Assembly: GCF_900188225.1 (NCBI RefSeq)
Contig: NZ_FZOC01000003.1
Coordinates: forward strand, 62,001 to 126,000
From: Humidesulfovibrio mexicanus
Lineage (GTDB): Bacteria; Desulfobacterota; Desulfovibrionia; Desulfovibrionales; Desulfovibrionaceae
DNA length: 64,000 bases
Direction of reading: 5' to 3'
Of the stretch, positions 1 through 64,000 are shown in pieces. The notes below the pieces were generated by a model. It had not been told where the DNA came from and made no database searches. It saw only the letters and a list, made by a program, of their open reading frames with translations. Positions within the stretch are counted from its first letter, which is position 1. Every line of letters starts with the position of its first letter. The translations under genes were made by a program, and so were the position numbers.

Positions 1-54
1 CTGCGGACGGGCGCGGACACAGGCCCGGGCGGGACTGGAAAGCGGCGCGTCGCC

Positions 55-768
55 TCAGCCCTGGCGCGCTGCGGCACGGCGCAACAGCGCCTCCAGCCGG
101 TCGCGGTCTTCGCGCAGACGGCGCAGCTCCACCTCCTGGGCAGCCAGCCTGGCCTTGAGGTCGGCGACATCGCTGGTGAGGGTGAGGCTGATTTCTTCGA
201 CCACGGCCAGCTTGGGCTCCGTGAGCGACAGGCGTTGCATGACCTTGGCGAGCTGCGCGCTCACATCGGCCTGGTCGCGGCGGGCCATGCGCTTGAGGTT
301 GCGGGCCAGCAGCACAAAGCCGTTTTTGAGCTTGGTGATGTCGGACTGGTGCGTGTCCAGGCTGGTTTTCTGTTCCGCCAGCTTGTCCAGGGCATCGGCA
401 AACTGGGATACGGATTCGGACAGGGCGCGGGACATGGCGTCGGACAGGGCGCTTGAAAGCACGTCGGCCAGATTGCCGGGCAGCTCATGGGCGGCGGCAG
501 GCAGGGCAATGGGGTCCATGGCGGGGCCGACCTCAATGGTGCGCGGGTATTCGCTGCGCAAAATTTCCTCTATTTCCGAGGTGATGCGTCCGTCTGCATA
601 CAGGTCGGCGATGCGCTGGAAGATCTGCTCGGAGGCTTCAGGGTAGCGGGTCATGCGGCCCATGCGTCGGCCGGAGAGGAAATCCTTGAACAGCGCCGCG
701 TACCGGCGGGCCGTGGGCGCAGGGATGCCGGTGCGCTTGGCGATATCGCTCAATGCCAGGAGTTCCAT
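55..768 (-). CDS. MerR-like HTH protein with long C-terminal coiled coil
   Basis: The 237-aa product begins with a MerR-type helix-turn-helix (about residues 4-75: LSDIAKRTGIPAPTARRYA, then a TRYPEASEQIF stretch like the MerR wing). The C-terminal half (about 125-235) is charged and heptad-like, rich in Leu, Glu, Arg and Ala, and should form a coiled coil. This HTH plus coiled-coil layout resembles RacA-type DNA-binding proteins rather than effector-binding MerR regulators, and no effector domain is seen. It is transcribed away from queA. The Shine-Dalgarno before the ATG is poor, so the start is uncertain. A role as a regulator or as a chromosome- or DNA-organising protein is inference. Confidence 0.6.
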   Translation of the reverse strand: MELLALSDIAKRTGIPAPTARRYAALFKDFLSGRRMGRMTRYPEASEQIFQRIADLYADGRITSEIEEILRSEYPRTIEVGPAMDPIALPAAAHELPGNLADVLSSALSDAMSRALSESVSQFADALDKLAEQKTSLDTHQSDITKLKNGFVLLARNLKRMARRDQADVSAQLAKVMQRLSLTEPKLAVVEEISLTLTSDVADLKARLAAQEVELRRLREDRDRLEALLRRAAARQG

Positions 769-929
769 GGACCGTGCATACCAGGATCAGGCCGAAGATC
801 AAGGAAAAACAGCCCAGAACCGGCGAATTGGCAGCGATCGCCGCTCGCGCATCATGCAATCACCAGGCAAAAGCCAGCAACAGGGGGGGGGCTTGCCATT
901 GGCACAGGATTGGATACCATCACCACACA

Positions 930-2069
930 ATGCGCCATGACACGACCCCCCGCGACGAATCGGACGTTCCCGAGCCCTTTCGCCTGAGCAGCTATGTCTA
1001 CGAACTGCCCGAGGACAGGATCGCCCGCCGCCCGGCGGAGCGCCGGGACGGATCGCGCCTGCTGTACCTGGACCGCTCTGCCCCGGCGGCGGACCCCAGA
1101 CAGTTTGCCGAACTGCCGGAGCTCCTTGCCGCCAAGTACCCGCAGGGCGGACTTCTGGTGGCCAACAATTCCCGCGTGTTTCCGGCGCGGGTGTTCGGCC
1201 GCAGGGCCACGGGCGGGCGCGTGGAGCTGCTGCTCCTGACCCCTTTGCCGCTGCTTCACGTGAAACCATTGCCGGACGGCCGCCTTTGCGCCGAGGCCGA
1301 AGGGCTGGTGCGCACGGCCAAGCGCATGAAAGAGGGCGAGGCGGCGCAGTTTGAAGCGCCGCAAGGCATGGAATTTCAGGTGGTTCTGCTGCAGCGCGGG
1401 GAGTATGGGCGCTGCCTGCTGCGCCTGGAGTGGCGCGGCGGAATTGAGGCGATACTCAATGAAATCGGCCACATGCCTTTGCCGCCCTATCTGGAGCGCG
1501 AAGACGACGCCGCAGATCGCGAGCGCTACCAGACCACCTACGCCGCAGCGGCCAAGGCGGGCAGCGTGGCCGCGCCCACGGCCGGGCTGCACTTCACGCC
1601 AGAGGTGCGCGCGCGCCTGGCGCAGCGGGGCTTCCGCTGGGCCGAGGTGACGCTCTACGTGGGGTACGGCACCTTCAGCCCGGTGCGCGCGGCCGACATC
1701 CGCCAGCACAAGATGCACAGCGAATATGTGGAGGTGCCGGACGAGACAGCGGCGACCATCCGCGACGCCAAGGCCTCCGGCCTGCCCGTCATCGCCGTGG
1801 GCACCACCAGCGCGCGCAGCCTGGAGGGCATGTTCGCCGCGCGCGGGAGCGTGGAGGCCTTCAGCGGCGAAACGGACATCTACATCCGGCCGGGCGGCGT
1901 GTTCAACGTGGTGGACGCGTTGCTGACCAATTTCCATTTGCCAGAATCCAGCCTCCTGATTATGGTTTCGACCCTGGCGGGCCGAGAGCGCATCATGGCC
2001 GCCTATGCTGTGGCGCTTGCCCGGGGCTTCCGCTTTTTTTCCTACGGCGACGCCATGCTCATTGTGTGA
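930..2069 (+). CDS. queA: S-adenosylmethionine:tRNA ribosyltransferase-isomerase
   Basis: QueA transfers the ribosyl moiety of SAM to 7-aminomethyl-7-deazaguanine in tRNA, giving epoxyqueuosine. The 379-aa product has the family N-terminus (YELPEDRIARRPAERRDGSR, about residues 24-43), the VAAPTAGLHFT motif in the middle, and the C-terminal GGVFNVVDALLTNFHLPES block. The ATG at 930 was chosen because the frame further upstream has no family similarity; this still leaves about 20 extra N-terminal residues compared with E. coli QueA. It is followed after about 55 bases by the oxidoreductase operon and is divergent from the MerR-like gene. Confidence 0.93.
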   Translation: MRHDTTPRDESDVPEPFRLSSYVYELPEDRIARRPAERRDGSRLLYLDRSAPAADPRQFAELPELLAAKYPQGGLLVANNSRVFPARVFGRRATGGRVELLLLTPLPLLHVKPLPDGRLCAEAEGLVRTAKRMKEGEAAQFEAPQGMEFQVVLLQRGEYGRCLLRLEWRGGIEAILNEIGHMPLPPYLEREDDAADRERYQTTYAAAAKAGSVAAPTAGLHFTPEVRARLAQRGFRWAEVTLYVGYGTFSPVRAADIRQHKMHSEYVEVPDETAATIRDAKASGLPVIAVGTTSARSLEGMFAARGSVEAFSGETDIYIRPGGVFNVVDALLTNFHLPESSLLIMVSTLAGRERIMAAYAVALARGFRFFSYGDAMLIV

Positions 2070-2124
2070 GCGAGAATCAAAAAAGCCGCGCAGGCCAGGG
2101 CTCGCGTGGCGAAAGGGGTGTCCA

Positions 2125-2358
2125 ATGTCCCGCATCACGGTATCCGAGGAGCGCTGCAAGGGTTGCCTGCTGTGCACCCAGGTCTGCCCGGCGGAGATCA
2201 TCCGGCAGAGCGAGCGCATCAACCAGCACGGCTACAAGGTGGCTGAAGTCCCGGCCGAGGACATGGCCAAATGCACCGGGTGCGCGTCCTGCGCCACCAT
2301 CTGCCCGGACGTGGCCATAGAGGTCTGGCGCGGCAAGAAGCCGAAAAAGGCAGCCTAG
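2125..2358 (+). CDS. 2x[4Fe-4S] ferredoxin subunit of 2-oxoacid:ferredoxin oxidoreductase
   Basis: This 77-aa polyferredoxin has two CxxCxxCxxxCP clusters (Cys 11, 14, 17, 21 and Cys 50, 53, 56, 60), each ligating a [4Fe-4S] centre. It is the first gene of a four-gene operon whose other members are the alpha, beta and gamma subunits of a 2-oxoacid oxidoreductase, so it is the delta-type subunit that passes electrons from the thiamine-bound intermediate to soluble ferredoxin. A basic tail (KKPKKAA) closes the protein. The ATG at 2125 starts the first Cys-motif domain directly; the longer frame upstream overlaps queA and is not used. Confidence 0.9.
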   Translation: MSRITVSEERCKGCLLCTQVCPAEIIRQSERINQHGYKVAEVPAEDMAKCTGCASCATICPDVAIEVWRGKKPKKAA

Positions 2359-2368
2359 GAGGCGCGGC

Positions 2369-3451
2369 ATGGCAGACAAGAAGGAACGTCTCTTCGTCAA
2401 GGGCAACGAGGCCATCGCCATGGGCGCGCTGGCCGCTGGCTGCCGCTGCTTTTTCGGCTATCCCATCACGCCGCAGAACGACATTCCGGAGTTCATGAGC
2501 AAGGCCATCGTCGAGGCCGGGGGCGAGTTCGTCCAGGCCGAAAGCGAGGTCGCCGCGGCCAACATGCTCCTTGGCGCTGGCGCCTGCGGCATCCGCGCCA
2601 TGACCAGCTCCTCCAGCCCGGGCATGAGCCTCAAGCAGGAGGCCATCAGCTACATGGCGGGCAGCGAGGTTCCGGCGGTCATCGTGAACATGAACCGTGG
2701 CGGCCCGGGCCTGGGCGACATCGGCCCCAGCCAGGGCGACTACTTCCAGGCCACGCGCGGGGGCGGGCACGGCGACTACCGGCTGCTGGTCCTTGCCCCC
2801 TCCAGCGCGCAGGAAGCCTACGACATGACCTTCAATGCCTTTGACCTGGCCTTCGCCTCGCGCAATCCCGTGCTCATCCTGGGCGACGCCATCATCGGCC
2901 AGATGAAGGAGCCCATCACCCCGCGCGAGCCCAAGACGGTGGATCCCAACGAGGGCGCGGACTGGCGGCTCATCGGCGCGCCGGTGTCCGGCCCGCAGGC
3001 GCGCGACCACCGCATCGTCAAGTCGCTGTTCCTCATGGACGGCGAGTTGGCCGGACAGAACAAAAAGCTGCAGGCCAAGTACGAGGCCTGGAAGAAGCTG
3101 GTGGATTTCGAGACCTTCGAGGTCAAGGACGCCGAACTTGTTGTCGTGGCCTACGGGTCCATCGGGCGCATCGCCAAGAACGCCGTGCGCTCCCTGCGGG
3201 CCAAGGGCAAGAAGGTGGGGCTGTTCCGCCCCAAGACCGTGTTCCCCTTCCCGGAAAAGGCCCTGGAGAAGCTGGCCAAGGAAGGCAAGCGCTTCCTGAC
3301 CATCGAGCACAACCTGGGCCAGATGGTGGAGGACGTGCGCCTGTCCGTGCGCAAGTACGCCGACTCCGACCTGTTCTGCGTGTACCCCGGCAACATGCCC
3401 AGCCCGGACGACTTCGTGGCGCCCATTCTGCGCGCCCTGGGGAGGAAATAG
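2369..3451 (+). CDS. vorB: 2-oxoacid:ferredoxin oxidoreductase alpha subunit (VorB type)
   Basis: The alpha subunit of a CoA-dependent oxidative decarboxylase acts on 2-oxoacids, probably branched-chain ones from amino acid breakdown. The 360-aa protein has the typical opening (KGNEAIAMGALAAGC, about 10-24), then GYPITPQNDIPEF and the TSSSSPGMSL block of the pyrimidine-binding domain, and the EHNLGQM segment of domain II near the C-terminus. A strong AGGAGG lies 6 bases before the ATG. Ten bases separate it from the ferredoxin gene. The VorB (3-methyl-2-oxobutanoate) assignment is by sequence style; 2-oxoglutarate or indolepyruvate cannot be excluded. Confidence 0.9.
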   Translation: MADKKERLFVKGNEAIAMGALAAGCRCFFGYPITPQNDIPEFMSKAIVEAGGEFVQAESEVAAANMLLGAGACGIRAMTSSSSPGMSLKQEAISYMAGSEVPAVIVNMNRGGPGLGDIGPSQGDYFQATRGGGHGDYRLLVLAPSSAQEAYDMTFNAFDLAFASRNPVLILGDAIIGQMKEPITPREPKTVDPNEGADWRLIGAPVSGPQARDHRIVKSLFLMDGELAGQNKKLQAKYEAWKKLVDFETFEVKDAELVVVAYGSIGRIAKNAVRSLRAKGKKVGLFRPKTVFPFPEKALEKLAKEGKRFLTIEHNLGQMVEDVRLSVRKYADSDLFCVYPGNMPSPDDFVAPILRALGRK

Positions 3452-3452
3452 C

Positions 3453-4280
3453 ATGAAGACCGCACAAGCCCCGGCGCGGACGAACGAGCACGGCGAAGAA
3501 CTCGTCTTCACCCGGCCCGCGTCCATGGTGGACCGCGCCACCCACTACTGCCCCGGCTGCCACCACGGCATCGCCCACAGGCTGGCGGCAGAGCTCATCG
3601 ACGAGATGGGCCTGCAGGAGAACACCATCGCGGTGGCCTCCATCGGCTGTTCGGTGTTTTTGTACAACTACATCAACGTCGATTCCGTGGAGGCTCCGCA
3701 CGGCCGCGCCCCGGCCGTGGCCACCGGCGTCAAGCGCGCCCGGCCCGACAAGTTCGTCTTCACCTACCAGGGCGATGGCGACCTGGCCTCCATCGGCATG
3801 GCCGAGATCGTCCACGCGGCCAACCGTGGCGAGCGCATGAGCGTCATCTTCGTCAACAACACGGTGTACGGCATGACCGGCGGGCAGATGGCCCCAACCA
3901 CGCTCATCGGGCAGAAAACCACCACCTGTCCCGGCGGCCGCTGCAAGGACCGCGAGGGCGCGCCCATCCGCATGAGCGAGATCGTCGCCCAGCTGGGCGG
4001 CGTGGCTTTCTGCGCGCGCGGCAGCCTGGATTCGGTCAAGAACATCCGGCAGGCCAAGAAGTTCATGCGCCGCGCCTTCGAGGTGCAGGCCAAGGGCCAG
4101 GGCTTCGGCTTCGTGGAGCTTCTCTCCGGCTGCCCCACCAATTGGCGCATGACGCCGCTGGCGGCCAACAAGCGCATCGCCGAGGAAATGATCCCCTACT
4201 TCCCGCTGGGCGTGTACCGGGACGTCGAGTCCGACGGCACCTGCGGGCCTATCGCCACCGGCGATGCGGGAGGCAAGTAA
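3453..4280 (+). CDS. 2-oxoacid:ferredoxin oxidoreductase beta subunit, TPP-binding
   Basis: The 275-aa beta subunit carries the thiamine pyrophosphate site: GDGDLASIGMAEIVHAANRG followed by the NN of VIFVNNTVYGMTGGQMAP, the classical GDG-X(about 26)-NN motif. An N-terminal HYCPGCHHG supplies the Cys pair of the family. The ATG lies one base after the stop of the alpha subunit and the TAA overlaps the ATG of the gamma subunit, so the three are translationally coupled. It forms the catalytic heart of the cytoplasmic complex with the alpha subunit. Confidence 0.92.
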   Translation: MKTAQAPARTNEHGEELVFTRPASMVDRATHYCPGCHHGIAHRLAAELIDEMGLQENTIAVASIGCSVFLYNYINVDSVEAPHGRAPAVATGVKRARPDKFVFTYQGDGDLASIGMAEIVHAANRGERMSVIFVNNTVYGMTGGQMAPTTLIGQKTTTCPGGRCKDREGAPIRMSEIVAQLGGVAFCARGSLDSVKNIRQAKKFMRRAFEVQAKGQGFGFVELLSGCPTNWRMTPLAANKRIAEEMIPYFPLGVYRDVESDGTCGPIATGDAGGK

Positions 4281-4930
4281 TGAAGCGCTCCATCGATGTC
4301 ATCATGGCCGGTTTCGGCGGGCAGGGCGTGCTGTTGATCGGCAACCTGCTGGCCTACGCGGGCATGAAGGAGAAGCTCAACGTCACCTACATCCCGGTCT
4401 ACGGGGTGGAGATGCGCGGCGGCACCGCCAATTGCACGGTGGTCCTCTCCGAGGAGGAGATCGGCTCGCCCATCATCAACACGCCCAAAAGCCTCATCAT
4501 CATGAACCGGCCCAGCCTGGACAAGTTCCAGGCCCGGTTGGCCGACGGCGGGCTGCAAGTGGTCAATTCCAGCCTGGTGGACCCGGAGCTTGTGGACACA
4601 AGCGGCCGCATCCGCACCGTGCTTGTGCCCGCAAACGAGCTGGCCGAGAAGGTGGGCAACGCCCGGGCCGTGAACACCATCATGCTCGGAGCCTACGTGG
4701 CCGCCACCGGCGTGGTGCAGCTGGCCACCGTGGAGCAGAGCCTGGCCGCGGTCATGGCCGCCAAGATCGTGCCGCTCAACGTCACGGCGCTGCGCACCGG
4801 GGCGCAGTACGCCCTGGAGCAGCTCAAAGCCCAGGCTCCGAACGGGAAGGCGGCGGCGAAAAAGAGCGCCCCAAAAAAGTCGGCCAAGCCGGTCGCCAAG
4901 TCGGCGGCCAAGCCGACAGGGAAGAAGTAG
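4280..4930 (+). CDS. 2-oxoacid:ferredoxin oxidoreductase gamma subunit
   Basis: The 216-aa gamma subunit starts with the family signature IMAGFGGQGVLLIGNLLAYA (about residues 8-27), followed by VYGVEMRGGTANCTVVLS, both typical of the pyruvate/ketoisovalerate oxidoreductase gamma domain. Its ATG overlaps the beta-subunit stop (TAATG). The last about 35 residues form a low-complexity Lys/Ala/Pro tail (KKSAPKKSAKPVAKSAAKP) not present in most homologues, perhaps a disordered appendage. Together with the preceding three genes it completes the four-subunit complex. Confidence 0.9.
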   Translation: MKRSIDVIMAGFGGQGVLLIGNLLAYAGMKEKLNVTYIPVYGVEMRGGTANCTVVLSEEEIGSPIINTPKSLIIMNRPSLDKFQARLADGGLQVVNSSLVDPELVDTSGRIRTVLVPANELAEKVGNARAVNTIMLGAYVAATGVVQLATVEQSLAAVMAAKIVPLNVTALRTGAQYALEQLKAQAPNGKAAAKKSAPKKSAKPVAKSAAKPTGKK

Positions 4931-4935
4931 CCCGC

Positions 4936-5778
4936 GTGAACCCGAACCAGAACACGAAGCCGCAGGGCCAGTACGGCATCATCGGCTGGCCCCTGGGGCA
5001 CAGCAAGAGCCCGCTCTTGCACAACTGGGGCCTCAAGGAATGCGGCCTGCCCGGCGTGTACGTCCCCTGGCCCACGGAACCGGCCAAGCTCAAAGCCTTT
5101 GTGGCCGAGGCCCGCGCCCGCAAGATCCGTGGGGTGAGCGTCACCATTCCGCACAAGCAGGCGGTGATTCCCTTCCTGGACGGGGTCACCGATCGGGCCA
5201 AGGCCGTTGGCGCGGTGAATACCCTGTTCTGGCGCGAAGGCAGGCTTTTGGGCGACAACACCGACGTGGCCGGCATCGTGGCCCCGCTGGCCCCGCACAG
5301 GGAGGCGCTGGCAAGCGCGCTGGTGTTGGGCGCGGGCGGGGCGGCGCGCGCCGCCTGCTTCGCCTTGAAGGAGCTTGGCGTTGCCGACCTCGCCGTGAGC
5401 AACCGCACACAGGCCAAGGCCGAGGCCCTGGCCAGGGACTTCGGCATTGGGGCTGTGCCCTGGGAAGCGCGCACGGCGCGGGCCTGGACGCTTATCGTCA
5501 ATGCCACGCCCCTTGGCTTGAAGGGCGGCGACGAGGACGCGAGCCCCTGGCCGCAGGACGGCTTCGGCGGGGTCTCGCTGGTGTTCGACATGGTGTACAA
5601 CCCCGTGCGCACCCGACTCATCCAGGACGCCCAGGCCGCGGGCGTGGCCTGCATCTCTGGCCTGAACATGTTCCTGCACCAGGGTCTGGCGCAGTTTGAG
5701 CTGTGGACCGGCAGGAAGCTTGACGAGAAGCGCGCCCGGCAGTTGCTCATGGCCGACATGACCCTGACCGGCGCATAG
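4936..5778 (+). CDS. aroE: Shikimate dehydrogenase (NADP+)
   Basis: AroE reduces 3-dehydroshikimate to shikimate in the chorismate pathway. The 280-aa product shows IIGWPLGHSKSPLLHN (about 15-30; the SKS binds shikimate), VTIPHKQ with catalytic Lys74, NTDVAG with Asp110, the dinucleotide motif GAGGAARA (about 133-140), and the C-terminal GLNMFLHQG block. The start is a GTG five bases after the stop of the gamma subunit, so it is probably cotranscribed with the oxidoreductase. A strong hairpin terminator follows. Confidence 0.94.
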   Translation: MNPNQNTKPQGQYGIIGWPLGHSKSPLLHNWGLKECGLPGVYVPWPTEPAKLKAFVAEARARKIRGVSVTIPHKQAVIPFLDGVTDRAKAVGAVNTLFWREGRLLGDNTDVAGIVAPLAPHREALASALVLGAGGAARAACFALKELGVADLAVSNRTQAKAEALARDFGIGAVPWEARTARAWTLIVNATPLGLKGGDEDASPWPQDGFGGVSLVFDMVYNPVRTRLIQDAQAAGVACISGLNMFLHQGLAQFELWTGRKLDEKRARQLLMADMTLTGA

Positions 5779-5799
5779 CGAACCGCAACAGACTCCAAC

Positions 5800-5833
5800 A
5801 ACAAGGGCGGCCGCGAAATCGGCCGCCCTTGTT
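5800..5833. terminator. Bidirectional intrinsic terminator between aroE and the convergent 1031-aa gene
   Basis: A perfect 13-bp stem (AACAAGGGCGGCC paired with GGCCGCCCTTGTT) encloses an 8-base loop. It lies 21 bases after the aroE stop and about 40 bases before the stop of the convergent gene, so it can serve both strands. Confidence 0.85.
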
Positions 5834-5872
5834 TCGAACGCCAGGTCGGCCCTTGAAAAAACGCGTGCGGAA

Positions 5873-8800
5873 CTATGCCGCTTCCGGTGCGGGGGGAGAC
5901 TCGGGAACCTTGAGTTCAAGCTGCGCGGCCAGGCTCTGGATGTCCTCCAGATACGTGCGGCTGGTGTCCAGGTAGAAGGCCAGGGCCGGGGCGAAGTTCT
6001 TGCCCACAAGGCCGTCCAGGAACAGCTGGCTGATCTCGCGTTCGCGCAGCAGCACGTACTGGGAGAGCAGGAAGACCTTGCGCTCCTCCACGCTCATGTC
6101 CTGCAGCAAGCCGGTCAAAACCGCGCGCGCGCGCGGTTGGTACATCCAGAAGTACTGCAAGTCCAGTGCGTTGACGATGATGATGTTCTCCAGCCCCTTA
6201 TGCTCGTAGCTCATGGTGAGCATGAACTGCTTGGGCGACTCAAGCAGGGCCAGCACGTCCTCCTGCGGGAAAAGAAGCTCCAGCTGCTGGAAGGTGTCGA
6301 AGAGCTGGTTCAGCTTGGTGCGGTAGTCCCAGGCGCGCAACCGCGCGGCCTGGGCGCGGTCCACAAGTCCCTCTATGAACCCGGCGACGCAGTCGCTGGC
6401 GAACTTGGAAATGACGGCGGCCCAGGGCTCCACCATCTGGGCGGCGTCGGCGTGGCCGGATGCGCGCAGCACCAGCACAATGGCGTCGCTGTAGGCCAGG
6501 GCCAGTGGAATGGACAACACCGAGCGGAACAGGTTGCCGAAGGCCGAGCCCCTGGGCAGTCCGCGCAGGATGTTGTGGCTCATGATGTAGAGTCCGTTGG
6601 CCAGGGCCATGACGGAGTACAGCAGCAGCGGGCTGGTGGCCAGCGTGATGTCCAGGGCGCGGTTCAGCAACAGCGTCTTGATCAGGTAGTCCAGCAGGGG
6701 CACCGAGAACCCCGTGTACAAGAGCGAGTCCGCGAGCCTGTCCCAGCTGACCAGGTCGTTCCAGCGCAAGAGCGAGGAGCGCCAGATGCCGCCGGTGGCC
6801 AGCACCATTTGGATGATGTTGCGCAGCCCGGTGATGCCGAACCAGATGAAGGCCCCGAAAACGGCCAGCACCCACCAGTCCTTGGTAAGCCCGAAGGTGA
6901 GCGCGGCCGGAATGAACCCGGCAAGGATCTTCAGGCCGATCTTGAGGCTGGAGTTGAGGTAGCGCGGATGCGGCCGTTGCTGCGGCCGTGGCGGCGGCGG
7001 GGGATCGACGCCGAGGCCGGACTCGGGCCCGTGTTCGCGTTGCACGCCGCCCAGCAGCCAGACGTTGCCGGGCTGGCCCGGGGTCAGCCGATAGGTTTCC
7101 GCCAGCCACTCCACCGTGCGCGGGCAGGTGAACCGCTTCACCGGCGGGAAAAGGGCCCCCAGGACGTGCAGCACGCCGCATTCCGGCACGTGGTCGGTGT
7201 CCGGAAGTTCGGTGACGCGCTTGTGCGCCGCGGCCTGCACGTCCAGGCGCCGGCTTTGCGGTTCCGTCGTCCGGAGCAGGCGCGTGCGCGTTCGGCCGGG
7301 AAGGGTGTCCGCCACCACCATGCCCATGCCGGGGAGACGGCTTGACTGGCCTGTGGAGTCGGTGCCGATGCAGCAGGCCAGCGGCGTCTTGCGGTAGCAG
7401 GCGTGCAGGGTGGAGATATCGTAGAGGATTTCGCCGATCTTGTCGCGCACGGATGCGGAAGGAACGGCCTCCATGATTTCCCGGATGAGCTTCTTGAGCT
7501 TGATGACGTTGGAGGTGTTGAGCGCGTCCTGCAGGGCGTGGATGCGCTGGCGGTCGATCTCGCGCCCGAGGACGCGGTCCTTCATGTTCACGATCTCCAG
7601 GTGGGTGATGGCCCCCCGGCAGTCGTAGAGGATTTCCAGCACCTCCTCCACGCGCAGATTGCCCAGGCTCAAGGTGATGCGCGCTGCGGGGTGGATGTCC
7701 TGCAGGCGGCGCGTCAGCTCCGCGGGCGAAAGGCGGAGCATGGCGGGCGCGTCCGGGTCGTCGGTGGGGATGTCCGGGTTGCGCAGGGCGGGGTTGCGCG
7801 CGGGCGCAAGATAGCGGTCGATGATTTCGTCCGTATCCAGTTTGCCCAGGCGTTGGATCTGCTGGCGTATTTCGTTTCGTTCCGGCCCGGCGGCGCTGTC
7901 CATCTCGTGCCGCAGCTGCGCCGTCTGCCGCTGCAAAAGCGGCAGCAGGGCATCGTGGATGAACTTGCCCAGGTGTTGCAGCGAAGCCTGGCCAGAGCCC
8001 ACGAAGCGGGTGAAGTCGTCCCGCGACAGGGGGGGCAGGTCCAGGCCGTGCTCCCGGTTCAAGGCCGGGCGGTGCGCCTCGTTGAAGCGGTCGAACACCT
8101 TGGACACGTATGCCTGGTGGTACAGCGAGACCTTCCGGGACTCGGCCAGAAAGGCCTGGGTGGCGGGCTGGGCCAGGAAGTCGAGGAACTCCGTGGGTGC
8201 ATCGAAGCCGCCCGGCGCCCAGATGAGCTTCAGGAAGCGGCTGCGCAGGCGCGGATTGAGCTCGATGCCGATGCGCACCTTGAGTCCCAGGATGCGCGCG
8301 GCTTCCAGAAGCTCGGCCGCGGCCTGCCGGGTGACGTGGTTGTAGTAGACCACGGTGAGGCTCTTGATGCCCTTGATCCAGGCGTCGAGCACAAGGTGCG
8401 TGGCGGATTTGCGACCCTTGGTGTTGGCGTCGTGCACATGGTCGTCAAAGGCGATCTGGCTTTGGTCTTCCGGCATTTCCAGCAGGTGGTAGCGCGCCAG
8501 GTGTCTGCGGATGACGCGCGGCTTGCCGGAGCAGGCCTCGCGAAAGTCGCGGGCGAACATGAGCTGGGTGGGCGTGTCCCCGTGGGCGCGGACCATGTCC
8601 TTCATGAGCTGCACCAGCACGCGGCCCGTGTTGGTGCGCAGGCCGTCCTGGGCGGAGCCCAGCACCTCGGCGTGCAGGCCGCGAAGGGCGGACAGGCGGT
8701 CCTCGGCCTTGCCCGTTTCCAGCGATCCCAGCAGGTGCACCACGGCATAGGCGATGCGCAGGCCGCGCGTGGCCGCCATTTCCTTGATGCCGTGCGGGTG

Positions 8801-8968
8801 CATGTAGGGGGCCAGCAGCTTCTTGTGGCTGGGCGCGTCCTCGCGCTCCACCACATCGCACACGATGCGCAGAAGGTCGTAATCCTTGCGGTCGAAATAG
8901 GCGCGTCCGGGCCGGGCCTGGTCAAAACCGAAGCCGGGCGAATCGCATGTGTGTTCTTTCAGCCCCAT
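5873..8968 (-). CDS. Large membrane protein of unknown function with PHP-like N-terminal region
   Basis: The 1031-aa protein is not one I can name. The N-terminal 650 residues look soluble. Around 175-240 there is a pattern reminiscent of PHP phosphoesterases: FDDHVHDAN (His177, His179), then YYNHV (His211), then KVRIGIEL (Glu236). A proline-rich linker (about 656-668) precedes a hydrophobic region (about 677-837) with probably four or more membrane segments, then a soluble C-terminal domain. The start at 8968 has AAGGGG just upstream and is preferred over a start 13 codons earlier. It is monocistronic and divergent from the Bbp19-like gene. The metal-hydrolase reading is inference from motif spacing only. 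Confidence 0.55.
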   Translation of the reverse strand: MGLKEHTCDSPGFGFDQARPGRAYFDRKDYDLLRIVCDVVEREDAPSHKKLLAPYMHPHGIKEMAATRGLRIAYAVVHLLGSLETGKAEDRLSALRGLHAEVLGSAQDGLRTNTGRVLVQLMKDMVRAHGDTPTQLMFARDFREACSGKPRVIRRHLARYHLLEMPEDQSQIAFDDHVHDANTKGRKSATHLVLDAWIKGIKSLTVVYYNHVTRQAAAELLEAARILGLKVRIGIELNPRLRSRFLKLIWAPGGFDAPTEFLDFLAQPATQAFLAESRKVSLYHQAYVSKVFDRFNEAHRPALNREHGLDLPPLSRDDFTRFVGSGQASLQHLGKFIHDALLPLLQRQTAQLRHEMDSAAGPERNEIRQQIQRLGKLDTDEIIDRYLAPARNPALRNPDIPTDDPDAPAMLRLSPAELTRRLQDIHPAARITLSLGNLRVEEVLEILYDCRGAITHLEIVNMKDRVLGREIDRQRIHALQDALNTSNVIKLKKLIREIMEAVPSASVRDKIGEILYDISTLHACYRKTPLACCIGTDSTGQSSRLPGMGMVVADTLPGRTRTRLLRTTEPQSRRLDVQAAAHKRVTELPDTDHVPECGVLHVLGALFPPVKRFTCPRTVEWLAETYRLTPGQPGNVWLLGGVQREHGPESGLGVDPPPPPRPQQRPHPRYLNSSLKIGLKILAGFIPAALTFGLTKDWWVLAVFGAFIWFGITGLRNIIQMVLATGGIWRSSLLRWNDLVSWDRLADSLLYTGFSVPLLDYLIKTLLLNRALDITLATSPLLLYSVMALANGLYIMSHNILRGLPRGSAFGNLFRSVLSIPLALAYSDAIVLVLRASGHADAAQMVEPWAAVISKFASDCVAGFIEGLVDRAQAARLRAWDYRTKLNQLFDTFQQLELLFPQEDVLALLESPKQFMLTMSYEHKGLENIIIVNALDLQYFWMYQPRARAVLTGLLQDMSVEERKVFLLSQYVLLREREISQLFLDGLVGKNFAPALAFYLDTSRTYLEDIQSLAAQLELKVPESPPAPEAA

Positions 8969-9133
8969 GTGCGCCCCTTGCGGGTTCGCGTGTGTCCAAA
9001 GTGGCAAACACAGCGAACGTGAGAGAATTCACAATCTCCGCGGATTATGGAAAAGTCAAGCCGGTAAGGCGGGTTTTGTCATGCGCGGGTCGGCCGAACT
9101 GCACCTTGCTCCACTGTGTCAAGTGGGGAAAAA

Positions 9134-9194
9134 CGTCCTTTTCACGGCCAAAAACCGGGAAAAAGCGTCCTGAGCGCGACGACCGTGCTATGCT
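9134..9194 (+). promoter_or_regulatory. Shared phage-gene promoter module, copy 1 (Bbp19-like gene)
   Basis: The element reads CGTCCTTTT (9134-9142), GGCCAA (9146-9151), CCGGG (9155-9159), a CGTCCT block in the -35 position, a 17-base spacer and -10 TATGCT (9189-9194). There are exactly 46 bases between the TTTT and the -10, as at the terminase gene. The -35 hexamer is non-canonical, suggesting dependence on an activator or an alternative sigma factor. Confidence 0.6.
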
Positions 9195-9216
9195 CGCGCA
9201 CAAAAGGAGGAGTTCC

Positions 9217-9459
9217 ATGCACCACGAAGGAGAGCTTCTTGCCGCGTGCTATCATGAGGTCTTTGGCGGCCAGGCCGGGCGCAGCGTTCTGGAGGATCTG
9301 CAAGCCCGCGCCTTTCACCGGGACAGCAGCTTCAGCCCGGACCCGCAGCGTGCGGCGTTCAACGAAGGACGCCGCAGCCTGCTGCTGCATGTCCTGCGGA
9401 TGCTCGACGGGCCGCCTTCGGCCCGGGCCCGCGCACAGCAGGGGCTTGGCGAGGCATAA
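9217..9459 (+). CDS. Bbp19-like small phage protein
   Basis: The 80-aa product (ACYHEVFGGQAGRSVLEDLQ, then FNEGRRSLLLHVLRML) matches the pattern of the Bbp19 family of small phage proteins, which are usually found next to the portal and terminase genes: a short helix with an F/G-x-x-GR-x-VL-x-DL stretch, then an EGRR helix. A strong AGGAGG lies 5 bases before the ATG. Its promoter carries the element shared with the scaffold-like gene and the terminase gene elsewhere in the window. No other phage gene is directly adjacent; the neighbours are host genes. It is intact, which argues against simple decay. The assignment rests on pattern recognition. Confidence 0.6.
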   Translation: MHHEGELLAACYHEVFGGQAGRSVLEDLQARAFHRDSSFSPDPQRAAFNEGRRSLLLHVLRMLDGPPSARARAQQGLGEA

Positions 9460-9484
9460 AAAAAGGGGGGCCGAAGCCCCCCCT
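9458..9484. terminator. Bidirectional terminator between Bbp19-like gene and lipoprotein gene
   Basis: A G-run/C-run hairpin (AAGGGGGG, loop CCGAAG, CCCCCCTT) is flanked by an A-run on its left. It overlaps the stop of the Bbp19-like gene and lies just after the end of the convergent lipoprotein gene. Confidence 0.7.
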
Positions 9485-9505
9485 TCAATCCTGATTCCAG
9501 AAGCC

Positions 9506-9730
9506 TTAGGGCTTCTTCTCCTCGGCCGGGGCGGCCGGGGCGGCGGCGGCGTCAGCGGCCGGGGCGGCAGCGCCGTCAGCGGGCTTGGCCTCGGCGGGAG
9601 CGGCCGGAGCGGCGGGAGCCGGGGCGGCGGCGGCGGGCTCGGCGGGCTTCTCTTCGGCCTTCTTCTCACCGCAAGCGGAAACGCCGAAAGCCAGGGCAGC
9701 GACGATCATGACAGCAAACAGCTTTTTCAT
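9506..9730 (-). CDS. Small Ala/Pro-rich lipoprotein
   Basis: The 74-aa product has a type II signal peptide (MKKLFAVMIVAALAFGVSAC) whose Cys20 should be lipidated; the Gly21 after it allows export to the outer membrane. The mature part is almost entirely Ala, Pro, Glu and Lys repeats (AEEKPAEPAAAAPAPAAP) and is probably unstructured, like spacer or PAL-associated lipoproteins. GAGGAAGAG before the ATG acts as Shine-Dalgarno. It is convergent with the Bbp19-like gene. No specific function can be assigned. Confidence 0.8.
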   Translation of the reverse strand: MKKLFAVMIVAALAFGVSACGEKKAEEKPAEPAAAAPAPAAPAAPAEAKPADGAAAPAADAAAAPAAPAEEKKP

Positions 9731-10046
9731 GGACTCTTCCTCTCTATTTGTGGTGGTTCGACACAGAACAGAAATTCCGTCCCCCGTGGACTCCCCCGGG
9801 GAGTCCTTGCCCAAGGTCCGCCTGTTGCCGTACGCGGGCCCGAGGTCCGGGAGCGGGGAGACGCAATGCTTCCGTGCACGGCACACCCGCGCACGGCGTC
9901 ACACCTCTCCCTCACGCCGCACTCATTATACCCGTTGCGTGCGGTTGGCAACAGGAAAAAGGACGTCTTTTCAATCTGGACAGAACGCCATCAGACCAAG
10001 TCTGGCGGGGGTTTTGCGTCAATTCAAACAGCATGGAGAGGAGAGC
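9731..10046. other. Divergent intergenic region between lipoprotein and GNAT-like genes
   Basis: This 316-base region holds a leftward sigma70-like promoter for the lipoprotein gene (-10 TATAAT on the minus strand at 9925-9930, TTGCCA at 9946-9951 with a short 15-base spacer). That implies a leader of nearly 200 bases. It also holds the rightward shared element of the GNAT-like gene (9964-10024). No other gene was seen. Confidence 0.5.
9964..10024 (+). promoter_or_regulatory. Possible weak copy of the shared phage-gene promoter module (GNAT-like gene)
   Basis: CGTCTTTTC (9964-9972) is followed by AGAACG as in the scaffold copy. A poor -10 (TCAATT, 10019-10024) starts 47 bases after the TTTT, the same spacing as the scaffold promoter. 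GCCAA and the CrTCC block are not preserved, so this copy is tentative. Confidence 0.35.
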
Positions 10047-10409
10047 ATGGCCATTTGCCTGTCGCAACACGCACATCCTGCGCTGAAAAGCCTTGCGCGA
10101 CTGCCGCGCCTACGGTTCTTCGAATTGCGCGATCACCATGAAGCCTACGGCGCCGGGGCCTGGGCAGAGCATCCGGACTGCATGGAGCTGCACCTGGAGC
10201 TGTTCCGCTTCGGCCCGGCCACGGTGCGGACCATGCGTGCGGATCTCGCAGAGTTCAAGGCCATGGCCCTGGCCTTGGGCAAGCGGCGCATCGTGGGGCT
10301 GCGGACCGAGGACGGCATGGCGGTGGACTCCCGCTGGCCCAGGTTCACCAAGCTCTTCGGCTTTACCGGCCAGCGCGTCTTCCAGGCCGCAGAACTCGAG
10401 CTGGATTGA
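10047..10409 (+). CDS. Small GNAT-like protein, possibly phage-derived
   Basis: The 120-aa product ends with a segment (RWPRFTKLFGFTGQRVFQAAELELD region) that looks like the last strand-helix-strand of GNAT acetyltransferases. GNAT-like proteins of this size are encoded near the portal and scaffold genes of some podophages. The N-terminal part (HHEAYGAGAWAEHPDCMELHLELF) has no motif I recognise, and a complete acetyl-CoA loop is not evident. GGAGAGGAG lies before the ATG. It lies directly upstream of the scaffold-like gene. The function is uncertain and a host origin is possible. Confidence 0.4.
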   Translation: MAICLSQHAHPALKSLARLPRLRFFELRDHHEAYGAGAWAEHPDCMELHLELFRFGPATVRTMRADLAEFKAMALALGKRRIVGLRTEDGMAVDSRWPRFTKLFGFTGQRVFQAAELELD

Positions 10410-10430
10410 CGGTCCGTCAAGAGGGAAAAG

Positions 10431-10492
10431 ATGTCTTTTGCGCCGCCAAGAACGGGGCATTTTCATCCAACAGGAAAAGCAGGGCCTATACT
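10431..10492 (+). promoter_or_regulatory. Shared phage-gene promoter module, copy 2 (scaffold-like gene)
   Basis: TGTCTTTTG (10433-10440 region), CGCCGCCAA, ACGGGG and CATTTTCATCC are very close to the terminase copy. CATCCA sits in the -35 position, 17 bases before -10 TATACT (10487-10492). There are 47 bases between the TTTT and the -10. A short palindrome GACGGTCCGTC (10408-10418) lies just upstream, over the preceding stop codon. Confidence 0.65.
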
Positions 10493-10565
10493 TGCGCCAG
10501 CCCCACCCGGCGGGCGCTGGGCCGCGCCGGGGCGAAGGCGAAACCACAAGCGCAAGGAGACCATC

Positions 10566-11444
10566 ATGCCTGATGCCCGTATCGAAGAGAGAAGCCGTTC
10601 CATGCCGAACCCCGCACTGGCCGCCATGGACGCGGATTGGCGCGAGACCCTGCCCGAGGAGTGGACGGCTCCGGGCCGCGACCTGGCAGGAAAAGAAATC
10701 CAGATTCCCCTGCGCAGGCATCCTGCCTTGGCGAAATACGCCAGTAAAAACGAGGCCATCAAGGCGCTGGTGCACGCGCAGCGGCTGCTTGGCAAAAAAG
10801 GCGAGGGCGAATCCTCCCTGCTCGGCCTGGCCAAAGACCGGGCGCAGCCTCCCGCCAGCCCGGCCGACTACGACCTGCCCCAATTGGACATGCCCGAGGA
10901 CTTCCGCATCGACGAGGCCTTGCGCGACGCCTTTCTGGAAAAGGCCCACGAGCTTGGCCTTACCGGCGACCAGGTGGCGGGCCTGTACGCCTGGTTCCTG
11001 CCGCTCAACGTCCAGGCCCTGCTGGAACGCCATGAACAAGACAACGACGAGCGCCTGCGCCAGCGCGAAAGCCAGCTCGCCGCCCTGCGCAAGGTGCACG
11101 GCGGCGCTGCCCAATCCGTGCTGGGGGCCGCCCGAAAGGCTGTCCTCGCCCTTGGCGGCGGTGAACTCATGGAACGGCTGGAGGCCTGCGGCGCAGCCGA
11201 CGACGCCCGTGTGGTCCAGGCCTTCGCCCGCGTGGCTCCGCTGGTGAGCGAGACCGGAAAGCGCGCGCGCGACGCCGCCCCCGCGCAGGGCCTTACCCCG
11301 CAGCGCCTGCGCGAAATGCTGCGCGACCCGCGCTACCACGATCCCTCGCGCCGCGATCCGGACTTTGTGCGGCAGGTGAGCGAGGGCTTCGACGCCCTGT
11401 ATCCGGGAACCCGCGGCCAGGAAGGCAGACGCGAAGGCATGTAG
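10566..11444 (+). CDS. Phage scaffolding/capsid-assembly-like protein
   Basis: The 292-aa product contains the arrangement seen in podophage scaffold or capsid-assembly proteins: a DWRETLPEEW block (about 23-32), HPALAKYASKNEAIKALVHAQRLLG, then FLEKAHELGLTGDQVAGLYAWF, and a charged helical region (ERHEQDNDERLRQRESQLAA). AAGGAG lies 6 bases before the ATG; the longer frame beginning at 10431 overlaps the promoter and is rejected. It is intact, transcribed from the shared motif, and followed by hairpin-rich non-coding DNA rather than by a capsid gene. The identity is by pattern, and no major capsid gene is in the window. Confidence 0.5.
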   Translation: MPDARIEERSRSMPNPALAAMDADWRETLPEEWTAPGRDLAGKEIQIPLRRHPALAKYASKNEAIKALVHAQRLLGKKGEGESSLLGLAKDRAQPPASPADYDLPQLDMPEDFRIDEALRDAFLEKAHELGLTGDQVAGLYAWFLPLNVQALLERHEQDNDERLRQRESQLAALRKVHGGAAQSVLGAARKAVLALGGGELMERLEACGAADDARVVQAFARVAPLVSETGKRARDAAPAQGLTPQRLREMLRDPRYHDPSRRDPDFVRQVSEGFDALYPGTRGQEGRREGM

Positions 11445-11473
11445 GCTCAAGCATCACGCTGGAAAAGAAGGAA

Positions 11474-11577
11474 CCAGGGGCGCCGCCCCTGGAACCCCGC
11501 CGGGGGGCTACGCGCCCCCCGGAGCCCCTGCGCATCGTGGCGCGTCCCGCGGGCAAAAGCCCGCGGGACGCGCCACG
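11474..11577. repeat. Three consecutive perfect palindromes (REP-like intergenic element)
   Basis: Hairpins lie at 11474-11492 (CCAGGGGC/GCCCCTGG), 11500-11522 (CCGGGGGGC/GCCCCCCGG) and 11536-11577 (19-bp perfect stem around AAAA). They sit in the 283-base gap between the scaffold-like gene and the convergent exonuclease gene. The first resembles the CCAGGGGC palindrome inside the 157-bp tandem repeat at 44.7 kb. The third could terminate transcription, although it has no U-run. Confidence 0.65.
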
Positions 11578-11727
11578 TGAGCATGGCTCCAAGGACGAGA
11601 GCCTCTTCGGCACAGCGTCTAGAGTTCCTGTCTTTTTTGGGCCCCAAACCTCTCCCCGCCGGAACCCTCCACAAAGGGATTTCAGAGGGCCCGCGGCCCT
11701 TTGGCGGGGGTGCAGGGGCGGCGCGAG

Positions 11728-12414
11728 CTACTGCCTGGAGGGGGGATCCCGGTCGATCATGCCCATGTCCGCGAATTTGAGGTACAGTTCGCGGCTGATC
11801 CAGGCATCGGTGGCGGCGTAGACGATCTGCTTGGTGGAGAGCGCCTCGCGTGCCCAGTTGGAGCATTGCGCGCCCTTGCTGATGCGCACGCCCAGCAGGT
11901 TGGCCGAGAGGTTGCGCAGGCCGTGGGTGGCCATGCCCAGGCGTTTGGCCACCTCGCCCAGGTCCACGAAGCCGCGCTCGGTGAACTCGAAGTGTTCTTT
12001 GAGTCCTTTGAGGTCGTCGCGCACGGACACGCCGCTTTTGACGATGTGGCGCGAGGCCAGCAGCTCGGTGAGCACGGCCTTGTCGGCGAGCTTGGGGAGC
12101 TGGAAGATGTAGACATCGCGGCTTCCGGCGAGTTGCAGCAGGGCGGGGGGCGGCACCTGCCCCTTCTTGAAGATGGGCCGGGTCTCGGTGTCGAAGCCCA
12201 GCAGTTCTTCCTGGTGCAGCACATGCATGGCCTGGTGCAGTTGCCGGTCGCACTCCACCAGGATGATCTTGCCCACGAAGGCGGTAAGGGGGAGCAAGCC
12301 GATTTCTTCGGTGGTGAAGGCCCGCTTGTGCTCTTCGGGCATTTCGGCCCCATCGGCGATGGGGGCCAGATGCGAGAGGTCCTGGGGGGGCTTTTTGGGT
12401 GCGCGCCTATTCAT
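11728..12414 (-). CDS. 3'-5' exonuclease of the RNase D/WRN type
   Basis: The 228-aa DEDD-type exonuclease domain has [10 protein letters not shown] (Exo I, DxE), a [13 protein letters not shown] helix for Exo II, and [15 protein letters not shown] with the YxxxD Exo III motif. There is no HRDC domain, so it is a single-domain enzyme like archaeo-bacterial WRN-exo proteins rather than full-length RNase D. The start overlaps the prfC stop by 8 bases, so the two are coupled. An N-terminal tail of about 35 residues is basic and proline-containing. The substrate (RNA or DNA) cannot be read from sequence. Confidence 0.85.
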
Positions 12415-14008
12415 GTTCGCGGGTGGTGTTGAAGCGTACATCGGGCCATTTCTCCTGGGTGTCCTCCAGCCGCCATTGGCTGGGGGCGAGGTAGGCCAGG
12501 TTGTCCTCCGCGTCTTTGGCGAGGGAGGAGTGCATGGCCCGTTCGAAGTCGGCCAGCGTGCGCTTGTCCTCGCAGGAGACGAAGCGCGCGCAGGTGTATT
12601 GGACGGGTTCGTACAGGGCGTCCACGCCATACTCGTCCTTGAGCCGGGCCATGATGACATCGAACTGGAGCACGCCCACCGCACCCAGGATGTAGTCATT
12701 GCCCATGAGCGGCCGGAACACCTGCACGGCGCCTTCCTCCGCCAGCTGGGCAAGCCCTTTCTGCAGCTGCTTGGCCTTGAGCGGGCTTTTGAGGATGACG
12801 CGGCGGAAGTGCTCCGGGGCGAAGCTGGGGATGCCGGTGAACTTCAGCGGCTCCTTTTCGGTGAAGGTGTCGCCGATCTTGATGGTGCCGTGGTTGTGCA
12901 GGCCGATGATGTCGCCGGGCCAGGCCTCGTCCACGTTGCTTCTGTCCTGGGCCATGAAGATGGTGGCGTTGGCGATGGTGACGTCTTTGCCGATGCGGTG
13001 GTGCCGAAGCTTCATGCCGCGGGTGAAGCGCCCGGAACAGATGCGCAGGAAGGCGATGCGGTCGCGGTGGGCCGGGTCCATGTTCGCCTGGATCTTGAAC
13101 ACCACGCCGGAGAACTCTGGTTCGGTGGGCGCCACCTCTCGGGTGGTGGCGGTGCGGGGCCTGGGGGCCGGGGCCAGGTCAACGAAGGCGTTCAGAAGCT
13201 CCTGCACGCCGAAGTTGTTGATGGCGCTTCCGAAGAACACCGGGGTCTGTTTGCCCGCCAGGTAGCGTTCGCGGTCAAAGGGGTAGCCCGCTCCCTCCAC
13301 CAGCTCCATGTCGCGGCGCAGGTCGTCGGCCTGGGTGCCCAGCAGCTCGTCCAACCTGGGATCGTCCAGGCCCTTGATGACGATGCCTTCCTGGATCTTG
13401 CCGCCGTGGGTGGCGGAGAAGAGGTGCAGCTGGTTCTTGAGGATGTTCCAGGTGCCCTTGAAACCCTTGCCCATGCCCACGGGCCAGGTCATGGCCGCGC
13501 ACTCTATGCCCAGGCTCTCCTCGATGTCGGACAAAAGGTCCAGGGGCTCGCGGCCCTCGCGGTCCATCTTGTTGATGAAGGTGATGATGGGCGTGTCGCG
13601 CAGGCGGCACACGTCCATGAGCTTGCGCGTTTGCGTCTCCACGCCCTTGGCCGAGTCGATGACCATGACGGCGGAGTCCACGGCGGTGAGCACGCGGTAG
13701 GTGTCCTCGGAGAAGTCCTGGTGGCCCGGGGTGTCCAGCAGGTTCACGGCGAAGTCCTGGTACTCGAACTGCATCACCGAGCTGGTGACGGAGATGCCGC
13801 GCTCCCGCTCCATGGCCATCCAGTCGCTGGTGGCGTAGCGGGCGGCCTTGCGCGCCTTCACCGTGCCCGCCATCTGGATGGCGCCGCCGTAGAGGAGCAG
13901 CTTTTCGGTCAGTGTCGTCTTGCCCGCGTCCGGGTGGCTGATGATGCCGAAGGTGCGGCGTCGGCCCGCCTCGCGGGCGAGATCCTTGAGAAATTGAGGG
14001 TCGGTCAC
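12407..14008 (-). CDS. prfC: Peptide chain release factor 3
   Basis: RF3 is a GTPase that recycles RF1/RF2 from the ribosome after termination. The 533-aa protein shows G1 HPDAGKTTL (about 23-31), the switch region [10 protein letters not shown]3 [15 protein letters not shown]4 NKMDRE, and the C-terminal RF3 domain ([17 protein letters not shown]). A GTG start at 14008 was chosen because GGAG lies 7 bases upstream and the length then fits the family (about 530 aa). It is cotranscribed with the downstream exonuclease gene. Confidence 0.95.
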
Positions 14009-14236
14009 TGGCGCTCCAAAAAAGATGCGGCAAGGCGGGGTGCCAGCCTGGCCGCGTGAAAAATCGGCGCACTTTCCCCCAGATGCGGGCAAAGGTCAAG
14101 TGGGCCGGGCGGCCAACCGGAGCTTGGCCCGTCCCAGGCCGCCTCCGGCCCGGTGATCGGGCAGGTCCGGCGGCCATGGGGCGGCCTGTGTTATGGCGTG
14201 GCCGATGCGGCCGGGCGGAACGAGTGGTTCGTCACG
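14009..14236. other. Intergenic region upstream of prfC
   Basis: This stretch of 228 bases lies between the start of prfC and the end of the MFS gene, both leftward. It must hold the prfC promoter unless the genes are cotranscribed, but I see no clear -35/-10 pair or hairpin. Confidence 0.4.
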
Positions 14237-15568
14237 TCATGCCTTGGTCTGCTCCGGTCGCCTGGTGCAGAGGGTCAGTCCCGCTGCCGCCAGCATCAGC
14301 CCGGCGGCGATGTGGCAGGCCAGGGCGTAGCTGCCTGTGGCGTCGGCGATGCGCCCGGCCAGAAGCGGCCCGAACACGCCGCCCACGCCCCAGGCCGTGA
14401 ACAGGAGGCCGTAGTTCAGCCCGAAGCCGCGCGCGCCCCAGTAGTCGGACACAGTGGCCGGAAACAGCGCCAGGCAGGCCCCGTAGCTGAAGCCCACCAC
14501 CGCGCTGGCCGCGAAGAACCCGGCCTGGCCCTGCACCGTGGGCAGCACCAGCATGGCCGCCGCTTGGGCCAGGCACACCAGCATGAGGGTGCGCATACGG
14601 CCCAGCCTGTCGGAGAGCATTCCCGCCAGCAGGCGGCCCAGAGCGTTGAACACGGCCATGGAGGCCACGAAGAGGAAGCCCGTCTGCACCAGCCCGCCGC
14701 TTTGCACGGCCACGATGCGCGCCAGATGCCCGATGACCATGAGCCCGGCCAGGGCGGCGAAAGCGTATTCGGCATAGAGCAGGAAGAAGGCGCGGGAGCG
14801 CAGCATGGCGCGCCAGTCGCCGCTTGGGGCGGCCGCCCGGGCGGTTTGGCCCGGGGAACGCCCCGCGGGCGGGTTCACGATGCGGCTGGCCAGGGCCAAG
14901 GCCGCCACGGTGAAGGCCGCGCCGAGGATCAGGAAGGAGCGGCCGACCCCGTGGCCTTCCAGCAGGTGCCGGGCCAGGGGCGCGATATACACCGGGGCCA
15001 GGCCGAACCCGCTGACCACCAGTCCGGTGATGAGCCCCTTTTTCTCCGGCGGAAACCATTTGATGGCCGCTGGCGTGGCCGCCGCATAGCCCAGGCCGAA
15101 ACCAGACCCGGCCATGAGCCCGAAGCCGAGCAAGAGCGGCCAGAACACCCCCGGCTGCGCCAGCCCGGCCACCATGAGCCCGGCCCCCGTGAGCAGCGCC
15201 CCGGCCATGGCCACCGCGCGCGGCCCGAAGCGGTCCTGCATCCGGCCCGCCGGAACCATCACCAGCGCGAACAGGGCGATGGCCAGCATGTACGGCAGGC
15301 TGGCCTCGGTCTTGCTGAGGCCCAGCCCGCCCGCGCCCACCGGTTCGGTGAGCGCCTTGGCGAACACGCTCCAGGCGTACAGCACGCCAAGGGCAAGGTT
15401 CAGCCCCAGGCCGCAGAACGCCACCGCCCAGCCCCTGCCCGCGTCCATGGACGCAACGGCCGTCGCATCGGCAAGTACGCCAGCAGGCGTGTTTGCGCAG
15501 GCCTCCGCCTCGGCCGTGCAGGCGTGGGGGCGCCCACTCCGGTCCGGTTCCTGATACTCCATCACCAT
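14237..15568 (-). CDS. MFS transporter, OFA (oxalate/formate antiporter-like) family
   Basis: The 443-aa membrane protein has about 12 hydrophobic segments starting at residue 45. Typical motifs are LNLALGVLYAWSVFAKAL, the loop 2-3 motif GRMQDRFGPRAVA, and AAATPAAIKWFPPEKKGLITGLVV, which is characteristic of OFA transporters. The substrate is probably a small organic anion. About 40 extra N-terminal residues are polar and cytoplasmic. GAGGAGGG lies just before the ATG. It is flanked by unrelated genes in the same direction. Confidence 0.85.
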   Translation of the reverse strand: MVMEYQEPDRSGRPHACTAEAEACANTPAGVLADATAVASMDAGRGWAVAFCGLGLNLALGVLYAWSVFAKALTEPVGAGGLGLSKTEASLPYMLAIALFALVMVPAGRMQDRFGPRAVAMAGALLTGAGLMVAGLAQPGVFWPLLLGFGLMAGSGFGLGYAAATPAAIKWFPPEKKGLITGLVVSGFGLAPVYIAPLARHLLEGHGVGRSFLILGAAFTVAALALASRIVNPPAGRSPGQTARAAAPSGDWRAMLRSRAFFLLYAEYAFAALAGLMVIGHLARIVAVQSGGLVQTGFLFVASMAVFNALGRLLAGMLSDRLGRMRTLMLVCLAQAAAMLVLPTVQGQAGFFAASAVVGFSYGACLALFPATVSDYWGARGFGLNYGLLFTAWGVGGVFGPLLAGRIADATGSYALACHIAAGLMLAAAGLTLCTRRPEQTKA

Positions 15569-15734
15569 GTCCCTCCTCAGCGTGTCGCGTGTCCCGGCGT
15601 GTGGGTGCGCCGCGCGGATGCGGAATCCGTCGCGCGGGCTCCGGGGCTCCTACCCCATGCGTGGGGGGGGGTGGCGGGGGAATCGGTGAAAGGCGCGAAA
15701 TCGGCTGGCGAGCGGCGGGGGCGTGGGGCGGGGG

Positions 15735-16628
15735 TCAGCCCGCGCCAAGCAGTCGGCGCATCCCTGGCCCGCGTTCGGCCGGGGGCATACGCAACAAGGC
15801 CCGCAGCAGGTCCTGGGCAAAGGCGCACAGGGTGTCCGGGGCGATGGTCCCGGCGTGCTCCGGCTCGGCCAGGGCCTCGAACAGCGCGGCCACCTCGCGC
15901 GGGGAGCCGTAGGCGGCCTGAAACTCGGACAGGTTTTCGGCGAACATGTCGGCCAGCGCGGCATCGGTCTTTTCCGGCAATGGCGCGGCCCTGGGCCGCA
16001 GGGAGCTTGAGGCCAGCACCAGGGCCAGGGCGCTCTCCAGAGTCTTGCGCGCACCGCCGGGGAGCCGCTCCAGGGCATTGCGGGTAAGCGGACCGCCCGT
16101 GGCCGACGCCGGGTGCAAAAGCCCCTGGCAGAGCAGGGCGTCGGTCTCCCGCAGGGTGGTGAGACAGTCCAGCAGGGCCTGGGCCAGCCGTGCGGCGGCC
16201 TCGTCGGACGCGTTGGGCAGCCGCGCGAAGGACGCGGCCAGGGCCTCGCCCAGGGCCTCGGCGCGCAGGCGCTGCTCCACCTGGGCGGCCTCGTTGTCCG
16301 TCGCGGCGGCAAGCGCCTGGACCAGCCGTGCGCGCAGGGCGTCGGCGCGTTCGGGGTCGGCCTGCGCCAAGGCCCGCAGCAGGCCGTCGGTGCGAAACAC
16401 GTCAGCGGCGCGCGCGGAGGCTTCTGCCCGGCGCGAGGCCGCGATCCGTTCGGCCAACGGTCCGTGGGCCAGGTAGCCCCCGGCCGCGCCCACAAGCAGA
16501 AAGGCGGCCACGGCGAGCAGCGCACGCCGCCCCCGCACGAAGCGCGTGCGCCCCCACCAGGCAACGCCCAGTCCGGCCAGGGCCGCAAGAACCGCCAGCC
16601 CCGCCCATGGCAGGAACGAGGAACCCAT
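15735..16628 (-). CDS. Membrane-anchored protein of unknown function
   Basis: The 297-aa product has two N-terminal hydrophobic segments (about 7-25 and 35-55), then an Ala/Leu/Arg/Glu-rich helical domain with no recognised motif. The content (RRAEASARAADVF, LLRALAQADPERADALRARL) suggests a helical-repeat cytoplasmic or periplasmic domain. AGGAGG lies 7 bases before the ATG. It may share a transcript with the MFS gene, about 165 bases downstream. No function is assigned. Confidence 0.65.
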   Translation of the reverse strand: MGSSFLPWAGLAVLAALAGLGVAWWGRTRFVRGRRALLAVAAFLLVGAAGGYLAHGPLAERIAASRRAEASARAADVFRTDGLLRALAQADPERADALRARLVQALAAATDNEAAQVEQRLRAEALGEALAASFARLPNASDEAAARLAQALLDCLTTLRETDALLCQGLLHPASATGGPLTRNALERLPGGARKTLESALALVLASSSLRPRAAPLPEKTDAALADMFAENLSEFQAAYGSPREVAALFEALAEPEHAGTIAPDTLCAFAQDLLRALLRMPPAERGPGMRRLLGAG

Positions 16629-16773
16629 ATCCGCCTCCTGTCAATGCTCTTGCCTTATTTCCGCCAGAGAGGGAAGCGCGCGGGTGCCTGCCCGCCAGGG
16701 AGGACGGACGCGCACCGCCGTTTGTGCGCAAAATTTACTCACAAGAAAATGCGTGCTCGTGTAACTTTTTTAA

Positions 16774-16787
16774 AATCACCTGTGATT
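16774..16787. promoter_or_regulatory. Palindromic operator-like site
   Basis: The perfect inverted repeat AATCAC-CT-GTGATT ends 17 bases before the sigma54 promoter -24 element. It is a candidate binding site for a regulator; it is too close to be a standard sigma54 enhancer. Confidence 0.4.
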
Positions 16788-16803
16788 CTTTGGTGTTCCA
16801 AAG

Positions 16804-16819
16804 TGGCATGGGCCTTGCT
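16804..16819 (+). promoter_or_regulatory. Sigma54 (RpoN) promoter
   Basis: TGGCATGGGCCTTGCT matches the consensus TGGCAyr-N4-TTGCw, with GG at 16805-16806 and GC at 16817-16818 in -24/-12 spacing. It points toward the GH17-GT2 gene, about 260 bases downstream of the predicted start site. Confidence 0.75.
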
Positions 16820-16830
16820 TTAAACGGTGC

Positions 16831-17002
16831 AGGCGCGTTGCTGCGGGTGCCGAACAGGCTCTTGTGCGCACGGATGGTACACTTTTGCCGTAAGGGGCAC
16901 GCCGGTTTCGACCGGGCCTGTTGCCTGAAAAAAACGGAAGGCGTAACGGGGTGCCCCGCATCAATTTGGCGCTGTGTGAAGCGGCCGTTGGCCGCTGTTT
17001 TT
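16831..17002 (+). ncRNA. Structured leader or small RNA ending in an intrinsic terminator
   Basis: Downstream of the sigma54 promoter the transcript can close GGGGCAC (about 16896-16902) with GTGCCCC (about 16951-16957) around two hairpins (GCCGG...CCGGGC and GCCT...AGGC), a three-way-junction shape. It ends with a terminator: AGCGGCC-GTT-GGCCGCT (16980-16996) then GTTTTT. Either this is an attenuated leader of the glucan synthase gene or a free RNA of about 170 bases. I do not recognise a known riboswitch class. Confidence 0.45.
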
Positions 17003-17089
17003 ATGGGGTGGGGACAGGGTGTTCTCCGGGCCGCCGCGGCGGCGCAAACGTTCAACTGATGATCGACGCCAACCTGGAGTGGGCGGGCT

Positions 17090-19756
17090 ATGCGCAAGAA
17101 CGCACTCATCGTGCTCATCGTGTTCGCTGTCAATCTGGGCCTGTGGGCCTGGTTCAACCGTCCCGCGGAGCAGCAGCTTGACTTCACCGGACAGGTGAAG
17201 GCCGTGTCCTTCAGCCCCTACCGGGCCGACCAGGACCCGCTGGTCAACAAGTTCCCCACCGCCCAGCAGATCGAGGAGGACATCGTCTTCCTCAAGGGCA
17301 AGGCCGGGGCCATCCGCACCTACTCCTCCATGGACGGCATGGAGCAGATCCCCGCACTGGCCGACAAGCACGGAATGCCCGTCATCGCGGGCGCCTGGCT
17401 GGACAAGCGCATGAAGCGCAACGAGACCGAAATGGCCGGGCTCATCAAGAACCTGCACGAGCACAAGAACGTCACCCGCGCCATCGTGGGCAACGAATCC
17501 ATCCTGCGCGGGGACTTCAAGCCCGCGGCGCTGGCAGAATACATCCGCCGCGTGAAGGAGGCCGCCCCCCATGTCCAGGTGAGCACCGCCGAGCCCTGGC
17601 ACGTGTGGATCAACAATCCCGAGCTGGCCGACAGCGTGGACTTCATCGCCATCCACATCCTGCCCTACTGGGAGCGCGTGCCCGAGGAAAAGGCCATAGA
17701 GTGGAGTATGCACCGCTACAACCAGGTGGTGAAGCGCTTCCCGAACAAGCACGTGCTTGTGGCCGAAATCGGCTGGCCGTCGAACGGCGAGCGCTGGGGC
17801 AAGGCCAAGGCCTCCATCGCCAACGAGGCCAAGTTCCTGCGCCAGTTCATGAACCTCGCCGTGCAACAGAACATCGACTACTGCGTCATGGAGGCCTTCG
17901 ACCAGCCCTGGAAGCGCCCGCTTGAGGGCGTGGTGGGCGCGCACTGGGGCATTTGGACCGTGGACCGGGAGAACAAGATCCCCCTTGTCGGCCCCATCCT
18001 GGAGGACAGCCTCTGGCCCGTGCAGTGGGGCCTTTCCCTGCTCAGCCTCATTCCCATCGGCTTTTTCCTGTACAAGCGCAAGGACCAGCCCTTCCAGGGC
18101 AGGCTCTTCTTCTGCCTGCTCATGCAGACCGTGGTCAGCTCCATGGTCTGGATCGTCTTCACGCCCATCACCGTGGAGTTTCTGCCCGCCGAGACCGCTG
18201 CCTGGGCCATTCTGCTGCCCATGCAGATCGGTTTGCTCGCCGTGGTGCTCATCAACGGCTTCGAGATGAGCGAGATGCTGTGGCCTGAAGGCCTGAAGCG
18301 CCGCTTCTTCCCCCTGCGCCACGACGCCGACGAGGGCCTGCGCAAGGTGTCCATCCACTTGGCCTGCTGCAAGGAGCCGCCGGCCATGGTCGTGGAGACC
18401 CTGAACAGCCTGGCCGCCCTGGACTACCCGGACTTCGAGGTGCTGGTGGTGGACAACAACACCCACGACCCCGCCCTGTGGAAGCCCCTTGAGGAGCACT
18501 GCGCCAAGCTCGGTCCCCGCTTCCGCTTCTTCCACCTGGAGGAATGGCCGGGCTACAAGGCGGGCGCGCTCAACTTCGCCCTCAAGAACACCGCCCCGGA
18601 CGCCCGCATCATCGCCGTGGTGGACTCCGACTACCAGGTGAAGCCCGGCTGGCTCCGGTCCCTCACCCCGTACTTCGACAAGCCGGACGTGGCCATCGTG
18701 CAGTCGCCCCAGGACCACCGCGCCTGGGAAGGCGAGCCCTACAAGACCGTGTGCGCCTGGGAGTACGACGGCTTCTTCCGCATCGGCATGGTCCACAGGA
18801 ACGAGCGCAACGCCATCATCCAGCACGGCACCATGACCATGATCCGCAAGGCCGTCATGGACGAGGTGGGCGGCTGGGGCGAGTGGTGCATCTGCGAGGA
18901 CGCGGAGCTTGGCCTGCGCGTGTTCGAGCGCGGCTACCAGGCCGTGTACGTGCCCGAAAGCTTCGGCCAGGGCCTCACCCCGGACACCTACGCCGGCTTC
19001 AAGAGCCAGCGCTTCCGCTGGGCCTACGGCGCGGTGCAGATCCTCAAGCGCCACTGGCGCCAGCTCATGCCCTGGAACAAGACCACCGGCCTGGACAACG
19101 GCCAGAAGTACCACTTCCTCGCGGGCTGGCTGCCCTGGTTCGCCGACGCCACCCAGATCGCCGTGCTCGTGGTGAGCCTGGTCTGGAGCCTGGGGATGCT
19201 GGCCCTGCCGCGCTACTTCGGCACGCCGCTCAGCATCTTCCTTCTGCCGCCCCTGGGCGCGTTCCTGTTCAAGCTGTTCCACTTCATGTGGCTCTACAAA
19301 ACCCGCGTGAAATGCGGCCTGTGGGAGCGCATCGGCGCGGCCGTGGCAGGCCTGGCCCTCACCCATACCATCGCCAAGGCCATTTTCCAGGGCCTTACCA
19401 CCAAGAACAAGCCCTTCCTGCGCACGCCCAAGTGCGAGGAAAGAAGCGCCGTGGTGCGCGGCCTCATGATGGCCCGCGAGGAACTCTTCGTGCTCGCCGC
19501 CCTGTGGGTGGCCGCGGGCGGCGTCATCGCCCGCTACGGCACCGAGAACCCGGACATCGTCACCTGGGCCGTGATCCTTGTGGTGCAGAGCGCGCCCTAC
19601 CTGGCCGCCCTGTGTCTGTCGCTTTTGTCCGTCATGCCCAACCTCATCCCGGCCATTGCCCGCAAGGCCGCGCCCCAGTGCGGGTGCGAGCTGGCTCCGG
19701 CAGCGGCGCAGGCAGCGGGGCTGGCCTCCATCGCCAAGGACCGCGTCAAGAACTGA
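17090..19756 (+). CDS. GH17-GT2 bifunctional beta-glucan synthase (NdvB/NdvC-like)
   Basis: The 888-aa inner-membrane protein has an N-terminal membrane anchor (about 5-20) and a GH17-like domain (about 35-310) with the catalytic pair in AIVGNESILRGDF and VLVAEIGWPSNG. Two to three membrane segments follow, then a GT2 domain (about 415-650) with VVDSDYQVKPGW, EDAELGLRVF and SQRFRWAYGAVQ (the Q/RxxRW motif), and a C-terminal membrane bundle. This combination is found in synthases and remodelling enzymes of cyclic or branched beta-1,3-glucans that affect osmoadaptation and biofilms. It is monocistronic, behind a sigma54 promoter and a structured leader, and followed by a long hairpin terminator. 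Confidence 0.85.
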   Translation: MRKNALIVLIVFAVNLGLWAWFNRPAEQQLDFTGQVKAVSFSPYRADQDPLVNKFPTAQQIEEDIVFLKGKAGAIRTYSSMDGMEQIPALADKHGMPVIAGAWLDKRMKRNETEMAGLIKNLHEHKNVTRAIVGNESILRGDFKPAALAEYIRRVKEAAPHVQVSTAEPWHVWINNPELADSVDFIAIHILPYWERVPEEKAIEWSMHRYNQVVKRFPNKHVLVAEIGWPSNGERWGKAKASIANEAKFLRQFMNLAVQQNIDYCVMEAFDQPWKRPLEGVVGAHWGIWTVDRENKIPLVGPILEDSLWPVQWGLSLLSLIPIGFFLYKRKDQPFQGRLFFCLLMQTVVSSMVWIVFTPITVEFLPAETAAWAILLPMQIGLLAVVLINGFEMSEMLWPEGLKRRFFPLRHDADEGLRKVSIHLACCKEPPAMVVETLNSLAALDYPDFEVLVVDNNTHDPALWKPLEEHCAKLGPRFRFFHLEEWPGYKAGALNFALKNTAPDARIIAVVDSDYQVKPGWLRSLTPYFDKPDVAIVQSPQDHRAWEGEPYKTVCAWEYDGFFRIGMVHRNERNAIIQHGTMTMIRKAVMDEVGGWGEWCICEDAELGLRVFERGYQAVYVPESFGQGLTPDTYAGFKSQRFRWAYGAVQILKRHWRQLMPWNKTTGLDNGQKYHFLAGWLPWFADATQIAVLVVSLVWSLGMLALPRYFGTPLSIFLLPPLGAFLFKLFHFMWLYKTRVKCGLWERIGAAVAGLALTHTIAKAIFQGLTTKNKPFLRTPKCEERSAVVRGLMMAREELFVLAALWVAAGGVIARYGTENPDIVTWAVILVVQSAPYLAALCLSLLSVMPNLIPAIARKAAPQCGCELAPAAAQAAGLASIAKDRVKN

Positions 19757-19815
19757 TTCCGGTATCCTCATTCGCAAACACAACACGGGCCAGGGGCGCA
19801 ACGCCTCTGGCCCGT
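19728..19815 (+). repeat. Direct repeat A: end of glucan synthase gene plus its terminator
   Basis: These 88 bases cover the last nine codons and stop of the GH17-GT2 gene and most of its terminator hairpin. An almost identical 87-base copy (one A fewer in the run near the middle) lies at 22351-22437, after cheW. The two copies enclose the chemoreceptor and cheW. Confidence 0.9.
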
Positions 19816-19830
19816 GTTGTGTTGTGTTTG
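19779..19830 (+). terminator. Intrinsic terminator of the GH17-GT2 gene
   Basis: A long stem pairs the CACAACACGGGCCAG region with CTGGCCCGTGTTGTG around a GGGGCGCAACGCC tip, followed by T-rich sequence (TTGTGTTTG). It overlaps direct repeat A. Confidence 0.8.
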
Positions 19831-19933
19831 CACTCCGTGCAAGTGGGCAGTTACCCCTCCCCGGGTTGCGCGCCCCTGTATTCATTTTTTATACATCCCT
19901 CTTAAGAGAAGGCGGCATTTCGCCGAATCTGTA

Positions 19934-19962
19934 TTGACAAAGGCTGCAATTTGTAGTCATTA
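19934..19962 (+). promoter_or_regulatory. Possible sigma70 promoter of the chemoreceptor gene
   Basis: TTGACA (19934-19939), 17 bases, then TCATTA (19957-19962). The -35 is perfect and the -10 is weak. The surrounding 150 bases are clearly more AT-rich than the rest of the region. Confidence 0.45.
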
Positions 19963-20037
19963 CGTTGCTGATATACGTAGTTTTTTTTGCGGTAAAGGCC
20001 CCCCCTCTACAACGCTCTACCCCCCATGGAGACGGCA

Positions 20038-21816
20038 ATGAGCAAGCTCAAGACCATGACGAAACTGGTTGGACTCGCATGTATCCTCTCGTTCATGACG
20101 GCGGCCCTTGCGCTTTATGCCCTAAGCGGCCTGGGTAAGTTGGCCGATGACGTGGATTTACTGTACTCGAAGGATCTCAAGGGCCTGGACTTGGCCCGCG
20201 ATATTAATATCAGGGCCTTGCGCCTCATCCGCGACGAAAAGAATCTGATCATCGCCGACAATCAGGAGGATCTGGCCAAGGCCCTGGCTTCCGCAGAGCC
20301 CCAGGCCGCCGCCCTCAAGAAGAACCTGGAAGAGATCGACGGCTTTTTCTATCTGCCCGAGGGCAAGGCCCGCCTGATGAAGGCGAAGGCTGCCGTTGAG
20401 GACTGGTACAGCGCCCACAATGAGGTCATGAAGTTGGGCAACACCACTGACGCGGCCCAGAGCAGGAAGGCCCAGGAGCTCTCCAACGGCGAGGCCCGTG
20501 TCAAGGCGGCAGTGGTGACGAAGCTGCTGGACGATCTGGTGGAGTCGAAGGCCGCCACGGCGAAGTGGACCGCCGAAGAAAGCGCCACGGCGTACGCCAA
20601 TACGCGGACGGTGGCCATCATCGCCACGCTGGTCTCGATTCTTTTGGGCGTGGGCATAGGTGTTGTCGTTGCGCGCGACACCCTGAAGCAGCTCGGTGAC
20701 GAGCCCGGCTCCATCTCCACGCTCGCGCTCCGCATCGCCGGGGGCGACCTGGGGGTGCAGTTCGACCCCGGACGGGCGGAAATCGGCGTGTTCGGCGCCA
20801 TGAAGCAGATGGTCGCCACCCTTAAAGGTAAAATCGCCGAGGCTGAGCAGAAGAGCGCTGAGGCCGCCGAACAGGCCAGACTCGCGGCCATCGCCACTGA
20901 TGAGGCCCACGAGGCAAAGGCCAAGGCCGAGCGGGCCAAGGCCGAGGGGATGCTCCAGGCCGCCCGGCAGCTTGAGGGCGTAGTCGAGGTGGTGACCTCC
21001 GCTTCCGAGGAGCTCTCCGCCCAGATCGAACAATCCAGCCGAGGAGCCGAGGAGCAATCCCAGCGCGTTTCCGAGACCGCCACCGCCATGGAAGAAATGA
21101 ACGCCACAGTGCTTGAGGTGGCCAAGAACGCCCAGCAGGCGGCGGAGACATCCGACTCGGCGCGCAAGCAGGCGCAGGAAGGGTCCTCCATCGTGGGCAA
21201 CGTGGTCAGGGGCATCGGCGAGGTGCGCGACCAGTCCCACGCGCTGAAGGCTGATATGGCCAATCTCGGCAAGCAGGCCGAGGCCATCGGGCAGATCATG
21301 AACGTCATCTCCGACATCGCCGATCAGACCAACCTGCTTGCGCTCAATGCCGCGATCGAGGCGGCCCGGGCGGGCGACGCGGGCCGAGGCTTCGCCGTGG
21401 TGGCCGACGAGGTGCGCAAGCTGGCGGAAAAGACCATGACTGCGACCAAGGAAGTTGGGGAAGCCATCCGCGGCATCCAGGACGGCACCCGCAAGAACAT
21501 GGAGAACGTTGATCGCTCCGCCGCCACCATAGAGCAGGCCACCGAACTCGCCAGCAGCTCCGGCCAGTCGTTGAAGCAGATTGTGGCCTTGGTGGACAAC
21601 TCCAGCGACCAGGTGCGCTCCATCGCCACGGCCAGCGAGCAGCAGTCCGCCGCAAGCGAGGAGATCAACCGCAGCGTGGAGCAGGTGGCGACCATCAGCG
21701 CGGAGACCGCCCAGGCTATGGGTCAGGCCAACCAGGCAGTGAGCGAGCTGGCCAGGCAGGCCCAGGTGCTGCAGACCCTCATCAACGACATGAAGGCCCA
21801 GGGCGCGGCGGCCTAA
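20038..21816 (+). CDS. Methyl-accepting chemotaxis protein
   Basis: The 592-aa transmembrane chemoreceptor has TM1 at about 10-28, a periplasmic four-helix-bundle-type sensor of about 160 residues, TM2 at about 190-212 ([19 protein letters not shown]), a poorly conserved HAMP region, and a long cytoplasmic signalling coiled coil. The hairpin tip contains [20 protein letters not shown], followed by [17 protein letters not shown]. The ATG at 20038 has GGAG upstream; an ATG four codons earlier overlaps that site. It is followed after 14 bases by cheW. The gene pair is enclosed by direct repeats. Confidence 0.93.
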
Positions 21817-21830
21817 AGCGGAGGTGCGAT

Positions 21831-22322
21831 ATGGAAGAAAAGACCCAAGGTTTCGGGGAAACGCTCCTGCAACTCGTCACGTTCAATATCGGGGACGAGG
21901 AGTTCGGCGTCGACATCCTGCGCGTGCAGGAGATCATTCGCTCCATGGATATCACCCGAGTCCCCCAGTCGCCGGCGTTCGTGGACGGGGTCATCAACCT
22001 GCGGGGCAAGGTCATTCCCATCATCAGCCTCAGGCGGCGTTTCGGTGTGGATGTCAAAGCCGTGGACAAGCAGACCCGGATTATTGTCGTCGAAATCGTC
22101 GGCATGGTGGTGGGCTTCGTGGTGGATGGCGTGTCCGAGGTGCTGCGCATCGACGCCGCCACCGTGGAACCGCCCCCGGCCATCGTGTCGGGCGTTGATG
22201 CGGAATACATCAAAGGCGTCGGCAAGCTGGACGACAGGCTGCTTATCCTGCTTGATCTGAACACGCTGCTGTCCGAAGAGGAGCACGGCAGCCTCGGGGC
22301 GTCCTGCCAGGCTGCGGCATAG
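21831..22322 (+). CDS. cheW: Chemotaxis coupling protein CheW
   Basis: The 163-aa CheW couples the receptor to the CheA kinase. It shows LVTFNIGDEEFGVDILRVQEI, the NLRGKVIPIISLRRRFG block and VDGVSEVLRID, all standard. GGAGGTG lies before the ATG. It forms an operon with the receptor gene just upstream, but no cheA, cheY, cheR or cheB is near, so this is an accessory receptor/CheW pair that must feed an array encoded elsewhere. Confidence 0.95.
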   Translation: MEEKTQGFGETLLQLVTFNIGDEEFGVDILRVQEIIRSMDITRVPQSPAFVDGVINLRGKVIPIISLRRRFGVDVKAVDKQTRIIVVEIVGMVVGFVVDGVSEVLRIDAATVEPPPAIVSGVDAEYIKGVGKLDDRLLILLDLNTLLSEEEHGSLGASCQAAA

Positions 22323-22350
22323 GCGGACCAAGGACGCCGGGACAAAGCCG

Positions 22351-22437
22351 CCATCGCCAAGGACCGCGTCAAGAACTGATTCCGGTATCCTCATTCGCAA
22401 CACAACACGGGCCAGGGGCGCAACGCCTCTGGCCCGT
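22351..22437 (+). repeat. Direct repeat B: orphan copy of the glucan synthase 3' end and terminator
   Basis: This copy repeats 19728-19815 with a single-base deletion. It encodes the orphan codons IAKDRVKN and stop with no gene in front, then the CGGGCCAGGGGC/GCCTCTGGCCCG hairpin. The hairpin can terminate cheW and, on the other strand, lies just past the end of the terminase gene. Confidence 0.9.
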
Positions 22438-22459
22438 TTGCCGTGCCTCGCCCCGCGGC

Positions 22460-23896
22460 CTAGGGCAGGGCCCTTGCCTGCCGCGGTGCGCCCGGCGCGC
22501 AGGGGGTGCGCAGGCGCAGATCCTCCCCCGCGCCAAGAAGCAGGTATTGGGCGGCCTCGCACACGTGGGAGAAGGGGCCTTTTTCCGGCGAATCCTCGTA
22601 GCGTTCCTGTCCGGAGACCGCCAGGCGGCGGTAGCGCCAGGCCCCGGCCATGCCCTTGGCGAGCGTGGAACAGCGCGGGGAGAGCGTCAATCCGGGCAGG
22701 CCGTCGATGCGGCGCGAAAGCGCGGCGGCCACAACCTCCCGGCGCAGCACGGGGTCGTTGGTGTGCGTCGGCCTGGCGGCAAGGCCGCTGGCGCGCAGGA
22801 TGTCGTAGGGCGTGCGCTCGTCGGTCTGCGCGCGGGCCATGCCCGCCGGGTCGCCCCATATCTCCGTTGCCAGGCCGGGGTAGCGTGTGCGCAGCAGGTC
22901 CAGCAACAGCGCGGCGAAACGGGCGACGCCCATGTTCCGCGTCACCAGTTCGTCCAGGTAGCGCCAGCGGCCGTCGGGCAGGCGCTGGGCCAGGGCGGCG
23001 GCCGGGGTCAGGCCGAAGTCCAGGCCGATGAAGAGCGTGAGGCCGGGTGCGGGGTCCAGGACGCGGCGGGCCACGTGCACGGCGTCGTCGAATTCCGGGT
23101 ACACGGGCATCCCGTCCTCCGCCGAGCCGTAGCGGCCGCAGTAGTACACGCGCACGTGCCGGGGATGCTTGCCCTTCATGCGGCGCAGATAGAAGTCTTT
23201 GGGCAGGTGGTCCAGGTTTTCCGCCAGCGGGTTGGGCAGAAAGCGTCCGTTTCGTTCCACGAGGCCGCCGGGCTGGGCGAAGAAGTCCCAGCTGTCGGGG
23301 CGCTCCTCCTCGGCCAGGCGGCGCCACCAGTGGTCCGTGTCCGGCGGGTTGGTGTCCAGGATGACGCCCGCCCAGGAGCAGCCGCCCTCGCGGCCGGAGG
23401 GAAAACGCTCCACCCGGTCCCCCAGGGCTTCGACGAGGGTGAGGGGCAGCTCCCTCGCCTCGTTGACCCAGGCCCCGGTGAGCTCCAGGGACAGCAGCTT
23501 CTTCACGTCGCGCGGCTTGTCCAGGGCGCGGAAGAGGATTTCGGTCCGCAGCCGGGTGCCGTCGGTAAGGGGCAGGTCCAGGCGGTGGGCCATGTCCGAG
23601 TGCCCGAACGGTCCGAAGCCGTCTTCCGGAAACCAGGACAGCCAGGTCTTGAGGGTGGTGTCCTTGAGCTCGCGGTAGGTGTTGCGCACAATGGCGAAGC
23701 GGGTGCGGCGAAAGCCCGCCGAGTCCGGAGCCTGGGCCACTGCCTTGGCCATCAATTCCACCGAGCAGGCCGAGGACTTGCCCGAGCCCACGGGGCCCAT
23801 GAGGCCCCGGAACAGCGCGCGGGAGGCCATGAACCGGGCGATTGTGGGCGGCGGCGCGTAACGCAGCCGCAACTGCGGGGGGAGGATGTCGTTCAT
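22460..23896 (-). CDS. terL: Phage terminase large subunit (DNA-packaging ATPase/nuclease)
   Basis: The 478-aa protein has the full packaging-motor layout: Walker A GPVGSGKS (34-41), a TGAWVNEAREL Walker B region (about 140-150), a DTNPP coupling segment (181-185), and an RNase H-like nuclease with IGLDFGLTPAA (Asp293) and IWGDPAG. It would translocate and cut DNA into a prohead. It is complete and apparently undamaged, yet stands alone between cheW and a histidine kinase, with no small terminase, portal or capsid beside it. Its promoter carries the same element as the scaffold-like and Bbp19-like genes 13-14 kb away. The ATG has no Shine-Dalgarno and lies 7 bases after the predicted -10, so the mRNA may be leaderless. 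Confidence 0.92.
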   Translation of the reverse strand: MNDILPPQLRLRYAPPPTIARFMASRALFRGLMGPVGSGKSSACSVELMAKAVAQAPDSAGFRRTRFAIVRNTYRELKDTTLKTWLSWFPEDGFGPFGHSDMAHRLDLPLTDGTRLRTEILFRALDKPRDVKKLLSLELTGAWVNEARELPLTLVEALGDRVERFPSGREGGCSWAGVILDTNPPDTDHWWRRLAEEERPDSWDFFAQPGGLVERNGRFLPNPLAENLDHLPKDFYLRRMKGKHPRHVRVYYCGRYGSAEDGMPVYPEFDDAVHVARRVLDPAPGLTLFIGLDFGLTPAAALAQRLPDGRWRYLDELVTRNMGVARFAALLLDLLRTRYPGLATEIWGDPAGMARAQTDERTPYDILRASGLAARPTHTNDPVLRREVVAAALSRRIDGLPGLTLSPRCSTLAKGMAGAWRYRRLAVSGQERYEDSPEKGPFSHVCEAAQYLLLGAGEDLRLRTPCAPGAPRQARALP

Positions 23897-23903
23897 GGCC
23901 GGG

Positions 23904-23966
23904 AGTGTAGCACGGGCTGCGGCGCGGGGATGAAATGACCCGTCCATTGGCCGCCAAAAGGACGGG
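23904..23966 (-). promoter_or_regulatory. Shared phage-gene promoter module, copy 3 (terminase gene)
   Basis: On the minus strand: CCCGTCCTTTT (23966-23956), GGCGGCCAATGG, ACGGG, CATTTCATCCC with CATCCC in the -35 position, 17 bases, then -10 TACACT (23909-23904). There are 46 bases between the TTTT and the -10. The upstream part is also a 7-bp inverted repeat, CCCGTCC (23939-23945) and GGACGGG (23960-23966). Confidence 0.65.
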
Positions 23967-24057
23967 ATTTGCCGGTTGACACGCTGCGCCGGGGCGCCAG
24001 GGTCGCGGCTGACAAGCGCCCGGCCATGGGCTATGGTGCGCGCCGGAGGTGGGAGCA

Positions 24058-25605
24058 TTGAGCACGGCCCTGAAGCGCATCGCCATGAGCGTGCAGCCCT
24101 CGCTGCGCGGGCGCGTGTTCGCGCTGCTCGTCGGTCTTACCCTGTGCGCCTGCGCGGGGGCCACGGCCACCTACTGGCTGGCCCAGCACTATCTTTACGC
24201 CACGGACGTGCTGCGCCAGGTGAACCTGCGGCAGCAGGTGGCGGCCCTGTCGCTGTCGGAACAGCTTTCCGGCCTGGAGGCCGACGCCCTGGCCGCTCGG
24301 CAATCCGACGCCCGCCGGACGGAGTTCGCCGCCCGTGAAACCGCCATCGCCAAGGACGTGCAGCTGCTGCGCGCCAGCGAACCGCTGGAGGCCGGGCTGG
24401 AGATCATTGACCGCATGGACGAGGGGGTTCGGCTGCAGTCCGCGGCCCTGCGCGAGCTTGTGGACAGCCAGCCCGGAGAGGGGGCCTTCCTGGTGGCCAT
24501 TGCGGCCCGGCACAGGCAGACCGCCCAGGACGCGGCGCGCGAATTGTTCGACCTGCACACCCGCGACGCGGATATTGGCGTTTCGGCCATGCGCTCGCTG
24601 GCCCGCACGGCGACGACGGCCTCGCTGTTCGTCATACCGGCCGGGGCGGTGCTGGGGATCCTGCTCGGCTGGGTGCTGCTCCGGCAGGTGCTCGGCCCCA
24701 TCCGCCAGTTGGTGCTGGGCGCGGCCCTTGGCCCCGCACACGCCCACGCGGCCCCCGGCCAGTCCGAACCGTCGGCCGAGCCGGAGGCCCTCCCCCCCGG
24801 CCAGTCCGACGAGGTGCGCGCCGTGGGCGAGCTGGTGACCGGCCTCTTGCGCGACGTGGACGAGACCCAGGCCCTGCTCAAGGAATCGCGCGAGCACTTG
24901 ATGCAGGCCGAGAAGCTGGCCCTGGTGGGCAGGCTGGCGGCCGGTGTGGCCCACAGCGTGCGCAACCCGCTCACCAGCGTCAAGATGCGGCTGTTCTCCC
25001 TGGAACGTGGCCTGGACCTCACCCCCGGGCAGAAGGAGGACTTCGAGGTCATCAGCGAGGAGATCCGCCATCTGGACACCATTGTGCGGAACTTCCTGGA
25101 GTTTTCGCGTCCGCCCAAGCCCAAGCTCCAGCACATGAGCCCCTCGGACGTGGTGGACATGACGCTGGTGCTCTTGAAGCACCGCCTGGAGACCTACGGC
25201 GTGGACGTGCGTCTGAGGCGCGAGCAGCCGCTGCCCGCCCTGGACCTGGATCCGGAGCAGCTCAAGGAGGTGCTGGTGAACCTGGTGCTCAACGCCTGCG
25301 ACGCCATGGGCGAGAACGGGCGCATCGAGATTTTCGAGCACACGGGCTTCATGGACCCGCTTGGGCGGGTGGCCGTCATCCAGCTTACGGATTCCGGTCC
25401 CGGCATCGGTCCGGAGCTGGCGGAGCGCGTGTTTCAGCCCTTTTTCAGCACCAAGGAGGAGGGCACGGGCCTGGGGTTGGCCATCGCCACGCGCATCATG
25501 GAGGAGCACGGCGGCTACCTCCACCTGAAGCCTTCCGAGCGCGGCCAGGGCGCGTGCTTCGTCCTGGTGCTGCCCATGCGGGAAAAGGTCTGGCTCAGGT
25601 CCTGA
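24058..25605 (+). CDS. NtrB-type sensor histidine kinase
   Basis: The 515-aa membrane kinase has TM1 at about 20-42, an extracytoplasmic sensor region of about 140 residues, TM2 at about 185-210, a linker, HisKA with AAGVAHSVRNPLTSVK (phospho-His), and HATPase_c with NLVLNACDAMGENG (N box), DSGPGIGPEL (G1) and STKEEGTGLGLAI (F/G2). A TTG start at 24058 is preferred because GGAGG lies 8 bases upstream; a GTG at 24049 overlaps that site and an ATG at 24085 is possible. It pairs with the sigma54-type response regulator 69 bases downstream and is divergent from terL. Confidence 0.9.
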   Translation: MSTALKRIAMSVQPSLRGRVFALLVGLTLCACAGATATYWLAQHYLYATDVLRQVNLRQQVAALSLSEQLSGLEADALAARQSDARRTEFAARETAIAKDVQLLRASEPLEAGLEIIDRMDEGVRLQSAALRELVDSQPGEGAFLVAIAARHRQTAQDAARELFDLHTRDADIGVSAMRSLARTATTASLFVIPAGAVLGILLGWVLLRQVLGPIRQLVLGAALGPAHAHAAPGQSEPSAEPEALPPGQSDEVRAVGELVTGLLRDVDETQALLKESREHLMQAEKLALVGRLAAGVAHSVRNPLTSVKMRLFSLERGLDLTPGQKEDFEVISEEIRHLDTIVRNFLEFSRPPKPKLQHMSPSDVVDMTLVLLKHRLETYGVDVRLRREQPLPALDLDPEQLKEVLVNLVLNACDAMGENGRIEIFEHTGFMDPLGRVAVIQLTDSGPGIGPELAERVFQPFFSTKEEGTGLGLAIATRIMEEHGGYLHLKPSERGQGACFVLVLPMREKVWLRS

Positions 25606-25674
25606 CCGGCCTCGCCGGGGGGCTTTGAAGCCGCCGCCACGTGAAACCATCGCCGCCGACCGCGGGGAGACGCC

Positions 25675-27102
25675 ATGGCCCAGATCCTGATTGTGGACGA
25701 CGACGCCCAGCTGCGCCAGAGCTTCGGCAAGATTCTGGAGGGCGAGGGCTTCGAGGTGCGCGCCGCGCCCAGCGGCGAGGCCGGGGTGGACGAAGTGGCC
25801 GCCAACCCGCCCGACCTCGTGGTCATGGACGTGCGGATGCCGGGCATGACCGGCATTGAGGCCATGCAGCACATGCGCGCGTCCTGCCCCGGCCTGCCGG
25901 TGATCATCATGACCGCCTACGGCGGCACCGAGACCGCCATCGAGGCCACCAAGCTCGGGGCCTTCGACTACATCCTCAAGCCCTTCGACATCCCGGACAT
26001 CCTCCGGCTCATCGGGCAGGCGCTGAACGCCGGGCGGCTGGCGCGCGCGCGGGTGGCCATAGGGCCGGACGAGGACGGGGACGACGCAAAGGACGACGCG
26101 CTGGTGGGGCAAAGCCGCGCCATGCAGGAGGTGTTCAAGGCCATCGGCCGCGCGGCGCCCACGGATGCGCTGGTGCTGGTGCGCGGGGAATCGGGCACGG
26201 GCAAGGAGCTGGTGGCCCGCGCGCTCTGGCAGCACAGCGCGCGGGCGGACAAGCCTTTTGTGGTCATCAACTGCGTGGCCATCCCGGAAACCCTGCTTGA
26301 AAGCGAGCTTTTCGGCTACGAGAAGGGCGCGTTCACGGGGGCGGGCTCGCGCCGGGTGGGCAAGATCGAACAGGCCCAGCGCGGCACGGTGTTTCTCGAC
26401 GAGATCGGCGACATGCCCATGAACGTGCAGGCCAAGATGCTGCGCCTGTTGCAGGAAAAGCAGATCGAGCGTCTGGGCGGGCGGGAGACCATTCCCGTGG
26501 ACGTGCGCATCATCGCCGCCACCAACCGCGACCTGGAGGCCGCCGTGGCCGAGGGCAGGCTGCGCGAGGACCTGTACTACCGGCTCAAGGTGGTGTCCGT
26601 GATGCTGCCCCCCCTGCGCGAGCGCACGGGCGATGTGCCGCGCCTGGCCGCGCACTTCCTCTCCCGCCTCTCGCGCGAGATGGACATGCCGAACCCCGGC
26701 CTGACCCCGGAGGCCCTGGACGTGCTCTCCGCGCACAGCTGGCCGGGCAACGTGCGCGAGCTGGGCAACGCCGTGCAGAAGGCGCTCATTTTTTCGCGCG
26801 GGTGCCCCATAGGGCAGGAGGAAATGCTCCAGGCCATCGGCTCCGGCGCCGCGGCCGTGGCCCCGGAGCGCGGGGACGACCCCCTGCGCGCCTTCATCCG
26901 CCGCGCGCTCATGGACAGGGCGGGCGAGAACGCCTTCGAGCACGTGCTCGACGCCGTGGGCCGAAGCGCCATCGCCGAGGCCCTGGAGCTGACCGGCGGC
27001 AACCGCACCCGCGCGGCCAAGTTGCTGGGGCTCTCCCGGCCCACGCTCATCGCCAAGATCGAAAAATACGGGCTCAAGGTCGTGACCCAGGTGCGGCGGT
27101 AG
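25675..27102 (+). CDS. NtrC-family sigma54-dependent response regulator
   Basis: The 475-aa activator has a REC domain (acceptor Asp52 in VVMDVRMPGM, Lys102 in ILKPFD), a AAA+ domain with Walker A GESGTGKE (171-178), the sigma54-contact loop GAFTGA (218-223), Walker B VFLDEIGD and RFREDLYYRL-type sensor motifs (REDLYYRLKV), and a C-terminal Fis-type HTH (about 435-472; TGGNRTRAAKLLGLSRPTL). It is cognate to the kinase just upstream. The adjacent efflux-type adaptor genes are possible targets, but no clear -24/-12 promoter was found before them; the sigma54 promoter at 16.8 kb is another candidate. Confidence 0.94.
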   Translation: MAQILIVDDDAQLRQSFGKILEGEGFEVRAAPSGEAGVDEVAANPPDLVVMDVRMPGMTGIEAMQHMRASCPGLPVIIMTAYGGTETAIEATKLGAFDYILKPFDIPDILRLIGQALNAGRLARARVAIGPDEDGDDAKDDALVGQSRAMQEVFKAIGRAAPTDALVLVRGESGTGKELVARALWQHSARADKPFVVINCVAIPETLLESELFGYEKGAFTGAGSRRVGKIEQAQRGTVFLDEIGDMPMNVQAKMLRLLQEKQIERLGGRETIPVDVRIIAATNRDLEAAVAEGRLREDLYYRLKVVSVMLPPLRERTGDVPRLAAHFLSRLSREMDMPNPGLTPEALDVLSAHSWPGNVRELGNAVQKALIFSRGCPIGQEEMLQAIGSGAAAVAPERGDDPLRAFIRRALMDRAGENAFEHVLDAVGRSAIAEALELTGGNRTRAAKLLGLSRPTLIAKIEKYGLKVVTQVRR

Positions 27103-27234
27103 CGCCGCAACGCCGCGCCCTGCCCTCTTGAACAAGGGTGGGGGATGTGCGTACAAGGGCCGTGGGCTGGGTAACCTGCTCCGTTTCCGGACCAGGGGTG
27201 GCCGGAGCGGACCCGCGAGGCGGAAAGAAGGCAC

Positions 27235-28371
27235 ATGTCCCGGAAAAAGCTTCTCATCTACGTTGTCGCCGCCCTGGTTGCGGCGGGCGCGGGCTGGTAT
27301 CTTGTGCACAAGAGCCGCGCCGCCGGGCAGACCAAGGTGCTGGCCACTGCGCACGTGGGCCGCGAGACCGTGAGCCGCGTGCTGGAGGCCACGGGCATCA
27401 TCAAGGCCCAGGTGGGCGCCAGCGTCAAGATCGGCGCGCGCGCCACGGGAACCATCTCCCGCGTGTACGTGCGCGTGGGCGACGCGGTCAAAAAGGGCCA
27501 GGTGGTGGCCGAGATCGACGCCCGCGAGCTGACCGCCCAGCGCGAGGAGGCCGAGGCCCGGCTCAAGCTGGCCGAGGCCAAGGCGAAGTTCACGGGCATC
27601 ACCCTGCCCCGGCACCAGACCCTCACCCAGCAAGGCCTGCAAGCCCAGAGCGTGCTGGACGAGAGCGAGCAGAACCACCGCGTCGCCAGGGCCGAGGCCG
27701 CCGCCGCGCGCGCCGCCCTGCGCACCCTGGACGTGCGCATCTCCTACACCAAGATCGTCAGCCCCATCGACGGTGTGGTCTCCCAGGTCACGGCCCAGGA
27801 GGGCGAGACCATCGTGGCCGGGCTGCAGGTGGCCAACCTCGTCACCGTGCTCGACCCCACGCGTCTGGAAATGTGGATCTACGTGGACGAGACCGACGTG
27901 GGCCGCGTGCGGCCGGGACTGCCCGTGGAGTTTCGCGTGGACTCGCAGCCGGACAAGGCCTTCACCGGCGCCGTGGACCGCGTGTACCCGGAGCCGGAGA
28001 TCCGCGACAACATCGTGTACTACAAGGCCCTGGTCACCGTGGACCGCGACCACGCCCTGTCGCTTCGGCCGGAGATGACCACCCAGTGCAGCATCGTGGT
28101 GGACACGCGCGAGAACGTGCTCGCCGTGCCCAACCAGGCCCTCAAGTGGGTGGCGGGCAAGCAGACCGTGTTCGTGGTGGACAAGGCCCGGCCCGAGGGC
28201 GTGCGCCGCGTGGAGCCCAAGCTGGGCCTGCCCGGTCTGGAGAAGAGCGAGGTGCTTGAAGGCCTTGCCGAAGGCGACGAGGTGGCCACGCAGATTGTGT
28301 TGGCCGGGCAGGACAAACCCGCCGAGGCCAAGAAGGCCGCCGATAAGAACGGCGACGGGAAGGCCCGCTAG
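27235..28371 (+). CDS. Periplasmic adaptor (membrane fusion) protein, MacA/HlyD type
   Basis: The 378-aa protein has an N-terminal membrane anchor (about 5-22), a lipoyl/barrel-sandwich half (GTISRVYVRVGDAVKKGQVVAEID), a short helical hairpin, the second half (SPIDGVVSQVTAQEGETIVAG), and beta-barrel and membrane-proximal domains. Such proteins bridge an inner-membrane transporter to an outer-membrane channel. Its last codon abuts the following ABC ATPase gene, as in macAB operons. The hairpin is short compared with RND adaptors, which fits a MacA-type partner. About 28 Lys/Ala/Asp-rich residues end the protein. Confidence 0.88.
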   Translation: MSRKKLLIYVVAALVAAGAGWYLVHKSRAAGQTKVLATAHVGRETVSRVLEATGIIKAQVGASVKIGARATGTISRVYVRVGDAVKKGQVVAEIDARELTAQREEAEARLKLAEAKAKFTGITLPRHQTLTQQGLQAQSVLDESEQNHRVARAEAAAARAALRTLDVRISYTKIVSPIDGVVSQVTAQEGETIVAGLQVANLVTVLDPTRLEMWIYVDETDVGRVRPGLPVEFRVDSQPDKAFTGAVDRVYPEPEIRDNIVYYKALVTVDRDHALSLRPEMTTQCSIVVDTRENVLAVPNQALKWVAGKQTVFVVDKARPEGVRRVEPKLGLPGLEKSEVLEGLAEGDEVATQIVLAGQDKPAEAKKAADKNGDGKAR

Positions 28372-29229
28372 ATGGCCCCTGCCGGGTCTTCCGCCCTTGC
28401 CACGGGCCAGCCCGTCGTGGAGCTTTCCGGCATCCGCAAGGTGTTCCGGCAGGTGCTTGCGCCAGAGGCCCGGCCCGGCCTTTTTGCCCGCCTTTGGGGC
28501 CGCGCCGCGGGCGGCAGGGACCGGCCGGACGCTCCGGCCGCCGCCGCGCCCGATGTGGCCCAGAACGCCGAGGCCGGAGTGGAGGTGCTCTCCGGCATCG
28601 ACCTCACCATCCGCGCGGGGGAGTTCGTGGCCCTGCAAGGCACGTCCGGTTCGGGCAAGAGCACGCTTTTGCACCTCATGGGCCTGCTGGATTCGCCCAC
28701 GTCGGGAACCTACCGCCTGCTGGGGCGCGATGTGTCCCACCTGGCGGACGATGAGCTGTCGCGCCTGCGCAACACCGTGCTCGGCTTCGTGTTCCAGAGC
28801 TTCTACCTGGTGCCCTACGCCACGGCCCTGGAGAACGTCATGTTGCCGGGCATGTATTCCGGCCTCTCCCAGGGCGAGCTGCGCTCCCGCGGCCTGGAGC
28901 TGCTTGACCGCGTGGGCCTGGCCGACCGTGTGAACTTCAAGCCGGCCAATCTCTCGGGCGGGCAGCAGCAGCGCGTGGCCATGGCGCGCGCCTTGCTCAA
29001 CAGGCCCCGCCTCATCCTGGCCGACGAGCCCACCGGGCAGTTGGACAGCGCCACCAGCGCCGACATCATGCGCCTGTTCGCCCAGGTGAACGCCACCGGC
29101 ACCAGCATTGTGCTGGTGACCCACGACGAGGACGTGGCCGCCCAGGCCGGGCGGCTCATCCGCATTGCCGACGGCCGCCTGGTGTCCGACTCCGGCCCTG
29201 GCGCGCCTTCGGTTCCGGCCCCGGCGTGA
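28372..29229 (+). CDS. ABC transporter ATP-binding protein, MacB/LolD type, without its permease
   Basis: The 285-aa ATPase has Walker A GTSGSGKST, Q-loop VFQSFYLVP, signature LSGGQQQRVAMARAL, Walker B LILADEPT and H-loop VTHDED. The N-terminal part is unusual: after VVELSGIRKVFRQV there is an insert of about 45 residues rich in Ala, Arg and Pro before VEVLSGIDLTIRAGEF. The FtsX-type permease domain that normally follows (fused in MacB or separate) is absent; the next gene is a radical SAM protein. It starts directly at the stop codon of the adaptor gene. Confidence 0.9.
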   Translation: MAPAGSSALATGQPVVELSGIRKVFRQVLAPEARPGLFARLWGRAAGGRDRPDAPAAAAPDVAQNAEAGVEVLSGIDLTIRAGEFVALQGTSGSGKSTLLHLMGLLDSPTSGTYRLLGRDVSHLADDELSRLRNTVLGFVFQSFYLVPYATALENVMLPGMYSGLSQGELRSRGLELLDRVGLADRVNFKPANLSGGQQQRVAMARALLNRPRLILADEPTGQLDSATSADIMRLFAQVNATGTSIVLVTHDEDVAAQAGRLIRIADGRLVSDSGPGAPSVPAPA

Positions 29230-30314
29230 GGCCCGGCGTGCGCTCCTGCCTGAAGGCGCCGGACCAGGAGGGCGGCGGCGGGTGCATCCTGGCCCGCTTT
29301 CCCCACCCGGAGCCCCAGCGTCCGCCGAAAAAGGCGCGGCCGCCCGTGCTGCCCGTGTTCCTGCCCTTCGCCGGGTGCCCGGGCCGCTGCGTATTCTGCA
29401 ACCAGACCGCGCAGACCGGCCAGGCCCCGCGGCCCCTGGACGCGGCCCTGCGCGACCTCGAAGAGGCCCTTTCCCGCCCCGGCCCGCCCGTGGAGCTGGC
29501 ATTCTACGGCGGCACCTTCACCGCCCTGCCTGAACCGTGGCCCAGGCGCTTTTTGGAGTGCGCCGGGCGGCATCTCGCCACGGGCCGCGTGGCGCGGGTG
29601 CGCTGCTCCACCCGTCCGGACGCCGTGGGAGCCGTCACGTTGGCGCAATTGCGGGATTTGGGGCTGTCTTTGGTGGAGTTGGGCGTGCAAAGTTTTGACG
29701 ACGCGGCCCTTGCGGCCAGCCGACGCGGCTACGATGGGGCCGCGGCTCTGCGCGGCTGCGAGGCTGTGCTCGCCGCCGGGCTTGCCCTTGGCGTGCAGCT
29801 GATGCCGGGAATGCCCGGCCAGAGGCCGGAAGCCTTTGCCGCGGACGCGGCGCGCGCTGCCGCGCTGGCCCCGGAGCTGTGCCGTCTGTACCCCTGTCTG
29901 GTGCTGGAGGGCACGGAACTGGCCGCGCTGTGGCGCGCCGGGGCCTATGCCCCCTGGCCGCTGGACCGGACCGTGGACGCCCTGGCCGGGGCGCTGGCCG
30001 TGTTGTGGCGCGCCGGGGTTCCTGCGGCGCGGGTGGGCCTGGCCGAGGAGCCGGGGCTCCCGGTGCTGGCCGGGCCCAGGCATCCGGCCCTGGGACAGCT
30101 GGCGCGCAGCAAGGCCCTTCTGCTCCATGTGCGGGAGCGCCTGGCCGGGCTCTGCGTTCCGGCTCGGACCCTGTGCGCGCCGCGCCGCCTGCAGGGCGAG
30201 GTCTTGGGCCACAAGAACGCCCTCGCCGCCGAGTACGCGGCCCTTGGCCTCGACGTGCGCCTGTGGGACGCCGCCGAGCTCGCTCTGCTTGGGCCTGACG
30301 CCCCCCTTGCCTGA
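29226..30314 (+). CDS. Elp3-like radical SAM protein lacking an acetyltransferase domain
   Basis: The 362-aa protein has the radical SAM cluster motif [10 protein letters not shown] (CxxxCxxC, about residues 50-57), the [11 protein letters not shown] motif and [22 protein letters not shown], which is typical of Elp3/YhcC-type enzymes. The C-terminal GNAT domain of Elp3 is missing, so it resembles the bacterial short Elp3-like group of unknown substrate, possibly tRNA modification. A GTG start overlaps the stop of the ABC gene (GTGA), suggesting coupling, though a later start is possible because the first 35 residues are not conserved-looking. Confidence 0.8.
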
Positions 30315-30396
30315 CCCGCCGGGATCCCCCTTGCTCCGGGGCTTTGCGCCGGGGGCGAAATCTGGTAGCGTGCCGCAGCTTTTCGAAGGGGAACAC

Positions 30397-32097
30397 ATGA
30401 AAGCCAAGCAATATCTCGAAGATGCCCTGCGCGCCGCGCTTACCCGCATGGAACTGCCCTGGCCGGACAAGCTGCTCATCGAGCCCCCGCGCGAGCGCAA
30501 GTTCGGCGACTATTCCGCCAACGCCGCCATGCTGCTGGCCGCTGCCGCCAAAAAGAAGCCCCGCGACATCGCCGAGGCCCTGGCCGCGGAACTGCGCGCC
30601 GCCGATGCGGACGCCTGTTTCGCACGCATCGAGGTGGCCGGGCCGGGCTTTTTGAACGTCACCTTTGCGCCGGGCTTTTGGCGCACCATTCTGGCCGATG
30701 TGCGCGCCGCAGGGCCCGCCTACGGCCAGTCGAACCTGGGCGGCGGCAAGAAGGTGCAGGTGGAATACGTCTCCGCCAACCCCACCGGGCCCCTGCACAT
30801 CGGCCATGGGCGCGGCGCGGCCTTGGGCGACAGCCTGGCCCGCCTGCTCAGAAAGACCGGGCACCAGGTGTCCTGCGAATACTACATCAATGACGCCGGA
30901 CGGCAGATGCGCATCCTGGGCGACTCCGTGTGGCTGCGTCTGCGCCAGATAGCCGATCCGTCCATCCCCGACCTGGAGGACTTCTACCGGGGCGACTACA
31001 TCCGCGACATCGCCGTGCGCGTGCGCCGTGAGAACCCCGGCATCCTCTCCATGCCGGAGAAGGACGCCGTGGACATTTGCTTCCGCGCGGCCGTGGACGA
31101 GATTCTGGCCGGAATCAAGAAGGACCTGGCCGACTTCCGCGTGGGGCACGACGTGTGGTTTTCCGAAAAGAGCCTGGTGGACGCCGGGCCCGACGGCGGG
31201 CCGAGCAAGGTGGGCGAAGCCTTCGCCGACCTGGCCGCGCGCGGGCTGACCTACGAGAGCGACGGCGCCCTCTGGTTCCGCACCACGGACTTCGGCGACG
31301 ACAAGGACCGCGTGCTCCGCAAGTCCAGCGGCGAGCTTACCTACTTCGCCTCGGACATCGCCTACCACCATGACAAGTTCAGGCGCGGCTTCGACCGGCT
31401 CATCGACATCTGGGGAGCCGACCACCACGGCTACGTGCCGCGGATGCAGGGCGCGGTGACGGCCCTGGGCCGCCAGGGCGCCCTCACCGTGATCCTTGTG
31501 CAGTTGGTGAGCCTTTTGAGGGACGGCGAGCAGGTGGCCATGAGCACCCGCGCCGGGCAGTTCGAGACCCTGGCCGACGTGGTGGCCTATGTGGGGGCCG
31601 ATGCCGCGCGCTTCCTGTTCCTCTCGCGCAAGAGCGATTCGCCCTTGGAGTTCGACCTGGAGCTGGTGCGCAAAAAGAGCATGGACAACCCCGTCTATTA
31701 TGTGCAGTACGCCCACGCCCGCGTGCACTCCATGCTGGCCAAGGGGCGGGAGGCGGGCATTGTCCCGGCAGCGCCCGGCGAGGAGCGCCTTGCCGCCCTG
31801 GACACCGAGGAGGATCTGCAGCTGCTGCGCCTCATGGAGCGTTTCCCCGACGTGGTGGCCCACGCGGCCGAGAACCTGGCCCCCCACGCCGTAAGCGCCT
31901 ATCTCTCGGAGCTGGCGTCCGCGCTGCATAAGTATTATACGCAGCACCACGTGCTTTCCGCCGGGCCGGATGTGGCCGCCGCGAGGCTCCTGCTGCTTTC
32001 CTGCGTGGCGGAGACCCTGGCGGCGGGTCTCGACCTGCTGGGCGTGAGCGCGCCGGAGCGCATGGACCAGGCGGGCGTTGACGAGACCGCCCAGTAG
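30397..32097 (+). CDS. argS: Arginyl-tRNA synthetase
   Basis: The 566-aa class I synthetase has an N-terminal Add-1 domain, the HIGH motif within [13 protein letters not shown], the [10 protein letters not shown] block, and MSTRAGQF in the KMSKS position (ArgS enzymes often have a degenerate KMSK). The C-terminal anticodon-binding domain includes [11 protein letters not shown]. It starts at an ATG preceded by GAAGGGG. About 80 bases separate it from the radical SAM gene and 35 from the SPOR protein gene. Confidence 0.95.
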
Positions 32098-32132
32098 GCG
32101 GCGCGTCCAGTCCAGCCCGCAAGGAGACCGGC

Positions 32133-32945
32133 ATGAATGCGCCCATACGCCTGAAGGATCCCAGCGTTTCCGGAAAGCAATACACCATCAGCATGGGGTT
32201 TGGCGGGTTCGCCGCCCTGGTGGCCTGTCTGGCCCTGGCCCTGAGCCTTTTCTTCGTGCTTGGGGTGCTGGTGGGCCGGGGCCACAAGCCCGAGACTGCC
32301 GTGCCCGTCGTGGCGGACATCATGCCACGAGAGGTCCCGGCCACCGTGCCCGCCCCGCCGCAGGAGGTGCTGAAGGCGGAGGAGCTTTCCTATACCCAGC
32401 ACCTTGGCCAGGCCCACGACGGCCCCGCCCCCAGCAGGCCGATCGATGCGGAGCGTCCACGGCCGCCGGTCAAGCCTGCGGCCAAGCCCCAGGCCAAAGC
32501 CGACGCCAAGCCCCAGGCCAAAGCCGACGCCAAGCCCCAGGCCAGCAAGCCGGATGCGCCGCCCCCGGCCAAGGCCTTGGCCGATGCGTCCGCGCGCAAG
32601 CCGACGGACAGCAAGGTGGACAGGCTGGCCGACGCCGTTGTGTCCAAGGCCCAAGGCAAGAAAACGTCCCCCCCGCCGAAGCCCGACGCCGACACCCGCC
32701 GCTACGACTACGCCTACCAGACCGCGACTTTCCCCGATGCCGACTCCGCCCGCGCGCACCTCAAGCGCATCAAGGCCCTTGGCATTAAGGGCGATGTGGA
32801 ATCCGGCCAGACCGACGGCAAGGACTGGCACCGCGTGGTGGTGTTCTTCCAAGGCACCCCCACCGATACCCGCGCCTTGAAGGCCAAGCTCGCCACCATC
32901 GGCGTGCAGAAGCTCGTCATGCGCTCCAAGGTCGCCGCCGAGTAG
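32133..32945 (+). CDS. SPOR-domain membrane protein
   Basis: The 270-aa protein has a short cytoplasmic tail, one membrane segment (about 26-48: FAALVACLALALSLFFVLGVL), a low-complexity periplasmic linker with a near-perfect 8-residue repeat (KPQAKADA twice, then KPQASKPD), and a C-terminal SPOR domain (about 190-268: YDYAYQTATFPDADSARAHL to KLVMRS). SPOR domains bind denuded peptidoglycan at the division septum. AAGGAG precedes the ATG. A probable two-gene operon with argS ends in a hairpin. Confidence 0.9.
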   Translation: MNAPIRLKDPSVSGKQYTISMGFGGFAALVACLALALSLFFVLGVLVGRGHKPETAVPVVADIMPREVPATVPAPPQEVLKAEELSYTQHLGQAHDGPAPSRPIDAERPRPPVKPAAKPQAKADAKPQAKADAKPQASKPDAPPPAKALADASARKPTDSKVDRLADAVVSKAQGKKTSPPPKPDADTRRYDYAYQTATFPDADSARAHLKRIKALGIKGDVESGQTDGKDWHRVVVFFQGTPTDTRALKAKLATIGVQKLVMRSKVAAE

Positions 32946-32972
32946 CGCCCTACAGGCGTGGCAAGATGGCTG

Positions 32973-33007
32973 GAGGCGGCCCGGATGTTCGTCGTCCGGG
33001 CCGCCTC
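32973..33007. terminator. Hairpin after the SPOR gene
   Basis: A perfect 13-bp stem (GAGGCGGCCCGGA with TCCGGGCCGCCTC) and a 9-base loop lie 28 bases after the stop. There is no clear U-run. It lies between the SPOR gene and the convergent HD-GYP gene. Confidence 0.65.
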
Positions 33008-33080
33008 TGCGTGAGGAGGGTGGAATGAGGCTGTGGTCTGTGGAGTGTGGAGGTGGGCGGAGATATGTGTCGCCGCGGGC

Positions 33081-33896
33081 CTAGGCCGTCGCGGCGAGAT
33101 TCCTTCTTTCCAGAACGGCCCGCGCGGCCTTGGGCCCGGCCCACAAGGGGCTTGGCGGGGCCTTGCGCAGCAGGCCGTGGAGTTCGCGGCGCACGGAGAG
33201 TAGGTCGCGCACCACGCAGGGATCGAAATGCGAGCCGGAGCACCGCTCCACCTCCGCCAGGGCCTCGTCCAGGCTCAGGCTGCGGCGGTAGGGGCGCTCC
33301 TCGGTCATGGCCGAAAGCGCATCGGCCACGGCGACGATGCGCGCGCCAAGCGGAATGTCGCGACCGCCGATGCCGTAGGGGTAGCCCAGGCCGTCCCAGC
33401 GCTCATGGTGGGCAAGCACGATCTCGCACACGCCGGGCTTGCCCCGAAACACCCTCACCGGCCGCAAAATGTCCGCGCCGATCTTGGGGTGCCTGCGCAT
33501 GATCTCCCACTCCAGAGAGGTGAGGGGACCTGGTTTCTGCAAAATGCTGTCCGGGATGCCGATCTTGCCCACATCGTGCAGGTGGCCGGCCATGTGCACC
33601 ACATCGGCCTGCAACGCGGTCAAGCCGTGGGCCTGGGCCAGCAGGCTGCACACGTCGGCGACCACGGTGGAGTGCTCGAAGAGTCGGCAGTCGCGGGCGT
33701 CCACGGCGCGTCCAAGGCTCTCGGCCAGTTCGTGGGCCGTGCCCACGGCGCATGAGGACATGCCGCCGCATGTGCAGGAGCCGCCGCATGTGCACAAGCC
33801 GTCCGGGGAATCGCAGCCCTTCTGGCCGGTGGCCTCGCTGTGCCCGGTTGTCCCCTGGGCGGTGAGGCTCCATGCGTCTGCGCTTTCCCTGAACAT
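33081..33896 (-). CDS. HD-GYP phosphodiesterase with Cys-rich N-terminus
   Basis: The 271-aa protein carries an HD-GYP domain that hydrolyses c-di-GMP: HDVGKIGIPDSIL (HD plus Lys), LAHHERWDGLGYPYG (HHExxDGxGYP) and the DALSAMTEERPYR block are all intact. The N-terminal 50 residues hold six Cys in a CTCGG-type pattern (Cys 28, 35, 37, 41, 43, 49) with no known fold, possibly a metal or redox site. There is no membrane segment or receiver domain. GGAGAG lies near the ATG. A sigma70-like promoter lies upstream. Confidence 0.9.
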   Translation of the reverse strand: MFRESADAWSLTAQGTTGHSEATGQKGCDSPDGLCTCGGSCTCGGMSSCAVGTAHELAESLGRAVDARDCRLFEHSTVVADVCSLLAQAHGLTALQADVVHMAGHLHDVGKIGIPDSILQKPGPLTSLEWEIMRRHPKIGADILRPVRVFRGKPGVCEIVLAHHERWDGLGYPYGIGGRDIPLGARIVAVADALSAMTEERPYRRSLSLDEALAEVERCSGSHFDPCVVRDLLSVRRELHGLLRKAPPSPLWAGPKAARAVLERRNLAATA

Positions 33897-33937
33897 GCCG
33901 CTCTCCTTTTCCGTTGCTGATCCCGTTGCGCAGTTCG

Positions 33938-33966
33938 TGTATGCTCTTATTGAAATTGAATGTCAA
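33938..33966 (-). promoter_or_regulatory. Sigma70 promoter of the HD-GYP gene
   Basis: On the minus strand: TTGACA (33966-33961), 17 bases, then CATACA (33943-33938), about 40 bases before the ATG. The region is AT-rich. Confidence 0.55.
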
Positions 33967-34003
33967 CATCAAAATTGCCGCTTCCCGAATTTTTCCGTCT
34001 TTC

Positions 34004-34037
34004 AAAAAAATGCCCCGCCGATGGGCTCGGCGGGGCA
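34004..34037 (-). terminator. Intrinsic terminator of the phosphomannomutase gene
   Basis: An 11-bp perfect stem (TGCCCCGCCGA/TCGGCGGGGCA) is followed on the minus strand by a run of seven T. It starts 28 bases after the stop of the leftward gene. Confidence 0.85.
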
Positions 34038-34064
34038 TGAAAGCCGGGAAGGGGCGGGGCTGGT

Positions 34065-35438
34065 TTACGCCGGGTCGCTAAGCTCGCGGATCCAGCGCTC
34101 CAAAGGCGCCTCCACAAGCCCGCGTATTTCCGCGAGGCGCTGGGCGCTTTCGGCTTCGAACCGCAGCACCAGCGCGGGCTGGGTGTTGGAGGCCCGCACC
34201 AGGGCCCAGCCGTCCGGAAACACCAGGCGCGCGCCATCGTCGCCTTCCAGGGTGTAGGTCTTGGCGAACTCCTGGCGGGCGCGCTCGGCCACGGCGAATT
34301 TCACCTGGTCCGGGCAGTCCACGCGCAGCTCCGGGGTCACGAAGGTTTGTGGCCAGTCATCCAGCAGGCGCGACACCGGCGCGGCCTCGCGGGAAACGAT
34401 CTCCACCAGCCGCAGGGCCGCGTACGGCGCGTCGTCGAAGCCGTAGTAGCGGTCGGCGAAGAACATGTGTCCGCTCATTTCTCCGGCCAGGGCCGCTCCC
34501 TCGGAGAGCAGGCGATCCTTGATCAGCGAATGCCCGGTGGCCGACATGATGGGCCGGCCGCCGTGCCGGGCGATGTCCTGGAAGAGCAGGTGCGAGCACT
34601 TCACATCCCCGATGACCGCGGCGCCGGGCTTTTCGGCCAGCACCTGCCGGGCGAACACGGCCAGCAGCCGGTCCCCGTGGATCACCTGCGCGCGTTCGTC
34701 CACAACGCCGATGCGGTCGCCGTCCCCGTCGAGCCCGATGCCGAGCTCGGCCCCGCACTCCAGCACCTTGGCCTTGAGCGCTACAAGATTCTTTTCCTCG
34801 ACAGGGTCGGGGTGGTGGTTGGGGAAGCGGCCGTCCGGCTCGCAAAACAGTTCCACCACCTCGGCCCCGGCGCTGCGCAGCAGGTCGCGGGCCACAAGCC
34901 CGGCCGCGCCGTTGCCTCCGTCCAGCACCACTTTTACCGGCCGCGACAGCTTCACCAGCGCGGAAACGGTTCCCAGATAGCTTGGCACGATGTCGTGCTG
35001 GCAGGCCACGCCGTTGCCTTGCGGAAAGGCGTTCTGCTCCATGAGCCGGGCCAGTTGTTGTATTTCGTTGGAGTGGATGGTGCTTCTGCCCGCCCAGACC
35101 TTGAACCCGTTGTACTCCGAAGGGTTGTGGCTGGCCGTGATCATGACCCCGGCCTGATAGCCCAGGTGGCGGATGGCGAAGTAGCACACCGGCGTGGGCA
35201 CCATGTCCAGGAACAGCACGTCCACGCCCGTGGCGCACAGGCCGCGCACCATGCGCTCCTGGAAGCCCGCGGAGGTGAGGCGGCAGTCGTGCCCCACCAC
35301 GGCCCGCGAAAACCCGCGCGAGAGGAAGTACGCCCCGCAGGCCCGGCCCAGGCGCTCCACCCAGTCGGCGTCAAAGTCGCGGCCAACGATGCCGCGGATA
35401 TCGTATGCCCGAAAAATGCGTGCTGTGGCGCTGTCCAT
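34065..35438 (-). CDS. Phosphomannomutase/phosphoglucomutase
   Basis: The 457-aa alpha-D-phosphohexomutase interconverts the 6- and 1-phosphates of mannose or glucose, feeding nucleotide-sugar synthesis. It has FRAYDIRGIVGRD, the phosphoserine loop TASHNPSEYNGFK, the metal loop GLDGDGDRIGVVD, GEMSGHMFFADRYYG (sugar binding, GEMSGH as in AlgC-type enzymes), and the phosphate-binding RASNTQPALVLRFE. The ATG at 35438 has GGGAGA upstream; the frame runs on for 88 codons without family similarity. It is monocistronic, with its own terminator. Confidence 0.92.
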   Translation of the reverse strand: MDSATARIFRAYDIRGIVGRDFDADWVERLGRACGAYFLSRGFSRAVVGHDCRLTSAGFQERMVRGLCATGVDVLFLDMVPTPVCYFAIRHLGYQAGVMITASHNPSEYNGFKVWAGRSTIHSNEIQQLARLMEQNAFPQGNGVACQHDIVPSYLGTVSALVKLSRPVKVVLDGGNGAAGLVARDLLRSAGAEVVELFCEPDGRFPNHHPDPVEEKNLVALKAKVLECGAELGIGLDGDGDRIGVVDERAQVIHGDRLLAVFARQVLAEKPGAAVIGDVKCSHLLFQDIARHGGRPIMSATGHSLIKDRLLSEGAALAGEMSGHMFFADRYYGFDDAPYAALRLVEIVSREAAPVSRLLDDWPQTFVTPELRVDCPDQVKFAVAERARQEFAKTYTLEGDDGARLVFPDGWALVRASNTQPALVLRFEAESAQRLAEIRGLVEAPLERWIRELSDPA

Positions 35439-35682
35439 GTCTCTCCCGGCCGCGCTGCCTGCGCGTGGATTTAGCCCGTCCCCGTTCGCGCCGGGGGCAG
35501 GGGCCGTTGCACGGCCTGTAGCACAACGCGGAGCGGCAGGGAAGCGGTTGTTGTCCACGGCGGGCCTCTGCAGTGGAGCGGGATGCCTCCCCTGGGAAAC
35601 GCTGTTTAAAAATGTACTGGTGAAGCACATTCCGGCATGCGTTGAATGCATACGGATTCTACTTAATTTTGCAAACAACATA

Positions 35683-35710
35683 TTGACAGCAGCACTGCTC
35701 ATACTATTAT
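35683..35710 (+). promoter_or_regulatory. Strong sigma70-like promoter
   Basis: TTGACA, 16 bases, TATTAT in an AT-rich context, reading toward the CI-like repressor gene. Confidence 0.6.
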
Positions 35711-35806
35711 TTTATATGCGACACAAACTGGAATTGTGTAACACGTTCTCCGTGCCGTCTGTTGCGAAAGTTCCTCTCCCCCCGTACCCCCCACCTGTAT
35801 TTATGC

Positions 35807-35836
35807 TTGACGGCAGCGTTCCACCGAAACTATAGT
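35807..35836 (+). promoter_or_regulatory. Second promoter-like pair before the CI-like gene
   Basis: TTGACG, 18 bases, TATAGT, about 90 bases before the ATG. It is the nearer of two candidates. Confidence 0.45.
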
Positions 35837-35927
35837 ACCGTTATAGAATAGCGTGGGCTAAATTTGACAGAAAGAGATTTGCAATTCTCTTTTAGTCGAT
35901 ACAGAAAGATACATACGGAGGATTCCC

Positions 35928-36653
35928 TTGGCAAAGCTCAAGAAAAAATGCGACGAGCGCCTCGAACGCTGGTTCGAGGAGGCCATGGAGCGCATCAAGA
36001 AGGCCACTGGAGCCCGCACGCAAGTCCAGCTGGCGGAGGTCCTGGAGGTCCGGCAGTCCAGCATATCCGACGCGAAGCGCCGGTGTTCCGTGCCGTCTGA
36101 TTGGTTTTTGAAGCTGTACCGCAGCCACGGCCTGAACCCGAACTGGCTCTCCGACGGTCAGGAACCCGTGTACCTGAACGCCAGCCGGGGCGGCGTTCCG
36201 GCGGAGAACCTGCTGCGCGAGACCCCTGCCGCCTACGGCCGCGCCAACGCCCGCAGCCGCGTGGTGCAGGTGAACAGCATGGCCGGGGCCGATGGGGCCG
36301 CCGCTTCGTGGACCCCGCAGCCCGTGGAAGACCTGTGCATCCCCGAGTCGTTCCACAGGCCGGAACTGGTGGTGGTGCGCGTGGACACCGCCGCCATGGA
36401 GCCGCTGATCCAGCGCGGCGCCTTTGTCGGGGTGGATGCGGCCCAGCGCCAGCACCCGGACGGGGATCTCTGCGCCGTGCATTTCCCGCATCAGGGGCTG
36501 CTCGTTCGCCGCGTGTTTTGCCAGGGCGACAGCTTCGTGCTTCGGGCCGAGGACAAAAGCCACGCCGACATCAGCGTTCCCGCCGCCGAGATGGCCGCCC
36601 GCACCCTGGGCCGCGTCATCTGGGTCATCCAGAGCCTGGGCCAGCAGGGCTGA
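35928..36653 (+). CDS. CI-type transcriptional repressor with protease-dead S24 domain
   Basis: The 241-aa regulator has an N-terminal helix-turn-helix of the bacteriophage CI type (about 14-75: ERLERWFEEAMERIK, TQVQLAEVLEVRQSSISDAKR, then the GLNPNWLSDG segment typical of the family) and a C-terminal LexA/CI-like beta domain (about 135-238). In S24 proteins the catalytic Ser lies in a DSMEP motif and the Lys in VKR. Here the motifs read TAAMEP (Ala156) and VRR (Arg194), so self-cleavage is not expected. The ATG is preceded by GGAGG. No phage genes lie adjacent, so it is probably a host or domesticated regulator. Confidence 0.82.
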   Translation: MAKLKKKCDERLERWFEEAMERIKKATGARTQVQLAEVLEVRQSSISDAKRRCSVPSDWFLKLYRSHGLNPNWLSDGQEPVYLNASRGGVPAENLLRETPAAYGRANARSRVVQVNSMAGADGAAASWTPQPVEDLCIPESFHRPELVVVRVDTAAMEPLIQRGAFVGVDAAQRQHPDGDLCAVHFPHQGLLVRRVFCQGDSFVLRAEDKSHADISVPAAEMAARTLGRVIWVIQSLGQQG

Positions 36654-36667
36654 TAGCAATGGATACG

Positions 36668-36697
36668 AGCCCTCCGCGCACGCGCGGGGGGCTTTTT
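36668..36697 (+). terminator. Intrinsic terminator of the CI-like gene
   Basis: The stem AGCCCTCCGCGC/GCGCGGGGGGCT (one mismatch) is followed by TTTTT, 15 bases after the stop. Confidence 0.8.
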
Positions 36698-36791
36698 CGC
36701 ATCTTGGGCGTGTTTTGCGCGCCCGCCCCTTGATTTCCCGCCACGCGCAGGGAATACTGTCTACGGCGCATATTCGCGCCGTGGAGGCTCC

Positions 36792-37403
36792 ATGCGTCAG
36801 TGTTCTTTTGTCGCGGCCCTCGCCCTTGCGCTTTGCCTCGGCCTCGCCAGCGGCGCTCAGGCCGCCACGGCCGACCCCTCCGCACTGCCGGAGGTCCGGG
36901 CCACATCCCCTGGCGCGCCCCCTGCCGTGGAGAGCGAAGCCGATGCCCCGCCGCCATTTGTCCGTCGGCCCAAAAGGCCTGCCCAGCCCCCCCGGCGCGA
37001 CCTGACCTACGCCAGCCGCCCGGCCCCGGCCTCGTTTCGGGGCTTGGTTTGGGGCGCGCCGCTGGCGGAGGCGGAGCCCAGGGCCGGACTTGTCGCCATC
37101 ACCAGTCCCAAGCCGCTGCGCGGCGCCTACCATCGCCCGGACGAACTGCTCAAAATCGGCCAGGCCGATGTGCGCAGCATCGCCTACTACTTCCAGAAGG
37201 GCGTGTTCATGGGCGCGGGGGTGATGTTCGAGGGCGAGGCCAACTACTTCCTCATCAAGGATCACCTCATGGAGCTGTATGGCCCTGGCAGGCAGGTGGG
37301 CGACCGCTATGGCTGGACCTGGGACACGCTCAGCATCGACCTGCGCCTGCGTGACGGGGTGGGGGAACTGCGCTACACCTGCGAGGCGCCTGCAAAGAAG
37401 TAG
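36792..37403 (+). CDS. Secreted protein of unknown function
   Basis: The 203-aa product has a Sec signal peptide (about 1-24, ending GAQA-AT), a disordered Pro/Ala/Arg-rich stretch (about 25-80), and a folded C-terminal domain (about 82-200) with FRGLVWGAPLAEAE, IAYYFQKGVFMGAGVMFEGE and YGWTWDTLSIDLRL. The layout resembles small periplasmic domains that start with FRGLxWG, common as hypothetical proteins in deltaproteobacteria. GGAGG precedes the ATG. A downstream neighbour at 30 bases (degenerate GGDEF) may be cotranscribed. Confidence 0.7.
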   Translation: MRQCSFVAALALALCLGLASGAQAATADPSALPEVRATSPGAPPAVESEADAPPPFVRRPKRPAQPPRRDLTYASRPAPASFRGLVWGAPLAEAEPRAGLVAITSPKPLRGAYHRPDELLKIGQADVRSIAYYFQKGVFMGAGVMFEGEANYFLIKDHLMELYGPGRQVGDRYGWTWDTLSIDLRLRDGVGELRYTCEAPAKK

Positions 37404-37432
37404 CGCGCAGCGCGCGCAAGGGGGGTGCACCC

Positions 37433-38206
37433 ATGACGCGGCCCGACGGCCCCATTCCCAACCCGCCCCTGTGCCCGCGGAGCGCGAGCTTCGTCCACAT
37501 GGCCTGCCTGGCCCTTTCGGCGGCCGCGCTGTTCGCGGAATTCCTCATCGCCTACTCCCTCATGGTCGGCGGCGGCGCAACCGCGCCGCTGCGCCCGGCC
37601 TGGGCGATACTCGTCGCCGGGTTGCTGTTGCTTGCGCTGCAGGGCGTTCTTGTGCAGACGGCCCTGGTGCGGCCGCTGCGCGAGGCGGGCCTACGCGTGG
37701 AGCAGCTCGCCCAGGCCATGGAGCAGCACACCCACCGCGACCTGCTTACGGGACTGCTCAACCGCATTGCCTTTGAGCAGATGGTGGTGCGCGAACTGGA
37801 GTCCCTGCGCCGCTATGGCGCGGGGTTCTGCGGCGTCATGCTCGATGCGGAAGGCCTGCGCCGCGTCAACGAGACCCAGGGGTACGAGGCCGGTGACCTG
37901 GCCCTGCACGAGCTTGGACAGTTGCTCAAGCGCAACGTGCGCAAGGCCGATCTGCTGTTCCGCTGGCGCAGCGGCACGTTTTTGCTTCTGGCCACGGGCA
38001 TCGGGCCGGAGCAGGCCCAGCTCTTCGCGGAAAAGCTGCGCCGGGTGGTGGAGGGCCATGAGTTTCGGCCGGGAGTGCGCCTTGGCGCGTGCGTGGCCGT
38101 GGCCCAGGCGCGGCCGGAGGACGAGCCGGAGCAATTCGTTGCGCGCATGAAGACCGCGCTTGCCTTGGAGCGGGAGCGCTGCGAGCGCGACGGGCCGGAA
38201 GCCTGA
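37433..38206 (+). CDS. Membrane protein with degenerate GGDEF domain
   Basis: The 257-aa protein has two membrane segments (about 20-45 and 55-78) and a GGDEF-fold domain (about 98-250) beginning DLLTGLLNRIAFEQMV. The nucleotide site that should read GG(D/E)EF is WRSGTF in RWRSGTFLLLATG, and the metal-binding Asp segment (MLDAEGLRRVN) is only partly kept. Diguanylate cyclase activity is therefore unlikely; it may be a GTP- or c-di-GMP-sensing or purely structural domain. An HD-GYP gene lies 4 kb upstream. There is no regulatory RxxD site at the usual place. Confidence 0.8.
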   Translation: MTRPDGPIPNPPLCPRSASFVHMACLALSAAALFAEFLIAYSLMVGGGATAPLRPAWAILVAGLLLLALQGVLVQTALVRPLREAGLRVEQLAQAMEQHTHRDLLTGLLNRIAFEQMVVRELESLRRYGAGFCGVMLDAEGLRRVNETQGYEAGDLALHELGQLLKRNVRKADLLFRWRSGTFLLLATGIGPEQAQLFAEKLRRVVEGHEFRPGVRLGACVAVAQARPEDEPEQFVARMKTALALERERCERDGPEA

Positions 38207-38359
38207 TCGCCGCGTTGCTTTTGTCCCGCGCGGCGGCCCATGGTCTCCCTTGACTTGACTGGTCCGCTTATGTAACACACAATCTCTTTTTGCGCGCCCC
38301 GCGCCGTTCCGCACCCGCGGAAGGGCCGTGCCGCGCCCATTGCGCATGGAGTGACGCCA

Positions 38360-39919
38360 GTGTTCGACAGCCTTACGGACCGCCTTTCCGAAGCCTTCCG
38401 CAATCTGCGCGGCCAGGCCAGACTGGATGAAAAAAACATCCAGGACGGCCTGCGCGAGGTGCGCATGGCCCTGCTCGAAGCCGACGTCAACTTCAAGGTC
38501 GTCAAGGACTTCGTCGACCGGGTGAAGGAGAAGGCCCTGGGCGCGGACGTGCTCAAGAGCCTCACCCCCGGCCAGCAGGTGGTCAAGATCGTCCACGACG
38601 AGTTGGTTGAGCTGCTTGGCGGCGAGCAGACCGGGCTTTGCCTCAAGCACAAGCCCGTGACCATCATGATGGTTGGCCTGCAGGGCTCCGGCAAGACCAC
38701 CACCGCCAGCAAGCTGGCCAACCTGCTGCGCGCCAAGCACAAGATGAAGCCGTACCTGGTCCCGGCGGACGTGTACCGCCCGGCGGCCATCGAGCAGCTC
38801 CACGTGCTGGCCCGGCAGCTTGACGTGCCCGCCTATCCCAGCACCACGGACATGAACCCGGTGGACATCTGCGCCGATGCCCTCAAGAAGGCTGCGGAGG
38901 CCGGGTGCGACGCCGTGCTCTTTGACACCGCCGGTCGCCTGCACGTGGACGAGCCCCTCATGGAGGAGCTCTCGGCCATCAAGGCGCGCTGCAACCCTGC
39001 GGAGATCCTCTTCGTGGCCGACGCCATGACCGGCCAGGACGCGGTCACCGTGGCCGAGGCCTTTGACAAGCGCCTGGGCATCAGCGGCGTGGTGCTCACC
39101 AAGATGGACGGCGACGCGCGTGGCGGCGCTGCGCTCTCCATCAAGAGCGTCACGGGCAAGCCGCTCAAGTTCGTGGGCGTGGGCGAAAAGCTTTCCGACC
39201 TGGAGCCCTTCCACCCGGACCGCGCTGCCCAGCGCATTCTGGGCATGGGCGACGTGATGACGCTCATCGAAAAGGCCCAGGACACCATGGAGGCCGCCGA
39301 GGCCGAGAAGCTGGCCGCCAAGATGCAGCAGGCCAAGTTCGACCTGGAGGACTTCCTGACGCAGATGCGCCGGATGCGCAAGATCGGCTCGCTGGAGAGC
39401 ATTCTCAAGCTCATTCCCGGCATGGGCGGCATGATGAAGAAGCTGGGCGATGTGCAGGTGCCGGAGAAGGAGATCGACCGCGCCGAGGCCATCATCAACT
39501 CCATGACCAAGAAGGAGCGCCGCGAGCCGTCCATCATCAACGCCTCCCGGCGGGAGCGCATCGCCAAGGGCTGTGGCCGCACCGTGGCTGATGTCAACGC
39601 GCTCATCAAGAATTTCGAGCAAATGAACAAGATGATGCAGAAGATCCTCGGCGGCGGGGGCGCGCCCAAGATGCCCAAGATGCCTAGGATACCCGGAATG
39701 CCCGCGGGCTATACTCCGCCGGGAACCAAGCCGCAGCCCAAGCCCAGCCCGGCCATGCTGGGCAACTCCATGGCGCCGGGAATGCCCCTGATGCCCGGCA
39801 TGGGCGCAATGCCGGACATGCCCGGCGCGCAGGGCGAGGGCAAGAAGCAGCTTTCCAAGAAGACTCTGGCCGAACGCAAAAAGAAGAAGCAGAACAAGAA
39901 GCAGCGCAAAAAGCGCTGA
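38360..39919 (+). CDS. ffh: Signal recognition particle protein Ffh
   Basis: The SRP54 GTPase binds signal peptides and 4.5S RNA. The 519-aa product has the N domain, the G domain with GLQGSGKTTTASKLA, DTAGRLHVD (G3) and TKMDGDARGG (G4), and a Met-rich M domain. The C-terminus extends about 70 residues beyond the usual end with repeated Pro/Met/Gly units and a very basic tail (ERKKKKQNKKQRKKR). The GTG at 38360 has GGAG 8 bases upstream; a GTG three codons earlier overlaps that site. It is the first gene of the rpsP-rimM-trmD-rplS cluster. Confidence 0.95.
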   Translation: MFDSLTDRLSEAFRNLRGQARLDEKNIQDGLREVRMALLEADVNFKVVKDFVDRVKEKALGADVLKSLTPGQQVVKIVHDELVELLGGEQTGLCLKHKPVTIMMVGLQGSGKTTTASKLANLLRAKHKMKPYLVPADVYRPAAIEQLHVLARQLDVPAYPSTTDMNPVDICADALKKAAEAGCDAVLFDTAGRLHVDEPLMEELSAIKARCNPAEILFVADAMTGQDAVTVAEAFDKRLGISGVVLTKMDGDARGGAALSIKSVTGKPLKFVGVGEKLSDLEPFHPDRAAQRILGMGDVMTLIEKAQDTMEAAEAEKLAAKMQQAKFDLEDFLTQMRRMRKIGSLESILKLIPGMGGMMKKLGDVQVPEKEIDRAEAIINSMTKKERREPSIINASRRERIAKGCGRTVADVNALIKNFEQMNKMMQKILGGGGAPKMPKMPRIPGMPAGYTPPGTKPQPKPSPAMLGNSMAPGMPLMPGMGAMPDMPGAQGEGKKQLSKKTLAERKKKKQNKKQRKKR

Positions 39920-40017
39920 CGAAACGGCGCATCCCGCGCCCAAAGCCGATTGGCGGCGACCCTGCTTGCCAATTGGACTGAAACCGAATAACAACTCAAT
40001 TCAGGGGGAAAGACACA

Positions 40018-40257
40018 ATGGCTCTCACTATCCGACTGACCCGCATGGGCTCCAAGAAGCGTCCGTTCTACCGCCTGGTGGTGCTTGAGCGCGCCAGCCG
40101 CCGCGACGGCCGTCCGCTGGAGTTCCTGGGCCACTACAATCCCATGGTCAATCCGGTCGAGGTCGTCATCGACACCGCCAACTACGAAAAGTGGATCAAG
40201 CAGGGCGCCACCCCCAGCGACACCGTGCGTTCGCTGGTGGCCAAGCAGAGCGCCTAG
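40018..40257 (+). CDS. rpsP: 30S ribosomal protein S16
   Basis: The 79-aa protein has the complete S16 signature: IRLTRMGSKKRPFYRLVV at the start, GRPLEFLGHYNP in the middle and a Lys-containing C-terminus. A purine-rich GGGGGAAAG precedes the ATG. It lies in the conserved order ffh-rpsP-KH protein-rimM-trmD-rplS. Confidence 0.97.
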   Translation: MALTIRLTRMGSKKRPFYRLVVLERASRRDGRPLEFLGHYNPMVNPVEVVIDTANYEKWIKQGATPSDTVRSLVAKQSA

Positions 40258-40332
40258 CGCCTTGCTGGCAGGTTTCGCGGCAGGGGTTCCCGGCACATCT
40301 CCCGCGCACACTCTTCACATGGGGGTTCAGCC

Positions 40333-40566
40333 ATGCTCAGGGACATGATCGAGTACATCGCCAAGTCGCTTGTGGATAACCCGGACGAGGTGAAGGTCAC
40401 GGAGATCGAGGGCGAGCAGACCGCTGTGCTGGAACTCAAAGTGGCGAAAGAGGATTTGGGCAAGGTCATCGGCAAGCAGGGCCGCACCGCCCGGGCCATG
40501 CGCACGCTCCTCGGGGCGGCCTCGGCCAAGGCCAAGCGGCGCGCCGTGCTCGAAATCATCGAATAG
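40333..40566 (+). CDS. khpA: KH-domain RNA-binding protein KhpA
   Basis: The 77-aa single KH domain protein (YlqC family) has the GxxG loop [16 protein letters not shown] at about 47-62. These proteins bind RNA, often with a KhpB partner, and influence cell elongation and ribosome-related functions. The position between rpsP and rimM is conserved in many bacteria. It ends 4 bases before rimM. Confidence 0.93.
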
Positions 40567-40570
40567 CGCC

Positions 40571-41353
40571 ATGAACAGCACTGCGGGACGGGGCGGACTT
40601 GTCGCCGTGGCCCGCGTGGCCAGGGCGCATGGCATCCGCGGGGAGCTCAGCATGGACATCCATGCCGACTCCCCGCTGCTTTTCGCGCCCGGCGCAACCC
40701 TCTTCCTGGAGGCCCAGAGCCAGCGCCCCGGCGCGGGCAGGCCCAGGCCCTACGTCATCGCGTCCGCGCGGGAGAACAACGACCGCTTGCTGCTGCGCCT
40801 GGTCGGCGTGGACGACAGGAACGCCGCCGAGGCCCTGCGCGGGGCCGTTGTCTACGCTTCCGAGGCCGACCTGCCCCCGCCCGACGAGGGCGAGGAGTAC
40901 CTGCACCGCCTCATGGGCGCGCAGGTGCGCTTGGAGGACGGCAGCCCTGTGGGCGTGCTGGAGGCCCTGCTCGATACCCCCGGCCAGCTCACTTTCGTCA
41001 TCCGCGCGCCCAAGCAGGCTGGCGGGGCGGAGATTCTCTTCCCCGCCGTGCCGGAGTTCCTCCTCGGCCTCGACGCGGACGGCGGCGAGATCGTCATCGA
41101 CCCGCCGCCGGGGCTGCTGGAGCTGTATCGGGACGAGGCCGCAGCCAAGGCCGAGGCGGCGCGCGAAGCCCAGGCCAATGCCGCGCCGGGTTCCGGCGAG
41201 GCCCACCCGCGCACGTCGGCCAAGCCCGCAAAGCCCGCCGAGCCGGGCAAACCGGCCAAGCCGGGCAAACCGGCCAAGCCGGGCAAACCGGCCAAGCGTG
41301 CGGGGCAGGCCAGGCGGGGACGCTCCGGCCCGCGCGGCAAGGGGGGGCGCTAG
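40571..41353 (+). CDS. rimM: Ribosome maturation factor RimM with Lys/Pro/Ala repeat tail
   Basis: RimM assists maturation of the 30S head near S19. The 260-aa protein has the N-terminal domain (VARVARAHGIRGELSMDI) and the PRC barrel (EEYLHRLMGAQVRLEDGSPVG to ADGGEIVIDPPPGLLELY) within the first 180 residues. The last about 75 residues are an Ala/Lys/Pro tail with a repeated KPGKPA unit (several copies), encoded by a short in-frame DNA repeat at about 41235-41295. The tail is probably disordered and RNA-contacting. It is followed three bases later by trmD. Confidence 0.92.
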   Translation: MNSTAGRGGLVAVARVARAHGIRGELSMDIHADSPLLFAPGATLFLEAQSQRPGAGRPRPYVIASARENNDRLLLRLVGVDDRNAAEALRGAVVYASEADLPPPDEGEEYLHRLMGAQVRLEDGSPVGVLEALLDTPGQLTFVIRAPKQAGGAEILFPAVPEFLLGLDADGGEIVIDPPPGLLELYRDEAAAKAEAAREAQANAAPGSGEAHPRTSAKPAKPAEPGKPAKPGKPAKPGKPAKRAGQARRGRSGPRGKGGR

Positions 41354-41356
41354 ACC

Positions 41357-42673
41357 GTGCGCTTCACCATCCTCACGCTGTTTCCGGAATTCTTCCAAGG
41401 CCCGCTGACCTGCGCGCAGATGGCCCGCGCCCGAGAGGCCGGAATCGTGGATTTCGCACTGGTGAACCCGCGCGACTTTTCCACGGGCCGCTATTGCCAT
41501 GTGGACGACCGGCCCTACGGCGGCGGCCCCGGCATGGTCATGCAGCCGGAGCCGCTGGAGCGCGCCCTGGCCAGCGTGGAGCGGCCCGGCCGCAAGATCG
41601 TGCTTGCGCCCTCGGGACGGCAACTTACGCAGAGCCTTGCCCGCGAACTGGCGCGCGAGGAGGCGCTGACCCTGGTGTGCGGCCGCTACGAGGGCATAGA
41701 CGAGCGGCTCATCGAGGCCGAGGGCCTGGAGGCCATCGGGGTGGGCGAGGCCGTGCTGAATGGCGGCGAGGCGGCCGCCCTGTGCCTTGTGGAGGCCGTG
41801 GCGCGGCTGCTGCCCGGCTTCATGGGCAAGGAGGAAAGCGGCGAGGACGAGAGCTTCTCGCACGGACTGCTGGAGCATCCGCACTATACCCGGCCAGAGG
41901 AATATCTCGGCCGCGCCGTGCCCGAAGTCCTGCGCGGCGGCTCCCACGCGGCCATCGCCCGCTGGCGGCGCGAGGCCTCCCTGGCGCGCACCCTGGCCCG
42001 CAGGCCGGAGATGCTGCGCGAGGCTCCCCTCGACGGCGCGGACATCAATTTTTTGCGCGGACTTGCGCACCCGGCGGCCCTTGGCCGGGGCCTGTTTCTG
42101 TGCCTGCTGCACCATCCCGTGCTGGACAAGGCGGGAAAAACAGCCACAGTCTCTTTGACAAACCTCGACATTCACGATATGTGCCGCGTTTCCCGCACCT
42201 ATGAACTGGGTGGAGCGTTTTTTGTCACCCCGCTGGACGACCAGCGCGAGCTGGGACAGCGGTTGCTGGACCACTGGACCGAAGGCCCCGGCGGCCAGGC
42301 CAACCCGGACAGGGGACAAGCCCTGCGCCTGGGGCGCATGGCGGCCAGCCTGGACGAGGTTCTGGAGCGGGTCGCCGCGCGCACGGGCAGAACGCCCCGG
42401 CTTGTGGCCACCAGCGCCCGGGCGGGCTACCGGGTCCGGCGCGGCCGCAAGGAGCGCATGATCGCCTTCACGCCGCCGGGCGTGGTGCGCGGTTGGCTTG
42501 AGCGGGAACCCGTGGTCCTGGTGCTGGGCACCGGCCATGGACTTGCCCCGGAGGTGCTGGAGCGCTCCGACGCCGTGCTGACGCCGGTGCGGGGATTTTC
42601 ACGGTACAACCACCTGCCGGTGCGGGCCGCCGCCGCCATATTGGCGGACAGGCTGCTCGGCGACGCGGGCTGA
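41357..42673 (+). CDS. trmD: tRNA (guanine-37-N1)-methyltransferase TrmD fused to a second RNA methyltransferase domain
   Basis: The 438-aa protein has TrmD in residues 1 to about 245 (RFTILTLFPEFFQ, CGRYEGIDERLIE, the knot region IGVGEAVLNGGEAAA, the HYTRPEEY substrate segment). From about 255 to the end (VSLTNLDIHDMCRVSRTYEL to FSRYNHLPVRAAAAIL) it carries a second SAM-dependent knot domain of the Methyltrn_RNA_4 family (PF09936). Such fusions occur in deltaproteobacteria. TrmD methylates G37 to prevent frameshifting; the second domain's target is not known to me. The start is a GTG four bases after the rimM stop. Confidence 0.94.
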   Translation: MRFTILTLFPEFFQGPLTCAQMARAREAGIVDFALVNPRDFSTGRYCHVDDRPYGGGPGMVMQPEPLERALASVERPGRKIVLAPSGRQLTQSLARELAREEALTLVCGRYEGIDERLIEAEGLEAIGVGEAVLNGGEAAALCLVEAVARLLPGFMGKEESGEDESFSHGLLEHPHYTRPEEYLGRAVPEVLRGGSHAAIARWRREASLARTLARRPEMLREAPLDGADINFLRGLAHPAALGRGLFLCLLHHPVLDKAGKTATVSLTNLDIHDMCRVSRTYELGGAFFVTPLDDQRELGQRLLDHWTEGPGGQANPDRGQALRLGRMAASLDEVLERVAARTGRTPRLVATSARAGYRVRRGRKERMIAFTPPGVVRGWLEREPVVLVLGTGHGLAPEVLERSDAVLTPVRGFSRYNHLPVRAAAAILADRLLGDAG

Positions 42674-42709
42674 AACAACAGACAGTTTTTCCAGAAAAGG
42701 AGTCGACAT

Positions 42710-43060
42710 ATGGACATCATCAAGAAAATCGAACGCGAGCACATGCGCCTCGACATGCCCGACTTCCGCGCGGGCGACACCGTCAAGGTGCACACCCGCA
42801 TCATCGAGGGCGACAAGGAGCGCATCCAGGTGTTCCAGGGCGTGGTGCTCCGCGTGAACCGCGGCACCACCGACGCCACCTTCACCGTGCGCAAGGTCTC
42901 CGACGGCGTGGGCGTGGAGCGCATCTTCCCCATGCACACCCCCTCCATCGACAAGGTGGAAGTGGTGGCCAACGGCAAGGTCCGCCGCGCGCGCATCTAC
43001 TACCTGCGCAGCCTGGCCGGCAAGGCCGCCCGCGTCAAGTCCCGCCAGGCCTGGGATTAA
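42710..43060 (+). CDS. rplS: 50S ribosomal protein L19
   Basis: The 116-aa L19 has [32 protein letters not shown] and [19 protein letters not shown], all canonical. AAAAGGAG stands 8 bases before the ATG. It is the end of the ffh-rplS block; a terminator hairpin follows. Confidence 0.97.
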
Positions 43061-43093
43061 TCCCCCGGTCCATCCGGTCAGTCTGACACGCGC

Positions 43094-43139
43094 GTCCCCG
43101 GCGGAGCCTTTGAGCTTCGCCGGGGACTTGGTGTTTTCT
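43094..43139 (+). terminator. Intrinsic terminator after rplS
   Basis: A 10-bp perfect stem (GTCCCCGGCG/CGCCGGGGAC) with a further AGC/GCT pairing inside is followed by a T-rich tail (TTGGTGTTTTCT). Confidence 0.8.
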
Positions 43140-43216
43140 CTGCCCCGCCAGCATTGCCCGCCTTGCCTCTGGGCCCCCTTGCGGGTACCTTGCGGAAAAA
43201 TCGTGCAGGAGGCGGC

Positions 43217-43536
43217 ATGAACATCCTCATCGTCCTTTCCAGCCAGGACCCGGAAATCAAGTGGAACGCCCTGCGTCTGGGCAACTTCATGCTCAACGAG
43301 GGCGACGAGGTCACTTTTTCCTCAACGGCCCGGCAGCTGGCCTGCTGGACGGCGACTCGCCGACCTTCCCCATAGCGGAGCAGGCCAAGCTCTTCACCTT
43401 GAGCGAAGGCCGACTTGCCGCCTGAGGCAAGTGCCTGGACCTCCACGGCGTGGAGGCGAGCCCCTTGGCACAGCGTCAAGGCATGAAGGACCTGGCCGGC
43501 TCCATCCGCCAGGCCGACCGCATCCTCAACTATTGA
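43217..43536 (+). pseudogene. DsrE-family gene with a -1 frameshift and an in-frame UGA (possible selenoprotein)
   Basis: The frame opens with [20 protein letters not shown] and matches DsrE-like sulfur-transfer or redox proteins. At the T-run 43315-43319 the frame shifts: one more T would continue as [16 protein letters not shown] and [17 protein letters not shown]. Next comes UGA (43423-43425), then [16 protein letters not shown] and [10 protein letters not shown]. In relatives I would expect Cys at the UGA (C-G-K-C), so the codon could be a mutated Cys or selenocysteine (U-G-K-C). A SECIS-like hairpin follows at bacterial spacing. The intended product is about 107 aa. The frameshift may be a real mutation, slippage or a sequence error. 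AGGAGG precedes the ATG. Confidence 0.65.
43423..43456 (+). promoter_or_regulatory. In-frame UGA with bacterial SECIS-like hairpin
   Basis: After the UGA at 43423-43425 there is a perfect 7-bp stem CCTCCAC-GGC-GTGGAGG (43440-43456). The loop starts 21 bases after the UGA and begins with GG, inside the 16-37-base window with an early loop G known for bacterial SECIS elements. Confidence 0.45.
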
Positions 43537-43556
43537 CCACGGGAGCCCACACCGCC

Positions 43557-44237
43557 ATGCCCAAAGCCCGCATCAAGGCTGCGCAAGCCGCCCTGCCCGA
43601 CCTGCCGCCCTTTGCGCCGCAGGGGCTTGTGGCGGGCCTGGACGAGGCCGGGCGCGGCTGCCTGGCCGGTCCTGTGGTCTCGGCCGCCTGCGTGCTGCCC
43701 GAACGCTACGACCTGCCCGGCCTCACCGACTCCAAGGCCCTCTCCGCCGATCGCCGCCACACCCTGGCCCTGGCCATCCGCCAGCAAGCCGTGGCCTGGG
43801 CCCTGGGCCTTGCCTGGCCGCGCGAAATCGACCGCGTCAACATCCTGCAAGCCTCCCTGCGCAGCATGGAGCGCGCCGCAGCCCGCCTGCGCGTGGCTCC
43901 GGTCCTGCTCCTGGTGGACGGCAACCAGCGCATCGACTCGCCCCTGCCGCAACACACCGTCATCGGCGGCGACGCCCTGTGTCCGGCCATCTCCGCCGCC
44001 AGCATTCTTGCCAAGACCTGGCGCGACCATCTTCTTTGCATCCTGGACCGTCTGCACCCCGGCTATGGACTCAGCATTCACAAGGGCTACGGCACCGCCA
44101 TGCACCAGGACGCCCTGCGCCGCCTCGGCCCCTCGCCCATCCACCGCCTGAGCTTTCGCGGCGTGCTGCCGGAACAACAACAATCCGCAACGCTGTTGCA
44201 GGAAAAGCAGCAATGTCTGCCCGGCATCTGCACGTAG
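43557..44237 (+). CDS. rnhB: Ribonuclease HII
   Basis: RNase HII removes ribonucleotides from DNA and RNA primers. The 226-aa product has [21 protein letters not shown] (first DE pair), [17 protein letters not shown] and the [12 protein letters not shown] segment with the catalytic Asp. The ATG at 43557 begins a normal-length protein; the frame before it has no similarity. The last 8 codons overlap the yraN gene start. Confidence 0.94.
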
Positions 44238-44620
44238 GCCGCCTGGGCGAAGACGCCGCAGCCGCCTTGCTGGAAGCCAAAGGCCTGTGCGTGCTGGAAC
44301 GCAACGCCGTCTTCGGCCGCCTGGAGCTGGATCTCGTGTGCCAGGACCAGGACACCCTTGTTTTCGTGGAAGTGAAAACCCGCGCCGAAGGCTCGTTGGG
44401 CACACCGGCCGACGGGCTCAGCCCCCAGAAGCGCGCCCGGCTGCTGCGCGCCGCACAGGCCTATCTCTCGCACCACCACCGTTGGCATCAGCCCTGCCGC
44501 TTCGATCTTGTCAGCGTCCTCGTGCGGCACGACATCATCCAACACATCGAGCACATCGAAAACGCCATGAGCGCCGATGAGCCCCAAGGACGCCGAACCA
44601 GCTCCTGGCAACCCTGGTAG
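44213..44620 (+). CDS. UPF0102 family endonuclease-like protein YraN
   Basis: The 135-aa protein of the YraN family has a restriction-endonuclease-like fold: [35 protein letters not shown] (E/D of the nuclease motif), LVFVEVKTR (ExK) and the [16 protein letters not shown] helix. The usual RxxxGEIDLI motif reads FGRLELDLV. It overlaps the end of rnhB by 25 bases; rnhB-yraN adjacency is common. The biological role is unproven, possibly DNA processing. Confidence 0.88.
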
Positions 44621-44651
44621 CCAGGCATAAGGCTTGGCGTACTGCCTGTTT

Positions 44652-45291
44652 CATGCTCCGCAGGCCAGGGGCTGCGCGCCCCTGGACCCGCGTGGATGGG
44701 GAAAGGGGCGGCGCTTCTTTTGCCTTCCCCTTTATCCGGGGTTCCAAGGGGCCGGAGAGGCCCCTTGGCCGCCGGAGGCATGAACCGGCACAAGCGCTCT
44801 GCCTGCATCATGCTCCGCAGGCCAGGGGCTGCGCGCCCCTGGACCCGCGTGGATGGGGAAAGGGGTGGCGCTTCTTTTGCCTTCCCCTTTATCCGGGGTT
44901 CCAAGGGGCCGGAGAGGCCCCTTGGCCGCCGGAGGCATGAACCGGCACAAGCGCTCTGCCTGCATCATGCTCCGCAGGCCAGGGGCTGCGCGCCCCTGGA
45001 CCCGCGTGGATGGGGAAAGGGGCGGCGCTTCTTTTGCCTTCCCCTTTATCCGGGGTTCCAAGGGGCCGGAGAGGCTCCTTGGCCGCCGGAGGCATGAACA
45101 GGCACAAGCGCTCTGCTTGCATCATGCTCCGCAGGCCAGGGGCTGCGCGCCCCTGGACTCGCGTGGATGGGGAAAGGGGTGGCGCTTCTCTTGCCTTCCC
45201 CTTTATCCGGGTTTCCAAGGGGCCGGAAAGGCCCCTTGGCCGCCGGAGGCATGAACCGGCACAAGCGCTCTGCCTGCATCATGCTCCGCTG
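44652..45291 (+). repeat. Four-copy 157-bp tandem repeat array plus partial fifth copy
   Basis: Units begin at 44652, 44809, 44966 and 45123, and a fifth starts at 45280 but is lost after about 11 bases. Each copy has exactly 157 bp with only a few substitutions. Every unit holds two palindromes (CCAGGGGC-TGCGC-GCCCCTGG and CCAAGGGGCC-GGAGA-GGCCCCTTGG) and a CATGCTCCGCAGG start. 157 is not a multiple of three, so the open frames across it change from copy to copy and are not believed to be genes. Confidence 0.95.
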
Positions 45292-45303
45292 GCCCCCCGA
45301 AGG

Positions 45304-45375
45304 GGCGACTGGTACGGCTATTGCCTGGGCGGCCCGGTGAACCGGGTGGATGCGTGGGGGCTGGAGGGGAAATGA
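45304..45375 (+). pseudogene. C-terminal remnant of an RHS/YD-repeat protein
   Basis: The 23 codons GDWYGYCLGGPVNRVDAWGL plus EGK and stop match the end of the RHS-associated core (the LYGYV..DPVN.VD..GL pattern). No upstream RHS core exists; the frame enters the 157-bp array directly. It is probably the last piece of a deleted RHS gene, with the tandem array occupying the lost region. A terminator follows immediately. Confidence 0.65.
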
Positions 45376-45409
45376 AAAGGCGGGAAGCACGAAAGCTCCC
45401 CGCCTTTTT
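45376..45409. terminator. Terminator between RHS remnant and glnA
   Basis: The stem AAAGGCGGG/CCCGCCTTT with an inner AGC/GCT pairing and one mismatch is followed by TT on the plus strand and A-rich sequence on the other side. It can act for glnA too. Confidence 0.75.
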
Positions 45410-45465
45410 GTGTTTGTGGAGGCGTGCTCGGCCGGGTGCGGATGCTCTTGGCGCGAGGCTGCCGC

Positions 45466-46809
45466 TTAGAGCACCGGCAAATACCGTTCGAGCTCGAACT
45501 GCGTGACCTGCGTGCGGTACAGGTCCCATTCCATGATCTTGTTTTCGTAGAGTTTGTTGAAGATGTGGTCGCCAAGGGTCTCGCGCACCAGTTCGCTTTT
45601 GCGCATCTCTTCGGCGGCCTCGTACAGGCTGCCGGGCAGCGAGGTGATGCCGTGGCTGTCCAGGGTCTCCTGGTCCATGTGGAAGATGTCGGCCTCGACG
45701 GGGTCGGGCAGGGGGTAGTTCTGCTCCATGCCCTTGAGCCCCGCGGCAAGCATGACGGCGAAGGTGAGGTAGGGGTTGGCGGCCGGGTCCGGGCAGCGCA
45801 GCTCCATGCGGGTGGCGGCCTCCTTGCCGGGCTTGTACATGGGCACGCGCACCAGGGCGGAACGGTTCCTGCGCGCCCAGGCCACGTAGACCGGGGCCTC
45901 GTAGCCGGGCACAAGGCGCTTGTAGGAGTTCACCCACTGGTTGGTGACGCAGGCGAATTCGCGGGCGTGCTTGAGGATGCCTGCGATGTAGCTTTTGCCT
46001 TCGCTGGACAGGTGGTACTTGTCCGAGGGATCGAAGAAGAGGTTTTTGCCGTTCTTGAACAGCGACTGGTGCACGTGCATCCCGGAGCCGTTCTGGCCGT
46101 AGATGGGTTTGGGCATGAAGGTGGCGTAGGCTCCGTGCTTTCTGGCGACCTCCTTGACCACCACGCGGTAGGTCATGGTGATGTCGGCCATTTTGAGGGC
46201 CTCGGCGTAGCGCATGTCGATTTCGTGCTGGCTGGGGGCGACCTCGTGGTGGCTGTACTCGATGGCCACGCCCATCTGCTCCAGGGCGAAGATGATGTCG
46301 CGGCGGATGCTGTTGCCCAGGTCCAGGGGCGGGGCGTCGAAGTAGCCGCCGTGGTCCAGCAGCTCGGTGCCGCGGTCGTTGCCGAAGAGGAAGAACTCCA
46401 GTTCCGGTCCGCAGTAGTAGGTGTAGCCCTTTTCGGCGCATTTGCGCAGCACGCGGCGCAGGCAGTAGCGCGAGTCCGCGGCGTAGGGCTGGCCGTCCGG
46501 GGTGTGGATGTCGCAGAACATGCGGGCCACGGGACGTTCCGCGGGACGCCAGGCCAGCACCTGGAAGGAGGTGGGGTCGGGCATGGCGATCATGTCCGAC
46601 TCCTCCACGCGGGCGAAGCCCAGGATGGACGAGCCGTCGAAGCCCATGCCCTCCTCGAAGGCGGCTTCCAGTTCGCGCGGGGTGACCTGGAAGCTCTTGA
46701 GGGTGCCCAGGATGTCCACGAACCAGAACTGGACAAAGCTGATGTCGTATTCCTTGACGGCCTTGAGCACGTCGTCGGCGTTGCGGCAGTTGAAGATGGG
46801 GATGTTCAT
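45466..46809 (-). CDS. glnA: Glutamine synthetase (type I)
   Basis: GlnA condenses ammonia with glutamate using ATP. The 447-aa protein has the MGFDGSSILGF segment, GPELEFFLF, HHEVAPSQHEID, KPIYGQNGSGMHVHQSL and the NRSALVRVP region. The length (about 447 aa) fits the GSI-alpha type without the 25-residue insertion; a typical adenylylation Tyr segment is not evident, so control may be by feedback rather than GlnE. GGAG lies 8 bases before the ATG, and a sigma70-like promoter about 110 bases upstream. Confidence 0.95.
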   Translation of the reverse strand: MNIPIFNCRNADDVLKAVKEYDISFVQFWFVDILGTLKSFQVTPRELEAAFEEGMGFDGSSILGFARVEESDMIAMPDPTSFQVLAWRPAERPVARMFCDIHTPDGQPYAADSRYCLRRVLRKCAEKGYTYYCGPELEFFLFGNDRGTELLDHGGYFDAPPLDLGNSIRRDIIFALEQMGVAIEYSHHEVAPSQHEIDMRYAEALKMADITMTYRVVVKEVARKHGAYATFMPKPIYGQNGSGMHVHQSLFKNGKNLFFDPSDKYHLSSEGKSYIAGILKHAREFACVTNQWVNSYKRLVPGYEAPVYVAWARRNRSALVRVPMYKPGKEAATRMELRCPDPAANPYLTFAVMLAAGLKGMEQNYPLPDPVEADIFHMDQETLDSHGITSLPGSLYEAAEEMRKSELVRETLGDHIFNKLYENKIMEWDLYRTQVTQFELERYLPVL

Positions 46810-46916
46810 GGGGCGGTCTCCTGTTCTGCGGTGGTTGGGTGCGCGTCCCTGGGCGCGGAGCGCACGCGGGCTGAAAGCCGGGCCTGCGTTTCGAGGGGTA
46901 TCCTCAGGCCATGTAG

Positions 46917-46945
46917 ATTCTAGCCGCGCCAGGCGAGTCTGTAAA
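46917..46945 (-). promoter_or_regulatory. Sigma70 promoter of glnA
   Basis: On the minus strand: TTTACA (46945-46940), 17 bases, TAGAAT (46922-46917). There is no -24/-12 motif, so expression does not appear RpoN-dependent at this site. Confidence 0.6.
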
Positions 46946-47073
46946 GCGCGGCTGAAACAGGGTGGGCTCGGCGTTCCTGGGCCGCCCATGGCCTGTTCGG
47001 CCGGGAACCTGGACGCCAGACCGCTTTCCGGCTAAACACCTGTGGTTGGCCATGTGGCCACAAAGGAGCAGCG

Positions 47074-47988
47074 GTGCGCAAGCCGATACTCACAGTCGCG
47101 GGGCTCGCCTTGCTGGCGGCCCTGGCCTACCTGGCCTCGTTCTTCGTGTACCCGGACGTGGGGGCGTTGGCGAAGAAGAATCCGGGCAAGACGGCCTTTA
47201 TGGAATGGCGCGAGGCCCAGTGGGCCGAGAAAGGCGAGAAGAAGAAGATCACTCAGCGCTGGGTGCCGCTCTCCCGCGTTTCCCCCCTGTTGGTGAAGGC
47301 CGTGCTCATCGGCGAGGACGACAAGTTCTACCACCATGAGGGGTTTGACTACGAGGCGCTGGAGCAGGCCTTTGAGAAGAACCTCAAGGAAGGGCGCTTT
47401 GCCGCCGGGGCCAGCACCATCAGCCAGCAGTTGACCAAGAATCTGTTCCTTTCGCCGGAAAAGAGCCTGACCCGCAAGGCCAAGGAGGCTATCCTCACCT
47501 GGCGCATGGAGCGCACGCTCTCCAAACGGCGCATCCTGGAGCTGTACGTCAACGTGGCCGAGTGGGGCGACGGCATTTTCGGCGTGGAGGCCGCCAGCCG
47601 CCACTATTTCCAAAAGCCCGCCAGCCAGCTCACCAGCATGGAGGCCGCGCGCCTGGCCGCCGTGCTGCCCAATCCCATCCGCTTCAACCCCGTGGGCTCC
47701 CAACGCTACGTCACCTTCCGCGCGAACCTCATCCATTCCATCATGGTGCGCCGGGGCATTGCCGTGGCGGGCTTCCAGGAGGTCATGGAGGGCAAGGATG
47801 AGCCTGCCGAACCGGCCGAACCGCTCGGGCCGGGCGAGCCGCACAACGCGACCGGACCGGGCGAGCCCGCTGGCGCGAGCGTGGGCTCCGAGGGCAACCG
47901 CGGCGACGCCCCGGCCGCTCCGGACGCCGTGGCTGCGCCGCCCTCCGCAACGGGCCAGCTTCCGGCGGGACCGCCGACCACCCCCTAA
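47074..47988 (+). CDS. mtgA: Monofunctional biosynthetic peptidoglycan transglycosylase
   Basis: MtgA polymerises lipid II glycan strands. The 304-aa protein has an N-terminal membrane anchor (about 8-27) and a GT51 domain with LIGEDDKFYHHEGFDYEA (catalytic Glu), GASTISQQLTKNLFLSPEKS, KRRILELYVNVAEWGDGIFG and EAARLAAVLPNP. The last about 65 residues are Pro/Ala/Gly/Glu-rich and lie beyond the usual end. The GTG start has AGGAG 5 bases before it. It is divergent from glnA. Confidence 0.93.
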   Translation: MRKPILTVAGLALLAALAYLASFFVYPDVGALAKKNPGKTAFMEWREAQWAEKGEKKKITQRWVPLSRVSPLLVKAVLIGEDDKFYHHEGFDYEALEQAFEKNLKEGRFAAGASTISQQLTKNLFLSPEKSLTRKAKEAILTWRMERTLSKRRILELYVNVAEWGDGIFGVEAASRHYFQKPASQLTSMEAARLAAVLPNPIRFNPVGSQRYVTFRANLIHSIMVRRGIAVAGFQEVMEGKDEPAEPAEPLGPGEPHNATGPGEPAGASVGSEGNRGDAPAAPDAVAAPPSATGQLPAGPPTTP

Positions 47989-48005
47989 CGCCACAAGGAG
48001 TTCGT

Positions 48006-48449
48006 ATGCGCCCGTTGATCATGCTCACCGCCCTTGTGGCCGGGGCGCTCATGCCGTTGCAGGCCGGGGTCAACGCGCGCCTGCGCGTGCACCTGGGCGA
48101 TGCGCTCTCGGCCTCGCTGGTGAGTTTTTGCGTGGGCACGGTGGCCCTGTTCGTGTTCATGGTGGTCACGCGCGCCCCGTGGCCGGGCGCGGCGGCGGCC
48201 GCCTCAGCGCCGTGGTGGTCTTGGCTGGGCGGCACGCTGGGCGCGTTCTTTGTGGCGGTGACGGTGCTGCTGGCCTTCAAGCTCGGGGCCACGGGCCTCA
48301 TGGCCTGGATCATCGCCGGGCAGTTGGTGGCCTCGCTGCTGCTGGACCATTACGGCGTCATCGGCTTTCCCGTGCGGGAGGTGACGTGGCAGCGGCTGGC
48401 AGGGGTCGGGCTGCTGCTGTGCGGCGCGCTGCTTGTCAACGAGTACTAG
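48006..48449 (+). CDS. YdcZ/DUF606-type small membrane transporter
   Basis: The 147-aa, five-segment half-size DMT-superfamily protein has GALMPLQAGVNARLRVHLGDALSASLVSFCVGT followed by a Trp-rich loop WWSWLGGTLGAFFV, typical of DUF606. Members often work as pairs; only one copy is present here. AAGGAG precedes the ATG. The gene ends 10 bases before the prenyltransferase gene and probably shares its transcript. The substrate is unknown. Confidence 0.85.
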   Translation: MRPLIMLTALVAGALMPLQAGVNARLRVHLGDALSASLVSFCVGTVALFVFMVVTRAPWPGAAAAASAPWWSWLGGTLGAFFVAVTVLLAFKLGATGLMAWIIAGQLVASLLLDHYGVIGFPVREVTWQRLAGVGLLLCGALLVNEY

Positions 48450-48459
48450 GACGGTGTTC

Positions 48460-49359
48460 ATGAGCCTGATGCGCGACACCCTGGCCGTATGCCGCATGAT
48501 CAAGATCGAGCACTCGGTGTTCGCCCTGCCCTTCGCCTTCACCGGGGCGTTTCTGGCCCAGGGGGCGGGACCTGGCTGGAGCGCCCCGTCCTGGCGCGTG
48601 CTTGCGCCGCTGACCCTCGCCATGGTGGCGGTGCGCTCCTTCGCCATGGGCTACAACCGCCTGGCCGACCTGGACATCGACCGGCTGAACCCGCGCACGC
48701 AGATGCGCCCGCTGGTGACCGGCGAACTCTCCGTGGCCTTCACCAAGCGTTTTCTGTTCGTGTGCGCGCTGGTGTTCACGGCGGCCTGCGCGGCCATGAA
48801 CAGTACCTGCCTGCTGCTTTCGCCCGTGGCCCTTGTCTGGAGCGGCTTCTACAGCCACACCAAGCGCTTCACCCCCCTGTGCCACTTCGCCCTGGGCAGC
48901 GTGCTGGGCCTGGCCCCTGTGGCCGGCTGGCTGGCGGTGTCGCCGCACAGCCTTGGCTACCCTGCGGTGCTGCTGTTCTTCGCCGTCACCCTTTGGGTGG
49001 CGGGCTTCGACATCCTGTACGCCTGCCAGGACGCGGACTTCGACAAAAGCCAGGGGCTGTGCTCCCTGCCCGCGCACCAGGGCGTGGCGCGGGCGCTGTT
49101 CACGGCCGCGGCCACCCACGCCTCGGCCGCGCTGCTGTTCCCCATGGCCGGGCTTTCCGCCGGGCTGGGGATGCTGTTCTTGTGCGTCAGCCTGATCATC
49201 GGCTGCATCCTTGTGTGGGAGCACCGGCTCATCAGCGCCGAGGACCTTTCGCGGGTCAACGTCGCCTTCTTCACCATGAACGGGGTCATCGCGGTGTTCG
49301 TGTTCCTGGGCGCCTGGGCAGATTTGGCCCTGGGTTCTCCCTGGGCGCTGCTGCGCTGA
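48460..49359 (+). CDS. UbiA-family prenyltransferase (possibly MqnP of menaquinone synthesis)
   Basis: The 299-aa integral membrane protein has two Asp-rich motifs: NRLADLDIDRLNPRT (NxxxDxxxD) and YACQDADFDKSQGLCSLP. RMIKIEHSVFALPFAFTGAF at the N-terminus is typical of the 4-hydroxybenzoate/futalosine-type branch of UbiA. It attaches a polyprenyl chain to an aromatic acid; in organisms with the futalosine pathway the enzyme is MqnP. Which of the two it is cannot be decided here. The ATG at 48460 follows AGGACGG; mscS lies 40 bases downstream. Confidence 0.87.
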   Translation: MSLMRDTLAVCRMIKIEHSVFALPFAFTGAFLAQGAGPGWSAPSWRVLAPLTLAMVAVRSFAMGYNRLADLDIDRLNPRTQMRPLVTGELSVAFTKRFLFVCALVFTAACAAMNSTCLLLSPVALVWSGFYSHTKRFTPLCHFALGSVLGLAPVAGWLAVSPHSLGYPAVLLFFAVTLWVAGFDILYACQDADFDKSQGLCSLPAHQGVARALFTAAATHASAALLFPMAGLSAGLGMLFLCVSLIIGCILVWEHRLISAEDLSRVNVAFFTMNGVIAVFVFLGAWADLALGSPWALLR

Positions 49360-49399
49360 TTTCAAGCCGCGGCGCGCCGTTGCGCCGCACGGAGCGCCC

Positions 49400-50695
49400 A
49401 TGGCCGAGATCGCGCTGAATGGCGAGGGCATCCTGCAGGCCGAGCACGCCCTGCTGTGGATCGATACCCACCTTTTGAGCCACGCGGCCCTGGTGCAACT
49501 GCTGCTGGCCCTGGCCCTGGCCCTGGCGGCCTGGGCCGCGTGCCGGGCGCTGGGGCTGGGCCGCGCCCCCTCCACGCCCGATGCGGGCTGGAAGGCCGAT
49601 CCGCTTGTGGCGCCCATCCTGCGGGAAGTGCGGCACAGCGCCTGGGCGGGCATGGCCGGGGGCTTGCTGCTGCTGGCCAACGCCACGGCCAAGCATCTGC
49701 ACCTGCCGCACCATGTGCTGGCCATGACCGCCTCGGCCGCGCTGGCCTGGGTGGTGGCCCACGCGGCCGGCGCGCTCATCAAGAGCCGCTTCTTCGGCAA
49801 GCTTGTGGCGCTGGTCATCTGGACGCTGGCTGTGGTGCATTCCCTGGGGCTTTTCGACGAGGCTTTGGAGCTGCTGGACGACCTGGCCCTGACCGTGGGG
49901 CACACGCGCATTTCGCTGCTGCTGGTGATGAAGGGCCTGGCGCTGTTCGCCGTGCTGCTGCAGGCCGCGCGGCTTGTCACCGGCGTTCTGGACGACCGCC
50001 TGCGCCACGCCGATGGCATTTCCCCCTCGGCCCAGGTGCTGTTCGCCAAGGTTGCGCGCTTCGGAATCTACGCCCTGGCCCTTACCATCACCCTGTCCGC
50101 CGTGGGCGTGGATCTCACCAGTCTGACGGTGTTCAGCGGCGCGGTGGGCGTTGGCGTGGGCTTTGGCCTGCAAAAGGTCTTCTCCAACCTCGTGTCCGGC
50201 ATCATTCTGCTGGTGGACAAATCCCTCAAGCCCGGCGACGTCATCGAGATCAGCGGGGTGCAGGGGCGCATCGCCCAGATCAACGCGCGCTACGCGGCCA
50301 TCGAGACCCTGGACGGCAAGGCCTATCTCATTCCCAACGAGAACCTCATCAGCAACGAGGTCATCAACCTGAGCTACAGCAGCCCGCGCCAGTTGCTGAA
50401 GGCCGAGGTGGGCGTGGCCTACGGCGGCGACCCGCGCCTGGCCATGGGGCTGATGGAGGCGGCGGCCAAAAGCGTGCCCCGCGTGCTGGACGATCCGCCG
50501 CCCGTGGCGCGCCTGGCCTCCTACGGGGACTCCAGCGTGAACCTGTTCGTGGGCTTCTGGATCGAGGACCCGCAGAATGGCACGGCCAACGTGCGCAGCG
50601 ACGTGCTGCTGGCCATTTGGGACGCTTTTCAGCGCGAGGGCGTGTCCATTCCCTTCCCGCAGCGCGAGGTGCGCATCCTCAAGGACGATGCCTAG
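49400..50695 (+). CDS. Mechanosensitive ion channel, MscS family
   Basis: The 431-aa channel has about five membrane segments, the last being the Gly/Ala-rich TM3 (LTVFSGAVGVGVGFGLQKVFSNLVSGIILL), then the MscS beta domain (DKSLKPGDVIEISGVQGRIAQINARYAAIETLDGK, PNENLISNEVINLSYS) and the C-terminal alpha/beta domain (EVGVAYGGDP onward). It is larger than E. coli MscS, with additional N-terminal segments. It gates under membrane tension to release osmolytes. It is convergent with the hybrid kinase gene, with only 9 bases between. Confidence 0.92.
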   Translation: MAEIALNGEGILQAEHALLWIDTHLLSHAALVQLLLALALALAAWAACRALGLGRAPSTPDAGWKADPLVAPILREVRHSAWAGMAGGLLLLANATAKHLHLPHHVLAMTASAALAWVVAHAAGALIKSRFFGKLVALVIWTLAVVHSLGLFDEALELLDDLALTVGHTRISLLLVMKGLALFAVLLQAARLVTGVLDDRLRHADGISPSAQVLFAKVARFGIYALALTITLSAVGVDLTSLTVFSGAVGVGVGFGLQKVFSNLVSGIILLVDKSLKPGDVIEISGVQGRIAQINARYAAIETLDGKAYLIPNENLISNEVINLSYSSPRQLLKAEVGVAYGGDPRLAMGLMEAAAKSVPRVLDDPPPVARLASYGDSSVNLFVGFWIEDPQNGTANVRSDVLLAIWDAFQREGVSIPFPQREVRILKDDA

Positions 50696-50704
50696 TCCGG
50701 CCGC

Positions 50705-53098
<2,394 letters not shown>

Positions 53099-53211
53099 GA
53101 AAGGGCGCCTCCGGCGATGTGGGGACCGAGTCCCCAGCGGGAGGGGTTTGGGGGGCGAAGACTACGTATAGCAGATTGTCGCGGCGGAAGGCAAGATGCG
53201 GCGCGCGGCGG

Positions 53212-55059
53212 CTAGTCCCACCCGGAGAGCACGCAGATGGCCATGTCCGCGCGGCGGTTGTAGTCGTCGTGCATCTGCCTTCCTGTGGCGGAATCAATGG
53301 CGATGCGCGAGAGGATGCGGATGCCCAGCTGCGCGCACAGGGCCTCGAAGTCCCGGATGCTGAAGAAGCGGATTGAGGGCGAGGACCACCAGGGGAAGGG
53401 CAGGGCCTCGGTGACGGGCGAGGAGCCGGTCTCCAAAAGCTGGCGCACGGCGGCCTCGTGGGCGAAGTTGGGGAAGCTCACGATGCCGGTTGCGCCCACG
53501 CGCAGCATCTCGCGCAGCACCAGGTCGGGTCGGCGCATGGCCTGCAGGGTCTGGCTCAGCACCACCACATCGAACTGCCGGTCCCGGAATACGCCGAGCC
53601 CCCGGTCCAGGTCGCGCTGCACCACGCACAGGTCCCGGGCCACGCACTGGGTGATGGCCACGGGGTCCAGCTCAAGGCCCAGCAAGGCCCCGCTGCCACG
53701 CGCCCGCAGGCGCGAGAGCAGCTGGCCCGCGCCGCAGCCCAGGTCCAGCACGCTGGCCCCGGCGGGAATCAGCTCCTCGATGCGCTCCAGGTCCAGGCGG
53801 TTGGCGTAGAAGATGCTGCGGACGTTGGTGGTGGCGGGTTCGTCCGCGCGCAGGCCGACGTTCGCGGCGGGCTCCGCCTGCGGCGGCGGGGAGCAGGGGT
53901 CCGGGCAGGAGCGCGGCCGGTTCAGAAAGCCCTCGATGAGCGGCCCGTACACGGGCAGGTCGTTCTCCAGCAGAAAGGCGTCGTGCCCGCAGTCGCTTTC
54001 TATCTCCAGGGCGCTTACCCGTCTGCCCCGGGCAAGGAGCGCATCGGCCATGCGGCGGCTGTGGGCTGGCGGGAACAGCCAGTCCGAGCTGAAGCTGGCC
54101 AGGAGCACCGGGCAGCGCACCCTGGCCATGGCCGCCTCCAGCCCGCCGTGGTCGCGGCCGAGGTTGAAGTGGTCCATGGCCAGGGAGAGGGCCACGTAGC
54201 TGTTGGCGTCGAAGCGCTCCACGAAGCGTCCGCCCTGGTAGGCCAGGTAGGAGCCCACGCTGAATTCCTTCTCGTAGGCGTAGGCCACATCGCGCGGGTG
54301 CTCGCGGTCCGGGTCGAACTTGCGCGACATGGTGCGGTCGGAAAGGTAGGTCACGTGCCCGATCATGCGCGCTATGGCCAGGCCGTGGTCGGGCTTGTGC
54401 TCGCGGTCGTAGTACTGGCCGTTGTTGTAGTTGGGATCCTTGAAGATGGCGTTGCGGCCCACGATGTCGAAGCTGAGCGCCTGGCTGGACAGGCAGTGCG
54501 TGGTGGCCAGCAGGATGGCGGAATCCACGCGCTCCGGGTGCTCCACGGCCCAGCACAGGGCCATCATGCCGCCCATGGACCCGCCCAGGACCGCGTGCAG
54601 GCGTTCCACGCCCAGCTCGTCCAGCAGGCGGGCCTGCGCGGCCACCATGTCGGCGATGGTGATGCGCGGGAAATCGCCCCCATAGGGGCGGCCGGTGCGC
54701 GGGTCGATGCTGGCCGGGCCTGTGGTGCCCCGGCAGCCGCCCAGCACGTTGGCGCAGATGACGAAGAAGCGGTCCGTGTCCACGGCCTTGCCCGGCCCAA
54801 CCAGGATGTCCCACCAGCCCGGCGCGTCGTGCTCGTCGTGCCGGGCCACGTGGGAGTCGCCGGACAGGGCGTGGCACACGTACACGGCGTTGTCCCGGCT
54901 GGCGTTGAGCGTCCCGTACGTCTCGTAGCATACGGCCACCTCGGGCAAGGAGCCGCCCAGGCGCAGGGCGAAGGGCCCCGGCAGGGTCAAGGTCCGGGCG
55001 TGGGGCAGCCCACCCGCCGCGCGCGCGGCGTCGCTGGAGTCGAAGGCCGCGTCGGCCAT
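53212..55059 (-). CDS. metX: Fused homoserine O-acetyltransferase (MetX) and MetW
   Basis: The 615-aa protein contains MetX in residues 1 to about 385: CHALSGDSHVA, the nucleophile elbow LGGSMGGMMAL, FSSDWLFPP (Asp) and CGHDAFL (His). After a linker comes MetW (about 415-615): SVLDLGCGAGQLLSRL, VVVLSQTLQAMRRPD and FPNFAHEAAVRQLL. MetW normally is a separate protein that assists MetX. MetX acetylates homoserine with acetyl-CoA in methionine synthesis. It is located 5 bases after metY in the same direction, so the three activities come from one operon. Confidence 0.92.
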   Translation of the reverse strand: MADAAFDSSDAARAAGGLPHARTLTLPGPFALRLGGSLPEVAVCYETYGTLNASRDNAVYVCHALSGDSHVARHDEHDAPGWWDILVGPGKAVDTDRFFVICANVLGGCRGTTGPASIDPRTGRPYGGDFPRITIADMVAAQARLLDELGVERLHAVLGGSMGGMMALCWAVEHPERVDSAILLATTHCLSSQALSFDIVGRNAIFKDPNYNNGQYYDREHKPDHGLAIARMIGHVTYLSDRTMSRKFDPDREHPRDVAYAYEKEFSVGSYLAYQGGRFVERFDANSYVALSLAMDHFNLGRDHGGLEAAMARVRCPVLLASFSSDWLFPPAHSRRMADALLARGRRVSALEIESDCGHDAFLLENDLPVYGPLIEGFLNRPRSCPDPCSPPPQAEPAANVGLRADEPATTNVRSIFYANRLDLERIEELIPAGASVLDLGCGAGQLLSRLRARGSGALLGLELDPVAITQCVARDLCVVQRDLDRGLGVFRDRQFDVVVLSQTLQAMRRPDLVLREMLRVGATGIVSFPNFAHEAAVRQLLETGSSPVTEALPFPWWSSPSIRFFSIRDFEALCAQLGIRILSRIAIDSATGRQMHDDYNRRADMAICVLSGWD

Positions 55060-55064
55060 GGGCG

Positions 55065-56393
55065 TCAGGCTCCGGGGCGGGCGCCGCAGTCCACCGCAAT
55101 GCGCAGGGCCTGGTCCAGGTCGGCCAGAATGTCCTCCACGTCCTCCAGGCCCACGCTCAGGCGGATGAACTCCGGCGTGACCCCGGCGGCGCGCTGCTCG
55201 TCCTCGGAGAGCTGCTGGTGCGTGGTGGTGGCGGGTTGGATCACCAGGGTCTTGGCGTCGCCGATGTTGGCCAGGTGCTTGGCCAGCTTGACCGCGCCCA
55301 CGAAGGCGCGGCCGGAATCGCGCCCGCCCTTGATGCCGAAACCCACGATGGCCCCGGCGCCTTCGGGCAGGTACCTGGCGGCGTTGCCGTGGCAGGGGTG
55401 GTCGGGCAGGCCGGGGTAGTTCACCCAGTCCACGGCGGGGTGGGCGCAGAGCCAGCGGGCCACGGCCAGGGCGCTCTGGCAGTGCCGGGGCATCCGCAGG
55501 TGCAGGGTCTCCAGCCCCAGCAGGAACAGGAAGGCCGCGAAGGGGCTCATGCAGGCCCCGGTGTCGCGCAGCCAGTGGGTGCGCATGTGCGCAATGTAGG
55601 CCAGGTTGCCCAGGGGGCGCAAAGCCTCGGTGAAGACCAGGCCGTGGTAGGCCGGGTCCGGCGCGGCGAAGTCGGCCCAGCGTCCGGGGTCGGCGGACCA
55701 GTCGAAGCGGCCGCCGTCCACCACGGCCCCGCCCACATGCGCGCCGTGCCCGCCGATGAATTTGGTGGTGGAGTACACCACGATGTCCGCGCCGTGCTCC
55801 ATGGGCCGCAGAAGCAGGGGCGTGGCCACGGTGTTGTCCACCACCAGGGGCACGCCCGCGGCGTGGGCCGCGTCGGCCAGGGCGCGGAAGTCGGGTACGT
55901 CGTTCTTGGGGTTGCCGATGCTCTCCAGGTAGACGCAGCGGGTGTTCCTGTCGGCAAGCGCGGCCACGCTGCCCGGCAGCAGGGGGTCAAAAAAACGCAC
56001 CTCCACCCCGTAGCGGCGGAAGGTCTGGGTGAACAGGGTCAGGGTGCCGCCGTACAGGCTGCGGCTGGCCAGGATGTTCTGCCCGGCCTTGGCCAGGGTG
56101 AGCACAGCGGCGGTTATGGCCGCCTGCCCGCTGGCGAGGCACAGGGCTCCCACGCCGCCGTCCAGCGCGGCCAGGCGCTTTTCCAGCACCTCGTTGGTGG
56201 GGTTGGTGAGCCGGGAATAGATGTTGCCGGGCTCCTTCAGGGCGAAGAGGTCGGCGGCCTGCTCCGCGCTCTGGAAGGTGTACGACGCCGTGGCGTAGAT
56301 GGGCACGGCGCAGGCGTGTGTGGCGGGGTCGTCGTCCTGGCCCGCGTGCAGGGCCAGGGTGCCCAGCCCCGGTTTCCTGTTCTCGTCTCCCAT
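55065..56393 (-). CDS. metY: O-acetylhomoserine sulfhydrylase
   Basis: This PLP enzyme converts O-acetylhomoserine and sulfide to homocysteine. The 442-aa product shows [32 protein letters not shown], the active Lys in [13 protein letters not shown] and the SRLTNPT and [14 protein letters not shown] motifs. The ATG at 56393 was preferred because AGGAGG lies 5 bases upstream of it; an ATG five codons earlier precedes that site. It is the first gene of a metY-metXW operon. Use of sulfide fits a sulfate reducer. Confidence 0.94.
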
Positions 56394-56437
56394 GTGCGCC
56401 TCCTGCATGGCTTGGATGAATCACTACCGGATCGCTC

Positions 56438-56466
56438 CGACTAATACCCGCATCCGGGCCTGTCAA
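56438..56466 (-). promoter_or_regulatory. Promoter candidate of the metY-metXW operon
   Basis: On the minus strand: TTGACA (56466-56461), 17 bases, TAGTCG (weak -10). There is no room for, and no sign of, a SAM riboswitch between it and metY. Confidence 0.35.
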
Positions 56467-56556
56467 TGCGCGGGGGCCGCTCCTGCTGCGGCGCTCCTGC
56501 GGTGGCGTCCTGCTGTGGTGTCCGGCGGCGGAGGCAGGGAACAGCGGCCGGGGGCG

Positions 56557-57636
56557 CTATGCGTCGAGCAGGGCCAACAAGCGGGGCAGCACCGCCTCGG
56601 GCATGAGCTCGTTCAGGCACTTGTAGCCGTGCGGGCAGGGGGCCTCGCTGCAGGGCTGGCAGGGCAGCCCCAGCGCCACATCCTCGTGGCCGGGGCCGGG
56701 ATAGGTCCAGGCGTTGCTGGTGGAGCCGCGCACCGTGAGGGACTTTGTGCCCACGGCCACGGCGAAGTGCCGGGGCGAGGAGCAGTTGCCCAGGTGCAGG
56801 GCGGCCAGGGAGAGCATGGCCGCCATCTCGCGCAGGGTGGTCAGGCGCGGGGGCAGGATGACGCGGTCCTCGGGCAATCCGGCGTCCAGGGCGCAGGCGC
56901 GCACCTGGCTGGCCATCTCCAGCTCGCCGGGGCCGTAGAGCAGCAGGAAGCGCAGGTCCGGGCGCGTGTGCGCGGCCAGGGAAAGCAGCTTGCCGTAGTG
57001 GCGGGCGGGCCACAGGCGGGCCGGGCGACGGTGCGTGGGATCCACGGTGACAAGCGTCTGGCCGGGGGCCAGGCCCCAGGCGGCCAGCTCCGCGCGGGCG
57101 GCGTCCTTCTCCGCCTCGGTGAGGTAGATGCGCGGGGGGGTGTTTTCCCAGGGCAGGTCGAAGGCGTGCATGAGCACCCCGGCCTTGCATTTGGCCGCGT
57201 ACGGCCCGGAGACCTTGGCCCAGTGGGTGTACACCAGCTGGTTGTACCAGGGCGGCGGGTAGGAGAGCTTCACCGGCGCGTCGGAAAAGGCCATGACCCA
57301 GCGGATGCGCGGCAGCTGCTGGAAGTCGATGACCAGGTCGTAGCGTCCCCTGCCGCCGCCCCTGCCGACCGTGCGGTAGTAGCGCAGGGCTTCCAGCACG
57401 CCCATGCTGCGGTCCAGGGCCCACACATGGTTGACGTTGGGGTTGTTCTCCAGCACGGGCGCGCACTTCTTTTCGGTAAACACGTCGATCTGCGCGTCCG
57501 GCCAGCGTTTTTTCAGCATGTGCAGGCTTGGCGTCAACAGCAGCACGTCGCCGATCTGCCGGAGCTGGCAGCACAGGATGCGCCGGGGCTGCAGGCGTTC
57601 CAGCCCTTGGATGCGGCAGGAGGTCGGGTCGGCCAT
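56557..57636 (-). CDS. Glycosyltransferase family 9 (heptosyltransferase-like)
   Basis: The 359-aa protein starts RILCCQLRQIGDVLLLTPSLHML, the typical GT9 N-terminus, and carries VTVDPTHRRPARLWPARHYGKLL and FAVAVGTKSLTVRGSTSNAW with the acceptor/donor-site pattern near the C-terminus (PCPHGYKCLNEL). GT9 enzymes add heptose to the LPS core. Its start directly follows the stop of the C-methyltransferase gene, so it is the last gene of the leftward sugar operon. Confidence 0.87.
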   Translation of the reverse strand: MADPTSCRIQGLERLQPRRILCCQLRQIGDVLLLTPSLHMLKKRWPDAQIDVFTEKKCAPVLENNPNVNHVWALDRSMGVLEALRYYRTVGRGGGRGRYDLVIDFQQLPRIRWVMAFSDAPVKLSYPPPWYNQLVYTHWAKVSGPYAAKCKAGVLMHAFDLPWENTPPRIYLTEAEKDAARAELAAWGLAPGQTLVTVDPTHRRPARLWPARHYGKLLSLAAHTRPDLRFLLLYGPGELEMASQVRACALDAGLPEDRVILPPRLTTLREMAAMLSLAALHLGNCSSPRHFAVAVGTKSLTVRGSTSNAWTYPGPGHEDVALGLPCQPCSEAPCPHGYKCLNELMPEAVLPRLLALLDA

Positions 57637-58863
57637 CTACAGGACCTCCGGGCTGGGAATGGGCGTGACGAAGCGCCCGCCCCACTGGCGGATGAACGCC
57701 AGCTTTTCCATGATTTCGTTCTTGATGTTCCAGGGCAGGATGAGCACGTAGTCCGGCCGCTCCCGGCCTATGGCCTCCGGGTGCAGCACGGGGATGCGGC
57801 TGCCGGGCAAGAAGAGCCCTTGCTTGTGGGGGCTGGCGTCGCACACGAAGGCCACCTGCCCGGCCTTGACCCCACAGAAGTTCAGCAGGGTGTTGCCCTT
57901 GGCCGCCGCGCCGTAGGCCGCCACCTTCTTGCGGGCCAGGGTCTGCTCGGCCAGAAAGCCCAAGAGCTCGGCCTTGATGCGCTCCACCCGGTCCTGGAAG
58001 CCCTGGTAATAGGCGGGGCCGAGCATTCCGGCCGCGCGCTCCATGTCCAGCAGGGCGCTCAGGCGCGGGGTGTCCTGGGCCTTGGGGTCGTCTTCGGCGC
58101 GGGCGTGGATGCGCAAGCTGCCGCCGTGGGTGGGCAGCTCCTCGCAGTCGAACACGCGCAGGCCCTGGGCCGCGAAGATGCGCCGCACGGTGGAAAGCGA
58201 CAGGTAGGAGAAGTGCTCGTGGTACACGGTGTCGAACTGGGCGCTCTCCACCAGCCGGTACAGGTGCGGGAACTCCATGTTCACCAAGCCGCCGGGCTTG
58301 AGGGCGATCCGCAAGCCTCCAACAAAGTCGTTGATGTCTGGCACGTGGGCAAGCACGTTGTTGCCCACGATGAGGTCCGCCTGCCTGCCTTCCGCGGCCA
58401 GGCGCTCGGCCAGGGCCACGCCGAAAAACGCTTCGATGGTCTCCACGCCCTTTTCCCGCGCGGCCCTGGCCGTGCAGGCCGTGGGCTCGATGCCCAGGGC
58501 GGGGGTTCCGGCCTGGCGCACGTACTGGAGCAGGTAGCCGTCGTTGGAGGCCACTTCCATGACCAGGGAATCCGGCCCCAGGCCCAGGCGCGGCAGCGTG
58601 GCCTCCACGTAGGCCTTGGCGTGGGCCAGCCAGGTGCTGGAATAGGACGAAAAGTAGACGTACTCGCTGGAGAAGATGTCCGCGCTGCTTTTGACCTCGT
58701 CCACCTGCACCAGGAAGCACTCCGGGCAGACGAAGAGCTTGAGCGGGTAATAGGTTTCCGGGGCGTTCAGGTCGCCGGGCTTGAGGAAGGAATTGGACGC
58801 TGGCGCGGCTCCGAGGTCGAGAAAGACCTGGGAGAGCGGGGTGTTGCAGAAACGGCAGTGCAT
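57637..58863 (-). CDS. SAM-dependent C-methyltransferase of deoxysugar pathways (TylC3/NovU type)
   Basis: The 408-aa protein has the three-domain layout of sugar C-3/C-5 methyltransferases: a zinc-binding N-terminus (CRFCNTPLSQVFLDLG with CPECFLVQ), a Rossmann methyltransferase domain (SLVMEVASNDGYLLQ, LIVGNNVLAHVPD, GLVNMEFPHLYRL, DTVYHEHFSYLSL) and a C-terminal domain (VAAYGAAAKGNTLLNFCG). These enzymes make branched deoxysugars. The second of two adjacent ATG codons (58863) has better Shine-Dalgarno spacing (GGAG-AC). The start overlaps the stop of the epimerase gene. Confidence 0.88.
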   Translation of the reverse strand: MHCRFCNTPLSQVFLDLGAAPASNSFLKPGDLNAPETYYPLKLFVCPECFLVQVDEVKSSADIFSSEYVYFSSYSSTWLAHAKAYVEATLPRLGLGPDSLVMEVASNDGYLLQYVRQAGTPALGIEPTACTARAAREKGVETIEAFFGVALAERLAAEGRQADLIVGNNVLAHVPDINDFVGGLRIALKPGGLVNMEFPHLYRLVESAQFDTVYHEHFSYLSLSTVRRIFAAQGLRVFDCEELPTHGGSLRIHARAEDDPKAQDTPRLSALLDMERAAGMLGPAYYQGFQDRVERIKAELLGFLAEQTLARKKVAAYGAAAKGNTLLNFCGVKAGQVAFVCDASPHKQGLFLPGSRIPVLHPEAIGRERPDYVLILPWNIKNEIMEKLAFIRQWGGRFVTPIPSPEVL

Positions 58864-59423
58864 CATGTCTCCAATGGGGCGAAGCCCTCGGCAAGAAGCG
58901 GGTGGGTGCGGTCGCGCCCGGAGATGTCGGCCACGGGCAGCGGCCAGGGGATGGCCAGGGCCGGGTCGTCGAAACGCAGGCCGCCCTCGTGCTCCGGGCT
59001 GTAGTATTCGGTGTGCAGGTACAGAAGCTCGCAGTCCGGCGTGAGCGTCTGGAAGCCGTGGGCGAAGCCCTGCGGCAGGTAGAAGGCCAGGTGCTCCTCC
59101 GGGGACAGCTCCACGGCGTGCCATGTGCCGAATGTGGGCGAGCCCGCGCGCAGGTCCACGGCCACGTCCAGCACGCGGCCCTTGAGGCAGCGCACGAGCT
59201 TGGCCTCGGTCTTGGGCGGGCGCTGGAAATGCAGGCCGCGCACCGCGCCCTTGGCCGCGGTGAAGGAGTGGTTGATCTGCACCACCGGGCCGGGCAGGCC
59301 AAGGGGGGCGAGCTCCGCCGCGCAGAACAGCCGGGCGAAGCTGCCGCGATGGTCGCCCACGGGCGCGGTCTTGACCAGCTTGAGCCCGGCGATGGGGGTG
59401 TCGATGATGGTCAGGCGGCCCAT
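58863..59423 (-). CDS. dTDP/CDP-4-keto-6-deoxysugar 3,5-epimerase (RfbC-like)
   Basis: The 186-aa cupin has the RmlC signature: DHRGSFARLF, INHSFTAAKGAVRGLHFQ (catalytic His), VDLRAGSPTFGTW, FYLPQGFAHGFQTL and a YSPEHEGG segment. Because the neighbours make CDP-activated sugar, the substrate is likely CDP- rather than dTDP-linked. It ends at the start of the C-methyltransferase gene and starts about 3 bases after rfbG. Confidence 0.9.
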   Translation of the reverse strand: MGRLTIIDTPIAGLKLVKTAPVGDHRGSFARLFCAAELAPLGLPGPVVQINHSFTAAKGAVRGLHFQRPPKTEAKLVRCLKGRVLDVAVDLRAGSPTFGTWHAVELSPEEHLAFYLPQGFAHGFQTLTPDCELLYLHTEYYSPEHEGGLRFDDPALAIPWPLPVADISGRDRTHPLLAEGFAPLET

Positions 59424-59426
59424 GGG

Positions 59427-60542
59427 CTACTCGCCGGGAAACCCGTCAAAGAATTCGTCGATGCGGGTGGCGGAAAGCGCGCGCAGATCGACAGCCCCGC
59501 CGCGCAGGCCCTCGGCCCAGGCGCGGTACCAGCCCGCGCACCAGATGAGGGCCGCGTCCAGGTCGAGCCGGGGCTTCCAGCCCAGCCCCGCGCGGGCCTT
59601 GGCGCAGTCGAGCGTGAGCAGCCCGGCCTCGTGCGGGCCTTCCGGAGCAGGAGCCATGTCCAGCACCGCCCGTGGGCCCCATTGACGGGCGAAGGCCGTC
59701 GCCACCTCGCCCACGGTGCGCACATCGCGGCTGGAGGGGCCGAAGTTCCAGGCTCCGGCGAAAGCATGGCCTTCCTCCATCATGCGCCGGGCCAGCAGCA
59801 GGTAGCCGCCCACGGGCTCCAGCGCGTGCTGCCAGGGCCGCACAGCCTGCGGACGGCGGATGCGCACGGTCTCGCCCCTGGCAAAGGCGCGCGCCATGTC
59901 CGGCACCAGGCGGTCCGTGGCGAAATCGCCCCCGCCGATGACGTTGCCCGCGCGGGCCGTGGCCAGCACGGTGGCGCTTTCCGGCCCGAAGAAGGAACGG
60001 GCGTAGGCCTGGGCCGTGATCTCCGCGCAGGCCTTGCTGGCGGAGTACGGATCGTGGCCGCCCAGGCGGTCGTTTTCGCGGTAGCCGTGGACCCATTCGC
60101 GGTTTTCGTAGCACTTGTCGCTGGTGACGCAGACGATGGCCCTACGGCCGCCTTTGGGCGGGTTCTTGCGGCAGGCTTCCAGCAGGTGCGCCGTGCCCAG
60201 GGCGTTGGCCGCGAAGGTGCCCGTCGGGTCGTCGTAGGAGGGCCGCACCAGGGATTGGGCGGCCATGTGGATGACCACCTCGGGGTCGAAATGGGCCACG
60301 GCGCGGCAAAGCTCCGGCAGGTCCAAAATGTCGGCGTGGAGCGACGCCAAGCCCTGCGGCGGTTCGCAGTCCAGCCGCAGCAGGGAGAAGAGCGAGGGCG
60401 TGCTGGGGGGATCGAGGGAGTAGCCCAGCACCGTAGCCCCGGCGCGGGCCAGCAAGAGGCACATCCAGGCGCCCTTGAAGCCCGTGTGCCCGGTGATGAG
60501 CACCCGGCGGCCGCGATAGAAGCCGTCCATGACGCGCAGCAT
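59427..60542 (-). CDS. rfbG: CDP-glucose 4,6-dehydratase
   Basis: This SDR enzyme converts CDP-glucose to CDP-4-keto-6-deoxyglucose. The 371-aa product has RRVLITGHTGFKGAWMCLLL (NAD motif), VIHMAAQSLVRPSYDDPTGTF, CVTSDKCYENREW and DPYSASKACAEI (YxxxK), which are distinctive of RfbG over RmlB. AGGAGG lies 7 bases before the ATG. It follows rfbF in the same operon. Confidence 0.94.
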   Translation of the reverse strand: MLRVMDGFYRGRRVLITGHTGFKGAWMCLLLARAGATVLGYSLDPPSTPSLFSLLRLDCEPPQGLASLHADILDLPELCRAVAHFDPEVVIHMAAQSLVRPSYDDPTGTFAANALGTAHLLEACRKNPPKGGRRAIVCVTSDKCYENREWVHGYRENDRLGGHDPYSASKACAEITAQAYARSFFGPESATVLATARAGNVIGGGDFATDRLVPDMARAFARGETVRIRRPQAVRPWQHALEPVGGYLLLARRMMEEGHAFAGAWNFGPSSRDVRTVGEVATAFARQWGPRAVLDMAPAPEGPHEAGLLTLDCAKARAGLGWKPRLDLDAALIWCAGWYRAWAEGLRGGAVDLRALSATRIDEFFDGFPGE

Positions 60543-60564
60543 GGGGGAACCTCCTGTGTCCGCG

Positions 60565-61353
60565 CTACCAGACCTTCCAGCCGGCGCGGCCTTCGGCCCA
60601 GAGCTTGTTCAGGTACTCGGTGTCGCGCAGGGTGTCCATGCAGGCCCAGAAGCCGTGGTGCCGATAGACCATGAGCTGCCCTTCCTCGGCAAGGGCCTCC
60701 AGCGGTCCGTACTCCAGGTCGCAGGAGTCGTCCTCAGTCAGCCGGTCAAAAATGGCCCGGTTCATGACCATGTAGCCGCCGTTGATGTAGCCGTCCTTGG
60801 AAGCGCCAGGCCCGGCGGGCTTTTCGTTGAAGCGCGCCACGCGGTCGCCTTCGAGCTTGAGCTCGCCGAAGCGCGAGGCCGGGTTCACGCCGGTGAGGGT
60901 GACCATCTTGCCGTGGCTCTTGTGGAAGGCCGCCAGCTTTTCCAGGTCCACATCGGCCACGCCGTCGCCATAGGTGAGCAGGAAGGAGTCGCTTTTGACG
61001 TACTTCTCCACCTTCTTGAGGCGCGCGCCCTTGAGGGCCTTTTCGCCGGTGCTGGCCAGGGTTATCTTCCAGCCGCACTCCTCGTGGCAGGAATGCAGCT
61101 GGGCCTTCTCTGGCTTGCCCAGCTCGATGGTGATGTCGTTGTTCATGGCCTCGTAGTTGAGGAAGTAGTCCTTGATCATCTCGCCCTTGTAGCCCAGGGC
61201 CAGCACGAAGTTCCGGTGCCCCTGGGAGGCGAAGACCTTCATGATGTGCCACAGGATGGGCCTGGCGCCGATATTGACCATGGGCTTGGGCCGGAATTCG
61301 GTCTCTTCGCGCAGGCGGGTTCCCAGGCCCCCGCAGAGGATGACGACGTCCAT
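60565..61353 (-). CDS. rfbF: Glucose-1-phosphate cytidylyltransferase
   Basis: RfbF makes CDP-glucose from CTP and glucose-1-phosphate. The 262-aa nucleotidyltransferase opens VILCGGLGTRLREETEFRPK and has LTYGDGVADVDL, ASRFGELKLEGDRV and GYINGGYMVMNRAIFD. It supplies RfbG, whose gene is next in the operon. No rfbH (deoxygenase) is in the window, so the sugar branch taken is decided by the epimerase and C-methyltransferase or by genes further away. Confidence 0.95.
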   Translation of the reverse strand: MDVVILCGGLGTRLREETEFRPKPMVNIGARPILWHIMKVFASQGHRNFVLALGYKGEMIKDYFLNYEAMNNDITIELGKPEKAQLHSCHEECGWKITLASTGEKALKGARLKKVEKYVKSDSFLLTYGDGVADVDLEKLAAFHKSHGKMVTLTGVNPASRFGELKLEGDRVARFNEKPAGPGASKDGYINGGYMVMNRAIFDRLTEDDSCDLEYGPLEALAEEGQLMVYRHHGFWACMDTLRDTEYLNKLWAEGRAGWKVW

Positions 61354-61389
61354 GTGCTGCTCCCTATGGGTTTCGGCGTGTGGCGGGCG

Positions 61390-62127
61390 CTAGTCCTTGA
61401 CGCAGCGCAGGTAGCCGCGCGGGGCCATGCTGACGCAGAGCTTGGCGTCCATGGCCGTGTCGATGACGAAACGGTCGTTCTTTTCGAGGAAGGCGTCCAC
61501 GGCGGTCATGGGGTTGTCGCCCACGCCCCAGGGACGGTCGGGATAGAAGTCCGGCGGCATGTTCTCCACCACGGTGTCGAACACCACCAGCCAGCCGCCC
61601 TTTTTGACCAGGGGCGAATACAGCTCCAGCTCGCGCAGCACATGCGCGTGGGTGTGGTTGGAATCGAGCAGGACCAGGGGATTCTTGCGCCCGGCAAGTT
61701 CCGCGCGCACGGTTTCGGCCATGGCGTCGTCCACGCTCGACCCCTGCAGCATCCGGATGCGCCGGGCCATGGGGTGCGCCTCGATGGCGGCGCGGTTGTG
61801 GGCGCGGATGTCGATGTCCAGGCCGAGCACGAAGCCGTCTCCGCCCAGAAGCTCCAGCAGGGAGGCCGAATACACGAGACTGCCGCCGTGGGCGATGCCG
61901 GTCTCGAAGATGGCGTCCGGCCGCATGTCCCAGACGATCTCCTGCAGGGCGACCATGTCCTGCGGGTACTGGATGATGGGGCGACCCATCCAGGAGAAGT
62001 TGTAGGAGTACCCGGCGCGGGTGGACTCCACGGTGAAGGCCTGGGCGCAGTCCTTCAGGGGCTGGTTGCGGCCCATGGTGTCGATGCGCTCTGCGCGTTC
62101 CTTCAGAAATTCGGCGTGCTTGTCCAT
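61390..62127 (-). CDS. CmcI/cephalosporin-hydroxylase-family SAM-dependent methyltransferase
   Basis: The 245-aa product has YSYNFSWMGRPIIQYPQD, IFETGIAHGGSLVYSASLLELLG, VLGLDIDIRAHNR and LVLLDSNHTHAHVLREL, which are typical of CmcI-like proteins; despite the name, many are sugar O-methyltransferases of surface polysaccharides. It lies in the CDP-sugar operon and probably methylates the sugar or chain. The Shine-Dalgarno is weak; translation may be coupled to the epimerase gene 11 bases upstream. Confidence 0.85.
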   Translation of the reverse strand: MDKHAEFLKERAERIDTMGRNQPLKDCAQAFTVESTRAGYSYNFSWMGRPIIQYPQDMVALQEIVWDMRPDAIFETGIAHGGSLVYSASLLELLGGDGFVLGLDIDIRAHNRAAIEAHPMARRIRMLQGSSVDDAMAETVRAELAGRKNPLVLLDSNHTHAHVLRELELYSPLVKKGGWLVVFDTVVENMPPDFYPDRPWGVGDNPMTAVDAFLEKNDRFVIDTAMDAKLCVSMAPRGYLRCVKD

Positions 62128-62138
62128 GTTTGACTACC

Positions 62139-63056
62139 TCATGCGCGGTCCGGGGCGTCCTGGTCCGCGCGGCTCGCGTCGTACGCCGCCAGGGCGGCGG
62201 CGAGTCTTGTCGTGTCGGCCCAGAAACGCATGGGCTCGTAGTCCGGATAGGGATAATGGCCCAGGTTGAGCCGCAAGGCCGCCCCCCGGCGTCGCAGATG
62301 TTCCTCCACCAGGGCGCGCACGGTCACCGGTCGGCCGCTGGCGCAGTTCACCACGCCGGTCACGCGGTCCTGCAGGGCCACGCGCACCAGCAGGCGGGCC
62401 ACCTCGGCCACGGGCAGGTAGTCGCGCTCCTGCTCCCCGCCGGACATGTCAAAGGAGTCCGCGCCCGCCGTGATAGCCCGGTCAAGTTGGGAGAGCAAGG
62501 ATTTTTCGGCCTGTCCAGGACCGCGCATATAGAAGAGCCGCGCCCAATGGAGCGCCACGTCGTGCGCCGCGCACAGGGGCTCCAGCTCCCGGCGCAGATC
62601 GTCCTTGGCGCGGCCGTAGGCGGTCACGGGGTCCGTGGGCAGGTCCTCGGCAAGCGGGCCCTCCTTGAGGCCGTATTCCAGGCAGGTGCCGGTGACCAGC
62701 AGATGTCTGGCCCCGGCCTGCACAAGCCGGGTCAAAAACCGCAGGTGCCGGGGCAGTTCCTCGTCCAGGTGGGCCGGGCTCTTGAAGGCGTTCAGCCCGC
62801 CCCAGGCCAGGTGCAGGATGCGCCCGTGCCCGGCAAGGTCCGCCATCTGCGCGTCGGAGAGCGTGTCCAGGTCCGCCGCGAGCACGCGCACGCGCTCCGG
62901 CGCGCTGCGGGCCCTGGCCCAGGCTTCTGCGCGCCCGGCGTCGCGGCACAGGGCCGTTACGGCGTATCCGCGCGCCAGGAGCTCCTCCGTGACCGGAGTG
63001 CCGATGAAGCCCGTGGCCCCGGTGACCAGGGCCTTGCGCCGTGTTTCCAGCGTCAT
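62139..63056 (-). CDS. NAD(P)-dependent sugar epimerase/reductase (extended SDR)
   Basis: The 305-aa protein has ALVTGATGFIGTPVTEELLARG (GxxGxxG), ILHLAWGG, VTGTCLEYG (Thr/Ser position) and AYGRAKDDLR (YxxxK). It probably reduces or epimerises the 4-keto intermediate of the CDP-deoxysugar, as paratose/abequose-type synthases do; the exact reaction is not determinable. AGGAGGG precedes the ATG. It lies between the terminal glycosyltransferase gene and the CmcI-like gene. Confidence 0.85.
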   Translation of the reverse strand: MTLETRRKALVTGATGFIGTPVTEELLARGYAVTALCRDAGRAEAWARARSAPERVRVLAADLDTLSDAQMADLAGHGRILHLAWGGLNAFKSPAHLDEELPRHLRFLTRLVQAGARHLLVTGTCLEYGLKEGPLAEDLPTDPVTAYGRAKDDLRRELEPLCAAHDVALHWARLFYMRGPGQAEKSLLSQLDRAITAGADSFDMSGGEQERDYLPVAEVARLLVRVALQDRVTGVVNCASGRPVTVRALVEEHLRRRGAALRLNLGHYPYPDYEPMRFWADTTRLAAALAAYDASRADQDAPDRA

Positions 63057-63092
63057 GGGGATGTGCCCTCCTTGGAATGGTGCGTCCGCGCC

Positions 63093-64000
63093 TCAGCCCG
63101 GAGCGGAGCGGAAGCGTTCCAGCATGGCCGCAAGCTCGGCCCGGCCCTCGGGGCCGACAGGGGCGAGGTAGGCGTTGAGCGCGGCTTGGCGCTGACACGC
63201 TGCTTGCGCCCTGGCGCGCGCGGCCAGGGGCGGCAGCAGGGCGCGCGCTGCGCGGCGGCAGTACTTGGGCAGTTTCTGGATAAAATTCTTGCGGCCTCCT
63301 GGCAGGCAATAGCCGTCCACAAAGGCCTGGACCGAGGCCAGCACCGCGCGTCTGGCCGCGTCCGCGTCCAGCCCGGCCGTGCGCCCAAGCAGGGCCGTCA
63401 TCCTGTCCACGAAGCGCTGGTAGACGGGGCGGTATTCCGGCGCCGTAGAGACCACAAGCAGGTTGTGGTTCTTGCGGCCGCCCAGGTCCTGGCTGGGCAC
63501 GATGTCGCGCAGGGTGTGCAGCGTGGGCAGCACGGCCACCTTGCCCAGAATGGCCGTGGCCATGCCCAGGGCCAGCTCGCTGGCCGCGTAGAAGCGTTCG
63601 GCCTCGTGCCCGGAGCCGAACGCCTCGCGCAGCACCTGGGCGCGCAGCACGGCATAAAACAGGGGCACGTAGGGTCGGCTCAGCTCCAGCAGGCGACCGG
63701 CCGGATCGCCGCTTGCGATGCGCGCCACGTGGGTGTCGGGGTAGCAGGGCTCCACCACGGCCTCGCCGGGTCCCCGCACCACCCGCACATAATGCCCGTG
63801 CGCGCCGCTGTGGTCAGGGTTGGCGTCGAGAAACGCCGCGCAGCGCAGGATGCTTGCGGTGGAGGTGAGGTCGTCGTCGGCGCAGAGCACGGCGTAGGGG
63901 GTTTGGAGCATGGCGGCCATGCGCTGGAGCTTTTCCTCGAAGGGCGCGCCGGGCAGGTGCAGGTAGCGCACGGCGGCGAACTCTTCGGCCGTGTCCATGG
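63093..64000 (-). CDS. Glycosyltransferase of the TIGR00180-like type, N-terminus outside the window
   Basis: At least 302 residues are in the window. AVLCADDDLTSTASILRCAAFLDANPDH contains a GT2-like DDD motif, and HNLLVVSTAPEYRPVYQRF and the C-terminal basic segment fit the TIGR00180 group. The Met at 63998 is probably internal, since the GT2 N-terminal domain before the DDD is too short; the frame continues to the window end. First seen gene of the leftward sugar operon. Confidence 0.7.
   Translation of the reverse strand, partial: MDTAEEFAAVRYLHLPGAPFEEKLQRMAAMLQTPYAVLCADDDLTSTASILRCAAFLDANPDHSGAHGHYVRVVRGPGEAVVEPCYPDTHVARIASGDPAGRLLELSRPYVPLFYAVLRAQVLREAFGSGHEAERFYAASELALGMATAILGKVAVLPTLHTLRDIVPSQDLGGRKNHNLLVVSTAPEYRPVYQRFVDRMTALLGRTAGLDADAARRAVLASVQAFVDGYCLPGGRKNFIQKLPKYCRRAARALLPPLAARARAQAACQRQAALNAYLAPVGPEGRAELAAMLERFRSAPG

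Follow-up and report, generated by a model that had tools for sequence, protein, structure and literature searches.

A DsrE-like selenoprotein gene with a one-base frame break upstream of its UGA codon in Humidesulfovibrio mexicanus

The draft assembly of Humidesulfovibrio mexicanus (3.52 Mb in 15 contigs) contains, on contig NZ_FZOC01000003.1, a DsrE-like selenoprotein gene whose reading frame is broken by one base ahead of an in-frame UGA and a SECIS-type hairpin. The gene occupies positions 43217-43536 (plus strand, as for all features below unless stated) of the 64,000-nucleotide stretch analysed here, referred to as the window, and is flanked by rplS and rnhB. We propose that it has probably undergone a recent, lineage-specific inactivation, the deletion being real rather than an error of assembly. 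Judged by its sequence, the window gene is an orthologue of a known family of DsrE-like selenoproteins; the family has already been described, which leaves the frame break, a feature of this lineage alone.

Gene structure and the frame break

An AGGAGG read directly in the DNA (43207..43212) resembles a Shine-Dalgarno sequence and stands 4 nt 5' of the ATG at 43217, from which codons 1-33 (43217..43315) align with the N-terminal part of the relatives. Both the sequence and a codon-usage scan place a one-base break at 43313..43319, a site that includes TTTTT at 43315-43319. The 0 frame is closed by a TAG at 43373..43375, after 52 codons and upstream of the UGA, and homology resumes in the -1 frame from about residue 35 and continues through the final stop at 43534-43536; homology and codon usage together delimit this C-terminal part as 43318..43536. 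The codon-usage scan, which makes no use of homology, located the frame switch at 43312/43313, separating a segment at 43211-43312 from one that extends to 43533. Even with the UGA set aside, no single open frame joins start and stop: the break near 43313-43319 and the TAG at 43373 intervene. The UGA itself lies at 43423..43425, is identified as the selenocysteine (Sec) codon of a U-G-K-C motif by the TGA column of the homologues, and had been picked out, together with a perfect 7-bp hairpin bearing a GGC loop 21 nt further on, by an earlier sequence-only reading of this DNA; both features are plainly seen in the DNA.

UGA as a selenocysteine codon in homologues

A search of 59 genomes, including that of H. 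mexicanus, matched the DsrE-like gene in 21. TGA stands at the UGA column in 19 of the 20 other genomes with the gene, and in the last of them (G003) the contig ends after residue 39; the whole gene is unbroken in 17 of the 20. A wider scan of contigs with one degenerate pattern returned 126 stretches, of which 100 were confirmed and 80 kept, several of their genomes overlapping with the 59-genome search. Across these 80 loci the column holds TGA at 67 and Cys at 12, the remaining one being too short. By title, the TGA rows come mostly from Desulfovibrionales, Desulfobacterales, Syntrophobacterales or Deltaproteobacteria groups, and the Cys loci comprise six of Patescibacteria type, four archaeal, one gammaproteobacterial and one Flavobacterium record; Cys was seen at the column only in these distant homologues. 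UGA thus behaves as a Sec codon in the relatives, where Sec would be inserted.

The aligned rows also show variation around the motif. Nine rows (L016, L017, L022, L069, L070, L071, L072, L073 and L074) read UQKS, UGKS or UGKL: Sec is retained, and Ser or Leu stands where UxxC has its second Cys. Two of them, L016 and L072, are identical over 60 nt, which leaves eight distinct genes; of the six rows that carry a name, five come from Desulfohalobiaceae MAGs, and L069, L073 and L074 are three paralogues in one MAG (contigs JAIPDR01). A 2026 review gives the DsrE-like motif as UxxC (PMC13188914). A second Sec-type subfamily has the motif UGVC (mostly YVUGVCMKSHG) and accounts for 38 rows (L020, L021 and the 36 loci L086-L090, L092-L099 and L101-L123), mostly from Desulfobacterales-type genomes; it occurs twice in the window's own family and, in the corresponding register, does not have the UGKC stem.

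The SECIS-type hairpin

The hairpin downstream of the UGA, CCTCCAC-GGC-GTGGAGG (43440..43456), has two perfectly paired 7-bp arms (43440-43446 and 43450-43456) and an apical GGC loop (43447-43449) that starts after 21 nt from the UGA. Folded alone it reaches -10 kcal/mol, and none of 200 shuffled sequences folds equally well; a 56-nt fold taken more widely about the UGA does not stand out (z -1.04). The published bSECIS model describes a loop of 3-9 nt with a G in loop positions 1-2, an upper stem of 4-16 bp, a distance of 16-37 nt from the UGA and a minimum free energy of at most -7.5 (PMC13188914), and the window hairpin, with its 3-nt GGC loop, 7 bp, 21 nt and -10 kcal/mol, lies within all of these ranges.

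For covariation, the 38 sequences distinct over 42 nt were aligned, drawn from 50 rows of the UGKC-type subfamily that include the window gene; the 38 UGVC rows were left out. The stem positions pair in 98.5% of cells across the 38 distinct sequences; with the partners displaced by 1-3 columns, the figure drops to 25-53%. Changes on both sides of a pair occur in 16 cells against a shuffled mean of 4.5, a value reached by none of 500 shuffles, and two of the five covariation measures stay within the shuffles (pairs with a double change, 51 of 500; further pair types, 151 of 500). In this alignment, then, the hairpin is maintained by compensatory changes beyond chance. Most double changes lie in a single stem pair and are accompanied by altered residues (Leu with Glu, Ile with Asp, Val with Asp), so that at the stem the protein seems to be shaped by the RNA.

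A dipeptide under the hairpin behaves similarly. H-G, encoded 7-8 residues after Sec (window 43444-43449), is near-universal in the Sec forms, where the exceptions are R-G three times and H-E once, and is absent from the 12 Cys forms. The H-G codons make up the SECIS loop, so that here, too, the amino acids seem to be set by the RNA.

Selenocysteine machinery

Profile searches of the H. mexicanus genome returned selA, selB, selC and selD above cut-off, with best scores of 547.6, 381.1, 86 and 320 bits; the absence of these genes, which the sequence-only reading had named as evidence against its own proposal, was not found. All 14 control genomes likewise give scores with the tRNA-Sec, SelB and SelD models, over the cut-off in 5, 2 and 2 of them, and a second place in the H. 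mexicanus genome barely passes for tRNA-Sec (47.3 against a cut-off of 47). For these two reasons we relied only on the strong matches, which for tRNA-Sec means the one of 86 bits. The selD gene (G000:C3:126342-127268, minus strand) begins 342 bases beyond the point where the window ends on the right, roughly 20 kb away from the DsrE-like gene, and carries a TGA after RAAG (RAAG-TGA-AAK), which makes it a selenoprotein gene itself by its TGA.

Family and predicted fold

Read through the break and the UGA, the protein matches Pfam DsrE (PF02635) over residues 1-105 with 27.2 bits (cut-off 22.7; E 4.9e-06). Neither broken frame matches Pfam DsrE by itself, and the read-through protein found no match in NCBIfam. 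Structure prediction was carried out on the intact relative L044 rather than on the window copy, with alignment A3, which holds 39 of the 80 loci. The L044 model was predicted with high confidence (pLDDT 96.7), and the best solved match found by Foldseek was YchN of Escherichia coli (PDB 1jx7; E 1.1e-07, TMq 0.86), followed by DsrE-type proteins including DsrEFH. In the alignment the Sec position coincides with the first Cys of the YchN C-x-x-C motif, and the two proteins differ in the residue, Cys in YchN and Sec here. We found no literature joining YchN with DsrE.

DsrEFH is a three-subunit sulfur-transfer complex. The L044 model resembles its DsrE subunit in fold (PDB 2hy5, chain A, Foldseek E 3.3e-05) at 13% identity, and the immediate neighbours of the window gene are rplS and rnhB. 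YedF, a SirA-DsrE fusion tied to selenium metabolism, occurs in Se-using bacteria and likewise contains a domain of the DsrE type, whose motif is CGxC (PMC5322559); it is a fusion, whereas the window gene encodes a single DsrE-type domain with Sec.

The closest counterparts are the published DsrE-like selenoproteins, and the earlier statement that such proteins are known in bacteria is borne out by the literature: members with a UxxC motif were described in 2005 from the Sargasso Sea (PMC1088965) and in 2006 from Desulfovibrio vulgaris (PMC1794560), and the 2026 review lists the family while describing the functions of such proteins as largely uncharacterized (PMC13188914). They share with the window gene the Pfam family (PF02635), the UxxC motif and a bacterial SECIS just downstream, with one case in a Desulfovibrio, and the window copy differs from them by its one-base break before the UGA. 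From motif, Pfam family and taxon, the window gene would belong to the same subfamily as the published D. vulgaris protein. A U-x-x-C motif on a DsrE fold presumably fits a selenol/thiol redox, thiol/persulfide or sulfur-relay role.

Locus and genomic setting

Upstream of the gene lies an ORF at 42710..43060, which we take to be rplS (ribosomal protein L19), and the interval between the two contains a terminator-like stem-loop of 14 pairs (43094..43127), recognized by its match to a consensus. The downstream ORF at 43557..44237 is presumably rnhB (ribonuclease HII); its ATG is at 43557, and the start given in the ORF list is further upstream. Among 14 same-genus genomes searched, rplS was matched in 12, and rnhB comes after rplS in the genomes of this genus; the order rplS, DsrE-like gene, rnhB is found only in two of the 12 (G006 and G007). 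In G011 a contig end falls inside rnhB. The genome nearest to H. mexicanus by its rplS and rnhB proteins (G014; 83.5% identity, 83% complete) has no match to the DsrE-like gene. In the H. mexicanus genome itself no second copy was detected, both pieces of the same gene being the only matches.

Among ORFs of at least 70 aa within 4 kb, no neighbour family recurs at more than 5 of the 80 loci. The three families found at five loci are one ABC-transporter-like ATPase and two that stand beside Cys-type Patescibacteria genes, so context suggests no function for the Sec type, no recurrent neighbour family supporting a pathway. A plasmid search matched five records, haloarchaeal DsrE genes of less than 40% identity, and a phage search matched two unannotated records through the rplS part of the query alone (bases 152-440). 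Rfam gave no match over the whole window. Some distance downstream, at window positions 44642-45294, a 157-bp unit is repeated in 4.2 copies with 96% matches; the array precedes an opposite-strand ORF that we take to be a glutamine-synthetase-like gene.

Origin of the frame break

In the intact relatives, SelB carrying Sec-tRNA would bind the hairpin just 3' of the UGA, so that UGA is read as Sec, and the product, about 106 residues long, would adopt the YchN/DsrE fold and have Sec and Cys where YchN has C-x-x-C. In the window genome, a one-base deletion near codon 34 would bring translation, 52 codons in, to the TAG, short of both the UGA and the active site. Because the TAG precedes both, the window gene most likely yields no functional protein. 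The wording of the sequence-only reading, that one T is missing from the run at 43315-43319, held only in part: the frame break is there, and the proposed identity of the lost base finds no support. In the column right after V-T, the unbiased genome search gives I in 7, L in 7, V in 4 and F in none of 18 distinct copies. A larger set of 91 distinct rows gives V 47, I 33, L 11 and F 0, a count biased by the 80 of 101 rows that come from the scan whose pattern required I, L or V at this place. As every one of these 18 distinct copies has V, I or L and none has F, loss of a T is not supported; another base may have been deleted, and the T5 run may be a product of the deletion.

The rest of the gene shows little decay. 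By the Nei-Gojobori method, comparison with the nearest copy (L002) gave dN 0.082 and dS 0.59 for the N-terminal part and dN 0.185 and dS 1.0 for the C-terminal part, while two intact copies (L002 and L005) gave dN 0.283 and dS 0.87, and dN 0.202 and dS 0.54, for the same parts, with dS near saturation. There is no sign of long neglect, and the UGA, the UGKC motif and the stem are intact, which suggests that the break is recent. The branch to the window in a small tree is long, so the tree would not fix the date of the break. The same lack of further decay, with motif and SECIS intact and purifying selection, is also expected of a sequence error.

The draft assembly might thus contain a one-base consensus error, the gene in the organism being an intact and ordinary functional DsrE-like selenoprotein gene. 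In all but one base the copy is as in the whole-gene relatives (purifying selection in both parts, UGKC, SECIS), and single-base errors beside homopolymers are common with some sequencing technologies. Against this, a codon-usage frame scan of 264 kb (the window and ten 20-kb stretches) revealed no second clear frame break. In a control the switch was placed at 54 of 60 planted deletions, all in ORFs of at least 200 aa and scored by the appearance of the switch rather than by the flag rule, with short genes less covered. Same-strand switches numbered 24 in the window and 88 in the ten extra stretches, of which the automatic rule flagged 5 and 16, respectively. Four of these 16 were checked against ORFs and are ordinary adjacent genes; the other 12 were judged from the table alone, where a start codon lies close to the boundary or one of the segments is very short, and the four other flagged window switches were judged from the scan tables. 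Since no second clear break appeared in 264 kb, indel errors seem rare in this assembly, and a real inactivation is the likelier of the two. Loss is also plausible on other grounds: 38 of the 59 genomes have no match to the gene, among them 31 of the 47 with a completeness of 90% or more, and in two genomes the copy looks damaged. Loss of the gene thus appears common and the gene dispensable. We therefore regard a consensus error as possible and somewhat doubtful, and continue to favour a real, recent inactivation.

If the deletion is real, ribosomal or transcriptional slippage on the T-run could in principle restore the frame, a -1 shift being followed by Sec insertion (slippage and recoding are reviewed in PMC5009743). 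The T-run at the break, the intact UGA and hairpin, and a C-terminal part without clear relaxation of selection count in favour of such a rescue. Yet the break is not conserved, 17 of the 20 other genomes with the gene being unbroken, and the shift site is accordingly not shared by orthologues, as it would be in programmed -1 frameshifting. Slippage would moreover place Phe at the position that V, I or L occupies in all 18 distinct copies. Transcriptional slippage that works efficiently in bacteria is associated with runs longer than T5, and at T-TTT-TCC re-pairing would be open to the P-site tRNA alone. Rescue by slippage is, in our judgement, highly improbable, and it is just as hard to credit that slippage at a low rate, combined with Sec insertion as a second recoding event within about 110 nt, keeps a little selenoprotein being made. 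Of the three explanations offered by the sequence-only reading, decay is thus favoured, sequence error is possible and slippage is unlikely.

We also considered a programmed shift shared with two other genomes, G058 (L018) and G056 (L022), which match the gene only from residue 33, near the window break, and rejected it. For G058, no N-terminal part was found in the preceding 150 nt, whichever frame was read. The G056 gene is broken in at least two places, one of them near the start, and close to the T-run its frame shifts in the direction opposite to that of the window gene. We read both as independent damage. The wider scan is blind to a shared break, since its pattern extends across the site and admits only copies that stay in one frame and have I, L or V there; broken or Phe copies would escape it.

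That the UGA is a plain stop, and the hairpin a chance by-product of the H-G codons CAC GGC, which do supply part of it, can be dismissed in the face of the Sec/Cys column, the compensatory stem changes, the selA, selB, selC and selD genes, the published family and the absence of the H-G pair from the 12 Cys homologues. The proposal that this is a DsrE-like selenoprotein gene with a SECIS is upheld by the homologues, the stem covariation and the Sec machinery alike.

Discussion

The copy in H. mexicanus is probably broken or slightly mis-sequenced, and the find is largely ordinary. Were slippage to rescue the gene, two recoding events would meet in a single small bacterial gene, a rare case; nothing here points in that direction. 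The gene adds an entry to a described selenoprotein family and gives the look of a freshly broken member, with an indel upstream and the UGA, the SECIS and the active-site motif intact. The wider alignment is worth more than the single copy: it provides a clean Sec/Cys column, a stem with compensatory changes, and an H-G dipeptide that tracks the SECIS loop rather than the fold.
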